Origin: Bacillota bacterium
GTDB lineage: Bacteria; Bacillota; UBA994
Assembly (NCBI GenBank): GCA_009773495.1
Contig: WSXW01000012.1
Span: 1-55,515, forward strand
Reading direction: 5' to 3'
DNA: 55,515 bases
Below, one piece after another: positions 1 through 55,515 of the stretch (position 1 is the first letter of the stretch; each line of letters opens with the position of its first letter). The notes beneath the pieces are model-generated. The model ran no database searches and had not been told where the DNA came from. It was given only the letters and a program-made list of their open reading frames with translations. The position numbers and the translations under genes were made by a program.

Positions 1-623
1 GTGTTTCAATCCACGCACCCGCAGGGGGTGCGACGTAACTCCATTTTATTGTCCTCCTTTTAATTCGGTTTCAATCCACGCACCCGCAGGGGGTGCGACC
101 CTTTAACGACGCTTCTGCTGCATCTATGTTAGGTTTCAATCCACGCACCCGCAGGGGGTGCGACGTTAATTCAAATGTCGTTTTTTACACCGAGTGAAGT
201 TTCAATCCACGCACCCGCAGGGGGTGCGACCCCTAAAAAATCACGCTTTTGCAAATCGGTTTTGTTTCAATCCACGCACCCGCAGGGGGTGCGACGATGT
301 TAATCGGCACTAATCCTTTACGATTAGGGTTTCAATCCACGCACCCGCAGGGGGTGCGACCAAAAGATAAATCAACAACCAACCACCAAAAGAGTTTCAA
401 TCCACGCACCCGCAGGGGGTGCGACCCGCAAGGGGTATGACTTCCGGCTACTAGACGGTAGTTTCAATCCACGCACCCGCAGGGGGTGCGACTTTGCTCT
501 TCCCGTTGCGTCCGTCACCATAGAGGTTTCAATCCACGCACCCGCAGGGGGTGCGACCGTTGGTGCCAATCGTGCAGAAGGGTACGTCGATGTTTCAATC
601 CACGCACCCGCAGGGGGTGCGAC

Positions 624-657
624 TTTCAAGCTTAACCTGTTTGCGAACAGGTTAAGT
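624..657 (-). other. Spacer that is an 11-bp perfect hairpin
   Basis: Most of this spacer is an inverted repeat: CTTAACCTGTT (631-641), a 4-nt loop TGCG, and AACAGGTTAAG (646-656). It was probably taken from a terminator or palindromic operator in the target. The crRNA guide itself could fold. Confidence 0.85.
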
Positions 658-1940
658 GTTTCAATCCACGCACCCGCAGGGGGTGCGACTCACCGGGTGC
701 GCCTAAAGACTGAATGGTACGCGTTTCAATCCACGCACCCGCAGGGGGTGCGACTAAAGACGTGCAGGATGCTACCGACGAGTATATGTTTCAATCCACG
801 CACCCGCAGGGGGTGCGACGATATACCCAGAATGACCCGGCGACGTAAGCTAGGTTTCAATCCACGCACCCGCAGGGGGTGCGACCAGTAATGACTGGAA
901 CTTGAAGTTCGCCATTGTAGTTTCAATCCACGCACCCGCAGGGGGTGCGATGCTCATCATGTGGCTTCCTCCTTTCCCTTCGGCGTTTCAATCCACGCAC
1001 CCGCAGGGGGTGCGACGCTGCGGGTGCAGTATGGCACCGAGCATAGGAGGTTTCAATCCACGCACCCGCAGGGGGTGCGACGCGGACTTGTACTGCAGTT
1101 GCCGCCGGAACTCGAAGTTTCAATCCACGCACCCGCAGGGGGTGCGACTCCTGAGGCGCGCCTTAATGACCGCAACAACGAGGTTTCAATCCACGCACCC
1201 GCAGGGGGTGCGACCGGTTATAGCCATCACCCGCGCTACCTGATCGCCGTTTCAATCCACGCACCCGCAGGGGGTGCGACTTTGAGAGCAGGTACTTGCC
1301 CCAAACGCTTTCGTTTCAATCCACGCACCCGCAGGGGGTGCGACGGGCGACCTTATCCCCCTGTCTGCTGTGGGTAGGGTTTCAATCCACGCACCCGCAG
1401 GGGGTGCGACGGTCCTATTGTGATGGCGCTGCTGACGGGTATGAGTTTCAATCCACGCACCCGCAGGGGGTGCGACCATTGTTGCAACATATGTATCCCT
1501 TCTCCTCTCGGTTTCAATCCACGCACCCGCAGGGGGTGCGACTTGCGGCTGCTAGGCAGGGTACGATATTCGGATGACGTTTCAATCCACGCACCCGCAG
1601 GGGGTGCGACGACTTTAGACTCGCTGCCCTCACAGAGGGATATTGTTTCAATCCACGCACCCGCAGGGGGTGCGACTTGCATTGCAGTGCTTATGATGGC
1701 AGCGGTCAAAGTTTCAATCCACGCACCCGCAGGGGGTGCGACCTGTTCACCATTCCACCCCATCGTTAGGAGAGTGTTTCAATCCACGCACCCGCAGGGG
1801 GTGCGACCAAACCCGCGGTAGTGGTACCACCAGAGCAATTTGTTTCAATCCACGCACCCGCAGGGGGTGCGACTTGATGCAGAGCTTCGCGACGATAACG
1901 CAGTTGATGTTTCAATCCACGCACCCGCAGGGGGTGCGAC

Positions 1941-1974
1941 TGGCCAGCAAGGGCGATGCTGTGCAGCGGTTTAA
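1941..1974 (-). other. Spacer overlapping the spacer at 2072-2105
   Basis: Ends with CAGCGGTTTAA, which is also the start of the spacer at 2072-2105. Merging them gives a 57-nt target segment. The three bases that follow the shared block in the other spacer are GAA, again TTC on the crRNA-sense strand 5' of this protospacer. Confidence 0.75.
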
Positions 1975-2071
1975 GTTTCAATTCACGCACCCGCAGGGGG
2001 TGCGACGTGTTTCGGCTCAAGCAAATAACCGGCATTGCGGTTTCAATCCACGCACCCGCAGGGGGTGCGAC

Positions 2072-2105
2072 CAGCGGTTTAAGAATGAGGTAGACAAAGT
2101 AAAGG
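2072..2105 (-). other. Newer partner of second overlapping spacer pair
   Basis: Begins CAGCGGTTTAAGAATG; its first 11 nt equal the last 11 nt of the spacer at 1941-1974. By array position it is two acquisitions younger and lies on the PAM side of the older protospacer. Confidence 0.75.
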
Positions 2106-5100
2106 GTTTCAATCCACGCACCCGCAGGGGGTGCGACGTTCATAAAGTACTTCAACGCGCTTAGTGAGGAGTTTCAATCCACGCACCCGCAGGGGGTGCG
2201 ACGCAGTCCAACAAGGTGCACAAGTACAAACAGCGATCGTTTCAATCCACGCACCCGCAGGGGGTGCGACGGGGGCGCGATTATGGCTATGTAGTCTCAG
2301 CGGAGGTTTCAATCCACGCACCCGCAGGGGGTGCGACAACGTCTATCCTCTCTAGGTACGCCGCCCCTGTGTTTCAATCCACGCACCCGCAGGGGGTGCG
2401 ACCTGTACAAAATAGGGCATAAATACAGGATTTTATGGTTTCAATCCACGCACCCGCAGGGGGTGCGACATAGAAGGGGGGTAGCAAATGTGAATGTAAA
2501 AGAGTTTCAATCCACGCACCCGCAGGGGGTGCGACCATCTACAACATGTTAGCCAGTCCGTAATTGACGTTTCAATCCACGCACCCGCAGGGGGTGCGAC
2601 TCATACGTTACCCCAAGAGCGCAACATCGATTTTGTTTCAATCCACGCACCCGCAGGGGGTGCGACAATGCGGGTCTGGCGCAGCGAGGGGCCAATCAGA
2701 GTTTCAATCCACGCACCCGCAGGGGGTGCGACTATATACCGCAATGACCCAGACGTATTCCTAGACGTTTCAATCCACGCACCCGCAGGGGGTGCGACTC
2801 ACTATCACCAAGATAGCGTGCGCGTCGTTAAGGTTTCAATCCACGCACCCGCAGGGGGTGCGACGGTTATAAGCCTTACGGTAACACAGGCAACAGGGTT
2901 TCAATCCACGCACCCGCAGGGGGTGCGACCTGCGCGTTGTTCATTGCTTCGTGCGTCTATATAGTTTCAATCCACGCACCCGCAGGGGGTGCGACTGCCA
3001 GAAGTGGCTACATCTTCGTATATGACAAAGTTTCAATCCACGCACCCGCAGGGGGTGCGACCATAACCACAGTGAATGTACCACCTCAAACCTTTGTTTC
3101 AATCCACGCACCCGCAGGGGGTGCGACATCAGTGCAACAGGGGTGCAGTATCGTGCAATGGGTTTCAATCCACGCACCCGCAGGGGGTGCGACCCTGTCG
3201 CCCGGTCTGCCCAAGGTATCGCTTAAGGTTTCAATCCACGCACCCGCAGGGGGTGCGACTTTCACCTAACGCCAGCTGACCGCCATAAAGAAGGTTTCAA
3301 TCCACGCACCCGCAGGGGGTGCGACCATCGGAGTACAGTCCCTGCGCCTCGCGTCGTCTGTTTCAATCCACGCACCCGCAGGGGGTGCGACATGTCTTCC
3401 TTGTTGTTAATGTAAAGGTTATCTGGTTTCAATCCACGCACCCGCAGGGGGTGCGACGGGCACGATAGATCAGATTACAGGTGCATTACACGTTTCAATC
3501 CACGCACCCGCAGGGGGTGCGACCGTAAACGGAGCTATCTCCGAGGTAGGTATACAGTTTCAATCCACGCACCCGCAGGGGGTGCGACTGTGGTTAACGT
3601 TTAAGTTTGCTTCCGTGTTGTGGTTTCAATCCACGCACCCGCAGGGGGTGCGACAGGTAAGCCTTGGTACAGCAATAAGGACCTCTTTGTTTCAATCCAC
3701 GCACCCGCAGGGGGTGCGACCGTGTCGTTAGTCGAGGCCCCTACGGATTTTTTAGTTTCAATCCACGCACCCGCAGGGGGTGCGACCGGAGTTCTCCCGT
3801 AGTCAGCTGGTAGAGAACATGTTTCAATCCACGCACCCGCAGGGGGTGCGACTTACTTTGGTCACAATAAGCGTATAATGAGAGTGTTTCAATCCACGCA
3901 CCCGCAGGGGGTGCGACTTCCGGGGGCTGTTCTCCGTCCTACTGCTGTCAAGTTTCAATCCACGCACCCGCAGGGGGTGCGACGCGGCTGGTGCTGTAGC
4001 TGACGTGGTGGTAACAGTGTTTCAATCCACGCACCCGCAGGGGGTGCGACGGGGCACACAGACAGCAATAGATTTCCACACAGATAGTTTCAATCCACGC
4101 ACCCGCAGGGGGTGCGACGTTTGAAAGCGTCGCAGGGGCGCAGAACAAGGTGTTTCAATCCACGCACCCGCAGGGGGTGCGACGCTACAGCCTCCGCTCA
4201 AGGGCACATAGCCCTAGTTTCAATCCACGCACCCGCAGGGGGTGCGACCCGCTCGGGAAGCGGCCAGGCTACGCGCATTATCGTTTCAATCCACGCACCC
4301 GCAGGGGGTGCGACACGCAAGCAGCGCTAAGGGCGGGATACAGTGAGAGTTTCAATCCACGCACCCGCAGGGGGTGCGACGTCGTTGGTGGGGATTCACC
4401 TGGGGATTCATTAGTTTCAATCCACGCACCCGCAGGGGGTGCGACTTTCATCTGTCTTTCATAATGGTTCTGGGTGCATGTTTCAATCCACGCACCCGCA
4501 GGGGGTGCGACGCCTCATTCCAGTATAGGCGGCGGTGTAGACCAGTTTCAATCCACGCACCCGCAGGGGGTGCGACACGATACAGCCTGGGAGCGTGCGT
4601 TATCAAAGCAGTTTCAATCCACGCACCCGCAGGGGGTGCGACTCGGAACAGCGGAGATCGGAACAGCGGCAGTCGGTTTCAATCCACGCACCCGCAGGGG
4701 GTGCGACTTTCTCGCCGCATTGCTGCAGCGTCCATTTTTCGGTTTCAATCCACGCACCCGCAGGGGGTGCGACAGACGGTGTGCTATGCATTAACGTAGG
4801 TTCACTAGTTTCAATCCACGCACCCGCAGGGGGTGCGACTCCATTGCTAATTCCTCCTTGAGTTTCCGGAGTGTTTCAATCCACGCACCCGCAGGGGGTG
4901 CGACTTGCCTGGGTCCGTTGTAATAGAGAGCGAAGACGTTTCAATCCACGCACCCGCAGGGGGTGCGACTTGTGGGGATGAACCTTCCAGGATTTGACTG
5001 TATGTTTCAATCCACGCACCCGCAGGGGGTGCGACTTAGTCGTGAGGCAACAAAGAGCAGTAGCAGGGGGTTTCAATCCACGCACCCGCAGGGGGTGCGA

Positions 5101-5563
5101 CGTGGTAAATATCACATCTACCCTAATTTTATTGTGTTTCAATCCACGCACCCGCAGGGGGTGCGACGCATCATTTTGTTTACCATAGATTCAGAGTCTT
5201 GTTTCAATCCACGCACCCGCAGGGGGTGCGACGAGTTAATGTACCTCTTGCAATTCCCCACTAACGTTTCAATCCACGCACCCGCAGGGGGTGCGACGCG
5301 AGCCTTTTAAGCCAGACGCAGTGGGCTACGTGGTTTCAATCCACGCACCCGCAGGGGGTGCGACGGCAGGGTTTACCCTTGCCTAGTGTATCCTTAAGTG
5401 TTTCAATCCACGCACCCGCAGGGGGTGCGACCATGGGGTAATTGGCGCGTAAATCGATTGTAGGGGTTTCAATCCACGCACCCGCAGGGGGTGCGACTTA
5501 ACTAAGATGGCTTGATAGTCATATGGTTGTAGTTTCAATCCACGCACCCGCAGGGGGTGCGAC

Positions 5564-5596
5564 CACGTGGAACGTCTCGCAAGTCCATCCTAGTGG
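5564..5596 (-). other. Spacer overlapping the spacer at 6289-6323
   Basis: The last 18 nt of this spacer (starting GCAAGTCC, ending CTAGTGG) are identical to the first 18 nt of the spacer at 6289-6323. Both derive from overlapping protospacers in one target, in the same orientation, offset by 17 nt. In the newer spacer the next bases are GAA, i.e. TTC on the crRNA-sense strand immediately 5' of this older protospacer, the type I-C PAM. Confidence 0.9.
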
Positions 5597-6288
5597 GTTT
5601 CAATCCACGCACCCGCAGGGGGTGCGACGCGTTGCCGGGGATACTACGTTGCGTTTACTGCAAGTTTCAATCCACGCACCCGCAGGGGGTGCGACATAGA
5701 GGGTGGGTGATTGAACCCGACACTGTCGAAGTTTCAATCCACGCACCCGCAGGGGGTGCGACCAGGAACGCGCCGAGACTATCCGTGAGGTAGCAGTTTC
5801 AATCCACGCACCCGCAGGGGGTGCGACGCCGAAAAGTCCTAAAAACTCACGTAACTGAGTAGTTTCAATCCACGCACCCGCAGGGGGTGCGACAGGCATT
5901 TGCAGCTAGGGATGGTTCTGCATTTCCGGTTTCAATCCACGCACCCGCAGGGGGTGCGACCTGCCAACTGTGCCGGGATAGAGTCAGCGAAGTAGTTTCA
6001 ATCCACGCACCCGCAGGGGGTGCGACAGCACCCTTATGTGTTGTCTGAGGACCTCTGGGGTTTCAATCCACGCACCCGCAGGGGGTGCGACGTTAATAAC
6101 TCTAAGCTGTGGGGAGCTTACGAAGTTTCAATCCACGCACCCGCAGGGGGTGCGACATAAGGTGGTGTTTGTGCCGCCTATGTCGTTAAAGTTTCAATCC
6201 ACGCACCCGCAGGGGGTGCGACCCTACGGTGGACTGTACTGCTCAAGGATACGCTGGTTTCAATCCACGCACCCGCAGGGGGTGCGAC

Positions 6289-6323
6289 GCAAGTCCATCC
6301 TAGTGGGAATCCTACTGGACCAA
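6289..6323 (-). other. Newer partner of overlapping spacer pair (7th from leader)
   Basis: Shares 18 nt with the spacer at 5564-5596 and extends past it on the PAM side, giving a 50-nt reconstructed target segment. It lies 11 units closer to the leader, so it was acquired later, as expected for primed or repeated adaptation against the same element. Confidence 0.9.
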
Positions 6324-6486
6324 GTTTCAATCCACGCACCCGCAGGGGGTGCGACGGGGCCTCGTGGCTAACGGCTTTAGTTCTTTAATGTTTCAATCCA
6401 CGCACCCGCAGGGGGTGCGACCGCGATATTCCGGAGTTATCAATGATAACTAAGGTTTCAATCCACGCACCCGCAGGGGGTGCGAC

Positions 6487-6520
6487 CCACGCCCCCGCGC
6501 GGGGGGCGACCCAGTTGGTA
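6487..6520 (-). other. Spacer containing a foreign CRISPR repeat fragment (4th from leader)
   Basis: The first 24 nt of this 34-nt spacer, starting CCACGCCCCCGCGC and ending GGGGGGCGAC, match the local repeat at 20 of 24 positions and have the layout of a type I-C repeat. Two of the four differences are the two partners of one stem base pair (A:T becomes C:G), so the hairpin is kept. The other 10 nt, CCAGTTGGTA, look like the adjoining spacer of that other array. A local repeat that mutated by chance would not be expected to change compensatorily. The donor is not identifiable here. Confidence 0.8.
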
Positions 6521-6756
6521 GTTTCAATCCACGCACCCGCAGGGGGTGCGACACACAGCAAGGTGTCCTGCTCATTCTGACCAAGAGTTTCAATCCACGC
6601 ACCCGCAGGGGGTGCGACGAGGCCGTGAAGCAGAAGGTTGATGCTATAACAGTTTCAATCCACGCACCCGCAGGGGGTGCGACAACTAACGAAGTTACAG
6701 TGGATTGGGTGGTCAAGTTTCAATCCACGCACCCGCAGGGGGTGCGACAGTATATG

Positions 6757-6787
6757 CCCAAGAGCATTGCGCTGCAATGCTCTTGGG
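6757..6787. repeat. 14-bp perfect inverted repeat at leader-repeat junction
   Basis: CCCAAGAGCATTGC (6757-6770), loop GCT, and its exact reverse complement (6774-6787). It ends 8 bp before the first repeat. There is no T-tract, so it is not a standard terminator; it may be a leader recognition element for adaptation or an RNA structure upstream of the first crRNA. Confidence 0.85.
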
Positions 6788-6874
6788 ATGCACTCCCGCG
6801 AACCTAATCTGTCTGGGCAATCTGTTAACGTGTTTGGAGATGTTTTAGGCACAAGAGCCTGCTACCATCAGTAT

Positions 6875-6915
6875 CGCGAACCTACCGATGATAACATGGG
6901 TGCTGTAGGTTCGCG
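6875..6915. repeat. 11-bp perfect inverted repeat in distal leader
   Basis: CGCGAACCTAC (6875-6885) and GTAGGTTCGCG (6905-6915) with a 19-nt loop, just downstream of the cas2 stop. The 10-nt core recurs as a direct copy at 6797-6806. No T-tract follows in the cas direction. Confidence 0.8.
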
Positions 6916-6922
6916 CTGGTGC

Positions 6923-7213
6923 TCAAGTGATGAGGATGCCTTCCGGATCGTAGCCGGGCTTAGCTCCAACGTGTTCTACACGCTTCTTCCAATTACTCCC
7001 TAGGAAATAGTAACGCAGGCTGTCGGTGTTGTGGTTTATTACGTCCTCTAGCTGCTTGCGCAATTGAAGGTATTGGTGAGGCTCTACTAGACACTCGAAA
7101 ACAGAGTTTTGGACGCGTTGCCCATGGTTTTCGCATATGCGTGCTACCCTGCGCAAGCGACAATTTCCGTGCTCGCTAGATGTTTCTACATCGTAAGTGA
7201 TTAGCACCATCAT
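6923..7213 (-). CDS. cas2: CRISPR-associated endonuclease Cas2, type I-C
   Basis: A 96-residue protein of normal Cas2 length. The N-terminus MMVLITYDV is the conserved first beta strand with the metal-binding Asp at position 8, followed by RRVARICENHG, the usual first helix. Cas2 dimerises and bridges two Cas1 dimers in the integrase that inserts new spacers at the leader end. It starts 12 bp after cas1 and is the last gene of the operon, 174 bp from the array. Confidence 0.95.
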   Translation of the reverse strand: MMVLITYDVETSSEHGNCRLRRVARICENHGQRVQNSVFECLVEPHQYLQLRKQLEDVINHNTDSLRYYFLGSNWKKRVEHVGAKPGYDPEGILIT

Positions 7214-7225
7214 GGTAGGTCGCTC

Positions 7226-8251
7226 CTAACGCCAAAAGAATGGGGGATAATCATCTAAGTCACCCCTCAGGTAACGAGCCAAAAGCATGGCTTGAGTGTA
7301 GGGAAGTAACCCAATCGGTATTTTCTCATTCAGAAATGGGTGTTCTATCTCTTCCTGTTTGCGTTTTTGCCAAGCTTCCAAAACTGCCTTTCGGGTGCTA
7401 GGGTCCATGATCACAGCGCCATTCTCTTTCTGCAAGAAACCATCTGCCGTTACCTGTCGTCGGTTAATCATGGTAAGTACCAGCCGATCAGCGAGATAAG
7501 GGCGAAGCTCTTCCATTAAGTCTAGGGCAAGGCCTGCCCTTCCAGGACGATCACGATGCAGAAAACCCATTTGGGGATCCAACCCTACGGTCTCTAAGGC
7601 AGATGCGGCATCATGAGCCAGTAAAGTGTAAAGAAACGATAGCATTGCATTGACCTTATCTGTAGGCGGGCGGCGAACGCGGCGCGAGAACGAAAATTCC
7701 TCTTTCTGCGCCACAATGAGGTGGTCAAAAACTCCAAAGTACTCTGCTGCCGCCTCCCCTTCCAAACCACGAAGGACATCCAAGTCAGGACTATTCGTTA
7801 CCCTTGAGATTACGTTCGACAGTGTCTTGATAGCCACAGAGAGGGGCTCCTGGGTGTGTACATGGTCGCGGACCGCGCGTTGGAGCGAGGTGCGGCTGTT
7901 ATGAATTTTAGCCACCACAAAGTGCTTAGCCAGATTATTACTGGCTTCAAGGTCTTCTGTACGACGATGCTGATGCCGTCGCAACAGTACGTTGCCCGAC
8001 ACTGTTCCACTGACACGGGCTAGAAAACGGCCATGCTCTGTCAAGAACGAGAGACCCACTCCTCGCTCGCAGCAAAGCGACATCAGAGATGGGCTAGCTC
8101 CGGCGTAGCCAAAACATACAATGCCTTCCAAATTATGGACGGGGATGCGTAGTTTCACTTCTTCAGCTACACGAACCACCACGTTTTCTCCGTCGCGAGC
8201 GAGATAGCTATCCGGTCCAGTGACATAAAGAGTGTTCAGTAGACGCCGCAT
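7226..8251 (-). CDS. cas1: CRISPR-associated endonuclease/integrase Cas1, type I-C
   Basis: The true start is the ATG at 8251, which overlaps the cas4 stop as TAATG and has an AGGAGG-like site upstream; a longer in-frame reading to 8350 lies inside cas4. This gives 341 residues beginning MRRLLNTLYV. Catalytic Cas1 features are visible: Glu164 in RGLEGEAAAEYF, His232 in GFLHRDRPGR and the acidic pair near 244-247 (LALDLMEEL). It integrates prespacers with Cas2 and works with the adjacent Cas4, which in I-C helps select PAM-bearing prespacers. Confidence 0.97.
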   Translation of the reverse strand: MRRLLNTLYVTGPDSYLARDGENVVVRVAEEVKLRIPVHNLEGIVCFGYAGASPSLMSLCCERGVGLSFLTEHGRFLARVSGTVSGNVLLRRHQHRRTEDLEASNNLAKHFVVAKIHNSRTSLQRAVRDHVHTQEPLSVAIKTLSNVISRVTNSPDLDVLRGLEGEAAAEYFGVFDHLIVAQKEEFSFSRRVRRPPTDKVNAMLSFLYTLLAHDAASALETVGLDPQMGFLHRDRPGRAGLALDLMEELRPYLADRLVLTMINRRQVTADGFLQKENGAVIMDPSTRKAVLEAWQKRKQEEIEHPFLNEKIPIGLLPYTQAMLLARYLRGDLDDYPPFFWR

Positions 8252-8943
8252 TACTTGCTCTCCTCCTGGTCTAGGACAGACTTGATATACGCCGACACAG
8301 AATGGCGCTTCCTTGCCAACTTCGGCTGACACGGCTCTTTTAGGGAACAATTGCTACAAGATTTGCTATAGATTGCGGCAGGAGTGGCTCCTGTGATGAA
8401 GCAAGCGTGCATGCGGGCTGCTAATTCTTTTGTACGGTTCCTTAGAGAATCAGTCAGTTCGACGACCTGCTTCCTCCTTGTCTGCCAGTAATAGAGGTCT
8501 CCGTGAGTGATGTGCGTGTTCATCATCTCTTCTATAGAAATCGCCTGCGCACACAACTGTACCTCATCGCGACTATCGGGTTTTGGTTTCCCGCGCTTAA
8601 ACTCCACTGGCCGGGGCACCCAAGAACCAACGACGCCGGGAAGCTGAACAGAGTTTGGACTGCTGGTTTTTACCCTATGGAACTCAACGAGGTCGGCGAC
8701 GCCTTGTAGACCCAAGCTTCTACTCAGGACGGGGACGCTGCGCACGATGCGCAGGTCCCCTCTTGATTCATCGCAGAATGGGTCATCGACGCGCTCATGG
8801 ACATGGCGCCCCTCGACGGTTAGAAGATTTTCCTGCCAAACCTGCTCGACGTGGATAAGAGCCCACTGTCTCTCGCAGAAAGCGAAATGCTGTATGCCTG
8901 ATAGAGGAAGGAGTGCGTCATCTAGATAATTGTTACGCACCAT
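8251..8943 (-). CDS. cas4: CRISPR-associated exonuclease Cas4, type I-C
   Basis: A PD-(D/E)xK, RecB-like nuclease with a 4Fe-4S cluster. Using the ATG at 8943, which overlaps the cas7 stop by 11 bp, the protein has 230 residues and begins MVRNNYLDDALLPLSG. Visible motifs are the first cluster Cys in HFAFCERQWALIH, RHVHERV (RecB motif I), PVEFKRG (motif III Glu-x-Lys), QLCAQAISIEEM, and the C-terminal cluster CSNCSLKEPC. An in-frame extension upstream to 9009 lies inside cas7 and is not needed. Role: trimming prespacers and setting PAM and orientation. Confidence 0.95.
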   Translation of the reverse strand: MVRNNYLDDALLPLSGIQHFAFCERQWALIHVEQVWQENLLTVEGRHVHERVDDPFCDESRGDLRIVRSVPVLSRSLGLQGVADLVEFHRVKTSSPNSVQLPGVVGSWVPRPVEFKRGKPKPDSRDEVQLCAQAISIEEMMNTHITHGDLYYWQTRRKQVVELTDSLRNRTKELAARMHACFITGATPAAIYSKSCSNCSLKEPCQPKLARKRHSVSAYIKSVLDQEESK

Positions 8944-9781
8944 CAAAGACGTCAGGTTCCAGCCCGTCCAACGGTTCAATCGTGACCCTTGGTAAGCTGT
9001 TGCTTCCAAGAACCTCTATTTTGACGCTTCGATGGACTTTTGCCGAGGAGTACTGCCCGCTCATGCAATTGTGCCTCCACCAGATGACCTTCACGACTTC
9101 CATGCTGCCCTCGGGGCGCGCAGCGGAGACATCGTTCAGAAACAGTGTTTTCAGAGCCTCCAGTAGCTTGTCGGCGTCCGCATCACTGAAGCCGGTTTTT
9201 TCGGCCAACTGGCAGTTGATACTGCCGAATGTCTTGTAGACACCAAATTCCACGCGGTGCTTCATGCCCATGGTGTCACTGCCCTTTTTATCTGGGTCTT
9301 TCTCGGTTTCGAGGTTGACGCTCTTAGTAATCTGAAGGCTGCTGATGTCTATAGGCTCAACACTGACCGCACTCTGAATTGTCACAGGGCCGCGCACGCC
9401 AATAGAAACTGAATCGCTATCGCCGCTGCCCTTTGCCTTAAACGCAAACACTTGCCCAAAGGCACGCACGTCATACCACGTTTTGCAGGCTAGTTCTGCT
9501 TTCTTCCTCTTGTCACTTTCATCTCCAATCTCTTTACTCCCTTCAAAGCGGGCATTGAGGCTTCGATAGTCATCCTTTCTGTTGTCGTCCGATTGCACAA
9601 AGACCTGTTCTCCTAAATCCTGCAAACGGTTGCGCAGCTTGCGCTTTAGGCAGACATCTGACACCTCACCATAGCCCTCATAATCGACGCGTGGTCGGTT
9701 GCCGTTAAGCGGATCGCCGTTTGGGTTTGCCTTTTTTACTATAAACATCACTGCAAAGTCAATTTTGTTTGTTAAACTCAT
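8933..9781 (-). CDS. cas7: Cascade backbone protein Cas7 (Csd2), type I-C
   Basis: 282 residues. The N-terminus contains the Csd2 hallmark NPNGDPLNGNRPR after a beta strand (DFAVMFIVKKA), then the SDVCLKRKLRNRL segment. Cas7 polymerises along the crRNA to form the effector backbone. The start ATG shares ATGA with the cas8c stop, so the two are translationally coupled. Length and motifs match the family and no defects were seen. Confidence 0.96.
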   Translation of the reverse strand: MSLTNKIDFAVMFIVKKANPNGDPLNGNRPRVDYEGYGEVSDVCLKRKLRNRLQDLGEQVFVQSDDNRKDDYRSLNARFEGSKEIGDESDKRKKAELACKTWYDVRAFGQVFAFKAKGSGDSDSVSIGVRGPVTIQSAVSVEPIDISSLQITKSVNLETEKDPDKKGSDTMGMKHRVEFGVYKTFGSINCQLAEKTGFSDADADKLLEALKTLFLNDVSAARPEGSMEVVKVIWWRHNCMSGQYSSAKVHRSVKIEVLGSNSLPRVTIEPLDGLEPDVFDGA

Positions 9782-10182
9782 TTAATTTCCCCTCCATTTG
9801 TACCTTTATTATTTTCTCCTTGCCTTTGGCGCAGGGCTTGCCTTTGCGCAAAGAATCCGAGCAGATATTTCCCATCAAGTGGACTGTCAGACTCGTATTC
9901 GCCTACATTAAACAACGCCTTGATGCTCTCGATCTGATTAAGATACCATCCAGCTCCGTTTAGCTGTTGTATGTATGGATTCAACTGCTGAGTGAACAAC
10001 ATATTCCACGTGCGGAATGGGCGCTGTGAAAACGCATTCATGTAACGTATCGCATTTGTCGCCCGGGCGTCATCTTTAGCTGTACCCTGCTTATATCTCG
10101 CTGCCGATTCAATTCTGTCCGCCACCGCAAGTAGTCTTCCATAAAGATAGTCGCGGTCGGTTCTCTGATCTTCTAGAACCAC
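9778..10182 (-). CDS. cas11c: Internally translated small subunit Cas11c
   Basis: Type I-C systems are known to make the Cas11 small subunit from an internal start in cas8c. In this gene a strong Shine-Dalgarno GAGGAGG (minus strand, 10191-10197) lies 8 nt before an in-frame GTG at 10182. That would produce the last 134 residues of Cas8c (starting [18 protein letters not shown]), a helical segment of the expected size. The start is inferred; the upstream Met codons nearby have no comparable ribosome site. Confidence 0.7.
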   Translation of the reverse strand: MVLEDQRTDRDYLYGRLLAVADRIESAARYKQGTAKDDARATNAIRYMNAFSQRPFRTWNMLFTQQLNPYIQQLNGAGWYLNQIESIKALFNVGEYESDSPLDGKYLLGFFAQRQALRQRQGENNKGTNGGEIK

Positions 10183-11748
10183 TTCAAATTCCTCCTCTTT
10201 ATAATCGTGGTAATATCGTTTGACCATTGCGCAGGCTGCGCAGAGCACCTGCTCCCAACCGCGCCAACGCTCGGCAGCGCCTTTCGCGTCGGTTTTCTCA
10301 AGTGCGAGCGGATTAGAAGCACGATGAATAGCCGCATTTACCATATCGCGCGGAATCCGCTCTCCGTCAAACACACAATGCAGCAGACGCTCCCGCGCCG
10401 CCTTCTTCTGTTTGTCGTAGTTAGCGTCTGTTTGACTTCTTTTTCTGCCCAACACAGCATCGATAATCCTGTCAAAGGACGGTGCGCCGATAAAATACCC
10501 TGGCTTGTACTTTCCATCCTTGTCTTTGCTAAACGGTTGGTACCACTTGCAGGTACTGTGCCAATTGACCACGCGCTCTAGATACTCATTTTCTCCAAGC
10601 CTGCGATAATACGTGATAGACATACGCCCAGTCCTATCGGTCGTGGCATCTGTTGCCATTACAGCGATGTCGCGCGCGTGTGCTCTTAGCCTATTTACGT
10701 TGCCAGAACTGAGCAGAGCGGCATTCAGCAACCTTGCATAGTCAATGAATGTTTGGTTGCCAGCTTCAATTAGCTTGTCCGCATCGCTTTCTATCTCCGA
10801 CTCATAAATTCCATAACTATCTTCATGAAAGCTTGGCACCTGCGATGCTTTATCAACCCCCCATGCCACAATTGCCTGTGTGTCACAACCGTATCCTCGG
10901 GTAGAAATCAACCATCGTAACGCCTGGTGAGCCTTTTGGGAGGCCTCGTAGCTTACGGCAACTACCTGATGTGCATTATGAAACCGTCCTCGATAAACAA
11001 AATTGTTATTGTCGTTTTCCTTTGCATTGGACGAAATCAGCTTTGCACTGGCGGCCCTAGAATTTATCTTCTTGGGATGATTCTCGGTCAGAGCGAGCAT
11101 TTTCCCCGATGCGTAACACATACCGTGTTTGCCTTCCATAGATGAAACATATTGTATATGCTTCTCTTGAACCGTTTTGTCCATCCATACTCTATTCTCC
11201 AGATCTCCTTCAATTGCGACTGCAAATCGTATACCAACCTTGTCAATTGTTAATTTGGCTTTGTCGCCTTCTTGCTTTGTGTTCCGCAATTCTTCAGGTG
11301 TAAAAACTCCGACATCAATCAAATCTCTGAGAACAGTACCCTTTTTTACATATGAGTATACTGCTGTTACCTTTGGGTGTGAATATTTTGAGGCACACCA
11401 CGCCTTTAGGTTCTCAATATACATAGTGTAATGTCGCCTGTTGGGAAACCCAGTGAATGCGTTGTAGTCCCCTGCTACATATTTCACTTGGTCAAATAGT
11501 GGGTGCGGGGAGACATTCGCTGTTCGGCCTTCAGAATCATCCGTGCACGGCGCGCATATTGAGATTCCCTGTCCTCTATCCCTTGAGGCATCAACAAAAG
11601 TACCGTCTGAACGAATATGTATTTCGACAGATGTCTTAAGCAAGGTATGCCCGATGGGCAACAGCATCTTATCCTGCCCATCAAGACTGACCCCAACTGC
11701 TCCCGCGCACGCCTCATATGTTTGGTACAAGTCTTGTATCCAGCTCAT
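9778..11748 (-). CDS. cas8c: Cascade large subunit Cas8c (Csd1)
   Basis: 656 residues, the signature large subunit of type I-C, identified by its place between cas5 and cas7 and by Csd1-like sequence (N-terminus [16 protein letters not shown]). It recognises the PAM and opens target DNA in the Cascade complex. It overlaps cas5 by ATGA at its start and cas7 by ATGA at its end. The C-terminal third also encodes a separately translated small subunit (see cas11c). Confidence 0.93.
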
Positions 11749-12497
11749 GCCTCGTCACCACTTTCCCCTAACAGTGCCCTAAACTCTGGCTCGTTTAGCC
11801 CAGAGAAGCCAGCTTCATCCTCAAATACTTTGGCTTTCATTGGCTTAATAAACCGTGTCAAGATAACGGGCGAATCGTCATTGGGCGCTGGAAACCGGAT
11901 GTAGCCATTCTCCAGCCTCGCTGACTTCCACAGCCGCACAGACATCTCATCTTTTCCCGTTTCGTCTGGGTAATCAAAGCCGTGGACCATCACGCCGAAA
12001 TTCAGCTTACCGCAGCCGTCGTAAAAGCCTTTACCTTCCCCAAATACGCAAGGCTCAACGTAGCCCTGACATTCGCGCGTACCGAGAAATATGTCGCGCC
12101 GTCCGCCACGCTCTATCATGCGCTTCGCGATGTTGTGGTGCTTATGCTCGTTTCGGTCGTGAGCAAGCTCCGGACGATGCTCATTCCACTCGAAATGGGC
12201 CCTGACCTGATAGCACACGTCCTTAAGATAGGTGTAATAAGCTAGATCGTTTTCTGGGGAAGTGTACTTGATCGGCCGCATGCCCTTTGACTGAGTTTGA
12301 ATTCTCTTCATCACTCGCGCCTCGTCAATGTACCAGATCAGTGTCGGCTTCCAGTACACGCTCTCTAGAACGCCTTTCAACGCCTGATATGTGGGAATCT
12401 GGTACGAGAATTTCTCCCCGCCAATGCGGGTTATTGGGTCGGAGAACAGCGCGTAGTTTCCATACACGACAAATTCCACAGTGTTTCTGTGCTGCAT
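11745..12497 (-). CDS. cas5: Cas5c crRNA-processing endoribonuclease
   Basis: 250 residues. In type I-C, which has no Cas6, Cas5c (Cas5d) cuts the precursor crRNA at the base of the repeat hairpin. The N-terminus [18 protein letters not shown] is typical. Residues matching the known Tyr-Lys-His catalytic triad are visible: Tyr48 in SVYWKP, and Lys119-His120 in NEHKHHN. A GGAGGGTG site precedes the ATG, 12 bp after cas3; the stop overlaps the cas8c start. Confidence 0.96.
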
Positions 12498-12509
12498 TTT
12501 CTCACCCTC

Positions 12510-14894
12510 CTATACACACAAAAATTCCGGATCTCCTTTAAAAACAACGCCAAGACTGACTGAGTCATGATAGGCTTTGTCCAACACATAGATGTCGTCG
12601 TCAATGAGAGACAGGGCGTGCATCTCCTCTAGCTTCTTCTTCTGGTATGGATACAGCGAAACGGAATACCGCCCCATCTCGCGGAGCAGCCGCGCCTTAT
12701 CCTTGAGATTGGCTTTCTTGTATGCCGCGGCGAGCTCCACTCCGCGCTCATACGGGACAAGAACGCTGGTTGTATTTCGTTCAATTACGTAAAACTGTTC
12801 ACCTGCCGTTTGAAACGCCTGAAGAAGTCTTGGTAGTGGTGCTTGACCACCGAAGTTAATGTATGTGCCACGGCCTTTCTTGTTACTTGACAGTAAGTCA
12901 TAGATGTTTCCACCATCATATGGATAATTCATCCCTTCACTGCGCTTGTAGAAATACTCCTCATAATAGCGGTCCATCACCGTGTGAGACTGCAAATCAT
13001 CCACCAATTCACCAAGTATCCGTGATGTTACATCACTACCGCACTTAATATCAGGTAATCTTGACAGATTCTCCTCTGCGAGATTCACAACATAGACCTC
13101 ACGCCCTTCTGGGTCCTCGCCGTTACGGTTACACCGCCCCGCGGCCTGCATAATGCTATCGAGCCCAGCCAAGGCGCGCACGACACTGGCGAACGAAATG
13201 TCAACACCAGCTTCTATAAGCTGCGTGCTGATACACAAAATGCGTTCGTTCTTGAACACCTTCTTATGGTTGATCGTCTCTTGCATAGATTCGATGGCAT
13301 CCATACGGTGAGCCGGACACATTAACGTGCTTAGGTGCACCAGCTTTATCTGTGTTTCAGTGTTCTCGGACATGTGCGTTTTCACTGATTTGTAAAGATT
13401 AGAAGCATCCGTTTTTGTGTTAAGGATAACGAGACAGTTGCCGGCTGCATCAAGCTTTTCAAGAACGAAGTCGCGCAAGGCCTCGGTTGAATAGCCTCCC
13501 CTTATCCTGCAATCCTTGATACTCGTTCGTTTGAGCCGCTCAAAGACTTCGGTGGTATCAGCTATAAGGTCACAACTTGAGGATAGCCGGATTGGGGTCT
13601 CTACTTTGTCAATGAGCGGCTGCGTTGCGGTGCAAAGCAACATAGTAGATTTGCCAAATGTGTGTAGGTAATTGAGAGCATCGTTAAATAGGTGCACGCA
13701 CTTGATCGGCAGCGACTGGACTTCATCAAAAATCAAGACCGAGTTGGCCATGTTATGTAGTTTGCGTAGATTCCCAGCCTTATGAGAAAAGACACTCTCC
13801 AAAAACTGCACCAGCGTTGTGATGATAATGGGTTGACTCCAACGATCGGTCAGAAGACGGTAGGCTTGTGCCTCGTTCTCATCGTCCGGCCGAACAAAAT
13901 TAGAATGATGCTCCAGTACAAACTCCTCGTCGTCGCGACACTGAAGTGCTTTCCGTATCTCACCTGCCGTCTGCTCCAAAACCGACAAGTAAGGGATAAC
14001 ATAAATGACATGCCCCATACTGTGCTCTTTGGCGTGATTTAACGCAAAGCGTAGACTGGAGAGTGTCTTGCCTCCGCCTGTTGGCACGTGCAATCGGTAT
14101 ACGCCGCACGGTCGTGCAGAAGCGCTTAGGCATTTCTCGGAAATATCCTTGCGGATGCGAGCAATATCTGAGTTAATCGGAAAGACCGAAATGTGCTTTT
14201 CAAGCCTGTTGGCATATTCTCCCCACGGTGGAGTAAAAAGCTGTGCCTCAGGCTTTTTATCTATATCGAAACAGTACGCATTGTAACGGTCGGAGTCTAC
14301 CAAACATGAAAAAACGCTTTTGACGAGCATATGCACCATAAACCATGCGTCGAGTTTTTCTGCACGGCAAATCTTAATGAATGCCGTTAATTCATCGTCA
14401 CACAATAACAACAACTCCTCTATGCTTTCGGACAGAACGCCCTCTCTCTCGAAAGCCTTTGCCACTTCTTCGTAGTGAAGTGCTTCTTTGTTGGCTGCAA
14501 GCCTGTCTCTCAGCGGCGTATCGCCTTGCGGCGAGATACTGTCCATGAGACCACCGTGGTGCCCTGCGGCGCAAATTGAGGCAGTCTCCGCCGCCAATAA
14601 TAAACCCTTCTCGCTCAAGCCGACTTCGTAGATGTATTTCGCGCCTTGCGTCGCATGTATGACCGAACCCCTGCGCGGCTTGTCCCCACCGCTCTTCTTG
14701 CATTGGGCACTGACTCTAAGATATTGGACAAACTCATCGGAAAACTTGCCCATATCGTGAAAGAGCGCTGCCAGGCGTGCCATTGAGGGCAGGCGAAACT
14801 TCCCACCAAGCATACTAGCGTAAGCGGCGGTTTCCCTTAAATGGTCGACTGTCAGCTGTTCTCTGCCCTCGGTCGAAATCCTTGATATATACAC
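12510..14894 (-). CDS. cas3: Cas3 HD nuclease-helicase, type I-C
   Basis: The preferred start is GTG at 14894, directly after AAAGGAGGATCC; this gives 794 residues beginning (M)YISRISTEG. An upstream ATG at 14924 has no ribosome site. An N-terminal HD nuclease is visible (His46-Asp47 in FHDMGK, His80, His112-His113 in GHHGG), followed by a superfamily 2 helicase with Walker A PTGGGKT, DEVQ in VLIFDEVQSLP, and motif VI QAAGRCNRNG. Cas3 is recruited by target-bound Cascade and degrades the displaced strand. It is the first gene of the operon. Confidence 0.96.
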   Translation of the reverse strand: MYISRISTEGREQLTVDHLRETAAYASMLGGKFRLPSMARLAALFHDMGKFSDEFVQYLRVSAQCKKSGGDKPRRGSVIHATQGAKYIYEVGLSEKGLLLAAETASICAAGHHGGLMDSISPQGDTPLRDRLAANKEALHYEEVAKAFEREGVLSESIEELLLLCDDELTAFIKICRAEKLDAWFMVHMLVKSVFSCLVDSDRYNAYCFDIDKKPEAQLFTPPWGEYANRLEKHISVFPINSDIARIRKDISEKCLSASARPCGVYRLHVPTGGGKTLSSLRFALNHAKEHSMGHVIYVIPYLSVLEQTAGEIRKALQCRDDEEFVLEHHSNFVRPDDENEAQAYRLLTDRWSQPIIITTLVQFLESVFSHKAGNLRKLHNMANSVLIFDEVQSLPIKCVHLFNDALNYLHTFGKSTMLLCTATQPLIDKVETPIRLSSSCDLIADTTEVFERLKRTSIKDCRIRGGYSTEALRDFVLEKLDAAGNCLVILNTKTDASNLYKSVKTHMSENTETQIKLVHLSTLMCPAHRMDAIESMQETINHKKVFKNERILCISTQLIEAGVDISFASVVRALAGLDSIMQAAGRCNRNGEDPEGREVYVVNLAEENLSRLPDIKCGSDVTSRILGELVDDLQSHTVMDRYYEEYFYKRSEGMNYPYDGGNIYDLLSSNKKGRGTYINFGGQAPLPRLLQAFQTAGEQFYVIERNTTSVLVPYERGVELAAAYKKANLKDKARLLREMGRYSVSLYPYQKKKLEEMHALSLIDDDIYVLDKAYHDSVSLGVVFKGDPEFLCV

Positions 14895-15380
14895 GCGGAT
14901 CCTCCTTTGCCAGTGAGGTTGCATCTCTTAACGGATGATGTTGGCGGTTTGGTAATCTCTCCTGCACTGAGGTGGTGGAAGAGGTGCGTCATTTCTTATC
15001 TGTAATTCTCATGGCAGTAATAGTCTGCAGGGGTATTTCTCGTGAGCTAGTTTCGCAATGAAGCGCTCCACACCGCGCTTCACTCCTTAAGACTCGCTCG
15101 CTGTCGCATATTGGAGTGAACGACACGCACATAAGCCCCGTGCATAATCATAACTGGCGTAAGTGATCATAGCTGGACTAGCGCGAAACTGAGTGTGTCG
15201 AATATCTGTGGAACAGCTATGCTTGTATAAGATAGAAAAGCAGCCTGTCCCAGCTGCTCTTACTTGTGTCTCTCTACCTATATTTTCTATCATGAAGGGG
15301 GATTTCCTGCAAGCGCTCAGTGTCTAATGGTGACAATACTAATTAAGATTTTGTCGACCGTAAATGGAATGCTTTAAGGG
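14895..15380. other. Intergenic region upstream of the cas operon
   Basis: About 490 bp with no convincing gene. It must hold the cas promoter near its left end, but no clear -35/-10 pair was found. It contains an 8-bp hairpin TGAAGCGC/GCGCTTCA (15059-15082, 8-nt loop) without a T-tract. A 68-codon open frame on the minus strand (15087-15293) has no homolog-like features. Confidence 0.5.
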
Positions 15381-16355
15381 CTAGATCTCTTTACCGAAAT
15401 TGGCACTGCGTTCCTTACACAGCTTAGCAAGTTTCTGGCGCAAACCTGCCATCCAGTCCGGTTCCTCGCCAAAGCTCTTATCTTGGGTAGACCGGATTAT
15501 GCGAACATAACCATAAAGGAGTTGGTACCGCGTAAAGCCAGGCATAAGCGCAAGCCACTGCTCATCCCAGACATGCTCCGTACGGTAACCGGCAATAAAT
15601 TGCTCCAGGGCCAGATGTGGGTTGTCGCCTTCATAGCTCGCCAAGGCATTGGTTACGTCGAGCGCAAACCAATGGTAGGCCGCGTCGTCAAAATCAATAA
15701 TGTGAAATTTCTTGGTGTCTTCGCAATAAAAGACGTTGTCTAACTCAAAATCGTAGTGAATAAGACCGTAGTGGTCTTTTGTTCTGGGCAGCTTAGCGAG
15801 CCAATCGTTCACTATTTTGAGCTCTGTACGTGCTAGTTTCTCATCCGGAAATGTGGCTAAAACTTCGGCCATCCACTTAAGCTTACCTTCGTGGTCGACG
15901 CGCCTGTAGTTCTCTGGTGTATAGTCCTTACTCAAACGATGCAGTAGACCCATTTGTTTACCCCAGCCATAGAGCATGTCCGCTGTAATGGGTTGATTGC
16001 CGAGACTCTTACCGGGTACACCGAGAAACACAGTAGCGTAATAACGACCGGCGGGAGTATCGACTACTTCAACTTCGTTACCGTACTTCGATACTACAGG
16101 GCGTAAACACGGATAACCGTTCGCGTTTAGGTACCTGAGAAACTCGAGTTCCGCAAGGATTTGCTCACGGCTCTTTTCCTCTTCGTGAGCAAAGCGCAAG
16201 AAGTGGATCACACCTTCGTGAGTAAAGGCGTAGACGGCGTTAGACGATATGCGGAAACGTTCCATTAAGGCAGGCTGACTCTCGTCATAATTCCAGCGCG
16301 ATAATATACTCAGGGCGCGGTCCCTATCATGTAGTAGATATTTTAACTGTAACAT
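15381..16355 (-). CDS. APH/choline kinase-fold phosphotransferase
   Basis: About 324 residues from the ATG at 16355, which follows GAAAGAAGG; the frame stays open to 16421. The protein has the protein-kinase-like phosphotransferase motifs: Brenner motif LIHYDFELDNVFY (His-x-Asp-x4-Asn) and the metal-binding IIDFDDAAYHW. The family includes aminoglycoside phosphotransferases, homoserine kinase type II and spore coat kinases, so the substrate is open. It stands alone between the cas promoter region and the broken ABC locus. Confidence 0.85.
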   Translation of the reverse strand: MLQLKYLLHDRDRALSILSRWNYDESQPALMERFRISSNAVYAFTHEGVIHFLRFAHEEEKSREQILAELEFLRYLNANGYPCLRPVVSKYGNEVEVVDTPAGRYYATVFLGVPGKSLGNQPITADMLYGWGKQMGLLHRLSKDYTPENYRRVDHEGKLKWMAEVLATFPDEKLARTELKIVNDWLAKLPRTKDHYGLIHYDFELDNVFYCEDTKKFHIIDFDDAAYHWFALDVTNALASYEGDNPHLALEQFIAGYRTEHVWDEQWLALMPGFTRYQLLYGYVRIIRSTQDKSFGEEPDWMAGLRQKLAKLCKERSANFGKEI

Positions 16356-16576
16356 TGGCAGACCTTCTTTCCATAAGTTTTGTGTTACCTGCAACTTACG
16401 GTTAGCTGGCCGCGAAGCCAAAGCTAAGGGCCCAACTAACTATCTGAACCCTCGTATATGCGTATGATTTGGCTGTTCATACCGCTCACTCCTTAAAATA
16501 GATTAGTTTCATTGTACTCTAAGTGGATATGGTGGTAAGGGTAGAGGTTGATTAAGAGAGGAATATGGGCAGGAAC

Positions 16577-16608
16577 GAATAAGTTAAAAAGGAAGGCCTG
16601 ACCCCATT
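16577..16608. repeat. 32-bp direct repeat, left copy
   Basis: Contains AAGTTAAAAAGG and GCCTGACCCCATT. It matches the copy at 18392-18423 at 28 of 32 positions in the same orientation. The two copies enclose the TetR/ABC remnant locus almost exactly. A short partial relative, TTTGACCCCATT, is seen near 40167. Confidence 0.85.
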
Positions 16609-17009
16609 CATTTACCTATTAGTCCGTAGTAAAACAGTCTGTCGATGGCTTGCTTGTGCTCCTCGCTTGATTTTAGGTAATCGGGCTGGAGCTTAATCGA
16701 TGCCAGTGCACTGGTGTAAGCCATTAAGGCCTCCCAGGTTATTGAAGGGTTGATTATTCCCTCTCGTTTGCCCTGATCAAGAAAGCGTTGCAGAAATGGG
16801 AGCGTCTTCTTTTGGAAAATCTCCCTAGATACATTTTGATTATCGGGATCACTCCACACTACGCTTTTGAGAAACTCCTGTGTCATCAAAGCAGCTAAAC
16901 TACGCTGCAGTTCAAATACCCTTTCCATCTTTTCCTCGAAGGGGACGTTTTCCGTCAGGACCTTTTCGCATGCTTCCACACCTTGGGTCGTGAATTGCTC
17001 CATCACGGA
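16608..17009 (-). pseudogene. TetR-family regulator, C-terminal remnant
   Basis: About 130 residues, from VMEQFTTQGVEACEK to the stop, resemble the ligand-binding C-terminal half of a TetR regulator (helical, with REIFQKKTLPFLQRFLDQG). The N-terminal helix-turn-helix is missing. Upstream of about 17009 the open frame continues only as the antisense of the neighbouring ABC ATPase remnant. The simplest explanation is a deletion that joined two divergent genes and removed both 5' ends and their shared promoter region. Confidence 0.8.
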
Positions 17010-17010
17010 C

Positions 17011-17574
17011 GCCAAGCGACGGGACAGTCTTATCGAAAGGTTTGAGCTAGAGAGCGATCGTAAGATTCGCAAGATGTCCAAGGGCATGAAGCAAAAGGTA
17101 GGCCTGATAGCGGCATTTATGCATGACCCAGAAGTACTGATCCTTGATGAGCCAACCAGCGGGCTAGACCCCCTAATGCAAAAGCGGTTCATTGAACTCG
17201 TCATGGAGGAAAAGGGTCGCGGCAAGACCGTATTAATGTCCTCACACATGTTTGACGAAGTTGACCGTACCTGCGAGCGTGCTGCCATCATCCGAGAGGG
17301 AAAAATCGTGGCGGTAGAGGATATTGCTAGTTTGAAATCATCCCTGCGTAAGAGCTACTTGGTATCCGTTGCAGATAGCTCTGACCTAGAACGTATCAAG
17401 GCTAGTGGTCTAGACTACCGCATGGCTGATGATAATAGAGTTGAGATATTTATAGGTAGTGATTACATGATGATGATGACTACTTTGGCTTCCTGTAACG
17501 TTACAAGCCTTGATACGGCAGCACAAACTCTAGAGCAGATATTTATCCGTTACTACGGCAAGGAGGCGAAGTAA
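17011..17574 (+). pseudogene. ABC transporter ATPase, C-terminal remnant
   Basis: The recognisable sequence begins near RRDSLIERFELE and includes the signature-like MSKGMKQKV, Walker B VLILDEPTSGLDP and the H-loop SSHMFDEV, then the C-terminal region. Walker A and the first 120 or so residues are gone, so it cannot bind ATP normally. The frame 5' of 17011 is antisense TetR sequence. The gene ends 1 bp before the permease start, showing the original operon order. Confidence 0.85.
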
Positions 17575-17575
17575 C

Positions 17576-18376
17576 ATGTCGTGGACATTGTTTAGAGCTA
17601 ATATCAGGGATAATCGTACTATCTGGATTATCATGACTGCCGTCTTCTGCTTCTATATATCAATAATGGTAGGGATGTTCGACCCAGCTGGCGCCGAGAA
17701 GTTCCTAGTAATGATGGAAATGATGCCGGAAGCCCTCCTAAAAGCCTTTGGTATGGCGCAAATTGGATCAACTCTGGTGTCATTTATTGCTGGCTCTCTC
17801 TACTGTGGCATAGTATTTTTGTTCCCTCTGGTCGTATCTATTGTAGTTAATCACCGCCTCATGGCCAGCCACGTGGATAAAGGTAGTATGGCTTACCTAC
17901 TGGCGACTCCCAATACGCGTACCAAAATCGCCTCAACTCAAGCGCTTTTCAGCCTGGCTTCAATCACTGCATTATTCACAGTAGCGACCACGCTCGGGAT
18001 AGTCGTAAGCGGGGCAATGTTCCCTGGGCATCTGGAAACAGGCAAGTTCATTATGCTTAATATATACGCATTACTAACATACTTCGCCATTGGTGGCATT
18101 GGCTTCTTCGCCTCATGTATCGCTAATGAGAGCAAGCACAGTTTGGGAATTGGCATAGGGTTACCTGGCGCTTTTCTGGTACTGCAAATGGTTGGTGCTG
18201 CGGGTGACAAGTTTAGCTGGCTAGGCAATCTGTCTCTATATGCGCTGTTTGATCCGTTCAAATTGCTCGAGGGTGACAGCTTCGCATATATCGGGATGGC
18301 TTTACTCGCGCTGATAGCTGCAGCGCTGTACATCGGCGGCATAGCGATCTTTAACAAGCGCGACTTGCACGTATAA
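17576..18376 (+). CDS. ABC-2 type transporter permease
   Basis: 266 residues with about six hydrophobic segments and the arrangement of an ABC-2 permease (MSWTLFRANIRDNRTIWII, then SLYCGIVFLFPLVV). It follows AAGGAGGCGAAGTAAC at the end of the ATPase remnant. The frame is intact, but its ATPase partner is truncated and the shared promoter appears deleted, so it is probably not functional as a transporter unless another ATPase serves it. Confidence 0.85.
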   Translation: MSWTLFRANIRDNRTIWIIMTAVFCFYISIMVGMFDPAGAEKFLVMMEMMPEALLKAFGMAQIGSTLVSFIAGSLYCGIVFLFPLVVSIVVNHRLMASHVDKGSMAYLLATPNTRTKIASTQALFSLASITALFTVATTLGIVVSGAMFPGHLETGKFIMLNIYALLTYFAIGGIGFFASCIANESKHSLGIGIGLPGAFLVLQMVGAAGDKFSWLGNLSLYALFDPFKLLEGDSFAYIGMALLALIAAALYIGGIAIFNKRDLHV

Positions 18377-18391
18377 AGTGTGTATCTCATA

Positions 18392-18423
18392 GAACAAGTT
18401 AAAAAGTTAAGCCTGACCCCATT
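18392..18423. repeat. 32-bp direct repeat, right copy
   Basis: Contains AAGTTAAAAAGTTAAGCC and CTGACCCCATT; 28 of 32 positions agree with 16577-16608. It overlaps the 3' end of the exonuclease III gene and supplies that protein's last residues and stop codon. Confidence 0.85.
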
Positions 18424-19169
18424 ATTAACTCCACCGGACAGTGATCTGACCCCATAATATGCGGGTGAATATCTGCTTGAAGTAGCCTATCTTTGAGTCG
18501 CTCCGAGGTACAGAAGTAATCGATGCGCCAGCCGATATTTCTTTCGCGGGCGTTGGCAAAGTACGACCACCAAGTATAGGCTCCCTCTCGGTCGGGGTAG
18601 AAGTGGCGGTAAGAGTCGATGAAACCGCTCTCTAGGAGCATTGTGAACTTAGCTCTTTCTTCATCGGTGAAGCCGGCGTTGCGGCGGTTGGTCTTGGGGT
18701 TTTTGATGTCTATGTCCTTATGAGCAACGTTGAAATCGCCACAAAAGACTACTGGCTTATGAGCGTCGAGAGATCTTAGGTAATCCCGAAAACAGTCATC
18801 CCACTCCATGCGGTAGTCTAAGCGTGCTAGACCACGTTGCGAGTTAGGCGAATAGGAGTTAACTAGGTAATAGTCTTCGTACTCCAAGGTGATTAGGCGC
18901 CCTTCTTGGTCATGGGCCGGGATATTGAGGCCGTAGCTGACGTTAATTGGTTTAACCTTAGTAAAGACAGCGGTACCGGAATACCCCTTTTTCTCGGCGT
19001 AGCTATAGTATTGATCGTAGCCTTCCATGAGTAGCTCGATCTGACCAGCGGATATCTTGCTCTCCTGAATGCTAAAGATGTCGGCGTCGGCCTGGTTGAA
19101 GAAATCTAGAAAGCCCTTGTTTACACAGGCACGAATGCCGTTGACGTTCCACGAAATTAGCTTTGTCAT
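18399..19169 (-). CDS. xth: Exodeoxyribonuclease III (AP endonuclease)
   Basis: 256 residues from the ATG at 19169 (GAGGAG upstream; an in-frame ATG at 19202 is poorer). Motifs of the Xth family are present: LISWNVNGIRA, IQESKIS (catalytic Glu), YSPNSQ, CGDFNVAHKDID, and the C-terminal GSDHCPVEL with the catalytic Asp-His. It acts in base excision repair. Family members usually stop soon after the last motif; here the tail IMGSGLTF is encoded by the direct repeat at 18392-18423, which seems to have replaced the native end. Confidence 0.94.
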   Translation of the reverse strand: MTKLISWNVNGIRACVNKGFLDFFNQADADIFSIQESKISAGQIELLMEGYDQYYSYAEKKGYSGTAVFTKVKPINVSYGLNIPAHDQEGRLITLEYEDYYLVNSYSPNSQRGLARLDYRMEWDDCFRDYLRSLDAHKPVVFCGDFNVAHKDIDIKNPKTNRRNAGFTDEERAKFTMLLESGFIDSYRHFYPDREGAYTWWSYFANARERNIGWRIDYFCTSERLKDRLLQADIHPHIMGSDHCPVELIMGSGLTF

Positions 19170-19328
19170 TTGACCGCTCCTCACCTTATGTTTCTTCATC
19201 ACATTTCGCCGAATGGTCGCTAATTCCCTGCCAAAAGGTAAGTGGGAAAAGGGAAAGTGGGCAGATATGGAGAATATAGTCTCGAATCCTTAACGGAAGG
19301 GAATGCTTACCAAAGAGGGGGTGCGAAT

Positions 19329-19535
19329 GTGAAAGAAATGTCGCTGTCGGAAATCACCAATAGAGTAAATAGCTCTCCTAAGCAGCGTCAGTTTGCCCCA
19401 CGTCGTGGTGGAAGGCCCCGCGATCCTGTAGAGCAACGCCTTCTGGATGATATCAGCAGACGTAGGTGGCAGGAAGCCGTGACGAGCGGTAAGGTCATTA
19501 TGCGCAGCCCAAGGGAGTGGTACTATGAACTCTAA
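19329..19535 (+). CDS. Small protein partner of a nucleotidyltransferase
   Basis: About 68 residues from the GTG at 19329 (AGAGGGGG upstream; the frame is open to 19242). The sequence (EMSLSEITNRV, then RRGGRPRDPVEQRLLDDISRRRW) is basic in the middle and not clearly homologous to a named domain. Its stop overlaps the start of the nucleotidyltransferase fragment, the layout of a toxin-antitoxin pair; an antitoxin or DNA-binding role is an inference only. Confidence 0.5.
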   Translation: MKEMSLSEITNRVNSSPKQRQFAPRRGGRPRDPVEQRLLDDISRRRWQEAVTSGKVIMRSPREWYYEL

Positions 19536-19985
19536 AGATAGGCTGGCAGCACTCAAAGGCCTGGAGATGCCCACTTTTGAGTTATTCCTCAGGGTGATGG
19601 CCATCATTACTGAGAGCAGCCAAAACGCGGGCCTGCTTCCGATAGTAGTTGGTGGGCACGCAGTTAGTCTATATAGCATTGGTTTCATGAGAAACTCAAT
19701 GTGGTAATTGAGGTACCAGACCGCCAGCTCGCGGGCAGCATGGACAAGGTAATTAGACTAGACCTTGGAGATGTTGGGTATGTATTTGTCATTGGAGTAG
19801 AGGACCTCATCCTTGATAGGTTGCGGGCCTGCGTTTACTGGAAATCCTCTGTTGATTGCGAATGGGCGCAAAGACTTTACTTGGTTCATCAGGAGGCGAT
19901 TGATGCCGACTATATCAACAAGCAAATAGATAAAGAGATCGGCGTACTGGATATAAGAAGAATCTTTGATACCTGGATATCTTAA
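19525..19985 (+). pseudogene. Nucleotidyltransferase (toxin-like), internally deleted
   Basis: The first part (to VVGGHAVSLYSIGF) and the last part (FHEKLNVVIEVPDRQLAGS to FDTWIS) both look like a minimal nucleotidyltransferase of the AbiEii/DUF6036 type, but they lie in different frames joined near 19685. The segment that normally holds the Asp-x-Asp metal site is missing. About 150 residues remain where an intact family member would be near 190. The product should be inactive. Confidence 0.75.
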
Positions 19986-19989
19986 AACA

Positions 19990-20024
19990 ACAGAGCGCGA
20001 GTGGGGTTACCCCTCGCGCTCTGT
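19990..20024. terminator. Bidirectional terminator between convergent genes
   Basis: Stem ACAGAGCGCGA/TCGCGCTCTGT with an inner GGGG-TTA-CCCC, located just after the nucleotidyltransferase stop and 12 bp before the end of the convergent amidohydrolase gene. T-rich on the plus side (TTCTTGGTTTATT). Confidence 0.85.
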
Positions 20025-20036
20025 TCTTGGTTTATT

Positions 20037-21455
20037 CTAGTGCAGCTGGTGCAGTGGTGGTTTGTGACCTTCCGGCAGTGGAGTCTTATACTCTCTGCCT
20101 TTTACCGATTGCGCAAATTCGATTTTGGCCTTGGCGACTAGTTCAGCGTCTTGCAGGAACTTCAGGGCGCTGAGGCCTAGTACCTTAGCGGCGGTGAGCA
20201 TGCCCTTGTGGCCGATGCCCATGCCGGCGCAAGCGGTGTATTGCCAGGAGTGGCCGGGGGTTCCGAGGGCGTTGCAGGCGGCCATGAACTGAGCTGTAGG
20301 AGTGACCCAGCTGACGTCACCGACATCGGTGGAGCCTGCAGCTACTTTGCCGTAGTCGTGGGGCTCGGTAACTAAGTCCATAAGGTATTTGCCTTCGACA
20401 TCTACGCCGACTCGGTCTTTCATGTTATCCACCATGGTCTGATAATGCCCAGGCGGGTAATTAGCAGCCATGTGGCGGGCGAATTCTACATCCTCTGCCG
20501 TGAACTGAGGCGCTCCCGCCGTACGAAAAGCATCCATCAGGACATCGCCTACCACATGGTTGTGCAATGTGTTGTAGCAACCCGTTAAGAACTCGATGTC
20601 AAAGGTGGTCTCGGTCATCATAGCTGCACCCTCAGCTACCTTAATGAGGCGTGCATATATCTCGTCGACCTGTTTACGTTTTGGCGCCCGCACGTAATAC
20701 CAGACCTCGGCCACAGGGGGCACGATATTGGGCTCTCCGCCACCATTAGTGATTACATAGTGTAGTCTGGCATCTTGCACGATATGTTCGCGCAAGTAAT
20801 TGGCGCCTACGTTCATTAGTTCAACGGCGTCTAGCGCACTGCGACCGCTCTCAGGGTCGCCTGCGGCATGGGAGGAACGGCCGTGGAAGGTGAACTTGGC
20901 GGAATTCATGGCTAAAGAGCTAGCAGCCCAAAGGGTGTTTAGAGAGCTCGGGTGCCAGGTTAGTGACACATCGACATCGGCGAATAAACCATCGCGCACC
21001 ATAAAGACTTTGCCCACTAATGTTTCTTCGGCGGGGCAGCCGTAGTAACGAATGGTTCCCGAGAGCCCGTGCGTTACCATGGTCTCTCTTACGGCTACGG
21101 CGCCGCCTAAGGCACCTACTCCGAGTAGATTATGGCCGCAGCCATGCCCGGCAGCGCCGGGTTTTGCGGGGACTTTCTCGAAATGAGTCTTTTGGGACAA
21201 GCCTGGCAAGGCGTCATACTCACCCATAATAGCGATTACTGGCTTGCCGCTGCCGAAGCTGGCCACAAAGGCGCTGGGCATGCCGGCGACGCCTTCTTCG
21301 ACGGTAAAGCCATGCTGCTTAAGCGTGTCAATAAGGGCCGCTGCCGATTTGTGCTCGTGCAGGCCTACTTCTGCTAACTCCCAAATGTGGTCGCTGAGCT
21401 TAACGAGATTGCCCGCGTTGCTGCTGATCCAGTGAAGAATTGTTTGGTTGTGCAT
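20037..21455 (-). CDS. M20 family amidohydrolase, AbgB-like
   Basis: 472 residues, the size of p-aminobenzoyl-glutamate hydrolase subunit B and related amidohydrolases. Metallopeptidase motifs are visible: GEYDALPG, GHGCGHNLLG (metal His), CPAEET (Glu ligand/base), and SSHAAGDPESGRSALDAVE. It probably hydrolyses an amide such as an aminobenzoyl-glutamate or acyl-amino acid in the cytoplasm; the substrate cannot be read from sequence. TTAGGAGG precedes the ATG. It stands as a single gene with its own terminator. Confidence 0.88.
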   Translation of the reverse strand: MHNQTILHWISSNAGNLVKLSDHIWELAEVGLHEHKSAAALIDTLKQHGFTVEEGVAGMPSAFVASFGSGKPVIAIMGEYDALPGLSQKTHFEKVPAKPGAAGHGCGHNLLGVGALGGAVAVRETMVTHGLSGTIRYYGCPAEETLVGKVFMVRDGLFADVDVSLTWHPSSLNTLWAASSLAMNSAKFTFHGRSSHAAGDPESGRSALDAVELMNVGANYLREHIVQDARLHYVITNGGGEPNIVPPVAEVWYYVRAPKRKQVDEIYARLIKVAEGAAMMTETTFDIEFLTGCYNTLHNHVVGDVLMDAFRTAGAPQFTAEDVEFARHMAANYPPGHYQTMVDNMKDRVGVDVEGKYLMDLVTEPHDYGKVAAGSTDVGDVSWVTPTAQFMAACNALGTPGHSWQYTACAGMGIGHKGMLTAAKVLGLSALKFLQDAELVAKAKIEFAQSVKGREYKTPLPEGHKPPLHQLH

Positions 21456-21569
21456 TTTTATGCCTCCTAAAATTTAAGTAGAGTTACACATGGGAGTCCT
21501 CTCGCGCCCTATCGCATCCGCAGTGTAGGGACACATAGCAGATGGCCTAGCCGAAATGCGTCCTCGTGT

Positions 21570-22403
21570 TTAACTTTTGGCCCTCTCTACGAGTAACCCA
21601 ATCATAAGCTCTGGTTCTTTATTGAAGAAAGCATTAATAGTGGCCACTTGTTCATTAGTTAAGCCCCATAAGAGCTTAAACTCACGGTCACCCTTATAAA
21701 AATCTGCCGTGAGCACTATCCCCACTAGAGGGCCTTCTGGGTTGCCTACAAAAATATCCTGTTCCGTGTCGTCCCAGCCCATGATTTCTGGTAAATACCC
21801 GTAGTCGACAGGATAGATGATATTACTATAACGTGGATGTTCGCTACCTGCAGGGCGATCGATTAGCCAACCCCTCTCTTTAATTAGGCCCTCCCAAAAC
21901 TCCCACGGGAAGGTCTGAGCAGATACCTCGCGCGAAGCGGCAAGACGGAAGAGACCAAGATACTTGTCCAAAAAGCCATTGAAGGGGAAACCGCCTTTTT
22001 CGGCTTTCTCACGCAATCTGACTAACTCATGGCTGGCCCTGTAATGCAAATCCTGCGGATAGTTGTACATGGCAGCATTTTCTTGAAACTTCTCTTCGTT
22101 GGCTGTCTGCCAGTTACCCCGCCCATCACCTACCACGGCTAAATCTAAGTCCACAAACTCAATCAGGTCGTTGACGTGCTCAATTGGCATAATGACCTTG
22201 CAGTAAAAGGTAGGTTCGTTACCTCCTTGCACCTTCACTTGCACATAAAACCATTGCCCCACGGGGAAAAGGCTATAAGTCCCTAGCCCAGTGGCTGTCT
22301 GTTCGCGAACCATGAAATACTCAAGCGTACGTGCAATGAGCACAGCACTCTTTTCCTCATGTCTGTACCCACCATACTTGAGCGCCCGCACCCTTACCCG
22401 CAT
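21570..22403 (-). CDS. DUF402 domain fused to pyrophosphatase-like domain
   Basis: 277 residues from the ATG at 22403 (AGAGGTG upstream; GTG at 22412 is an alternative). Residues 1 to about 140 resemble DUF402/FomD-type nucleoside phosphate hydrolases (ending in VDLDLAVVGDGRGNW). The C-terminal 100 residues resemble a soluble inorganic pyrophosphatase: IIYPVDYGYLPE, DDTEQDIFVG and DREFKLLWG. I infer a two-step or regulated nucleotide/pyrophosphate hydrolase. The two assignments are by motif only; either half could be degenerate. Confidence 0.65.
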   Translation of the reverse strand: MRVRVRALKYGGYRHEEKSAVLIARTLEYFMVREQTATGLGTYSLFPVGQWFYVQVKVQGGNEPTFYCKVIMPIEHVNDLIEFVDLDLAVVGDGRGNWQTANEEKFQENAAMYNYPQDLHYRASHELVRLREKAEKGGFPFNGFLDKYLGLFRLAASREVSAQTFPWEFWEGLIKERGWLIDRPAGSEHPRYSNIIYPVDYGYLPEIMGWDDTEQDIFVGNPEGPLVGIVLTADFYKGDREFKLLWGLTNEQVATINAFFNKEPELMIGLLVERAKS

Positions 22404-22573
22404 ATCTAGCACCTCTAATCTTTCCTTTGAGGAGACTTTCCATAGGAGAGAGGCAAAGTCCTTCGCCCAAAAGAAGGTTTTGATAAAAAAATGGAGAAAA
22501 AGATTAGCAAGCTTTGTTGGCGTTCTGCTTAAATTATGGATAGCGGTAAAACTCGAGAGGATGGTGTCAATTT

Positions 22574-23173
22574 ATGAGTCATAAACATGTACTACCTGAG
22601 CTCCCCTATGCCTATAATGCCTTAGAGCCTCACTACGATGAGGCGACCCTAAAACTACACCATAGCAAACACCACCAAGCCTATGTTGATGGGCTTAATA
22701 AGGCTGAAGAAAAGCTCAGTGAGGCTAGATCCACGTTAGATTTCTCGTTGATTAAGCATTGGGAGCGTGAGATTGCCTTCCACGGCAGTGGTCACTTACT
22801 CCATTCGCTTTTCTGGTCTAATATGTCTCCCCCTGGTGGAGGAGAGCCCACTGGACTGCTCATGGAAGACATAAGCACTAACTTTGGTTCTTTTGAGGCC
22901 TTTAAGAAGCAATTTAGTGCGGCTGCCGCAGCTGTCGAAGGGTCGGGCTGGGCTTTGCTGGTCCACTCTAAGGAGTTTAAGGGCCTACGCGTCCTGACCA
23001 TCGAGAAGCATCAGGATGTGAGCCTAATCGGGGCTATTCCGCTACTAACCGTCGATGTGTGGGAACATGCCTATTATCTTAAGTACCAGAACCGCCGGGC
23101 TGATTGGATTGCTGCTTGGTGGAACCTGGTCAACTGGAACGACGTACAGAATAAACTGAGCAAGTGCAAGTAA
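22574..23173 (+). CDS. sodA: Superoxide dismutase, Fe/Mn family
   Basis: 199 residues, standard length. Metal ligands are visible: His29 in LKLHHSKHHQAYV, the second His in FHGSGHLLHSLFW, and Asp/His in VDVWEHAYYLKY. The protein converts superoxide to peroxide in the cytoplasm, in keeping with an aerotolerant anaerobe. It is divergent from the DUF402 gene. Whether the metal is Fe or Mn cannot be decided by eye. Confidence 0.96.
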   Translation: MSHKHVLPELPYAYNALEPHYDEATLKLHHSKHHQAYVDGLNKAEEKLSEARSTLDFSLIKHWEREIAFHGSGHLLHSLFWSNMSPPGGGEPTGLLMEDISTNFGSFEAFKKQFSAAAAAVEGSGWALLVHSKEFKGLRVLTIEKHQDVSLIGAIPLLTVDVWEHAYYLKYQNRRADWIAAWWNLVNWNDVQNKLSKCK

Positions 23174-23204
23174 CTACTATAAGGGAGGGGGTCACCTTTT
23201 CCAC

Positions 23205-23250
23205 CACATTAAAGGCCTAGGGTCTACTCAGACCCTAGGCCTTTAATGTG
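23205..23250. repeat. 21-bp perfect inverted repeat between sodA and nth
   Basis: Left arm 23205-23225 and right arm 23230-23250 are exact reverse complements (core AAAGGCCTAGGGTCT), with a 4-nt loop. The right arm is inside nth and encodes its last codons; the left arm is outside. It probably ends both convergent transcripts, but no T-tract follows on either side. Confidence 0.9.
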
Positions 23251-23859
23251 CATACACTCAGCTTGCAGCGGACAGGCATCGCAGTTGGGACGCTTGGCAG
23301 TGCACATGCGTCTGCCGTGCCAAATCAACAAATGATGCCCTGGCCCCCAAAGCTCACTTGGTAAGACTGCGGTTAAATCCTTTTCAACTGCATCAGGAGT
23401 GGTTCCCGAGGCCATCCCCAGACGGCGGGCCACCCTGAAGACATGGGTATCAACAGCCATGGCAGGAATACCGAAAGCGTTATAGCCCACGACATTAGCT
23501 GTTTTTCTCCCAACTCCAGGCAGCTCCTGCAGGTGGTCTAAGTTTGCTGGCACTGCGCAGTCATAAAGCTCGCATAGCTTCTGGCAACAGGCGATAATAT
23601 TTTTAGCTTTGCTGCGGAACAAACCACAAGATTTGATAAGTTTCTCTAGTTCTTCCTGAGACACAGCCCCTAAATCTGCGGCTTGTGGGTACTTAGCAAA
23701 CAGTAGGGGGGTCACTTTATTGACCCGTTCATCTGTACACTGGGCCGAAAGTATAGTGGCGATTAGTAGCTGAAACGGATTGGCATAAACGAGCTCGCAA
23801 TGGGCATCGGGATATAGCTCTTGCAGTGACGCAACGATGATTTGCCAGTTAGCAGGCAT
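23224..23859 (-). CDS. nth: Endonuclease III (DNA glycosylase/AP lyase)
   Basis: 211 residues. The helix-hairpin-helix ELPGVGRKTANVV carries catalytic Lys119, and Asp137 follows in VDTHVFRVARRLG. The C-terminus has the 4Fe-4S pattern Cys-x6-Cys-x2-Cys-x5-Cys (CTAKRPNCDACPLQAEC). It removes oxidised pyrimidines in base excision repair. GGAGGCCTCCC precedes the ATG. Its last codons form one arm of the 21-bp inverted repeat. Confidence 0.97.
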   Translation of the reverse strand: MPANWQIIVASLQELYPDAHCELVYANPFQLLIATILSAQCTDERVNKVTPLLFAKYPQAADLGAVSQEELEKLIKSCGLFRSKAKNIIACCQKLCELYDCAVPANLDHLQELPGVGRKTANVVGYNAFGIPAMAVDTHVFRVARRLGMASGTTPDAVEKDLTAVLPSELWGPGHHLLIWHGRRMCTAKRPNCDACPLQAECMHIKGLGSE

Positions 23860-23877
23860 GGGAGGGCCTCCTTTCCT

Positions 23878-24030
23878 AAAGCGCTTTCCGCTTGCCGCTT
23901 TCTTAAGAGCGCCCTATCGCATTACTCTGTAATGCTGTCGGATACTAGATAGCTGAGAGCGGATAGCGCTCCGTCATGTGCTAGCGCAACTATGCGTAAC
24001 GCAACGCGCACGCGGTTACACTACCTGCGG
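23878..24030. repeat. Intergenic sequence with dispersed repeat motif
   Basis: Carries AAGCGCTTTCCGCT followed by GCCGCTTTC, found again near 35299. The rest is a chain of short imperfect inverted repeats (for example GCGCCCTATCGCAT, also seen near 21507). No gene is evident; this looks like a degenerate dispersed intergenic repeat. Confidence 0.5.
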
Positions 24031-24042
24031 GAGTGATTATAC

Positions 24043-24621
24043 TTGATTTTAACGAGAGATTTTTACTATGGCAAGGATACGCTTGAGATATCGCGTTTAT
24101 TGATAGGCAAGATTTTAGTGCATGAGTCTCCTGCGGGGAAAACTACGGGTCGAATCGTAGAGGTTGAGGCTTACTGTGGTAACCCAGACGACCCTGCCTG
24201 CCACGCAGCCAAGGGTAAGACTAAGCGCAATGAAGCGATGTTCGGGGAACCAGGTCACGCCTACGTGTACTTCACCTACGGCATGCATACCTGTTTTAAC
24301 GTGGTGGTACAGGATGCCAATGTAGCTGATGCGGTGCTGATCCGCGCGCTTGAGCCAATTGATGGATTAACGTTAATGCAGCGCCGCCGTGGCGTTAGCG
24401 ATAAGAGGCTGCTATGCAGCGGCCCGGGCAGGCTATGCCAGGCATTTGACATTACCCTTTCTCATAAAGGCGCTGACTTGACTACCCCGCCTCTATATAT
24501 AATTGACGATGGTTACGTGCCTGCCGAGCTCGTAGCTACACCGCGCATCGGGATCTCCCAGGCTAAGGAATTGCCATGGCGCTTTTATGAGGCTGGGAGT
24601 GCATTTGTGTCGCGGTGGTGA
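24043..24621 (+). CDS. mpg: 3-methyladenine DNA glycosylase, AAG/Mpg family
   Basis: 192 residues from a TTG start at 24043 behind GCGGGAGTG. Family motifs are clear: [20 protein letters not shown], with the catalytic Glu, and [16 protein letters not shown]. It excises alkylated and deaminated purines. With nth immediately upstream (divergent) and exonuclease III and an AlkA homolog elsewhere in the window, base excision repair is well represented here. Confidence 0.94.
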
Positions 24622-24783
24622 CGCGAGCGTTGCCGCCTCCGCTTGCTGTGTAGAGACATCAGCCATCAGGAGACCGTTAACTCCGTTCCACTATGCTCTG
24701 CGTACCGTGTACGACCGTTACACTAGGAACTAGGAACCACACCCGCGCACCTCCCCCACTCCCGCTGAATATAATAGAGCGGG

Positions 24784-25074
24784 GTGATGCGTAAAATGGA
24801 TTGGAGAGCAAAAATAGGTGCGGATATACTGCAGCAATTAGATGGTAAATCGCGTGGTAGGCTTAGTGTAATAGTGCAGCACGACTTAGGCCCTACTTTG
24901 CCCAGGAGACTCCAAGGATTACGGATTAAGAAGACTATGCCTTGTATCTCGGCTTTTTCTGCAGAGCTTTTTGCTAATGAGATCGCATTTTTGGCTAAAA
25001 ACAAAGATATCCGCTATATCTCCAGCAACAGACCCGTATCATCCGGAAACAACCTCACCGTCCGCTTCAGCTAG
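24784..25074 (+). CDS. Stand-alone peptidase inhibitor I9/propeptide-like protein
   Basis: Up to 96 residues (GTG 24784 or ATG 24787 or 24799). The middle and end (RGRLSVIVQHDLGP, then ISAFSAELFANEIAFLAKNKD and IRYISSNRPV) have the beta-alpha-beta pattern of the subtilisin propeptide, including the usual 'Y-I-x-x-x-R-x-V' ending. No catalytic S8 domain follows: the frame ends and a terminator comes 15 bp later. It could be a free inhibitor or chaperone of a peptidase encoded elsewhere, or a remnant of a truncated peptidase gene. No signal peptide is evident. Confidence 0.6.
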   Translation: MMRKMDWRAKIGADILQQLDGKSRGRLSVIVQHDLGPTLPRRLQGLRIKKTMPCISAFSAELFANEIAFLAKNKDIRYISSNRPVSSGNNLTVRFS

Positions 25075-25088
25075 TTGGGCACAAAGTA

Positions 25089-25118
25089 GGGGCTGATTCA
25101 CATTTGCGAATCAGCCCC
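25089..25118. terminator. Bidirectional terminator
   Basis: GGGGCTGATTC/GAATCAGCCCC with an 8-nt loop, followed by a T-rich tract on the plus strand, between the convergent ends of the I9-like gene and tagO. Confidence 0.9.
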
Positions 25119-25130
25119 TTAGATTTATGA

Positions 25131-26075
25131 TTATTTATTTGCAAACATGAGAACTAAAGCGGTGAGAGAAAAGCAGATGCTAATGAGGTACATTACCAAT
25201 ACTGTTTGGCGATGGCTGAGTCCCGCCTGTAATAGTCTATGGTGGGCATGTCCTTTGTCCGCCACGTATACTGGTTTACCACTTAGGAGCCGACGTACGA
25301 TGTTAAACACAGTATCTGCAATGGGTAATCCCAATACGATGATGGGAATTAAAAGTCCCACCAAGGTCGCCGACTTAAAGGCTCCTTCGACCGATACTGC
25401 CGCCAGCATGAAGCCTAAGAAATACGCCCCGGCATCGCCCATAAACATGCGAGCTGGATTAAAATTAACCCTAAAGAAAGCAGATGTAACGCCAACCAAT
25501 ACTAGTGATACCAACAAAGTAGTAGGTTGACCCATAAAATATGATACTACGGCCATTGTGAGAGCAGCAATGTTCACCAGCCCACACGCCAGCCCATCCA
25601 ACCCATCCATAAAGTTGATGAGGTTAGTTACACCGACGACCCAGGCTACTGTTACGACCAGACTCACTAAATCAGGCAGGTATACTAAACCTCCAGTAAA
25701 AGGGTTAGAGAGGAATTGCACTTTAACACCAGCTGAAAATAGTAAGATGGCAGCAAAGATCTGACCTATAAACTTAGGCCCTGCCGCCAAATCTCCGCCC
25801 CGGCTCTTGATAAAGTCATCCACAAAACCCACCGCAAAAGCGACGGTTCCCCCTAAAGACACACCTATAAGTAATCTCCGCTCTATGGGCAGTAACCAGA
25901 CTGCTAACAACACACCAGCCCAAATAGCAGCTCCCACAAAAGGCATAGGAGTCTGATGCACCTTGCGTGCATTGGGTTTATCCACAATGCTGTAACTCAT
26001 GGATAGGTTATATACCGGCGGTATAACGGCTGTGACAATAAGGAAGGCACCCAGTAGAGCTATTAAGTTTAACAA
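25131..26075 (-). CDS. tagO: Undecaprenyl-phosphate GlcNAc-1-phosphate transferase (TagO/WecA)
   Basis: Polytopic membrane enzyme that starts teichoic acid or other cell-wall glycopolymers by loading GlcNAc-1-phosphate on the lipid carrier. Motifs: FVDDFIKSRG, NLINFMDGLDGLACG, MFMGDAGAYFLGF and the cytoplasmic HAHHRL. About ten hydrophobic segments. A TTG start at 26075 follows GGGGTGAT and gives 314 residues; the ATG at 26108 has no ribosome site but is possible. It is the last gene of a minus-strand run with the prenyl-lipid enzymes. Confidence 0.93.
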   Translation of the reverse strand: MLNLIALLGAFLIVTAVIPPVYNLSMSYSIVDKPNARKVHQTPMPFVGAAIWAGVLLAVWLLPIERRLLIGVSLGGTVAFAVGFVDDFIKSRGGDLAAGPKFIGQIFAAILLFSAGVKVQFLSNPFTGGLVYLPDLVSLVVTVAWVVGVTNLINFMDGLDGLACGLVNIAALTMAVVSYFMGQPTTLLVSLVLVGVTSAFFRVNFNPARMFMGDAGAYFLGFMLAAVSVEGAFKSATLVGLLIPIIVLGLPIADTVFNIVRRLLSGKPVYVADKGHAHHRLLQAGLSHRQTVLVMYLISICFSLTALVLMFANK

Positions 26076-26188
26076 TATATCACCCCGTTTTAGTCCTTGC
26101 ACTATCATATTAGGGTCGTGTCACCTTGTCCAGCGGATTTTAATGGGTTTAACAAATACTTAATTCTTCATACACCCACAAAAGTCCT

Positions 26189-27079
26189 CTAGTACAAGAT
26201 TTCAATGATAATCGCTACCGAGATACCAAGAAGCAGAACTTGGTCAATCTGCGCTAGCAGTCTTCTATGAGACAAGTTTACACTCAGGCTGATGGCAGTA
26301 GCAATGGTGCACGCGATTCCCAACACGTACATCCTAGTGAAAATAGACAACGCCACTACTAAAAGCCAATAACTGGCCGGGACATAACGTGGATCCCATT
26401 TGAGAGCGGCGAAATAGGCCGGGGTAGTGAACTTAGGTGGGGTTGCCGTAAGGTCGGCCTCGATGTCTGAGAGATGATGAAACATCAGGTGGCCCACTAA
26501 CACCAAGGCAGTGATAAACATGGGTAACCAATCGCCAGCTTCAAGAGGTTGCCCCCCAGAGGCCGACACGTTGGCGAGCCATCCACAGGCTACTAATGCT
26601 GGTACTACCGCCAGCCATTCTGCTACCACAGGGTGGTAGGCTAACATGAGCGGCGGTAAACTATAAAATAGTGCAGCGAAGACGGCTATTGCGCCTCCCA
26701 GTAAGGCCTGACTACCTATCCTTAAGTACAATAGCGCCATTAGGATTAGGCCTAGCAAGGATGCTACGCCCATGCCGTTCCACATGCTGTCGAAAGCTAG
26801 GTAACCTTCGGGTATGACCCTACTGCCGCCACTAAATAAACCGGGCGAGTTACGATCAGTGCCAGTATTCCAATCAACATAGTCATTCGCACTATGCGCA
26901 AGTAATCCGTGGCACACTATGCCGCTGTTTAAAACTAAAAAAACAGCCCAATAATCAAGTGATGCCCACGAGCTGTGTTTGGCAGCTATGGACACGCCTA
27001 CAAACGTTGTTACCCCCACCCAAGTTAAGGTGGGAAATAGGCGCATTAAACGCAACCACGCCAACATTCGTTTCTTCAT
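26189..27079 (-). CDS. menA: UbiA-family prenyltransferase, MenA-like
   Basis: 296 residues with eight or so membrane segments. Both Asp-rich motifs of the UbiA family are present: NDYVDWNTGTDRNSPG and HHLSDIEADLTATPPKFT. Its start lies 2 bp from the stop of the polyprenyl diphosphate synthase, so it most likely attaches that polyprenyl chain to the naphthoquinone ring in menaquinone synthesis. Other UbiA acceptors are possible, so the symbol is provisional. Confidence 0.8.
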   Translation of the reverse strand: MKKRMLAWLRLMRLFPTLTWVGVTTFVGVSIAAKHSSWASLDYWAVFLVLNSGIVCHGLLAHSANDYVDWNTGTDRNSPGLFSGGSRVIPEGYLAFDSMWNGMGVASLLGLILMALLYLRIGSQALLGGAIAVFAALFYSLPPLMLAYHPVVAEWLAVVPALVACGWLANVSASGGQPLEAGDWLPMFITALVLVGHLMFHHLSDIEADLTATPPKFTTPAYFAALKWDPRYVPASYWLLVVALSIFTRMYVLGIACTIATAISLSVNLSHRRLLAQIDQVLLLGISVAIIIEILY

Positions 27080-27080
27080 T

Positions 27081-28046
27081 TTAGCGCTTACGTGTTATGG
27101 CTACTTCAACACAGGCACTGAGCGCATCCCTACTCTCGCCTGGCGGTAAGCAACATAGTGCGGCTAAGGCTAAATCCGCATAGTGCTGCATTATCTGCAA
27201 TAGCTCGTCCTCGGCTCCTGAGTCAGACACCCACTTGCGTATGGCTGGTAAGTCAGAGGCGGAAAACTCCCCATTCGTGACGCGCCCCCTAAGCGTTTGG
27301 TCGGGCTGACGTCTATGTGCCAACATGAGGGGCAAGGTGATGTTCCCTTGAACCAAATCGTTGGCGACAGGCTTTCCAAGAGACTGGCTAGTACCGAAAA
27401 TGTCGAGGTAGTCATCACGCATCTGAAAGACTATACCTAGATAGTGACCAAACTGGCCAGCCAGAGCACGGATGGTATGTGGCGCCCCCGCCGCAACTGC
27501 TGCCAGCCGCATGCTCAGGCTAAATATTGCGCCCGTTTTCCCTGCCACCCGCTCTACATATTCTTCGAGAGTCATGTCGAAATTGTGGGTGGACGTAGCC
27601 TGCATCAACTCGCCTTCAATGACTTTAACTACCGCCTCCCCGAGTTCCAGGACTGCGCAGCTACCGAGTTTAGCAGCACAGCGAAGCGAGTTAGCTAAAC
27701 AAAAATCTCCCCCAAGGACTGCGAACTTATTGCCCATAGTTTCCTTGAGGGTTGGCTTGCCGCGGCGGACTGAGGCATTATCAACGACATCATCATGGAT
27801 TAAGGTGGCTATATGCAGTAGTTCAACAGTTGCCGCGGCGTAAACCAGGGTATTAATTGATGCTCCTAGCGCACGTCCGCAATGCAGCACGATAGCAGGG
27901 CGCAATAATTTGCCATCGTCAAAGGCATACGCCTTTGACTGTAGCAGTACAGCGTGAGTACCCCGTTGCTGTAGAACCTTTGACATGGTCTCTCGTACTC
28001 GATGCAGGTCCGTTTCGATTGGTTGCATGATACCTGCTATGGTCAT
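27081..28046 (-). CDS. hepT: Polyprenyl (heptaprenyl-type) diphosphate synthase
   Basis: About 321 residues from the ATG at 28046 (the frame continues to 28163 but that would run through a terminator). The two Asp-rich motifs are present: LIHDDVVDNASVRRG and FQMRDDYLD. Lys/Arg substrate residues occur in DDGKLLRP and GKPTLKE. It makes the isoprenoid tail for menaquinone and is paired with the MenA-like gene. Chain length cannot be fixed by eye. Confidence 0.9.
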   Translation of the reverse strand: MTIAGIMQPIETDLHRVRETMSKVLQQRGTHAVLLQSKAYAFDDGKLLRPAIVLHCGRALGASINTLVYAAATVELLHIATLIHDDVVDNASVRRGKPTLKETMGNKFAVLGGDFCLANSLRCAAKLGSCAVLELGEAVVKVIEGELMQATSTHNFDMTLEEYVERVAGKTGAIFSLSMRLAAVAAGAPHTIRALAGQFGHYLGIVFQMRDDYLDIFGTSQSLGKPVANDLVQGNITLPLMLAHRRQPDQTLRGRVTNGEFSASDLPAIRKWVSDSGAEDELLQIMQHYADLALAALCCLPPGESRDALSACVEVAITRKR

Positions 28047-28117
28047 CTCGCCACATCCTCGGAATAATTTTTTGTTAGTTTTTTCCCAAATGCTACGAAA
28101 GTATACTTTGACCAAAA

Positions 28118-28147
28118 AACATCCCCCCAAGGCCTGGCGGGGATGTT
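28118..28147 (-). terminator. Rho-independent terminator after fixX
   Basis: On the minus strand AACATCCCC, an 11-to-12-nt loop, GGGGATGTT, then six T residues (28114-28119). It lies 6 bp past the fixX stop and separates fixCX from the prenyl synthase transcription unit. Confidence 0.9.
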
Positions 28148-28152
28148 TTAAC

Positions 28153-28425
28153 CTATAGTTCATGGGCTATACCGAATCCAGCGCGGGGATAGTCCCAGTG
28201 TATATTAGCATGCGGACAACCCCTAAGACATGCTCCACACTCTACACAACGTTGATATTGAATATTGAGGCCTTTCTCTCCCCACTCAAAAACTTGCGAA
28301 GGGCAAAACAGTTCACAGGGGTGTGTCTGGCACTTAGTACACCGATCACGGTCTATCTGGTGTATGTGGGGTCGGTCGTCGATGCGTATCTTAATGTATT
28401 GGAGAGGATCTTGATGTTGTACCAT
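28153..28425 (-). CDS. fixX: FixX-type ferredoxin
   Basis: 90 residues from the ATG at 28425, which overlaps the fixC stop (TAATG). Two cysteine groups are visible: CTKCQTHPCELFC and CVECGACLRGC, followed by HANIHWDYPRAGFG, the conserved FixX ending. It passes electrons between an electron-transfer flavoprotein and the FixC quinone oxidoreductase. The fixA/fixB flavoprotein genes are not adjacent in this window. Confidence 0.93.
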   Translation of the reverse strand: MVQHQDPLQYIKIRIDDRPHIHQIDRDRCTKCQTHPCELFCPSQVFEWGEKGLNIQYQRCVECGACLRGCPHANIHWDYPRAGFGIAHEL

Positions 28426-29735
28426 TAAAGCGGCCCCCAAAACCTAATTGCTTGATAGATGTCCGACAGAGACTTTATAGCATGCTGCTGATGTGTAACG
28501 ACCTGTTTCAGTTTTGTCATCTTCTCTAGACCGGTCGCCATATCTTCGCTGAAGAACTCGTAGGCAACCTTATTTGCGGTAGAGGCAATGAGGAAGTCAG
28601 AGTCTCGATAGTTTTTAAAGTAGCGCAGACTGTTTTGACGGGTCTGGATGTCCTTCATAAAGAAGGTATCGTCGAGCTTGTGTTTATAATTCGATAACAT
28701 AGCTTCCCTGAAGTCGCCCTTGGCTTTAGCATGAATTACGGTCTCCGCTGCCAATTTACCCGAAATCATTGCTAGATCTGTGCCGCGACGTCCACTCACC
28801 ATTACTGCAGCGTCGCCAGCTACCAAAACACCATCTCCAAACATCTTTGGTTGGTAATTGTAGCCGCCTTTAGGGATCAAGTGAGCCATATACTCCTCCA
28901 CTTTGGCCCCCTGTATCAATCGCTTTACCATGGGGTGTTCTTTTAATCGTTGCAGCAGGTGGTAAGGGCTAAGCCGAGATTCTACTATTTGGTTTAAGTA
29001 ACCACCCACAATGATCGACAGGCTATCCTTATTAGTCCAAACCCCGGCCTTGCCTACGATACCAGCTGTGGACCATCCCAACATACCCACTATGGCCCCA
29101 TGGCCGGGCTGTAGCGAAAACCGTTCTTCGATTTTGTGCTCCGGTAAATTCAGGACTTCCTTAACGTAGAGAGTCAGAGCGTGAGCGGGGATGACCCCCC
29201 GTAACCCAGCTTGCTTGGTGAGGAATGCATTTACTCCCTCTGCTAAAATGACGCAACTACTCCTAATCTCCTCCCCGCCATCTAGTTGCACCCCTGTGAC
29301 AGGGCCCCGCCGTCCGAGGGGGCGTTTTTCATAGAGGAGCTTACGAACTAGGGCGTTGTTTCTTAGTTTGGCCCCCCGCTCTACTGCACAATCAGCAAAC
29401 CATTTATCAAAGCGCGGTCTCAGCACCGAGAACTTATTGTAGGGTGGTTCAGCAAATCTAAGCCCTGTAAAGCCAACCTTAACAGCAGAATCTGTCTCCA
29501 TCATCCACAGTTCGTCTGACACGATATTTCTCTCCACTGGTGCGGTTTCGACAAAATTTGGGATGATGATTTGGGTAGGTTCGCGGTAGATTGCCCCACC
29601 AAACATGTTCTTGGCGCCAGGAAACTCACCACGTTCTAACAAAAGCGTGGACACACCTGACCCACCTAAAGTGTGAGCGGCAGCCGCCCCTGCAGGACCA
29701 GCCCCGACTACGATACAATCGTAAATTTGTGTCAT
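28425..29735 (-). CDS. fixC: FixC electron-transfer flavoprotein:quinone oxidoreductase
   Basis: 436 residues. The N-terminal FAD site VVGAGPAGAAAAHTL, the second FAD motif VLVAGDAAVMVSGRRGTD and GGAIYREPTQ are characteristic. FixC with FixX forms a membrane-associated module that exchanges electrons between FixAB-type flavoproteins and the quinone pool. It begins after GGGAGGGAGACC. The neighbouring prenyl-quinone enzymes fit a quinone-linked role, though a terminator lies between. Confidence 0.93.
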   Translation of the reverse strand: MTQIYDCIVVGAGPAGAAAAHTLGGSGVSTLLLERGEFPGAKNMFGGAIYREPTQIIIPNFVETAPVERNIVSDELWMMETDSAVKVGFTGLRFAEPPYNKFSVLRPRFDKWFADCAVERGAKLRNNALVRKLLYEKRPLGRRGPVTGVQLDGGEEIRSSCVILAEGVNAFLTKQAGLRGVIPAHALTLYVKEVLNLPEHKIEERFSLQPGHGAIVGMLGWSTAGIVGKAGVWTNKDSLSIIVGGYLNQIVESRLSPYHLLQRLKEHPMVKRLIQGAKVEEYMAHLIPKGGYNYQPKMFGDGVLVAGDAAVMVSGRRGTDLAMISGKLAAETVIHAKAKGDFREAMLSNYKHKLDDTFFMKDIQTRQNSLRYFKNYRDSDFLIASTANKVAYEFFSEDMATGLEKMTKLKQVVTHQQHAIKSLSDIYQAIRFWGPL

Positions 29736-29867
29736 ATGGTCTCCCTCCCAGAGCTTATGACACTAGCATGTGCAATTATCTCTGCTCTAGCCAAGTGCGC
29801 AATTGCGCTATTTCAGCGGCGTACCCTTGTATTCCTCAACTGGAGTCTCTAGCTGAAAAACGTGCCC

Positions 29868-30671
29868 TTATAGCGCAACCATCTTGATCTGCCTGTTTGT
29901 AAACGTAGCTAGCTGCCTGAGACCTAAATCTCGTAAAAGTGACGCTGCTCTGTCGAATGCAAACCCTACGTGTTCCGGTTCATGTGCATCCGAGGCTAGG
30001 GTAATATTAACGCCACGTTCTAGGCATGTCTTCAGCAAATCCAGGTGAGGGTAGAGTTCATTCACTGGTTTGCGCCATCCAGCGGTGCTAACCTCAAGAC
30101 ACACACAATTGTCTGCTAGGGTATCTGCTACCTGCCTATACTCCTCTTGCAAAGAGAAGCTAGGCCTATACCCAAATATCTTAATAACATCTGGGTGGGC
30201 AATTGCATCAAACATCTTACTCTGGACCGCCTCGCGCAGTAAGGTAAAATAGCGGCGATAAAGCTCGTCCACAGAGCGAGTATCCCACTCGGCCAGCCAA
30301 TCGGGATTGTCAAAGCCGAACTCGTCAATCCAATGCACTGAACCGAGTACAAAATCAAACGGCTGGGTAGATAAAAATTGCCCTATCTTGACCTTGGTCT
30401 CGGGAATATAGTCCATCTCTAGACCCAGCTTAATTGGTAAATCCATGCCCTTAGCCTGCTCAACCAGGTTAGTATAGTCTGCTAGATGACGACGTGGAAT
30501 GCTTAACGGCCAATCGTTATTAAGAAGCGCCCACGACTCGTGAAAAAAGTGCCCATGCTCAGTAAAACAGATTTCGGATACGCCACGTTCACGGCCCTTA
30601 TCCACAAACGTCCTTAAATACTCTAAGGTGTAGGGACCCCTTTCAAGATGCGTATGGTAGTCAATCAACAC
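29868..30671 (-). CDS. PHP-family phosphatase, histidinol-phosphatase-like
   Basis: 267 residues starting at GTG 30671. PHP metal-site motifs: DYHTHLERG, TEHGHFF, GLEMDYIP, FDFVLGSVHWID, AHPDVIKIFG and ASDAHEPEHVG. The best-known relative is the HisJ/HisK histidinol phosphatase, but there are no other his genes here, so the substrate is uncertain. It starts 14 bp after the nrdG stop and is probably cotranscribed with nrdDG. Confidence 0.85.
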   Translation of the reverse strand: MLIDYHTHLERGPYTLEYLRTFVDKGRERGVSEICFTEHGHFFHESWALLNNDWPLSIPRRHLADYTNLVEQAKGMDLPIKLGLEMDYIPETKVKIGQFLSTQPFDFVLGSVHWIDEFGFDNPDWLAEWDTRSVDELYRRYFTLLREAVQSKMFDAIAHPDVIKIFGYRPSFSLQEEYRQVADTLADNCVCLEVSTAGWRKPVNELYPHLDLLKTCLERGVNITLASDAHEPEHVGFAFDRAASLLRDLGLRQLATFTNRQIKMVAL

Positions 30672-30685
30672 AATGCATCACCATC

Positions 30686-31393
30686 CTATATGCCGTGTAA
30701 CACTACTTCGTCATAATGACCTTCGAGCGAGTACGCCCATAGTTCCAAGATATCTGGAGTAGGCGGAATGAAACGTTTGCCACTAAGTGTAGGCAAATTT
30801 TGTCGCACTGGCTGGAGAGCATAGCGCTTACCATTGCCAAAATAACTGACAATGTCCGTAAAAGAATCCTCATCAAAGAGCTCCATCGATACTGTTGTGC
30901 GAAACTCGTAATCAAGACCAGAGTCCCTGATAATATCTGCGGAAGCTTTGACACTGCCAATGTCGATAAGGCCCATGCCACAGGTTTCAGCGTATTTAGC
31001 CGGGGTATTCTTAATATCCATAGCCACAAAGTCGAGCAATTTTTGCTCGACTAACTGCTTTAGAGCCTCTGGATGGTAGCCGTTTGTATCGAGCTTAACC
31101 TTATACCCTTGATCTTTGACCCTGCGTAAAAAGTCTGGCAGGAAAGGGGCTAGCATTGGTTCGCCTCCACTGATACAGACTCCTTCTAGCAAGCCCTTGC
31201 GCCGTTCTAATAAAGACCAAACCGAATCCCAGGCTAGCTCGGGTTCACTTTTATTCACTAAGGAGCAATTGTAGCAATATACGCAACGAAAACTACACCC
31301 TCCTGTGAAGAACACACATGCTAGGTGGCCTGGGTAATCAAGTAAGGTCGTTTTTTGAAGGCCGCGAAAGCATGTTTCTGCTGTTTTAGTCAT
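30686..31393 (-). CDS. nrdG: Anaerobic ribonucleotide reductase activating protein NrdG
   Basis: Radical SAM enzyme that makes the glycyl radical on NrdD. CSFRCVYC provides the Cys-x3-Cys-x2-Cys cluster; SGGEPMLAPF is the SAM-binding GGE motif. About 235 residues from the ATG at 31393, which overlaps the nrdD stop; another ATG at 31402 is too close to its ribosome site. The C-terminus (DYEFRTTVSMELFDEDSF) resembles the larger bacterial/archaeal NrdG form. Confidence 0.93.
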   Translation of the reverse strand: MTKTAETCFRGLQKTTLLDYPGHLACVFFTGGCSFRCVYCYNCSLVNKSEPELAWDSVWSLLERRKGLLEGVCISGGEPMLAPFLPDFLRRVKDQGYKVKLDTNGYHPEALKQLVEQKLLDFVAMDIKNTPAKYAETCGMGLIDIGSVKASADIIRDSGLDYEFRTTVSMELFDEDSFTDIVSYFGNGKRYALQPVRQNLPTLSGKRFIPPTPDILELWAYSLEGHYDEVVLHGI

Positions 31394-33506
31394 TAGCTGC
31401 ATTGCCCCTTAATGCGTATTCTAGTCTGTCCTTAAATTCCTCTTTTTTACCTGGATTCCAATTTTGTACAGGACGATGAAAGCCCACCACCCTGGTCCAA
31501 ATTTCGGCTGTAGTTTTACATGTGGGGCAGGTACTGTGTTCGCCTTTAATGTAGCCATGATGCTGGCACACGGAGAATGTGGGTGATACTGTGAAATAAG
31601 GTATACGATATTTTTCCATTACCTTGCGCACCAGCTGCTTGCAAGTACGAATATCATCTATGGATTCCCCCAGAAAACCATGGAAAACAGTTCCGCCGGT
31701 ATAGCGTGTTTGCAATTCATCCTGAAGATCTAAGGCATCAAAAAGATCATCCGTGAGGTTGACAGGTAGCTGCGTGGAGTTGGTATAGTAAGGTTCTGTT
31801 TTTCCTTGAGCAAACATCGCAGGATAATTCTCGCGGTCAATCTTAGCAAGCCTGTACCCTGTGCCCTCGGCCGGAGTGGCTTCGAGGTTAAACATATCTC
31901 CCGTCTCTTCTTGGTATTGGACCATGGTGTCCCGCATGTATTCTAGAACCCGTAGAGAGAAAGCCTGCCCGCGTGAGGTAGCGATACTCTCATTGGTGCC
32001 GAATAAATTGACGATGGCTTCATTCATCCCGTTTAACCCGATGGTGCTAAAATGATTCTTCCAATAGAAGCCAAATCTCTCTTTGACAGCCTTCAAATAG
32101 AAGCGACTGTAGGGATACAACCCTATCTCTGTGTTTTGTTCAAGCACTTTGCGCTTAGTATCTAGAGATGATTTAGCTAAGTCCATCAAACGGTGCAGGC
32201 GAGTAAAGAATTCTTCTTCAGTATTTGATAAATAACCAATACGAGCCATGTTTATAGTCACTACGCCAATTGAACCTGTGAGGGGGTTGGCGCCAAACAG
32301 GCCACCCCCGCGCTTGCGGAGCTCTCGGTTATCGAGCCGGAGTCTGCAGCACATGCTGCGGGCGTCCTCGGGTGACATATCGCTGTTAACAAAGTTCGCA
32401 AAGTACGGTATGCCATAGCGCGCAGTCATTTCCATAACTGAGTCGACAACAGGGTTATCCCAATCGAACTCTTTGGTAATGTTGTAGGTGGGTATAGGAA
32501 AGGTAAAGATACGACCCCTAGCGTCACCCTTCATCATGACATCACAAAAGGCTAGATTAATCATATTCATTTCTTCTTGGAACTCACGATAAGTAGCTAC
32601 TTGCGGCTCACCACCAATGATAACCGCTTGGTCTGCCAGTGTGCTAGGGCAGCTTAGGTCCATGGTCAAGTTAACAAAAGGAGTCTGGAAACCTACGCGT
32701 GTCGGCACATTGAGGTTGTAGACAAACTCTTGCATAGCTTGGCGGACTTCTTTGTAAGACAATTTATCATGACGAATAAAGGGAGCAAGATAAGTATCAA
32801 ATGAACTTACCGCTTGAGCCCCGGCCGCCTCACCTTGTAACGTATAGAAGAAATTAACTAATTGGCCTAGGGCTGTACGAAAATGTCTAGGGGGAGCACT
32901 TTCGACTTTGCCCGGTACGCCCCTAAAACCGAGGAGCAATAAGTCTTCTAGACTCCAGCCACAACAATAAGGGGCCAGAAGACCTAAATCATGTAAATGA
33001 AAATCCCCACTAGTGTGAGCTTCGCGAACCTCTGGTGGATACAGTTGGTTAAGCCAAAAGCCTTTTGTCACTTCAGCAATGACGTGGTTGTTAAGCCCTT
33101 GCAAGCTAAAGTCCATATTGGAGTTCTCGTTAACATGCCAGTCCTCGCGGGTGACATACTCCATCACGATTCGCTGTGCATCTACGAAGGACTTTTTGTT
33201 TTGACGAATATCCTCGTGTTGCAAGCGATAGCGAATATAGCGACGGGCTGTTTGCCTTTCGCCAACTTCCATTAAAACTTCTTCGACTGTATCTTGAACC
33301 TCTTCTACAGTGGGGTAGCCGTTAGCTAAAGCCCGCTTACCTAAATAGTAAATAACCCGGTCTGATATAACTTCTGCCAGCTTACGCAGTCCAGGTCTTG
33401 TTCTATCTGGATATGTAGCGACAAGCCCCTTTAGTATAGCTAGAGTAATTTTGTCCTGCTTAAATTCTACTAGTGACCCATCTCTCTTTCTAACTTGTTC
33501 AAACAT
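31386..33506 (-). CDS. nrdD: Class III anaerobic ribonucleoside-triphosphate reductase NrdD
   Basis: 706 residues. An N-terminal ATP cone (VRKRDGSLVEFKQDKITLAIL) gives allosteric control. The Zn site is in SVCQHHGY and CPTCK, and the glycyl-radical site is Gly675 in TRVVGFHRPVQNW. It reduces ribonucleotides without oxygen. GGAGGCGCTTCG precedes the ATG. NrdR-like boxes lie about 70-110 bp upstream, and nrdG follows with overlap. Confidence 0.97.
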   Translation of the reverse strand: MFEQVRKRDGSLVEFKQDKITLAILKGLVATYPDRTRPGLRKLAEVISDRVIYYLGKRALANGYPTVEEVQDTVEEVLMEVGERQTARRYIRYRLQHEDIRQNKKSFVDAQRIVMEYVTREDWHVNENSNMDFSLQGLNNHVIAEVTKGFWLNQLYPPEVREAHTSGDFHLHDLGLLAPYCCGWSLEDLLLLGFRGVPGKVESAPPRHFRTALGQLVNFFYTLQGEAAGAQAVSSFDTYLAPFIRHDKLSYKEVRQAMQEFVYNLNVPTRVGFQTPFVNLTMDLSCPSTLADQAVIIGGEPQVATYREFQEEMNMINLAFCDVMMKGDARGRIFTFPIPTYNITKEFDWDNPVVDSVMEMTARYGIPYFANFVNSDMSPEDARSMCCRLRLDNRELRKRGGGLFGANPLTGSIGVVTINMARIGYLSNTEEEFFTRLHRLMDLAKSSLDTKRKVLEQNTEIGLYPYSRFYLKAVKERFGFYWKNHFSTIGLNGMNEAIVNLFGTNESIATSRGQAFSLRVLEYMRDTMVQYQEETGDMFNLEATPAEGTGYRLAKIDRENYPAMFAQGKTEPYYTNSTQLPVNLTDDLFDALDLQDELQTRYTGGTVFHGFLGESIDDIRTCKQLVRKVMEKYRIPYFTVSPTFSVCQHHGYIKGEHSTCPTCKTTAEIWTRVVGFHRPVQNWNPGKKEEFKDRLEYALRGNAAND

Positions 33507-33573
33507 CGAAGCGCCTCCTCAGATATATCTTGGCAAACTTTCCACTAGACCTTGGGCCAAGACATTATGTAAC

Positions 33574-33619
33574 ATACTATATATAGTAGTCTTTAAGATT
33601 TCTACACTATAACACAATC
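33574..33619. promoter_or_regulatory. Tandem NrdR-like boxes upstream of nrdD
   Basis: A perfect palindrome ACTATATATAGT (33576-33587) sits inside a match to the NrdR box. A second element starting ACACTATA (33604) has one good half-site. Their centres are about 30 bp apart, three helical turns, as in known NrdR-controlled promoters. NrdR itself is not in the window. Confidence 0.7.
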
Positions 33620-33639
33620 TCCTTCTACTTAGCCAAAAA

Positions 33640-33662
33640 AATGCCCCCTTATTGGGGACATT
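33640..33662 (-). terminator. Rho-independent terminator after comA
   Basis: Minus strand AATGTCCCC, 5-nt loop, GGGGGCATT (one G:T pair), then a run of seven or so T. It ends the comA transcript before the nrdD control region. Flanking sequence contains repeated GGGACATTC copies at 33655 and 33721. Confidence 0.85.
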
Positions 33663-33741
33663 CCTCTGACTACCCAAGTTACATACCTGTGAAGAAGCGG
33701 TGTGTCCCCATACCTCTAACGGGACATTCTTCTATCGAACC

Positions 33742-34575
33742 TTACTCTCTTAGCACTGGTCTGAATAAGCCACGAATACAGGCCTTGAGGGTGTCACCCC
33801 GCAGTCCTACCCGCAGCGCCTCTAATGCTAACACCTCTGCAGGGTGTATATTGCCGAGACTGACATTAGGCCCAAAGCGCATAATAAGCTCTTCTTGTTG
33901 ATTCTTCAGGGGAGCTTCCCAAATCAGAGACTCAGGGTTAGGGACTCCCTTCACAAGAGACTCCAGCTCATCAGCGCGAATCTTACCCTCGGCGTCATAA
34001 ATTACTACACCTTTGCCAGATTCTCTACCTTCTACAATTACCTTGTACGCCCCGTGCTCTAAATCAGCCGCTATTTGTTCCTGCATTCTCTTATGAGGCA
34101 TGTTTTCACGGGGGTCTTTTTTACCAACTTCACAGATTACCTTTAAGTCAGCCCTCAAAGCTGCTCGAATAGCGTTACGCCTTATCTCGGGACTCATCTC
34201 GATAGTTCCATCCGAAATCTCGATATACGTAAATCCTAGTTCGCGGGCTCTCTCCATATAGCCTTCCATTCTATTTTGAAGCACAGCTATCTCTAAGAAG
34301 GTGCCCCCCGGAAAAATATCAACCCCATAGGAGCGCACTAATGTAATTTTTTGCTGCAACAGCCGAGTTGAATAGAAGGCAGAAGTGCCAAAAGTCAGCT
34401 TGATGTAATCTACATAATCAGAGGCAAGATCAAGCAGGTCATCCGTCTCTGTCAGTCCCAAACCCTTATCTATAACCATCGTCAGGCCCTTTGTACGCGG
34501 CTTCTCTGCCCTACCAGGTACCGGAAAATCAAAGGCCTCTCGCCATGCCTTATGTTCCCTGTTTTCACTACTCAC
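33742..34575 (-). CDS. comA: Phosphosulfolactate synthase ComA
   Basis: 277 residues starting at GTG 34575 behind GTGGGGGGGT. It resembles the ComA/PSL synthase family, which adds sulfite to phosphoenolpyruvate: KPRTKGLTMVIDKGLG, DYIKLTFGTSAFYS, GGTFLEIA, EISDGTIEMS, and GPNVSLGNIHPAEVLALEALR. In bacilli the homolog contributes to spore sulfolactate; in archaea it starts coenzyme M synthesis. No other pathway gene is adjacent, so the end product here is open. Confidence 0.9.
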   Translation of the reverse strand: MSSENREHKAWREAFDFPVPGRAEKPRTKGLTMVIDKGLGLTETDDLLDLASDYVDYIKLTFGTSAFYSTRLLQQKITLVRSYGVDIFPGGTFLEIAVLQNRMEGYMERARELGFTYIEISDGTIEMSPEIRRNAIRAALRADLKVICEVGKKDPRENMPHKRMQEQIAADLEHGAYKVIVEGRESGKGVVIYDAEGKIRADELESLVKGVPNPESLIWEAPLKNQQEELIMRFGPNVSLGNIHPAEVLALEALRVGLRGDTLKACIRGLFRPVLRE

Positions 34576-34765
34576 TTATGTACCCCCCCACTTAATATTG
34601 CTTTTCCATTGTATGCGATGGAGGGGGGAAGGGTGAAAGGGGTAACGGCACAGAGCGAATAGCACATGGCCCATCGTAGAGTAGGAATCCCACGCGGCTA
34701 CAGCGAACAGGCGCCTAGTGATTAGTGTTTGTGATTAGTGATTACCCGTTTGATTTTTGTTTTTC

Positions 34766-35269
34766 TTAGAACCTCACCTTGCTCCAATCAATATAGCGCA
34801 CTAGAATAGCGACAAATTCTTCTAGGCCTGCTTTGTCTGCTGGCGAGAAGCGGTCTTTAACTGGGCTGTCGATATCTAGAACGCCGCAGAGCTTCCCATT
34901 TAACAAAACCGGCACTACAATCTCAGACTGTGAAGCCTCGTCGCAAGTGATGTGGCCTGGGAACTGGTGTACATCGGGCACAACAACAGTCTCTTTGGTC
35001 TGGGCAGACAAGCCGCATACTCCGTTACCTATTACAATCGCAGAACACGCCGGTTTCCCTTGAAATGGACCGAGTATAAGCAACTCTCCCTTTGTCAAGT
35101 AAAAGCCGGCCCAGTTAATGTGCTCAAGCTGATGGCCTAGTAAAGCTGCAGCATTAGTCAGGGCTGCTAACCACTCACCTTCATATTCAATTAATTGCAG
35201 TAGTTCATGATTAAGCTTTTTATAAAACTCACCGGGATTCTCGGATGAATACTTAGGTGCGCGATACAT
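34766..35269 (-). CDS. msrC: Free methionine-(R)-sulfoxide reductase (GAF domain)
   Basis: 167 residues, a single GAF domain. Cys75, Cys85 and Cys109 (GKPACSAIVI, GNGVCG, HITCDEASQSEIVVPV) keep the 10- and 24-residue spacing of the three catalytic cysteines known in E. coli and yeast fRMsr, so the enzyme is probably active. It repairs oxidised free methionine. A strong AAGGAGGTCATCT site precedes the ATG. Single-gene unit. Confidence 0.9.
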   Translation of the reverse strand: MYRAPKYSSENPGEFYKKLNHELLQLIEYEGEWLAALTNAAALLGHQLEHINWAGFYLTKGELLILGPFQGKPACSAIVIGNGVCGLSAQTKETVVVPDVHQFPGHITCDEASQSEIVVPVLLNGKLCGVLDIDSPVKDRFSPADKAGLEEFVAILVRYIDWSKVRF

Positions 35270-35651
35270 AGATGACCTCCTTTTAATAAATGGTTGATTT
35301 AAGCGCTTTCCGCTGGCCGCTTTCCGCTTTTTAGCTTAGAGAGCTGTGCGCTGTGAGCAATAGTATTCTAGCCTATTAATTGTAGCTGCGTAGCACCGAC
35401 ACGCAGGAGGAACCTCCACGAATCAGTGCGGCTCTGTGCATTTATAGCTAACAATCTTAATACTAAGTTAACATAATTTCTAAGAAAAAAGTATCTATCA
35501 ATTATCTTCCATGCTGTGTAATACCAAGGTTTTGGATACTATTGCATAAATATGGTTGTTTGCATAATTGCTGATTGAGTTTACAATCCTCTTATGCTCT
35601 AGTGTTAGTGTAGCGACACCTAAGAGCAAACTCGAGAGAGGAGAGGTAACG
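35270..35651. other. Divergent intergenic region with dispersed repeat
   Basis: About 380 bp. Next to the reductase gene is AAGCGCTTTCCGCT with GCCGCTTTCCGC (near 35299), a copy of the motif at 23878. The right half is AT-rich and presumably holds the promoter of the NlpC/P60 gene (TTGCATAAATATGG and a nearby TGCATAAT are possible elements), but I could not settle a promoter. Confidence 0.4.
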
Positions 35652-36122
35652 ATGAAGCTAAATCTAAAGCGCTTTCTTTCAACTGTTTTTATTGTAGCAG
35701 TAATCGCTGCTGTTCCCTTGCCCGCTTTTGCCGCCACTTCAAATGGCGTAAGAGGTGACCGCGTAGTACGAACTGCATTAAGCTATCTAGGTCGTCCATA
35801 TGTTTTTGGATCAAATGGTCCACGCACATTTGATTGCAGCAGCTTTACTCGCTACGTAATGTACAAAGCGACTGGTATTAGGTTGCCGCGTACTGCTGCA
35901 TCCCAATCAAGGGTTGGAAGGCAAATCAGCAGGACATCCGTACAGAAGGGTGATTTGGTCTTCTTTAAGAACACCTACAAGTATGGCGTTTCACACGTTG
36001 GAATTGCCATGGGCAATGGTCGTATGGTTCACGCTTGGCCTAAGGGCGGGGTGAAAATCGACAGCCTTAGCCAAAGGTATTTCATAGCTAAATATCACAG
36101 CAGCCGCACAGTGCTGCGCTAA
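35652..36122 (+). CDS. Secreted NlpC/P60 cell-wall endopeptidase
   Basis: 156 residues from the ATG at 35652 (GAGAGAGGAGAGGTAACG upstream). A signal peptide is clear: KLNLKRF, a hydrophobic core, and a likely cut after PLPAFA at residue 27. The NlpC/P60 domain fills the rest, with catalytic Cys62 in FDCSSFTRYV, His115 in VSHVGIAMG and a third His in VHAWPKGG. It would cleave D-Glu-mDAP type peptide bonds in peptidoglycan. No extra wall-binding domain is present. Confidence 0.92.
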   Translation: MKLNLKRFLSTVFIVAVIAAVPLPAFAATSNGVRGDRVVRTALSYLGRPYVFGSNGPRTFDCSSFTRYVMYKATGIRLPRTAASQSRVGRQISRTSVQKGDLVFFKNTYKYGVSHVGIAMGNGRMVHAWPKGGVKIDSLSQRYFIAKYHSSRTVLR

Positions 36123-36129
36123 GCATAAG

Positions 36130-36153
36130 GAGCTAACTCACATGGGTTAGCTC
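36130..36153 (+). terminator. Terminator after NlpC/P60 gene
   Basis: GAGCTAAC/GTTAGCTC stem with an 8-nt loop and TCTTTATC downstream, 7 bp past the stop. Confidence 0.8.
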
Positions 36154-36228
36154 TCTTTATCTAGGCCAAGTTACGAACCACAGTCGAAACTTTAGGTTTA
36201 AGGTGGTGAGGTATTAGATAGGCCTTCT

Positions 36229-36753
36229 TTACATTCGATCGTGAATTAAGGCCTTTAGACGGCTCAGATCCTTCATATCCTTCTGGCGCAATGGAACATG
36301 CTCTTTGTCATAGTCAAGCTTGTGCCGACGCTGCGCACTCGGGCTCATAACGTATACACCCACGTCGTCGATAATTCCCGTTTTATTAGCAGGGAATGCT
36401 CCTTCTGGCCATACATAAGTTCGGTCTAGTCTATTATCGTAGGTTACGATTTCATCATTGTCACTAAGCCAAAGGAGCTCCCATTCTATGCGAAGCTTGC
36501 CCCTCTCTGCTGTAAAGGAGTTAGCGGTGATCTCTGTAATATTGAAGCCTTGCTCCTCTAGTAAACATCGTACTGTTGGTGCGTCCGCAGCAAAAACATG
36601 AAAATCTACATCGACATGATCTCGCTTATACGTTGCATCAAGAGCCTCTAAAGCCCAACCTCCGCCTAACCAAGTCTTGATGCCATGCTCGTCAAATAAC
36701 GCCACTAATTGGGCAATAGCTCTGGCTTGGCGGATACGCCGTTTGACATCCAT
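36229..36753 (-). CDS. Aminoglycoside/lincosamide nucleotidyltransferase-like protein
   Basis: 174 residues. The fold signature LGGGWALEALDATYKRDHVDVDFHVF holds the Gly-Gly and the Asp-x-Asp metal site, like small 2''-nucleotidyltransferases of the AadB/LinA type. It may inactivate an antibiotic, but many such chromosomal homologs have unknown substrates. It ends near 36229, facing the terminator of the NlpC/P60 gene. Confidence 0.75.
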   Translation of the reverse strand: MDVKRRIRQARAIAQLVALFDEHGIKTWLGGGWALEALDATYKRDHVDVDFHVFAADAPTVRCLLEEQGFNITEITANSFTAERGKLRIEWELLWLSDNDEIVTYDNRLDRTYVWPEGAFPANKTGIIDDVGVYVMSPSAQRRHKLDYDKEHVPLRQKDMKDLSRLKALIHDRM

Positions 36754-36773
36754 ACAGAGGCCTCCTGCTCTGT

Positions 36774-38390
36774 TTATAGCTCTACTCTATTCCCCATTAT
36801 ACTCCATAGTACGTGAGTTTGCGGTAAGTCGTTAATATCTAGAGTTTTACCTAAGGCACGCAAAGCGGCAGTTACAACTCGAGGGTCAAATTGCGCCCCC
36901 TGGCATTCCTCAAGCACTGCGAGTGCCTCTTCCATAGAACGTGCTTGCCGATAAGGTCGGTTGGAAGTCATGGCGTCGAAGGCATCCGCCACGGCTACAA
37001 TTCGCGCCCCTAGGGGTATGTCCTCACCGCTTTTCACGCCAGGATATGCAGGGAACATCTTGTCCGTCTTCCCGTCCCATCGCTCGTGGTGAAACAACAC
37101 TATTTCTCTTACCTTGTCATATCCTTCTACGTTACGCAGTATATCGTCCCCTATCTGGGGATGAGACCTAATGAATTTAAATTCCTCGGGCGTGAGCCGC
37201 TCAACTTTAGCCAAGATGTGGTCGGGAACTCCTACTTTACCGATATCATGCATGAGAGCTCCGAGACACAGAATAAAACACTCTTTCTCATTAAAACCCA
37301 TCTCCTTGGAAATAGCATATGCCACTCTAGCGACACGCTGGCTATGCCCACCTGTGTATATATCCTTGACTTCAATCGCCCTACCGAAAGCTTTAGCTGC
37401 GTTTAGCAGCATTTGCTGTAGCTTCTCCTGCTGGTCTGAAAGCTGTGCGTTAGCGTGAAACAGTGCCTTGGTCTGATAATTAATGCGATGCTGGAGATAG
37501 GTATTGCTCAGTACAAGGCCTAATCCTAGCGTTGCAATCCCAATAATCAAGAACAATATCCTACTATGTTGTTGCCGCATGTCTACTATCTCTTGCATCG
37601 CAGGTCCAAACCAGCGCGTGTCAAGCTCTGCCAACAGCCCCTCGTAACGTAGCTTTTGGAGTGCCTTATTGACGATGCTGATAAGCCTTGGATCTGCTGT
37701 GCTTGAGAAAGCCAGCGCATACTCTCCCCTCGTATCAGGCAGCGACCGAACGCTCCACTGGTGCATATCTTTTGACCCTATGTAATAGCGGGCCACCCAT
37801 TCTTGTTCCACCCACGCGTCTGCAAGGCCCTGCGTCAATAGACTGTAGGCAGCCTCGGGGTCGGTCACAGGTATGACCTCAAGACCCTTGCCCACAAGGC
37901 GCTCGTATGTGGATGACCCTGCCTGCGCTACAATGCGCAGACCCCCTAATTCCTTTAATGATGCTACTGTACTGCCATGGGGCATGATCAGGGCATGCGA
38001 AGTGATTAAGTAAGGTCCAGAAAAAGCGTATGTAGATAGACGCTCCGGGGTTATGCGCATCCCCGTAACAAAATCAGCTTGGCCTGACTCCAGCATCTGC
38101 CGAACACCTGTCCACAGATGCTGTTCTAGTACAATTTCTACGCCGATAAAATTCTGCAAGACTTTGACGAGATCGGCCTCGTATCCAGCTGGCACACCAC
38201 CGGACGTATAAGAGAACGGTGGGAAGCTATTATCACCCACAGCTCGCAGCACACTGATACCTGCCAAGTATTTTCGCTCGTTTCGAGTCAACCTATAGCG
38301 TAGGTTGGGCATGAGGCTCAGCCCACTCACCAACAACACGAGAATCAATACTATATAAAAACTAAGATACACTCTAGCCGGTCGCAACAC
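36774..38390 (-). CDS. HD-GYP phosphodiesterase with amino-acid-binding sensor domain
   Basis: About 538 residues from GTG 38390, which follows GGGGGGTGG (an ATG at 38405 lies inside that site). Order: N-terminal membrane anchor, a periplasmic-type SBP_bac_3 solute-binding domain (DNSFPPFSYTSGGVPAGYEADL, QADFVTGMRITPERL), a second membrane helix (ILFLIIGIATLGLGLVL), then HD-GYP with HSQRVARVA, LMHDIGKVGVP, FHHERWDGK and IPLGARIVAVADAFDAM. It should link binding of an extracellular solute to cyclic-di-GMP hydrolysis. Confidence 0.9.
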   Translation of the reverse strand: MLRPARVYLSFYIVLILVLLVSGLSLMPNLRYRLTRNERKYLAGISVLRAVGDNSFPPFSYTSGGVPAGYEADLVKVLQNFIGVEIVLEQHLWTGVRQMLESGQADFVTGMRITPERLSTYAFSGPYLITSHALIMPHGSTVASLKELGGLRIVAQAGSSTYERLVGKGLEVIPVTDPEAAYSLLTQGLADAWVEQEWVARYYIGSKDMHQWSVRSLPDTRGEYALAFSSTADPRLISIVNKALQKLRYEGLLAELDTRWFGPAMQEIVDMRQQHSRILFLIIGIATLGLGLVLSNTYLQHRINYQTKALFHANAQLSDQQEKLQQMLLNAAKAFGRAIEVKDIYTGGHSQRVARVAYAISKEMGFNEKECFILCLGALMHDIGKVGVPDHILAKVERLTPEEFKFIRSHPQIGDDILRNVEGYDKVREIVLFHHERWDGKTDKMFPAYPGVKSGEDIPLGARIVAVADAFDAMTSNRPYRQARSMEEALAVLEECQGAQFDPRVVTAALRALGKTLDINDLPQTHVLWSIMGNRVEL

Positions 38391-38469
38391 TTTGCCACCC
38401 CCCATTAGTATAATTTTACCGACTGGGCGATGGTTTGGCTACCTAATCTATTAAATAAGTTAAGAAAAC

Positions 38470-40062
38470 TTAAGCTAAAGGCAAACACTTCTGCATAATC
38501 GCCTCTGCCGCCTTCATTCCATCAACCGCTGCCGAAATAATGCCGCCGGCATAACCCGCACCTTCTCCTGCAGGATACAGTCCAGCTACGTTACTCTCGC
38601 CGTTTTCACCCCTAGTAATGCGCACAGGAGAGGAGCTACGGGTCTCTACACCGGTCAACAATGCTTCAGGATGCGAGAAACCGCGCAACTTGCGATCGAA
38701 GTCGAGCAAGGCTTCGCGCATGGTACTGACTACATAGTTGGGCAAGCACTGCCTGAGGTCTGCTGGTTCTACTCCTGGTCGATACGAGGAAACAACAGAA
38801 CCTAGGGTAGAGCTCGGCCTCTCCGCAAGGAAATCTCTCACTGTTTGAGCGGGCGCGCGATATTTACCGCCTCCGACCACAAACGCGCGCTCTTCAAAGT
38901 GGCGTTGAAATTCTACCCCAGCTAAGGGGTGGTTATCTTCATAGTCTTCTGGACTCACTCCAACGAGCAGGGCGCTATTGGCGTTAGGGCGGGTACGGGC
39001 ATGTTCACTCATACCGTTAGTAACTACCCTCCCCTCCTCGGATGCGGCGGCAACCACCAGCCCTCCTGGACACATGCAAAAAGTGTAGGCCGAGCGCTCT
39101 GTCTTTGAATGGTAGCTTAGTTTGTAATCTGCTGCACCTAGATTCTTATGCCCAGCATACCGTCCATATTGTGCTTCGTCAATAAGTGCTTGCGGGTGTT
39201 CTATGCGCGCACCTATGGAGAAAGGCTTAGGTACCAAAGTAACGCCGCGGCCTAATAGCATCGAGAAAGTATCCCGGGCACTGTGGCCTACTGCCAGAAT
39301 GACGGCTGTCACTGGTATTGTCTCATTACCATTGACTCTGAGAGCAACGACTGCCCCACGCTCCACATGAATATCTGTTACTTTAGCCTCAAACCTGACT
39401 TCGCCACCGTTAGTTATAATCCTCTCTCTAATACCCTTTACTACCTGGCGCAAAATATCTGTGCCAACATGTGGCTTATACGAATACAGTATGTCCTCTG
39501 GCGCACCTGCACTAACGAGGTCTTGTAGCACTTTGCGGCAGCGCCTGTCCTTGATTAAGGTAGTAAGCTTACCATCGGAAAAAGTTCCTGCCCCACCTTC
39601 GCCAAACTGGACATTGCTTTCAGTGCTAAGAATTCCCTGCGACCAAAACAATCCCACATCCTGTGATCTGCGTATTACATCCTTGCCTCGTTCTAGGATG
39701 ATGGGCTTATACCCCTGTTCGGACAGTAACAAAGCCGAGAACAAACCTGCTGGCCCTGAACCAATTACCACCGGACGATGTTTGAGCGGAGAGGCCCCTG
39801 ATTTAACTCGCTCGTATTCAAGTTCGGGAGTCTCTTGTACGTCGGGGTTGCGCAAACGCTTTATAATCTCAACCTCATGGTCAGCTTCAACATCCACAGT
39901 GTAGACAAAATGGATGCTATCCTTCTTCCGTGCGTCGATAGACTCTTTATAGATGTGAATTCCGTTTATGGCGGTAGTCCCTATACCAAGCCTTTTGAGA
40001 ACCTCACTTTGTACTTGGCCGCGCTCATCGAGGGGTAGTTTCACGTTGGTTATACGAATCAT
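38470..40062 (-). CDS. FAD-dependent oxidoreductase, COG2509 family
   Basis: 530 residues. FAD-binding VVIGSGPAGLFSALLLSEQG and the family-typical NVQFGEGGAGTFSDGKLTT, CMCPGGLVVAAASE and YPAGEGAGYAGGIISAAVDG are present. The family is widespread in Bacillota and its substrate is not known; electron transfer with NAD(P)H is assumed. GGAGG precedes the ATG. Single gene. Confidence 0.88.
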   Translation of the reverse strand: MIRITNVKLPLDERGQVQSEVLKRLGIGTTAINGIHIYKESIDARKKDSIHFVYTVDVEADHEVEIIKRLRNPDVQETPELEYERVKSGASPLKHRPVVIGSGPAGLFSALLLSEQGYKPIILERGKDVIRRSQDVGLFWSQGILSTESNVQFGEGGAGTFSDGKLTTLIKDRRCRKVLQDLVSAGAPEDILYSYKPHVGTDILRQVVKGIRERIITNGGEVRFEAKVTDIHVERGAVVALRVNGNETIPVTAVILAVGHSARDTFSMLLGRGVTLVPKPFSIGARIEHPQALIDEAQYGRYAGHKNLGAADYKLSYHSKTERSAYTFCMCPGGLVVAAASEEGRVVTNGMSEHARTRPNANSALLVGVSPEDYEDNHPLAGVEFQRHFEERAFVVGGGKYRAPAQTVRDFLAERPSSTLGSVVSSYRPGVEPADLRQCLPNYVVSTMREALLDFDRKLRGFSHPEALLTGVETRSSSPVRITRGENGESNVAGLYPAGEGAGYAGGIISAAVDGMKAAEAIMQKCLPLA

Positions 40063-40567
40063 ATCTTAACCTCCAACAAATAGCCTATGGCTATTATAAC
40101 CAAAAAGCAGGCAGCTGGGCTGTCTGCTTTTTATCTTGTTTATTTGTTAGTCGTTTGAGGCAATACTTTGACCCCATTGAGGTAGAATTCAAAACTCATC
40201 TATGCTAAATCTGAATTGAATTTAATTACTTGATAGGATAAGTTATGGCCTGCCCCATACAAGCCCCCGAGGCTCCGTATAGGTATATACGTACGACCTT
40301 TGTATTACGAAAGTGTTACTGCGTGAGCGAACTGCTCAGCGCCTGAAAAAATAGAAGAGGACAACCTTCTCTATTTGTCGAAGAAAGGGAGAAGTATGTA
40401 GAAATTCCGTTGACCTAGGAGGACTTGGTTGCTTGACGATGCTAATAGGATATTTCAGGAATTTTTTATCACCAAAATTACTCAATGATAATACATAAAT
40501 ATAAAAGCAAAAAAAATGATTATGGATAATGATACATTTTATTGAAAATGAAGGAGAGGGTTTCTTT
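40063..40567. other. Intergenic region between COG2509 and DUF6671 genes
   Basis: About 500 bp without a gene. It contains a terminator-like hairpin (40102-40132), a fragment TTTGACCCCATT of the 32-bp repeat family near 40167, and a rightward drift to AT-rich sequence that continues into the DUF6671 gene, suggesting a boundary of transferred DNA. Confidence 0.5.
40102..40132. terminator. Terminator-like hairpin
   Basis: AAAAAGCAGGCAGC/GCTGTCTGCTTTTT, loop TGG, one G:T pair, flanked by A and T runs so it could work in both directions. It lies upstream of both flanking genes, so the transcript it ended may have been lost. Confidence 0.75.
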
Positions 40568-41416
40568 GTGGAAAGACTAATATATATGAATAGAAAAATT
40601 GCACTGCTGACAAAACATAACAAAGGGAAAGTGATTAAGCCCATTTTAGAAAAAGAAACAGGATGTAGTTTAATAGTTGAAACTAGATTTGACACGGACA
40701 AATTGGGTACATTTTCAAGAGAAATTAAGAGACCAAAATCACAAATGGATACAGCAAGAATTAAAATTAGCAAGGGAATGAAGCTTTTAAAAACTGACAT
40801 TGCCATTGCGAGCGAAGGAAGCTTTGGTTCGCATCCGTTCGTCCCAATTCCTTGGAATGTAGAACTAGTACTACTTTATGATAAAAAAGAAGACATGGAG
40901 ATCTGTGGAGTTTACGAAGGGGCTGAAACTAACTTCAGTCATTTAAAGACAAACAGTTTTAATGATGCTCTAATTTTTTCTGAAAAAATCGGATTCCCTG
41001 AGCACTATTTGATTTTAAGACCTGACAATGAATACTCTAAAACAATTATTAAAGACATAGATAGTTCTTATAAACTTAAAGATGCGTTTTCGTTTTGCAT
41101 GTCTAAATCTCGTGAAGGGACAGTGTTTTTAGAAACAGATATGAGGGCTCATGCCAACCCCACTAGAATGAACAATATTGAAAAAGCAACTCAAGATTTA
41201 ATTTCAAAGTTACTGAGTTTTTGCCCTGATTGTGGAGCACCAGGCTTTATAGTAAATGAAAAAATTAAAGGGCTTCCTTGTGAGTTATGTGGTTTACCTA
41301 GTGAGATGAATCTTAAGTATATAAGAAAGTGCTATAAGTGTAAATTTACTAAAGAACAATTGCATCCAGATGGAAAATTTGCACCTGCTCAACACTGCAA
41401 TTATTGTAACCCCTAA
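40568..41416 (+). CDS. DUF6671-like protein
   Basis: 282 residues from GTG 40568, behind AAGGAGAGG. The central block (ETRFDTDKLGTFSREI, ASEGSFGSHPFVP) fits the DUF6671 family. The C-terminal 80 residues carry four Cys-x2-Cys pairs (CPDCGAP, CELCGLP, CYKCKFT, CNYC), likely zinc ribbons. Function unknown. Base composition is clearly more AT-rich than its neighbours, with Lys/Asn/Ile-rich codons, pointing to recent acquisition. Confidence 0.7.
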   Translation: MERLIYMNRKIALLTKHNKGKVIKPILEKETGCSLIVETRFDTDKLGTFSREIKRPKSQMDTARIKISKGMKLLKTDIAIASEGSFGSHPFVPIPWNVELVLLYDKKEDMEICGVYEGAETNFSHLKTNSFNDALIFSEKIGFPEHYLILRPDNEYSKTIIKDIDSSYKLKDAFSFCMSKSREGTVFLETDMRAHANPTRMNNIEKATQDLISKLLSFCPDCGAPGFIVNEKIKGLPCELCGLPSEMNLKYIRKCYKCKFTKEQLHPDGKFAPAQHCNYCNP

Positions 41417-41444
41417 GAAATTGAACTGTTATAAAAACAACCAG

Positions 41445-42107
41445 TTACTTTTTCAAGGTTTCTTTATAGTCAAGCCAGCGGTCACGCGCCTCGTTAAGAA
41501 ACCTGTAGTCTTGGTCATTCAGCATGAACAAAGACCCAAACCATTTACGGGCCCGGTCAGGCTCGTTAAGGCGGCAGCTTAGTTCAGCCAACATGTGTAG
41601 CAAATTGCTCTCAGATATCTTAAACTCATCGAAACGAACCTCGGAGTAAATATATGCGTAAGCGTCATAAGCCCTCTTGAGAAACTGCAGTTCTTCCGCT
41701 TGGTTTCCGAGCTCTCTGTTGAGCCACGCTATACGCATACATAAACCTGTGAAAACCGGCGGGGATTCAGAAATGAGGCTAGCACAGATAAGTGCGAGTT
41801 TAAGCGACCTAATACCTTGTTCAAGAGACCTCGGGCCACTAAAATCCTCTTGCTGGGCTTGCTTTATATAGCTGTCTTGTAAGATTGCTCGTGAACGATC
41901 GGATAGCGGCGCGAATTTATCTGTGAAAGCCATGGCGCAATGCGGGCAAACCACAGCCTCATAAACATAAGGGTTAACGTATTCATATCTTAGGTAAAAG
42001 TCTGTATCTCTAGCCCGCACAGGGAGGCGGCTGAGCCTTGGTTTCTTAGTCTTAAAGGTCTTGATGCAAAAAAGGCATCCCATACTGTTGTCGTACAAGA
42101 AATCCAT
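41445..42107 (-). CDS. DUF2225 family protein
   Basis: 220 residues from the ATG at 42107 behind AAGGGGTGAAACA. N-terminal CLFC and CPHC pairs (residues about 5-50) suggest a zinc site, followed by a helical TPR-like region (LFMLNDQDYRFLNEARDRW at the end), the layout of DUF2225. Function unknown. It converges on the DUF6671 gene. Confidence 0.75.
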   Translation of the reverse strand: MDFLYDNSMGCLFCIKTFKTKKPRLSRLPVRARDTDFYLRYEYVNPYVYEAVVCPHCAMAFTDKFAPLSDRSRAILQDSYIKQAQQEDFSGPRSLEQGIRSLKLALICASLISESPPVFTGLCMRIAWLNRELGNQAEELQFLKRAYDAYAYIYSEVRFDEFKISESNLLHMLAELSCRLNEPDRARKWFGSLFMLNDQDYRFLNEARDRWLDYKETLKK

Positions 42108-42227
42108 TGTTTCACCCCTTAGCACATCTCTCCCCTATTATACCTGAAGCACGGCTTAGATGGTGACATATGCACGACACTATGGCCTATTATGGCTAGG
42201 GCTACAATAGAGCGACCAAGTGACGGC

Positions 42228-42956
42228 TTAGGCGTAAGAGCGCTTAGAGATAAATCGCAAGAGGACAGCGAGATACACCGCATGGATTAACGCCCCCACA
42301 ATCCACGCGCCCAGCAGACTAGTGTAGGTGGCACCTGTAAGTGAACCTAAAAAAAATTTGTACGGCCAATATAATGGAAACGGCCACAGCAACGGCAGAA
42401 ACTTACTAGGCAGCACCTCCGCCAAGAGAGGGACCCCAATAAACAGACTCAGCAGTTTGACGATGGCTAAACCCTCGATCTTGTTACCGGAGAAGAGAAA
42501 GATGACAAAGGCCCACAGTGGAGCTCCGAGAGCCGCAAGGATCGCTGTAAGTAGCAACACCCATGCAGGCACTATTACCAGCCCGACGATTATTACCAGA
42601 AGCACCACAAGCACCATGCTCATCAGCACCGGTGAAAACAAGCGGTATAGGGCATATTGCATTTTGGGCACTGGCGTAACCTGAATGGCCGTGAGGGTAC
42701 CCTCATCCTTTTCATCGAGCATTAGGAAGGCGGCAATCATACCGGTCAACATACTGGGAAACAGCACGAGTACCGCCATGGAAAGCCGGACATACTGGGT
42801 TACATCAAGTCCCGCCGGGAGCAGGTTAAGCAATGCCGGGAAACCGAAGCGGCCTGCTAACCCCATGATGACCGGAACAAAGAACAATAGGGCAGTTAGG
42901 GGGTCTCGCCCACTCTGGCGAAGATCTACCGTCCACAGTTTATATATTTTGCGCAT
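42228..42956 (-). CDS. ABC-2 type exporter permease, second subunit
   Basis: 242 residues with about six membrane segments. The phrase MLDEKDEGTLTAIQVTPV is the conserved cytoplasmic loop of ABC-2 permeases. Starts 4 bp after the first permease, behind ATAGGGGG. Third gene of an ATPase-permease-permease operon; the exported substrate is unknown. Confidence 0.88.
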   Translation of the reverse strand: MRKIYKLWTVDLRQSGRDPLTALLFFVPVIMGLAGRFGFPALLNLLPAGLDVTQYVRLSMAVLVLFPSMLTGMIAAFLMLDEKDEGTLTAIQVTPVPKMQYALYRLFSPVLMSMVLVVLLVIIVGLVIVPAWVLLLTAILAALGAPLWAFVIFLFSGNKIEGLAIVKLLSLFIGVPLLAEVLPSKFLPLLWPFPLYWPYKFFLGSLTGATYTSLLGAWIVGALIHAVYLAVLLRFISKRSYA

Positions 42957-42960
42957 CCCC

Positions 42961-43656
42961 CTATCCCCTCCCCAAGATGTATTTAGTGTGTGCCTTCAGG
43001 GCAATTCGATAGAAGATATACGCCCATATGCTCAGAATCGCAGTGTTAATGATGATGACGAAGATGCCCCCCTGTAAGAAAATACCTCTGATGGCCAGTA
43101 ACGCCGGGTGACTGGGGAAGAGATAGAACAGCGGGCTTTGCACCAAACCTAGAATGTCTAGGATAGGTACGCCGAGTACCACTAGCACGGGGATTGACTG
43201 AAGTAAAAACATGCTAAAGGTATTGTGACGCACAACGAAAGAATATCCTGCAAAAACAACGAGGGTGCCGCACACACCGACCACAGGTACGAGCAATAAC
43301 AGCCGGGGGGTCAGGCCCCAGCCGAACCCAGCCACTACTACACTGGCTAAAACAGCCAGTGTAGATAAGGATATAGCTTTGGCCAGCAGGTATTCACTTG
43401 GCCGCAATGGCGTTACGCTGACGGCCTGCAACGAGCGTGCTTCCTTTTCGTATAAAACTAGCGCAGCAATGAAATAGAACCCTAGCATGCCTGGGTCCGA
43501 AAAGATGAGCACAGGCAAGAGCAACTCGCGTACATACTGAGGCGAGAACCGAAGAACGACGATATAAAGCACTGAGATGATGGTGTAGACATGGTAGAAT
43601 CCGTGTCTAAATTGCAGGCGCAAATCCTGCTTTACCGCAGATACTAGACGCCTCAT
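42961..43656 (-). CDS. ABC-2 type exporter permease, first subunit
   Basis: 231 residues from the ATG at 43656, which overlaps the ATPase stop as ATGA (a longer frame to 43677 lies in the ATPase gene). The loop YEKEARSLQAVSVTPLRPSEY matches the corresponding loop of the second permease, so the two probably form a heterodimeric channel. About six membrane segments. Confidence 0.88.
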   Translation of the reverse strand: MRRLVSAVKQDLRLQFRHGFYHVYTIISVLYIVVLRFSPQYVRELLLPVLIFSDPGMLGFYFIAALVLYEKEARSLQAVSVTPLRPSEYLLAKAISLSTLAVLASVVVAGFGWGLTPRLLLLVPVVGVCGTLVVFAGYSFVVRHNTFSMFLLQSIPVLVVLGVPILDILGLVQSPLFYLFPSHPALLAIRGIFLQGGIFVIIINTAILSIWAYIFYRIALKAHTKYILGRG

Positions 43657-44507
43657 GCTAGCTTCACTCCGGTGCACTGAATGAAAATGTCTTCAAGAGT
43701 GGCTTCAAGGGTATGTATGGTCTCCACCTGATGGGTGCGTAAGGCGCTAAGAAAAGCGGCATTATCAGCTAGGTCTGGCAAGGGAAAGTCTGCATAGACG
43801 GGTTCATTTGCCTCTCTGTACCCAACACGCACAGTTTTTTTGCCGTGTTGAATTTTCAATTCGCGAGGGGAACCAATCAGCCTGATTTCACCATCCACAA
43901 TGAACGCAACCCTATCGCACAACTCATCAGCCACGGCCATGTTATGAGTAGTAAGAAAAATGGTCGTGCCCTGCTCTTTTTCGGCCCGGATTATGTCCTT
44001 GATAATACGCGCATTGGTAGGGTCCATGCCTGACGTAGGCTCGTCAAGAAATAAGAGTTTGGGACGGTTTAGCAGTGAACGGATGAAATTGAGCCGCATT
44101 TGCATGCCTTTAGAATAATCCCCAACCTGCTTCTTGGCATCTTCGCCTAGACCCACGCTCTGCAGCAGTTTGATTGGGTCTGCGGTCGGTACAGAGTATA
44201 AAGAACGGAAGAAATTGAGATTCTCTAGGGCAGAGAGTTTACGATAATGGTTGGGCAACTCGAAAGAAACTCCGATATGCTCATAGTAGTCTGACCCTTG
44301 CTCAGCTAGGCTCTTGCTGAACACGCGAACGCTACCTGTGTAGTCCTGCAATAGGCCAATAAGTATTTTCTGAGTGGTGCTCTTACCTGCTCCACTAGGG
44401 CCTAAAAACCCGAATATCTCCCCCTGTGGTATAGAAAAACTCACATCCCGTACGGCTAATCTCTCTTTGGGGCCGTAACGGTAAGTCAAACCCTTAACGT
44501 CGATCAT
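43653..44507 (-). CDS. ABC exporter ATPase
   Basis: 284 residues. Walker A GPSGAGKST, signature YSKGMQMRLNF, Walker B LLFLDEPTSGMDP, and H-loop TTHNMAVADEL are intact. The C-terminal 80 residues carry the extension usual for drug or peptide exporters. First gene of the operon; AAGGGGGGAG precedes the ATG. A 7-bp inverted repeat lies 37 bp upstream. Confidence 0.93.
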   Translation of the reverse strand: MIDVKGLTYRYGPKERLAVRDVSFSIPQGEIFGFLGPSGAGKSTTQKILIGLLQDYTGSVRVFSKSLAEQGSDYYEHIGVSFELPNHYRKLSALENLNFFRSLYSVPTADPIKLLQSVGLGEDAKKQVGDYSKGMQMRLNFIRSLLNRPKLLFLDEPTSGMDPTNARIIKDIIRAEKEQGTTIFLTTHNMAVADELCDRVAFIVDGEIRLIGSPRELKIQHGKKTVRVGYREANEPVYADFPLPDLADNAAFLSALRTHQVETIHTLEATLEDIFIQCTGVKLA

Positions 44508-44543
44508 TTTGTTCTCCCCCCTTATCAGCCTTTAGCGACTACT

Positions 44544-44562
44544 GTTATAAGTAAGTTATAAC
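44544..44562. promoter_or_regulatory. Possible operator upstream of ABC exporter
   Basis: GTTATAA (44544-44550), 5-nt spacer, TTATAAC (44556-44562): a short AT-rich palindrome of repressor-operator shape, between the divergent ABC and MFS exporter genes. No matching regulator is encoded next to it. Confidence 0.35.
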
Positions 44563-44695
44563 GGCAGGATACCAGAAATTCTAGGGTGGCGGCCTGCGGT
44601 ATTAAGAACAAAGATGACAACACTTTCCGCGGCGAGTTTTTTCCTGTATTATTTCGTTAGGCGAACTTAGACTGTAACGAAGGGCGTATGTCAGA

Positions 44696-45943
44696 ATGAA
44701 AGACACCAGACCCACTACGGGCGCTAACCCGTTAGCAGCCCTCTCCCACCGCAGCTTCCGCTTATTTTGGTCGGGCCAATGCGTTTCACTTATAGGCACA
44801 TGGATTCAGCGGGCTAGTCAAGCTTGGCTAGTGCTCGAAATGACAGGCTCCCCGTTTTTGCTAGGATTGGTCGGTGCAATGCAATTTGTACCAGTGCTGA
44901 TTCTTAGCCTCTTTGCGGGGGTCGTAGCCGATCGCGTATCTAAGCGCAAGCTCGTTATGTACATGCAATTAACACTAGGAGTTCAAGCTTTTATTCTCGC
45001 GGCTTTAGTTTATACAGGCAGGGCGCAATATTGGCATGTGTTAGTTTTGGCCATGCTGCAAGGCATTTGCACTGCCTTTGATACCCCCACGCGTCAATCG
45101 TTTATTGTAGAGATGGTGGGTAAGGAACATCTCATGAACGCCATTGCCTTAAATTCAGCGATTTTTAACGGCGCGCGCATAATTGGCCCAGCCCTGGGTG
45201 GTTTTGCAATGGATGCCTTCGGGCCAGCTTTAGCGTTTTTCCTCAATGGTGTGAGCTATCTCTTTGTGGTCGGGGCCCTGTTTTTCGTCAAAGTCCAGGA
45301 GACTACTTCTAAGAATAAAGAGCGGCACTTTAAACAAGAAATACTGGAAGGACTTAAGTTTGTTAAAGACACCCCAGCCGTACGCGAAACCTTGAGCCTG
45401 GTCGGTGTCATTGGCATGTTTGCACTTAACCTAAGTATTCTGGTTCCGGTTTTAGCACGGGACGTGCTCCGGCAAAGCGCCTCTGGCTATGGACTATTGA
45501 TGTCCTTAATGGGTGCCGGTGCCTTGCTCGGAGCTGCGACACTGGCGTGGTTTTCTCACCATGGACCCAAGCGGCAGCTTCTTTATGGGGGAGCCATCGC
45601 CCTTACCGTTATACAATTAGCTCTAGCTCTGCCGCATGCTTATTGGAGTGCCGCCGTGCTACTGTTCCTGCTAGGGTGGGCACAGATTACTTACAGTGCC
45701 ACGGCTAACTCTAGCTTGCAGGTCAACGCACCTAACCACCTGCGCGGCCGAGTAATGAGTATATACTCCTTGCTCAATGGGGGGGTTACACCCGTGGGTA
45801 ACCTCTTTGCGGGAACAGCGATGAGCCTTTACGGCGCATCGGGGGGGTTCTTGGCTTGTGGAGGAGCGGGCCTCATCGGTGCCTTGGCGCTATGGTATGG
45901 TAATAAGCGCAGAGCGGCTAAGCCGCAGCATATAGAAGCCTAA
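44696..45943 (+). CDS. MFS exporter, DHA3/EntS-like
   Basis: 415 residues, about 12 membrane segments. The N-terminal FRLFWSGQCVSLIGTWIQRASQAWLVLEM and ADRVSKRKLVMYMQ loop are typical of EntS-like drug or siderophore exporters of the DHA3 group. Expressed divergently from the ABC exporter with about 190 bp between. Substrate unknown. Confidence 0.9.
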   Translation: MKDTRPTTGANPLAALSHRSFRLFWSGQCVSLIGTWIQRASQAWLVLEMTGSPFLLGLVGAMQFVPVLILSLFAGVVADRVSKRKLVMYMQLTLGVQAFILAALVYTGRAQYWHVLVLAMLQGICTAFDTPTRQSFIVEMVGKEHLMNAIALNSAIFNGARIIGPALGGFAMDAFGPALAFFLNGVSYLFVVGALFFVKVQETTSKNKERHFKQEILEGLKFVKDTPAVRETLSLVGVIGMFALNLSILVPVLARDVLRQSASGYGLLMSLMGAGALLGAATLAWFSHHGPKRQLLYGGAIALTVIQLALALPHAYWSAAVLLFLLGWAQITYSATANSSLQVNAPNHLRGRVMSIYSLLNGGVTPVGNLFAGTAMSLYGASGGFLACGGAGLIGALALWYGNKRRAAKPQHIEA

Positions 45944-45968
45944 CATAAAGCTTAATTTCTGGATACAT

Positions 45969-46106
45969 CTACTTGCTGGGGTCTTCGCGTAAGCAGCGTG
46001 GTAGATTCCCCAGCCCATCGCGGTGATGGTTAACACAGGCACAGCATTTACCATGGTTCTCACAGTTTATATTAGGACAGGTACACTTGGTTGAATTGCA
46101 GGCCAT
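45969..46106 (-). CDS. Tiny Cys-rich protein, DUF6485-like
   Basis: A 45-residue gene read directly from the minus strand: ATG at 46106 after AGGAGGAGAGCTAA, stop at 45969. The protein starts MACNSTKCTCPNINCENHG and continues KCCACVNHHRDGLGNLPRC; eight Cys and three His residues suggest a zinc or Fe-S mini-domain. The pattern resembles DUF6485, a small Cys-rich family common in anaerobic Bacillota. Function unknown. Confidence 0.75.
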   Translation of the reverse strand: MACNSTKCTCPNINCENHGKCCACVNHHRDGLGNLPRCLREDPSK

Positions 46107-46171
46107 TTAGCTCTCCTCCTTTATCTCTGCGTACGATTCTACATTTTTACCTTTTCAGATATCATTCCATT

Positions 46172-47074
46172 CTAACTCTTGGCTAAGCTCAACCACAGAT
46201 AATAGGTATACCAAGAACTCCAGGGCTTCCAGGCAGAGGATTTTTCGCGCAGCTCTTTTTCGGTAATGCGGCAGTCTATCCCCCACACACTACTTACAGC
46301 CTTCTGCAAGCCCACGTCGTTAGCTGGTAGAAGGTCGGGCCTACCCAAGCCGAATAGCAGCACACACTCTGCTGTCCATCGACCTAGGCCCCGCGCCCGG
46401 GACAGATGCAGTATAAACTCTTCATCGTCAAGGTTCGCCAAGAAACCAAGGTCTATCTGACCACTCTCTATTGAGCGAGCAAAGTCTATTACATATTCGG
46501 CCTTGCGCTGTGAGTACTGCATTTGGCGCAGCTGATCGTAAGACAACTGAGCTATGGCCCCTGGGGTGGGATCGGCATAAAACTCCTCACCGTCAATAAG
46601 CACACGCTCGCCTGTCAGACACCACAGCCGCCGCTTAAGCTCAGCAGCAAACTTGAGGTTAATTTGCTGAGAGATAACTGAACTAATGACGGAGCTAAAC
46701 AAGTCGGCATCACGGAGCATACGCGCTCCTGAAAGACGCGTTACTAGCTGTTGTAGCCTAGGGTCATGCGCGGAGTGCTCATAAAAAGCAAGCAGGTCTG
46801 TCTCTAGGGAAAATAAATGGGATACTAGCTGCCTTACCTCATGTTCATCCGCCTGTATTCCGTCATAAACTGTTACGGCGAGCATGCTGGGGTTTAAAGG
46901 ACACAGCCCAACCTCAACAAAACGGGGCTGTTCGTTAACCCGCAACACCCGGCCAATACGACCTTCTCGGTGCCTATAGAATGCACCATGCGAGGATTGC
47001 GCAATGCGGGTAACCAGGTGGGGAAAGTCTATCGGGCCTAGTAGCGGTGTGATAAATCGCTGTTTATTAACCAC
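46172..47074 (-). CDS. alkA: DNA-3-methyladenine glycosylase II, AlkA-like
   Basis: 300 residues from GTG 47074 behind GGGAGGTACAA. The C-terminal HhH-GPD domain is clear: FSSVISSVISQQINLKFA, ARGLGRWTAECVLLFGLGR and catalytic Asp253 in LPANDVGLQKA. The N-terminal 100 residues correspond to the AlkA beta domain. It removes alkylated bases from DNA. Likely alone, though YwbE is transcribed in the same direction just upstream. Confidence 0.9.
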   Translation of the reverse strand: MVNKQRFITPLLGPIDFPHLVTRIAQSSHGAFYRHREGRIGRVLRVNEQPRFVEVGLCPLNPSMLAVTVYDGIQADEHEVRQLVSHLFSLETDLLAFYEHSAHDPRLQQLVTRLSGARMLRDADLFSSVISSVISQQINLKFAAELKRRLWCLTGERVLIDGEEFYADPTPGAIAQLSYDQLRQMQYSQRKAEYVIDFARSIESGQIDLGFLANLDDEEFILHLSRARGLGRWTAECVLLFGLGRPDLLPANDVGLQKAVSSVWGIDCRITEKELREKSSAWKPWSSWYTYYLWLSLAKS

Positions 47075-47150
47075 TTGTACCTCCCTTCCATGACACTGTA
47101 GCTTTCAACAGAGAGCACCGAAAACCCTTCCAGTATAGAAAGAAGAGAGC

Positions 47151-47345
47151 TTACCGTACTATCTTTTGCACTCGGCCTACTTTGCCGTCTTCAAGCCTGA
47201 CTTTGATTCCGTGTGGGTGCCGCTCCGCCTTAGTCAGAATGTCTTTTACCCTGCCCCGCGTCAACTTACCAGTTCGCTGATCCTCCTTGAGAACAATATC
47301 TACCTCAATGCCAAGTGTAATCGCTTTTCTGTCTATATTATTCAT
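47151..47345 (-). CDS. ywbE: YwbE family protein
   Basis: 64 residues. RKAITLGIEVDIVLKEDQRTG, then KLTRGRVKDILTK and HPHGIKVRLEDGKVGRVQ, match YwbE/DUF2196, a small beta-rich protein of unknown function that is widespread in Bacillota. GGAGGGACGTTAA precedes the ATG. Confidence 0.92.
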   Translation of the reverse strand: MNNIDRKAITLGIEVDIVLKEDQRTGKLTRGRVKDILTKAERHPHGIKVRLEDGKVGRVQKIVR

Positions 47346-47477
47346 TTAACGTCCCTCCATGTTCATGACTAAACTTACTCTGCCCCCAATGCCCCGTCAA
47401 CTAGCATAACCGATGCTCCGATAATATGTACATATGCGACTGAACCCTATTGCTAAGGACTGCTCAAAACGACCTTG

Positions 47478-47503
47478 ACTATATTGCATTATCGCAATAT
47501 AGT
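47478..47503. promoter_or_regulatory. ArsR-type operator
   Basis: Perfect 10-bp inverted repeat ACTATATTGC/GCAATATAGT with a 6-nt spacer, ending 20 bp before the regulator's ATG. Size and position fit an autoregulatory site for the ArsR-family protein that follows. Confidence 0.75.
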
Positions 47504-47522
47504 AATTAAAGGTGGTGAAATA

Positions 47523-47813
47523 ATGAACAAAGTCGACCAACCGCTTGAACAGATGATTGAACACGCTGAACTGCTCAAAGTTTTAGCACACCCGATGCGA
47601 CTATGTATTGTGCAAGGACTGCATCAAAAAGGCACCTGCAACGTTAGCTACATGCAACGCTGCCTTAACTTACCACAGTCTACCATTTCTCAGCATCTGG
47701 CTAAACTTCGATCGGCACAAATAATCGCGGGCACTCGGGACGGCGTAGAAGTGCATTATAGAGTGGTTAATGAAACTGCTGTGCGAATTGTTGCAGCACT
47801 TTTTCCCTGTTAG
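47523..47813 (+). CDS. ArsR-family transcriptional regulator
   Basis: 96 residues from the ATG at 47523 (AAAGGTGGTGAAATA; a longer frame to 47475 crosses the operator). Winged helix: LLKVLAHPMRLCIVQGL, then CNVSYMQRCLNLPQSTISQHLAKLRSAQIIAG. Four cysteines (two near the recognition helix) could sense persulfide, as in SqrR/BigR-type regulators, but this is inferred from the neighbour. It probably represses itself and the downstream persulfide enzyme through the 47478-47503 operator. Confidence 0.88.
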   Translation: MNKVDQPLEQMIEHAELLKVLAHPMRLCIVQGLHQKGTCNVSYMQRCLNLPQSTISQHLAKLRSAQIIAGTRDGVEVHYRVVNETAVRIVAALFPC

Positions 47814-47851
47814 AGAAGGACGTTGAATTTATCAGTGTTAGGAGGATTACT

Positions 47852-50284
47852 ATGCCAAGAATACTTATCGTTGGTGGAGTGGCAGGTGGAGCTAGCGCCG
47901 CTGCGAGACTAAGGCGACTTGACGAAAATGCGGATATTATTATATTTGAGCGTGGAGAACACGTATCCTATGCAAACTGCGGTCTTCCATATTACGTAGG
48001 AGGAGTCATCAAAGATCGCGATCGTCTATTCGTGCAGACGCCGGAAAATCTCAAGAAACTACTAAACATCGATGTTAGAATCAAACATGAAGTTCTATCC
48101 ATAGACCGGCAACAGAAGACGGTGAAGGTGAAGAATCTCAGCACTGCCGAAGTGCGCGATGAACGCTATGACACACTGGTTCTGTCACCTGGCGCTGATG
48201 CCATCACGCCCTCCATCGCAGGTCTAGCTGATGTGCCGTATTTTACAATCCGCAATGTAAAAGACACTGATGCAATGGTCGATTTTATTGCAGCCAATAA
48301 TCCACAAAGGGCCATCGTTATAGGCGGTGGTTTTATTGGTATTGAGCTGGCTGAGAATCTCGTTCACCGCGGACTTGAGGTAACCGTGGTAGAAATGCAG
48401 CCGCAAATACTTACCATGTTGGATACCGAAATGGTCGCATTAGTATACGAACATTTGCGTTCAAAGGGCATAAGCCTGCACTTAGGCACAAAAGCATTCC
48501 AAACCTCGTCAGAGGCGAGTATTTTCGTTCTCAAACTCGATGACGGCACGGAGCTTCCTTTTGATATGTTAGCGCTGGCTGCCGGAGTAAAACCAAACAG
48601 CGAGCTTGCCTTGACAGCAGGGCTCGAACTCTCTGCCCGCGGGGCTATTATGGTGAACGATCAGATGCAAACATCTGATCCTTGCATCTATGCAGTCGGT
48701 GATGCAATAGAAATCAAAGAACGAGTGAGCGGCAAACCCTGTCACCTCCCACTCGCCGGTCCTGCTAACAAGCAAGGCCGCTTAGTAGCTGACATTATTG
48801 CCGGGCGCAATACAGCTTACTCAGGCGCTCTTGGAACTTCGATTCTCAAAATCTTTGATTTCACCGTAGCGGCTACAGGTTTGCGTGAAGAACACTTAAG
48901 AACGTTAGGCGTTGAAGCCAAGAGCGTTATTATTCACCCTCAATCCCATGCTGGGTATTATCCCGGAGCAGTACCCATGACATTAAAACTCATCTATGAT
49001 TTAAATGGCAAGATTTTAGGTGCTCAGGCTGTAGGTGGGGAGGGAGTAGACAAACGGATTGACGTTATTGCCACCAGCATTCACTTTGGCGGCAGCGTAA
49101 AAGACCTGCAGGAATTAGATTTAGCGTATGCCCCCCCGTATTCCTCCGCCAAAGATCCCGTAAATATTGCGGGGTATGCAGCAGGCAACATCTTAAACGG
49201 CGACGTAAACTCTGTCAGCGCACAGGAGTACCTAAGTAATGTGGAGCGCTTTACGCTTCTTGATGTACGAGAACCCATAGAGCGAAGCTTTTCCCCTATG
49301 ACAGACGCAATCGAAATACCCTTAGGAGAGCTACGCGCTAAAACTGAATCGTTGCCGAAGGGCAAACCTCTCTTAGTATGCTGCCAAGTTGGCATGCGCT
49401 CTTATATCGCGGCGCGCCTCTTATCTCAACTAGGCTATCAAGCTTATACCTTAAGCGGTGGACTTAAAATAGTACGAGCACTGATGAACGATCAAACAAT
49501 CCCTAGTAGAAACGAAAAGGCCACTGCTGGTGAGGGGGTTAAATCCATGAAAGTACAAACAACTGTTTATGTAGATGCCTGCGGTTTACAATGCCCAGGC
49601 CCCATAATGCAGATTTACCAACGCATGCAAAAAATGAGCGAAGGTGAAGTCATGGAAGTACAAGCTACTGACCCAGCTTTCCCGACCGACGTTGAATCCT
49701 GGTGTAGGGTAACCGGAAACACGCTAATCCAAAAGTCTACAGCAGCTGGAGTTTATACAGCGCTTGTGCGTAAAGGCAGCGCACAAGTGAAAGGCGCTGC
49801 GACCCCATCTCAATATGATGACAAGACAATGGTTGTTTTTAGCGGCGATTTAGATAAGGCTATTGCCTCCTTCATCATTGCTAACGGAGCTGCGTCGATG
49901 GGTAAGAAGGTGACTATGTTCTTTACCTTCTGGGGTTTAAATGTTCTGCGCAAGCACGAAGGAGCTCAGGTTAAAAAAGGTCTGCTTGATCACATGTTTA
50001 GCATGATGATGCCCAAGGGGAGCAGGCGTCTGGGACTCTCCAAGATGAATATGCTCGGTATGGGGCCGCTGATGATTCGCTTTGTGATGAAGCAAAAGAA
50101 TGTAGACCCTCTCGAACAGCTCATTGAACAGGCTAAGCAGGTAGGAATACGCATTGTCGCCTGCCAAATGTCTCTAGATATTATGGGCCTAAAGAAAGAA
50201 GAGCTCATTGACGGTATTGAGATTGGCGGTGTGGCTAGCTATCTCGATGCGGCTGAAAGAGCTAACGTCAACCTATTCATCTAA
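47852..50284 (+). CDS. CoA-disulfide reductase/rhodanese/TusA/DsrE four-domain fusion
   Basis: 810 residues. Domain order: FAD/NAD(P)H CoA-disulfide or CoA-persulfide reductase (1 to about 450, redox Cys43 in SYANCGLPYY); rhodanese (about 460-550, catalytic Cys511 in CCQVGMRS); TusA (about 570-645, Cys581 in CGLQCPGP); DsrE-type domain (about 660-810, Cys771 in VACQMSLDIMG). All four active-site cysteines are kept, so sulfur could be passed along the chain as persulfide. TTAGGAGG precedes the ATG, 39 bp after the ArsR gene; likely one operon. Confidence 0.93.
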   Translation: MPRILIVGGVAGGASAAARLRRLDENADIIIFERGEHVSYANCGLPYYVGGVIKDRDRLFVQTPENLKKLLNIDVRIKHEVLSIDRQQKTVKVKNLSTAEVRDERYDTLVLSPGADAITPSIAGLADVPYFTIRNVKDTDAMVDFIAANNPQRAIVIGGGFIGIELAENLVHRGLEVTVVEMQPQILTMLDTEMVALVYEHLRSKGISLHLGTKAFQTSSEASIFVLKLDDGTELPFDMLALAAGVKPNSELALTAGLELSARGAIMVNDQMQTSDPCIYAVGDAIEIKERVSGKPCHLPLAGPANKQGRLVADIIAGRNTAYSGALGTSILKIFDFTVAATGLREEHLRTLGVEAKSVIIHPQSHAGYYPGAVPMTLKLIYDLNGKILGAQAVGGEGVDKRIDVIATSIHFGGSVKDLQELDLAYAPPYSSAKDPVNIAGYAAGNILNGDVNSVSAQEYLSNVERFTLLDVREPIERSFSPMTDAIEIPLGELRAKTESLPKGKPLLVCCQVGMRSYIAARLLSQLGYQAYTLSGGLKIVRALMNDQTIPSRNEKATAGEGVKSMKVQTTVYVDACGLQCPGPIMQIYQRMQKMSEGEVMEVQATDPAFPTDVESWCRVTGNTLIQKSTAAGVYTALVRKGSAQVKGAATPSQYDDKTMVVFSGDLDKAIASFIIANGAASMGKKVTMFFTFWGLNVLRKHEGAQVKKGLLDHMFSMMMPKGSRRLGLSKMNMLGMGPLMIRFVMKQKNVDPLEQLIEQAKQVGIRIVACQMSLDIMGLKKEELIDGIEIGGVASYLDAAERANVNLFI

Positions 50285-50290
50285 ACCTAA

Positions 50291-50321
50291 AAGAAGGCAC
50301 GCTGCTCGAGCGTGCCTTCTT
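50291..50321 (+). terminator. Rho-independent terminator
   Basis: AAGAAGGCACGCT/AGCGTGCCTTCTT, 5-nt loop, 6 bp past the fusion gene stop; the stem ends in T residues. Confidence 0.9.
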
Positions 50322-50424
50322 CGTCTGAATAGCCCTAAACCCTAACCGGATGGCGCAGTACAGTTTTCATGCTCTCGGGTTTAGCCTTGCGCGGGTCGCC
50401 CCTAATGGCTAGTGTTGATTGTCG

Positions 50425-51126
50425 TCAAGGCGTAGCACCTTGAATAGCGAGATCCTCTCGAATGGTTGCAAAGGCGGTGCCATTCCAAGAGAGATAGTCT
50501 TGTATGTAGCCTAAGGTATCAGCTGCAAACTGACCATAAACACGGGTTAGTGCCTGCAGGCTACAGGTGCCGCTTGCCTCGTCTAGAACAATAGGATAGG
50601 CTATTATAAACGGCCCAACGTTGGCCTCGGTGGGTTGTAACAGGTTCCCATCCTCATCGTAGAGCTCCTGAGCGGCTGGGTCGGTGCTAACATCAATTCT
50701 AAAGGTTAAGTTTAGGCCCTCATCCACTATAACCACTACATAACCGTCCTCGTAATGAGCACTGAATTGCTTGCTTGCCATGTATTGATCACCACTAAAC
50801 AGTAGTTGCAACTGACTGCGCAGGAACGAGTATACGTAGGTGAACGTAAAGCCGCCGCTTCCGCCGGACTGGATTGTAACCTTGATGTCATCGACTCCAT
50901 TCTTGGTGAAGTCACAGAGAAATACCGTTGGGCTGTACCCAGCATTTTCTGCTAACGGAACTTGCGTTACCCTGCCGGTTCTGCCGTTGCGAATCATCAA
51001 AGTGATGTTGGTCGTAAACTGACTACCTTCCGTCGGCGTACCTACTAGATAGACAGTGTCTCTACGTCCGTCGCCGGTGACATCACCAGTCTTTTTGCTC
51101 AAGACTATTTGTCTTGACTTTATCAT
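50425..51126 (-). CDS. Uncharacterised protein with VCBS/EF-hand-like start
   Basis: About 233 residues from the ATG at 51126 (GGAAGGGGGAAAAAG upstream). No signal peptide is obvious. GDVTGDGRRDTVYLVG near the N-terminus is an EF-hand/dockerin-like calcium loop of the VCBS repeat type, echoed by DFTKNGVDDIKV. The rest is beta-rich. Similar proteins in spore-formers are unassigned; a Ca-binding surface or spore role is a guess. Confidence 0.6.
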   Translation of the reverse strand: MIKSRQIVLSKKTGDVTGDGRRDTVYLVGTPTEGSQFTTNITLMIRNGRTGRVTQVPLAENAGYSPTVFLCDFTKNGVDDIKVTIQSGGSGGFTFTYVYSFLRSQLQLLFSGDQYMASKQFSAHYEDGYVVVIVDEGLNLTFRIDVSTDPAAQELYDEDGNLLQPTEANVGPFIIAYPIVLDEASGTCSLQALTRVYGQFAADTLGYIQDYLSWNGTAFATIREDLAIQGATP

Positions 51127-51219
51127 TAACTTTTTCCCCCTTCCTGGTTGTATCATCAGCTTATGCGGATGTACAACAAAGGGTGAACTAAACTCTTCAG
51201 CAAACGAGGTGATACACCA

Positions 51220-51630
51220 TTGAGGACATTTACTAGAATCTTACTGATTATCGCTGGCACAGTCTCCCTCGGTCTTGGTATTGTGGGGATTGCCATCCCT
51301 TTGCTCCCTACCACTCCGTTCTTGCTACTGGCCGCGGCCTGCTATGTACGGGGCTCTACAAGACTTTATGATTGGCTCCTTAACAGCAAATACCTGGGCG
51401 ACTACATCCGCAATTATCGCGAAAAACGCGCTATCCCGCTACGGACAAAAGTTGGGGCGTTATTGTTGCTGTGGGCCAGCATCGGGTATTCGGCCCTGTT
51501 TGCCGTGAGCATGGCATGGGTTCGCATGCTCCTGTTGTTGATAGCTGTTGGTGTCACGATACACATCTGCAAACTGAAGACCCTGGCGGCAGAGGCAAAA
51601 GCATATGAGCCAGCTGATGATAACGTATAA
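51220..51630 (+). CDS. DUF454 (YbaN) membrane protein
   Basis: 136 residues from TTG 51220 behind GAGGTGATACACCA. Hydrophobic segments flank the family hallmark IPLLPTTPFLLLAAACYVRGS and LYDWLLNSKYLGDYI. DUF454 inner-membrane proteins have no established role. Confidence 0.88.
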   Translation: MRTFTRILLIIAGTVSLGLGIVGIAIPLLPTTPFLLLAAACYVRGSTRLYDWLLNSKYLGDYIRNYREKRAIPLRTKVGALLLLWASIGYSALFAVSMAWVRMLLLLIAVGVTIHICKLKTLAAEAKAYEPADDNV

Positions 51631-51644
51631 CGTAGTAAAATCAA

Positions 51645-51683
51645 AATAGGATAGCAGGGAGGCCATCTCCCTGCTATCCTATT
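51645..51683. terminator. Bidirectional terminator
   Basis: 17-bp perfect stem around AGGATAGCAGGGAG/CTCCCTGCTATCCT with a 5-nt loop, between the convergent DUF454 and lipoprotein genes. Confidence 0.9.
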
Positions 51684-51700
51684 CCTTTATGGAGATTACT

Positions 51701-52252
51701 CTATTGTCCTTTAGCCAGTGTTATTGTTCCTGTCCAACTCTCTACGGTGCGATCGTAATACGTTGTAGGGCCCTGCGGTACTTTCACTTCTATAACACCT
51801 CTGGCCATAAGTAACACCGAAGATGAGTCGTGATCAGCAAACTTGTAGAATTCGCGCCAAGTGATCGCACCGTCTACAGAGCTTTTCCCCCACGCGCGGG
51901 TCCATGTGGTCACAATACCAAATATTTCTCGTTTTGCCCCCAGATTATGAACAGCATAAATGCAGCCCACCTCGGCCACTTTTCCAGCGCCAAAGTCGTG
52001 TGGAAGAACATACTCCCAGTATTCTATTGTGCCAGCTTCGGTCTGACTTTTGGCATAACCATTTAATAAGATCTCGGCTTGAGTGGGCCAAGAGCCGGTC
52101 GACTCTATGAGCCGATGGATGGCTTGTTTCTCGGTCAACTCTTGATGACGAGGTTGCAGGATGGATGGATCGATAGACCCAATAGGGGCACACGCTATAC
52201 TTACACCTAGTAGTAGCGTGGCTAAGCATACCAACACAGTGCGTCGGACCAA
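51701..52252 (-). CDS. Putative lipoprotein of unknown function
   Basis: About 183 residues from TTG 52252 behind a G-rich site (the frame is open to 52318). A short lipoprotein signal is visible: RR, then a hydrophobic core and LLLGVSIAC as lipobox. The mature part (YWEYVLPHDFG, GIVTTWTRAWG, WTGTITLAKG) has no motif I recognise. Surface-anchored; function unknown. Confidence 0.65.
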   Translation of the reverse strand: MVRRTVLVCLATLLLGVSIACAPIGSIDPSILQPRHQELTEKQAIHRLIESTGSWPTQAEILLNGYAKSQTEAGTIEYWEYVLPHDFGAGKVAEVGCIYAVHNLGAKREIFGIVTTWTRAWGKSSVDGAITWREFYKFADHDSSSVLLMARGVIEVKVPQGPTTYYDRTVESWTGTITLAKGQ

Positions 52253-52385
52253 TGCGGCCAACCCCCCTATAATGGAAATGCATACCTTTATGATACCATA
52301 TTTTGATACACAGGGCACCCCTTACCTACGACCTATGGCTGGAGGTTAAAGGCTGCGCCGTATGCCTGTCTATTATCCAAAGTGA

Positions 52386-52418
52386 AAGCGGACCCCTTTC
52401 ATCGGAAGAGGCCCGCTT
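52386..52418 (-). terminator. Probable terminator
   Basis: Imperfect hairpin with outer arms AAGCGG/CCGCTT just downstream of the stalk-domain gene; the minus strand continues TTCACTTT. Confidence 0.55.
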
Positions 52419-52427
52419 GTTTAATAA

Positions 52428-53741
52428 CTACTGTTTTATGAGGATGGAAGCAGCTGTACCCTGTGCGGGGTATGACTTCATAATGGGACCAGTCAGTTTT
52501 GCCACTATGCCTTTGCCGACCACCAAGTCGGAGATAGCGCCGTCAGTGCAACCTGCTGCAGTCTCTAGCGTTATGACAGTATCTTTGTTAACAGTAAGCC
52601 AGATTAGCATGATGTCTCCGTCCACAAGAATACGGGTAGCTTCACCTGTCTGTAGTTCCTTGATTGTACCAGTCAGTTTGTACTCTTCTTCCGGTAGAAC
52701 TTCGCCTGCTACGTCCTGGATGATCACTTTGTCTGCTTTCGCTAACGCAGGGTAAGACATATTCATGGGGCCAGTGATTATAACCTCAACCGTCTGGCCA
52801 ACACTGAAATCATCCATTGTCCCTTGTGACTCTACACCACCGCAATATAACGCAATTTCAGTGTCGCCATGAACGTAGACCCACGTCATGCTAGGCTCGC
52901 CACTGCTCATTTTATCGCCCACGACTAGGACACGTGGCTTCTCGCCCATCTCAATCTCCTTCACCACACCGATAAAGCCAGTTCTGCGATCTGGAGCTTG
53001 TGAGGTAGAGAGGCCTAGCGATGTGCCAGTTGTATTAACAATTTCGCTCATACCCAATGCACTAGACAACGCATCAGCCGAAACAAGCACACGGCCTGCG
53101 ACAAGCTGAGGCGCACGCGTCATGGAGACCTTCTCCATCCCGGTGCTCGCCTCAAGCTTACTAGCATCTGTGCCGACTGCAAAATACACGGTACGCCCGT
53201 TTAAGTCCACCTTGGCAGTTAGTTCGCTTTCTATCCACTCAATGGCACCGCCAGCGGCGGTCACTACTGCACGCAGGGGAACCATCACAACGCCATCTAC
53301 AAGCAACGGGCCCTGGTCGAATGTTACTCTCCCGCCGTCCACAGTAAAGGAAGCTGGTAAGTCCCTAACTGCACGGATAGGTGGGAGTACTGGCCTCACT
53401 GGATTAGTCTCTAGGGCCCCTAGAAAGACCTCTTTTACGTTAATAGCCTTGACCATCTGACTAGACATACCGTCAAATTGAGTGCCCACCACAATTACGG
53501 GCAACCCAAGGTATTGCATGAACTCTTGATCTCCGATTAATCTCCAGCCATCAACTGCGTAGAAACCACCTTCAAGTTCCACGTATTGTACTTTACCTGT
53601 AATCCTTAGCTGCTGCCCCTGTGTAACTGCCATTACTGGAATAGCCACTGCGGGTCGCACTGCGTCGGCTAATACTGACTGAGTTTGCGTCATGACCAAC
53701 AGCATCGTCGCTACGCTGATGCTCTTCTTCCATCCATTCAT
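52428..53741 (-). CDS. Secreted protein with copper amine oxidase-like stalk domain
   Basis: 437 residues with a signal peptide (MNGWKKSISVATMLLVM, cut near SVLA). Residues about 125-245 match the 'copper amine oxidase N-terminal' stalk domain common in Bacillota surface proteins (DQGPLLVDGVVMVPLRAV, IEWIESELTAKVDLNG). Two beta-rich repeats follow, one starting GFIGVVKEIEMGEKPRVL and the other KLTGTIKELQTGEATRIL; both end in a 'GPMNMSYPA'/'GPIMKSYPA' phrase, showing an internal duplication. No enzymatic domain. GGAGGTTTTGAC precedes the ATG. Confidence 0.8.
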   Translation of the reverse strand: MNGWKKSISVATMLLVMTQTQSVLADAVRPAVAIPVMAVTQGQQLRITGKVQYVELEGGFYAVDGWRLIGDQEFMQYLGLPVIVVGTQFDGMSSQMVKAINVKEVFLGALETNPVRPVLPPIRAVRDLPASFTVDGGRVTFDQGPLLVDGVVMVPLRAVVTAAGGAIEWIESELTAKVDLNGRTVYFAVGTDASKLEASTGMEKVSMTRAPQLVAGRVLVSADALSSALGMSEIVNTTGTSLGLSTSQAPDRRTGFIGVVKEIEMGEKPRVLVVGDKMSSGEPSMTWVYVHGDTEIALYCGGVESQGTMDDFSVGQTVEVIITGPMNMSYPALAKADKVIIQDVAGEVLPEEEYKLTGTIKELQTGEATRILVDGDIMLIWLTVNKDTVITLETAAGCTDGAISDLVVGKGIVAKLTGPIMKSYPAQGTAASILIKQ

Positions 53742-54071
53742 GTCAAAACCTCCTATGCTTGATATATAGTCTTAGACGCCTGCAGCCAAGATTTGTTCCC
53801 TTGTTAAATATTATCTATTCCTAGGTCTGCCAGACCTCAGGCTGATACCCTACTGTGGTCAGCTGGCCATTTCGCACTATGGGGACTTATAAAGCACCGG
53901 ATTCTTGAACAGTAGTTCCTCGCGCAAGCTGACTGCCCTGATACGGTCAAGCGTATCACCACAGATTCTATCGTTGGCGACAAAGTGGAGGGCAGACTTG
54001 ACACCATCTGCACGAATATACCGGGGTATACTTCGTAGATGATGGTTTTGGGATTGAGTTGAATAAACGTT
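53742..54071. other. Intergenic region with possible coding remnant
   Basis: About 330 bp. On the minus strand, in the same frame as the restriction remnant but after its stop, a run starting YIRADGVKSALHFVAND (about 54025 to 53885) looks protein-like but has no start and no recognised homology. A small hairpin AGGTCTG/CAGACCT lies near 53822-53838. Nothing else was supported. Confidence 0.35.
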
Positions 54072-54958
54072 TCATAAGCAAAGAAGGCAATGATATCGCT
54101 TGTTGGTTCCAGTACCATCAATACGCTCATATTTAATGCCATCAACTAGTAGTCTATGCAGCTCATACTTGAGGATGAGGACCACAAGGTCCATGAACCG
54201 CTGCTGGTTGTTGAAAAACTCAGCTAGGGGTTCTTTAAGCCATGGCAGGTCCCTGTAGCGTTCCTGATGTGCTAAGGCCGCAAGTTCCTCTTCGAAAATC
54301 TGGGCGAAGATGCCAAGCTCGGGTCGCCCCGCCTCGTCATAGTTTCGGTAGTTAGCAACGCAATCTACAAAGAACAACGAAAGAACCTTAACTCCGCGCC
54401 CCTGCACTTGTAGTTCTTTGTCCAAGTGTCGTTTGATGGTGTGTTTAATCTGGGCACGCCGGGTATCTTCTCGCGCACCACCAATCTCCTCACCTAACCT
54501 CAGGGTACGACCGCTTGAGAAGCGCACAAACTCGCTACCCGGTTCCGCGTTGATCTCTGACACTTCGAAGCCACTACTATAATTAGCCCGCTCGTTAGAA
54601 AGGGCATAAAGGTCAGATGCACGCTGTTTTACGGTAACAGACTTCTCCTTGGGCCCATTGGCAGTTTGCACGTAAATACGTAACTTAGCCTTGATGCCCT
54701 TTTTATAGTCAATCTGTTCCACGCGTACGAAGGCATCATTAGCTCCGCCCTCGGTAGCTGCACTAGCCACCACTATCTGTTTGACTAGTTTGAGCTCGAA
54801 AGCACGCACTGGGTCAAGTCGGTAGACCAGATTAGCTCTTTCCCCACATCCACCATCTCATCCAAGGCAAGCTTGAGGCGCACAAAGTCTATCTTGCTAC
54901 CCTCGGTACGGGTCTCCGGAAAGAGCCGTAGAAACTCCTGTCGTTTTTCACTGTGCAG
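54072..54958 (-). pseudogene. Type III restriction (Res-like) helicase remnant
   Basis: The open part (GTG 54809 to 54072) contains ANLVYRLDPVRAFELKLVKQIVVAS just before and across its start, and GVKVLSLFFVDCVANYR later, phrases typical of the middle of type III Res subunits. Upstream coding-like sequence (FPETRTEGSKIDF) is in another frame, with the shift near 54840, and stops dead near 54958. The helicase motifs and the C-terminal nuclease are absent. It is a fragment. Confidence 0.7.
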
Positions 54959-54980
54959 GTGTTACTTGAGACAGCCAATA

Positions 54981-55008
54981 ACAAACCCGCCCAAGCGGGC
55001 GGGTTTGT
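54981..55008 (-). terminator. Rho-independent terminator
   Basis: ACAAACCCGCCC/GGGCGGGTTTGT with a 4-nt loop, 20 bp after the end of the right-edge gene; the Res remnant begins just beyond it. Confidence 0.85.
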
Positions 55009-55028
55009 GTGCTTAAGTGACCCGTAAA

Positions 55029-55515
55029 TCATGAGACACATGTTTGGATGTTCGTTAAGTCTACCCACAGATGAGTCAGTTTAAAAACCTCGGGCTGTGT
55101 ATTCTTGCGAGTTAATTGCTGCCGGTATTGCCCTACTTTCTCCTCTACAAGCTCGCATTCAATGGCCGGATTATGAGAGCAGTGACGAGTTTGATAGGAA
55201 TTGACCTCGTCAAGTATTTCTGCAGGGGCCATGCTGATAATATACCCTACCATCATGCCTGAAACCGCCCGCTTCCCGTATTCGTGCGCCGTGCAGTCAA
55301 AGCGCTTAATACCTTTTTCAACATAGTTCTGGTTGAAATTCCAGGATGGACTTCTGAGTGCCCCCAAACACTTACATTCAATATGAAACATTATCTCAAA
55401 CTCCTCGGTGCAGACAGCATAACGGTCCAAAATATTGCAGGTGAAATCAGGGCGTTTCCTCTTCTTACCCCCCGTTAGTTCAGCCTCCGTTGCGGGTGGA
55501 ATCGGTCTTTCCCAA
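55029..55515 (-). CDS. PD-(D/E)xK restriction endonuclease-like protein, partial
   Basis: The minus-strand frame is open to the window edge, so the gene is cut at its 5' end and about 161 residues are visible. KRKRPDFTCNIL followed 20 residues later by MFHIECKCLG fits a PD-(D/E)xK nuclease core (Asp ... Glu-x-Lys). A Cys/His-rich middle (DCTAHEYGKRA, RHCSHNPAIECELV) follows. I infer a restriction endonuclease or a domain of one, also from the adjacent Res remnant; exact family unknown. Confidence 0.6.
   Translation of the reverse strand, partial: WERPIPPATEAELTGGKKRKRPDFTCNILDRYAVCTEEFEIMFHIECKCLGALRSPSWNFNQNYVEKGIKRFDCTAHEYGKRAVSGMMVGYIISMAPAEILDEVNSYQTRHCSHNPAIECELVEEKVGQYRQQLTRKNTQPEVFKLTHLWVDLTNIQTCVS

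What the first reader, a model, noticed from the sequence alone, without database searches (positions are those of the whole stretch)
1941..6323. Two overlapping spacer pairs let the PAM (TTC) be read from the array itself
Seen: spacer 5564-5596 ends with the same 18 nt that begin spacer 6289-6323; spacer 1941-1974 ends with the same 11 nt (CAGCGGTTTAA) that begin spacer 2072-2105. In both pairs the next three bases in the newer spacer are GAA, i.e. TTC on the crRNA-sense strand directly 5' of the older protospacer. Known: TTC is the usual type I-C PAM. A suffix-prefix match of 11 or more among about 100 spacers is expected roughly 0.003 times by chance, and both showing TTC by luck is about 1 in 4000. 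In both pairs the newer spacer lies on the PAM side and on the same strand, which hints at primed re-acquisition close to the first site.
Basis: partly seen in the sequence, partly recalled or inferred. Interest (0 to 1): 0.8.

Follow-up and report, generated by a model that had tools for sequence, protein, structure and literature searches.

The report
Overlapping CRISPR spacers reveal the PAM
Two pairs of overlapping spacers in a large type I-C CRISPR array do record the cell's target-recognition motif (TTC), which matching targets in related genomes confirm, but they do not show primed re-immunisation; both the motif and the overlap rate are ordinary for this kind of system.

Summary
The window holds 103 repeats and 102 spacers (3-6748) of a complete type I-C system. 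Exactly two spacer pairs overlap end to start, by 18 nt (5564-5596 / 6289-6323) and 11 nt (1941-1974 / 2072-2105); chance predicts 0.0033 such pairs. In both, the newer spacer shows TTC just 5' of the older protospacer.

The PAM reading holds on independent data. Spacer 17 has a 35/35 protospacer behind TTC in a same-family genome. Spacer 19 has two near-perfect ones behind TTC and one perfect one behind TTT. In 117 type I-C loci (4992 spacers) I found 25 overlaps of at least 11 nt, against about 0.25 expected. Of 17 triplets read from arrays with GGATTGAAA repeats, 9 are TTC; arrays with GAGTTGAAA repeats read CTT/CTN.

The priming reading is not supported. Geometry in those 25 pairs is even: newer on PAM side 8, newer on far side 7, opposite strand 5 and 5. 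Overlapping pairs do sit unusually close in the array, so the same target was sampled again within a short span of acquisitions, primed or naive. Two pairs in an array this size are ordinary (0.69 expected). No source of either merged target was found.

The parts
3..6748 (-). Type I-C CRISPR array in this window: 103 repeats of 32 nt (crRNA sense GTCGCACCCCCTGCGGGTGCGTGGATTGAAAC), 102 spacers; transcribed towards lower coordinates; newest spacers at the right end; continues on contig C50
1941..1974 (-). Spacer 30, older member of pair B; its first 11 crRNA-sense bases (TTAAACCGCTG) are the last 11 of spacer 32
2072..2105 (-). Spacer 32, newer member of pair B; holds ATTC directly 5' of spacer 30's protospacer
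5564..5596 (-). Spacer 85, older member of pair A; first 18 crRNA-sense bases CCACTAGGATGGACTTGC shared
6289..6323 (-). Spacer 96, newer member of pair A; holds ATTC directly 5' of spacer 85's protospacer
1082..1116 (-). Spacer 17; 35/35 protospacer behind TTC in same-family genome G004:C60:15976-16013
1215..1248 (-). Spacer 19; protospacers G004:C85 (TTC, 2 mismatches), G004:C84 (TTC, 3 mismatches), G001:C58 (TTT, 0 mismatches)
6749..6922 (-). Presumed leader between cas2 and the newest repeat
   Evidence: position only
6923..7213 (-). cas2
   Evidence: TIGR01573, E 8e-19
7226..8254 (-). cas1 of type I-C (the start codon used is approximate)
   Evidence: TIGR03640, 505 bits against cut-off 385
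8251..9009 (-). cas4 (start approximate)
   Evidence: TIGR00372
8933..9781 (-). cas7/csd2
   Evidence: TIGR02589
9778..11748 (-). cas8c/csd1
   Evidence: TIGR01863, PF09709
11745..12497 (-). cas5c
   Evidence: TIGR01876
12510..14924 (-). cas3 (HD plus helicase)
   Evidence: TIGR01587, TIGR01596

Best explanation
This is an intact type I-C CRISPR-Cas locus whose adaptation complex (Cas4-Cas1-Cas2) takes ~34-nt pieces located directly 3' of a TTC PAM. Twice, the same invader, or a close relative, was sampled again at a position 17 or 23 nt upstream of an earlier one. The second spacer therefore recorded the PAM and seed region of the first protospacer. Shown: the overlaps, the TTC in both pairs, TTC next to independent protospacers of other spacers of this array, the complete gene set, and that such pairs occur at a similar rate with no preferred geometry in other type I-C arrays. 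Inferred: that both members of each pair come from one mobile element, and that re-sampling happened because that element was present repeatedly over a short span of acquisitions, primed or not.
For: Overlaps and null. Complete type I-C gene set. Independent protospacers behind TTC. Survey of 117 I-C loci and 4992 spacers: 25 overlaps >=11 nt against about 0.25 by chance; 9 of 17 triplets from GGATTGAAA-repeat arrays are TTC (7 of 15 without this window, p about 1e-9). Geometry even. Overlapping pairs lie close in array order: mean normalised gap 0.18 against 0.34, p = 5e-5; 8 pairs with gap <=2 against 1.2 expected. TTC is the canonical I-C PAM, reported also to share its C with the repeat end (PMC8482600).
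Against: Neither merged target was found in any collection, so co-origin of each pair rests on statistics. One perfect protospacer of spacer 19 carries TTT, not TTC, and some overlap pairs in other arrays read TTG, TTA, TTT, TAC or slipped positions, so TTC is the main but not the only triplet. The 11-nt overlap alone would be modest evidence; its exact suffix-prefix placement and the TTC make it convincing.
Confidence: 0.93

Rival explanations
1. Primed adaptation from the older spacer: the older crRNA bound its protospacer, Cas3 moved 5' along the non-target strand, and the newer spacer was cut out on the PAM side close to the priming site.
For: Both window pairs have the expected side and strand. 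Overlapping pairs in general are close in array order. In E. coli I-E, primed spacers from the non-target strand arise as Cas3 moves 3' to 5' away from the priming site (PMC6282206).
Against: Across 25 pairs the newer spacer is on the PAM side in 8, on the far side in 7, and on the opposite strand in 10. A prespacer that includes the first 18 or 11 bases of the priming protospacer would straddle the R-loop where Cas3 nicks (inference). The same array order and geometry arise from repeated naive sampling.
Confidence: 0.25
2. The shared 11 or 18 nt are conserved motifs or chance matches between unrelated targets.
For: The 18-mer of pair A occurs by chance in three related viral contigs and one Bacteroidales contig with unrelated flanks (25 of 50 identical), so 18-nt coincidences do occur in whole databases.
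Against: Among 102 spacers only 0.0033 such overlaps are expected, and they would not sit exactly at spacer ends or be followed by TTC in both pairs.
Confidence: 0.02
3. The newer spacer answers an escape mutant that had lost recognition by the older one.
For: A perfect protospacer of another spacer (19) with PAM TTT exists in G001, as expected of PAM escape or drift.
Against: In both pairs the newer spacer keeps the TTC PAM and the first 18 or 11 seed bases of the older protospacer, so PAM or proximal-seed escape is excluded for those donors; only mutations further along remain possible.
Confidence: 0.1

Closest known systems
Type I-C CRISPR-Cas (Dvulg subtype): cas3-cas5c-cas8c-cas7-cas4-cas1-cas2 plus array
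   Same: Full gene set in canonical order, GTCGC...GGATTGAAAC repeat, 32-36 nt spacers, TTC PAM
   Different: Nothing in principle; the array is long (at least 108 spacers including contig C50)
TTC PAM assignment for I-C from mapped spacers (Vink et al. 2021, PMC8482600)
   Same: Same triplet; same coincidence of PAM C with the repeat's last C; CTT/CTN PAMs reported for some other I-C repeats
   Different: There the PAM came from database protospacers; here it can also be read from spacer overlaps alone
Competition of overlapping prespacers and internal-PAM avoidance in E. coli I-E (Musharova et al. 2018, PMC6282206)
   Same: Overlapping protospacers with their own PAMs; the downstream PAM lies inside the other spacer, outside its first seven positions
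   Different: Experimental, type I-E, AAG; here natural type I-C spacers

Membership tests
Type I-C CRISPR-Cas | Cas8c/Csd1 signature gene | tested here: met
   TIGR01863 306 bits, cut-off 218.65; PF09709
Type I-C CRISPR-Cas | Cas5c, Cas7/Csd2 and Cas3 | tested here: met
   TIGR01876, TIGR02589, TIGR01587 plus TIGR01596 above cut-offs
Type I-C CRISPR-Cas | Cas1c, Cas2, Cas4 adaptation module beside the array | tested here: met
   TIGR03640, TIGR01573, TIGR00372
Type I-C CRISPR-Cas | TTC PAM 5' of protospacers | tested here: met
   Two overlaps; 3 of 4 protospacers of spacers 17 and 19 behind TTC, the fourth behind TTT
Primed adaptation | New spacers biased in strand and side relative to the priming protospacer | tested here: not met
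   25 overlapping pairs: 8/7/5/5, p = 0.78; tests only pairs displaced by less than ~24 nt
Primed adaptation | Dependence on Cas3 and the effector complex | not testable with these tools
   needs mutants

The most novel reading that the evidence does not exclude
Natural type I-C arrays encode their own PAM in two ways readable without any target database: through overlapping spacer pairs, and through under-use of the PAM triplet inside spacers. TTC is the most depleted triplet in 4124 spacers of GGATTGAAA-repeat arrays, and the relative use of TTC and CTT shifts with the inferred PAM between array groups (control-corrected ratio 0.73, bootstrap 0.50-0.97). That would extend internal-PAM avoidance from I-E to I-C.
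Probability: 0.4. Interest if true: 0.5.

Novelty: new member of a known kind. Interest (0 to 1): 0.3.

Why it matters
It shows that the PAM of an uncultured lineage can be recovered from its array alone and that the answer agrees with real protospacers, which is useful where target databases are empty. It also shows that a tempting sign of priming (newer spacer on the PAM side, same strand) is not diagnostic: in a larger sample no geometry is preferred.

Tried and rejected
Protospacers of the two pairs: exact and degenerate (codon-aware) patterns in viral contigs, one exact pattern in genome contigs (34), 3-mismatch patterns in 15 genomes of the class (36, 37), and the whole array against phages and plasmids (12, 13). 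Hits were either other CRISPR arrays or chance matches with unrelated flanks (23, 38). A degenerate pattern for the newest spacer also found nothing. Internal TTC depletion in this one array is not significant (37 against 46.8 expected). In the pooled set it is strong, but codon phase (3-nt periodicity) and coding-strand effects confound it, so it is offered only as a lead.

Full report
What is there. The first 6748 bases are a CRISPR array of 103 repeats and 102 spacers, followed on the minus strand by cas2, cas1, cas4, cas7, cas8c, cas5c and cas3, each matching its type I-C or general Cas family above the curated cut-off. The crRNA-sense repeat ends in GGATTGAAAC. The array continues at the end of contig C50 with 7 repeats and 6 spacers, the outermost repeat degenerate. 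That fixes the old end on the left and the new end beside the presumed leader at 6749-6922.

The overlaps. All spacer pairs were compared on both strands. Expected by chance: 0.0033. In both, the newer spacer continues with TTC directly 5' of the older protospacer in crRNA sense. The repeat also ends in C, and the I-C PAM C has been reported to coincide with the repeat end (PMC8482600), so the strictly new information is the two T's plus a C that both sources share.

Independent PAM check. The whole array was searched against 15 genomes of the class. Apart from other CRISPR arrays, spacers 17 and 19 hit same-family genomes. With the PAM included in the pattern: spacer 17 lies behind TTC with no mismatch in G004:C60. 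Spacer 19 lies behind TTC with 2 and 3 mismatches in G004:C85 and C84, and behind TTT with no mismatch in G001:C58. The self copies in the array read AAC, as they should. The sources of the two pairs were not found in viral, genome, phage or plasmid collections.

Survey. To learn whether the pairs mean more than the PAM, type I-C loci were collected through Csd1 and read downstream of cas8c. Array extraction and pooling gave 117 loci with 4992 spacers including this array. There were 25 overlaps of 11 nt or more; about 0.13 same-strand plus 0.13 opposite-strand are expected by chance. Counting readings by hand, with the twice-acquired L071 spacer and the L036 pair counted once each, arrays with GGATTGAAA repeats give 17 triplets: TTC 9, others TTG, TTA, TTT, TAC, CTT, GTC, one ATT in a T-run and one TCA with TTC one base further out. 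Arrays with GAGTTGAAA repeats (L143, L145) give CTT 4, CTA 1, CTC 1, in line with the CTT/CTN PAMs catalogued for some I-C systems. Reading PAMs from overlaps therefore works generally.

Priming. Relative geometry of the 25 pairs is newer on PAM side 8, newer on far side 7, opposite strand tail-to-tail 5, head-to-head 5 (p = 0.78). The window's two PAM-side pairs are thus two draws from an even distribution. What does stand out is timing: overlapping pairs are close in array order (mean normalised gap 0.18 against 0.34, p = 5e-5). That says the same target was sampled repeatedly within a short span of acquisitions, which priming and repeated naive sampling both predict. The newer window spacers retain PAM and proximal seed of the older protospacers, so PAM or seed escape did not drive them. 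The rate in other loci predicts 0.69 pairs for an array of this size; two or more has probability 0.15.

Internal PAM avoidance. In E. coli I-E, AAG is avoided inside efficiently primed spacers, mostly in the seed (PMC6282206). Here, in 4124 spacers from GGATTGAAA-repeat arrays, TTC is the most depleted triplet (observed/expected 0.76, its complement GAA 0.91). The contrast with GAGTTGAAA arrays, corrected by the complement triplets, is 0.73 (0.50-0.97). TTC positions show a 3-nt periodicity, so codon phase confounds the size of the effect. In this array alone it is not significant. In both window pairs the internal TTC lies outside the first seven positions (15-17 and 21-23).

Verdict. The system and PAM are of a known kind.

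Noticed in passing
window 6488-6521 (spacer 99): In crRNA sense this spacer is 10 nt of an unknown spacer followed by 24 nt identical to the repeat of other type I-C arrays (GTCGCCCCCCGCGCGGGGGCGTGG), the repeat found in same-family genomes G002 and G004 (L108, L047) and in L125 and L188; it differs at 4 of 24 positions from its own array's repeat. It was apparently acquired from a foreign CRISPR array; the donor spacer was not found.
   Followed up: partly
G001:C58:3691-3727: Perfect 34/34 match to spacer 19 but with PAM TTT instead of TTC, while G004 carries two copies with TTC and 2-3 mismatches: a natural PAM variant that looks like escape or drift.
   Followed up: partly
window 1082-1116 (spacer 17): The protospacer with its PAM reads FFEFRRQLQYKS in one frame, which from memory resembles a TnpB (IS605-type) motif; a lead only, the flanks could not be read.
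   Followed up: no
C50:69805-70233 (L021:9806-10234): The old end of the same array sits at the end of contig C50, with a degenerate terminal repeat; the join to the window start is not assembled.
   Followed up: yes
L143, L145 (arrays with GAGTTGAAA repeats): Overlapping pairs in these type I-C arrays read CTT, CTA or CTC instead of TTC: the PAM changes with repeat type.
   Followed up: partly
L071 (G081:C20): A 179-repeat I-C array with several overlapping pairs, including one protospacer start acquired twice with different spacer lengths (36 and 33 nt).
   Followed up: no
window 624-657 (spacer 10): The spacer contains a strong inverted repeat (CTTAACCTGTT..AACAGGTTAAG) and so matches itself on the opposite strand at 631-656.
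   Followed up: no
pooled type I-C spacers: TTC inside spacers shows a 3-nt periodicity counted from the PAM, so PAMs tend to share the codon phase of the target gene.
   Followed up: partly
G000:C6:15605-16597: A second, distant Cas1 homologue with one in-frame TGA in the same genome, possibly a decayed second CRISPR system.
   Followed up: no

What the first reader, a model, noticed from the sequence alone, without database searches (positions are those of the whole stretch)
6487..6520. A recent spacer carries part of another type I-C CRISPR array
24 of its 34 nt have the form of a different type I-C repeat (20/24 identical to the local one, with a compensatory A:T to C:G stem change) and the other 10 nt look like that array's own spacer. 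On the crRNA strand the PAM-proximal seed falls in those 10 unique nt (TACCAACTGG), so the guide should not attack the host's own array. It is the 4th spacer from the leader, hence recent. This suggests targeting of an incoming element or relative that carries a CRISPR array, i.e. CRISPR against CRISPR.
Basis: partly seen in the sequence, partly recalled or inferred. Interest (0 to 1): 0.85.

Follow-up and report, generated by a model that had tools for sequence, protein, structure and literature searches.

The report
Spacer holding a foreign CRISPR repeat
One recent immune memory in this bacterium's CRISPR array was copied from DNA that itself carried a CRISPR repeat, the repeat used by its close relatives and also found in some phages; the donor was not found, and the resulting guide RNA may be cut in two before it can work.

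Summary
Spacer 4 from the leader (6487-6520) is 10 unique nt plus the first 24 nt of a different type I-C repeat. The completed repeat, GTCGCCCCCCGCGCGGGGGCGTGGATTGAAAC, is real: the captured part matches 24/24 the array repeat of four of seven held genomes of the same family, three of them with their own divergent I-C cas genes beside the array. It also occurs in at least 120 other genome stretches and in 8 viral contigs, five of which carry it alone or as a two-repeat mini-array. The own genome holds no such array. So this is a normal-length spacer captured from foreign DNA across a junction with a repeat. "CRISPR against CRISPR" is true of the target, not shown as a function. The full 34 nt was found nowhere, so a long array (plasmid, ICE, relative's chromosome) and a phage solitary repeat or mini-array both stay open. 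The spacer also carries a whole Cas5d-type hairpin; internal cutting would leave a 10-nt guide, too short to interfere. It is rare: one among about 1,750 distinct spacers surveyed.

The parts
6487..6520 (-). spacer 4: TACCAACTGGGTCGCCCCCCGCGCGGGGGCGTGG (crRNA sense)
6487..6510 (-). first 24 nt of a foreign type I-C repeat, including its whole hairpin
   Evidence: 24/24 match to repeats; only place in the own genome within 3 mismatches
6511..6520 (-). 10 unique nt TACCAACTGG, PAM-proximal seed
   Evidence: PAM TTC from overlapping spacers; no exact TTCTACCAACTGG in the own genome
6455..6486 (-). flanking local repeat GTCGCACCCCCTGCGGGTGCGTGGATTGAAAC, perfect
6521..6552 (-). flanking local repeat, perfect
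1..6748 (-). type I-C array, 102 spacers in the window (6 more and the distal end on contig C50, 69805-70231)
6749..6922 (-). leader region between cas2 and the first repeat (6717-6748)
   Evidence: position
6923..7213 (-). cas2
   Evidence: TIGR01573 above cut-off
7226..8350 (-). cas1 (type I-C)
   Evidence: TIGR03640 above cut-off
8251..9009 (-). cas4
   Evidence: TIGR00372 above cut-off
8933..9781 (-). cas7 (csd2)
   Evidence: TIGR02589 above cut-off
9778..11748 (-). cas8c (csd1)
   Evidence: TIGR01863 above cut-off
11745..12497 (-). cas5d, the presumed crRNA processing enzyme
   Evidence: TIGR01876 above cut-off
12510..14924 (-). cas3 (helicase and HD nuclease)
   Evidence: TIGR01587 and TIGR01596 above cut-off

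Best explanation
The host's own complete type I-C system took up, by ordinary PAM-directed adaptation, a 34-bp piece of foreign DNA that ran from unique sequence into a type I-C repeat of another kind, and stored it as a normal spacer. The carrier was incoming DNA. Given an incoming carrier, I put a long array on a plasmid, integrative element or a relative's chromosome at about 0.55, and a phage or other element with a solitary repeat or mini-array at about 0.45. Shown: the two-part structure, exact identity with a living repeat of close relatives and of some phages, absence of such a repeat elsewhere in the own genome, normal length, a complete cas operon, TTC PAM for other spacers of this array. 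Inferred: the TTC next to this protospacer, the donor, and the effect. Most likely effect: the guide's seed reads only the 10 unique nt, so it can attack that one junction and not the host's array. Its efficacy is doubtful because the spacer transcript contains a complete Cas5d-type hairpin; cutting there would leave a 10-nt guide.
For: 24/24 match to the repeat of four same-family genomes, three with their own I-C cas genes beside it, of at least 120 genome stretches and of 8 viral contigs. No other copy in the own genome within 3 mismatches. Commonest spacer length and perfect flanking repeats. PAM TTC in both overlapping spacer pairs of this array. Complete cas set. No other spacer of normal length among about 1,750 distinct ones scores above 14 for a piece of either repeat. 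Own stem folds at -12.8 and captured stem at -15.1 kcal/mol, same 7-bp stem and 5-nt loop. Cas5d cuts at the hairpin base (PMC3890593) and a type I-C guide needed at least 27 nt (PMC8406640).
Against: The 34-nt protospacer was found in no collection: viral contigs, phages, plasmids, genome contigs, 15 class and 398 phylum genomes (one 3-mismatch hit, chance, without TTC). The PAM beside the true protospacer is therefore unseen. The first 51 other spacers of the array match nothing in the family genomes, 18 recent ones match no phage, and search patterns from four match no viral contig, so there is no independent trace of the donor. Internal Cas5d cutting is not certain: Cas5d also reads the single-stranded 3' part of the repeat, of which only 3 nt are present.
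Confidence: 0.87

Rival explanations
1. Sub-case of the best explanation: the donor was a phage carrying the repeat alone (solitary repeat unit, candidate RNA anti-CRISPR) or as a mini-array; the host then holds memory of a phage's CRISPR mimic.
For: The exact repeat stands alone in viral contigs L009, L011, L014 and as two copies in L013 and L016; L016 and L013 carry further scattered copies. L014 has portal and large terminase, L016 Erf and SSB, L011 primase/helicase. A type I-C Racr has been shown to work (PMC10651486).
Against: None of the known phage copies is preceded by TACCAACTGG. Cellular arrays hold far more copies of the repeat.
Confidence: 0.38
2. Sub-case of the best explanation: the donor was a long type I-C array on a plasmid, integrative element or a relative's chromosome that entered by conjugation, uptake or transduction.
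For: Same-family genomes carry 20 to 86 copies in arrays. Nitratidesulfovibrio plasmids carry near-identical repeats in tens of copies. Each array offers many spacer/repeat junctions: 37 suitably placed TTC in 187 relatives' spacers.
Against: None of the arrays read here has a spacer ending TACCAACTGG.
Confidence: 0.48
3. Self-derived: the spacer came from a second array with this repeat that the host's own lineage or a resident plasmid once had and has lost.
For: Family members use this repeat, so an ancestor may have had it.
Against: No trace of it in the 97.8% complete genome; no exact TTCTACCAACTGG either.
Confidence: 0.09
4. Not a captured repeat: a local repeat that decayed, or a recombination product of two arrays.
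For: 20/24 identity to the local repeat.
Against: Exact identity to another living repeat, with the stem pair kept; normal 34-nt length between two perfect local repeats; the last 8 nt of a repeat are absent.
Confidence: 0.02

Closest known systems
E. coli CRISPR3 'anti-CRISPR' spacers against type I-F cas genes (Touchon and Rocha 2010, PMC2886076)
   Same: Spacers whose target is a CRISPR-Cas system; proposed to keep out elements that carry one.
   Different: They match cas genes and sit in residual arrays without the cognate cas genes. Here the target is a repeat junction of another I-C variant and the host has a complete system.
Phage solitary repeat units / RNA anti-CRISPRs (Racr; Camara-Wilpert 2023, PMC10651486)
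   Same: The captured 24 nt is exactly part of a type I-C repeat that occurs alone in viral contigs; a type I-C Racr inhibits CRISPR.
   Different: Here the repeat piece is a spacer in a host array, not a viral gene; the donor is unknown.
Virus-borne mini-CRISPR arrays (SPV1/SPV2, PMC6858448)
   Same: Viral contigs L013 and L016 carry the same repeat as two-copy arrays; such elements are possible donors.
   Different: There viral arrays target other viruses; here a host spacer would target such an array.
Ordinary type I-C spacer acquisition (TTC PAM, 33-35 nt spacers)
   Same: Length, position and cas genes are all ordinary.
   Different: The protospacer spans a CRISPR repeat, so the transcript carries an extra processing hairpin.

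Membership tests
Genuine type I-C spacer | normal length between perfect repeats in an array next to a complete type I-C cas operon | tested here: met
Genuine type I-C spacer | protospacer with 5'-TTC PAM in foreign DNA | tested here: inconclusive
   TTC shown for two other protospacers of this array; the protospacer of this spacer was not found
Piece of another type I-C array | repeat part identical to a repeat used in real arrays with I-C cas genes | tested here: met
Piece of another type I-C array | the 10 unique nt are the end of a spacer in such an array | tested here: inconclusive
   no array with this spacer end found
Phage solitary repeat unit / Racr as donor | this repeat exists alone in viral genomes | tested here: met
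Phage solitary repeat unit / Racr as donor | a viral copy preceded by TTCTACCAACTGG | tested here: not met
   no viral contig in the collection has TTCTACCAACTGGGTCGC
CRISPR acting against CRISPR | the guide interferes with an element carrying the repeat | not testable with these tools
   needs a plasmid interference assay
CreA-like regulatory crRNA | a PAM plus short seed match in the own genome | tested here: not met
   no exact TTCTACCAACTGG in the own genome

The most novel reading that the evidence does not exclude
The donor was a phage with a solitary I-C repeat (an RNA anti-CRISPR gene). The host then holds immune memory against a CRISPR mimic, at the price of a guide that its own Cas5d cuts, so the captured mimic partly acts on from inside the array.
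Probability: 0.2. Interest if true: 0.8.

Novelty: new variant of a known kind. Interest (0 to 1): 0.55.

Why it matters
It is an ordered record that one CRISPR system captured a piece of another, or of a phage's copy of one. It shows that repeats on mobile DNA are visible to adaptation, and it sets two testable questions: can a guide target a solitary repeat unit despite the risk of autoimmunity, and does a repeat inside a spacer spoil its own processing? Each I-C repeat has a TTC on the other strand (GTTTCAATCC), so protospacers starting there would hit the host's own array; none of 295 spacers begins so, in line with only junctions with unique seeds surviving.

Tried and rejected
Exact and relaxed searches for the junction in all open collections: none; the one 3-mismatch hit lies in a long array, has CAT instead of TTC and is expected by chance. 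A regulatory role through a 10-nt seed in the own genome: no exact match. Tracing the donor through neighbouring spacers: family genomes (first 51), phages (18) and viral contigs (patterns from four) gave nothing. Reverse direction (relatives' spacers holding the local repeat): none. Apparent extra repeat-in-spacer cases of 79-101 nt are skipped degenerate repeats of the same array; the 57-nt window case is spacer 4 itself seen in the wrong register. The two primary papers on Cas5d processing were not held; a review was used instead.

Full report
What is there. The window starts inside a type I-C array (1-6748) followed by a leader (6749-6922) and a complete operon read on the minus strand: cas3, cas5d, cas8c, cas7, cas4, cas1, cas2, each above the NCBIfam cut-off. 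Contig C50 of the same genome ends in the same array with a one-base variant terminal repeat, so the high-coordinate side is the leader side. The 4th spacer from the leader, 6487-6520, is 34 nt long, the commonest length here. In crRNA sense it is TACCAACTGG followed by GTCGCCCCCCGCGCGGGGGCGTGG.

The repeat piece is real. The 24 nt are 20/24 identical to the local repeat GTCGCACCCCCTGCGGGTGCGTGGATTGAAAC. They differ by a compensatory A:T to C:G change (positions 6 and 18) and two loop bases. Completed with ATTGAAAC they give a repeat that exists exactly: 20, 86, 84 and 2 copies in four of seven same-family genomes. Of 93 more distant relatives none has it exactly and one has a single copy with one mismatch. 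Three of the four family genomes have I-C cas genes beside the array, with Cas1 about 57%, Cas7 about 34% and Cas5 25-30% identical to the host's. The repeat also occurs in at least 120 genome stretches over many phyla. Within the own genome only spacer 4 holds it.

It also exists in viruses. Eight IMG/VR contigs carry it. In L009, L011 and L014 it stands alone; in L013 and L016 it forms a two-repeat mini-array; the other three have it at contig ends or in a longer array. L016 and L013 have further scattered copies. L014 has a portal protein and large terminase, L016 Erf and SSB, L011 a phage primase/helicase. Solitary repeats of this kind have been shown to act as RNA anti-CRISPRs, one of them type I-C (PMC10651486).

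Orientation and seed. Spacers 7 and 18 overlap by 18 nt and spacers 71 and 73 by 11 nt; in both pairs the inner start is preceded by TTC, the PAM known for type I-C (PMC8406640). With TTC the guide starts at TACC and its seed is in unique DNA. Read the other way round, the protospacer would be preceded by AAT. The guide should therefore not attack the local array. The opposite strand of every I-C repeat does contain TTC, and none of 295 spacers starts there.

How unusual. In about 1,750 distinct spacers from 110 loci, no other spacer of normal length scores above 14 for a piece of either repeat. The chance of this 24-mer in the 108 spacers of the host is about 1e-11. A literature search found spacers against cas genes (PMC2886076) but none against a repeat junction; the library is partial.

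How it probably works. Adaptation took the piece from incoming DNA at a junction between unique sequence and a repeat. The transcript of spacer 4 can form the same 7-bp stem and 5-nt loop as the host repeat, somewhat more stable (-15.1 against -12.8 kcal/mol for the repeats alone); in the longer transcript it competes with other pairings. Cas5d cuts at the base of this hairpin and reads both hairpin and the 3' single strand (PMC3890593). Only UGG of the 3' part is present, so cutting is possible but not certain. If cut, the product is an 11-nt handle, a 10-nt guide and a hairpin; type I-C interference in Xanthomonas needed at least 27 nt of guide. So the memory may be wholly or partly mute. 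This is inference.

What is not known. The 34-nt protospacer was not found in viral contigs, phages, plasmids, GTDB contigs or 398 genomes of the phylum. Of the other spacers, 51 were tried against family genomes, 18 against phages and patterns from four against viral contigs, without a match. Whether the donor was a phage or a cell-type array stays open.

Verdict. Observation confirmed. Interpretation partly supported: a CRISPR repeat was captured; that it serves as CRISPR against CRISPR is unproved. A new variant of a known kind, interest 0.55.

Noticed in passing
window 6289-6323 and 5564-5596: Spacers 7 and 18 were taken 17 nt apart from the same site of one element (18-nt overlap), spacers 71 and 73 likewise (11-nt overlap); both pairs show TTC as PAM.
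   Followed up: yes
L016:4333-5229 and L013:3608-10943: Single viral contigs carry three or more scattered type I-C repeats, exact or nearly so, among phage-type genes; candidate RNA anti-CRISPRs or mini-arrays.
   Followed up: partly
L041, L044, L046 (same-family genomes): Relatives have a divergent I-C operon (Cas5 25-30%, Cas7 about 34% identical) but closer Cas1 and Cas2 (about 57-65%), with a different repeat stem.
   Followed up: partly
window 1 and G000:C50:69805-70233: The array is split between two contigs; spacers at the break may be missing from the assembly.
   Followed up: partly
L044 array: One relative's array holds the same spacer (CAGCGTCATCAACTACGAGGCACTCCGGCTGGAGA) four times in a row.
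   Followed up: no
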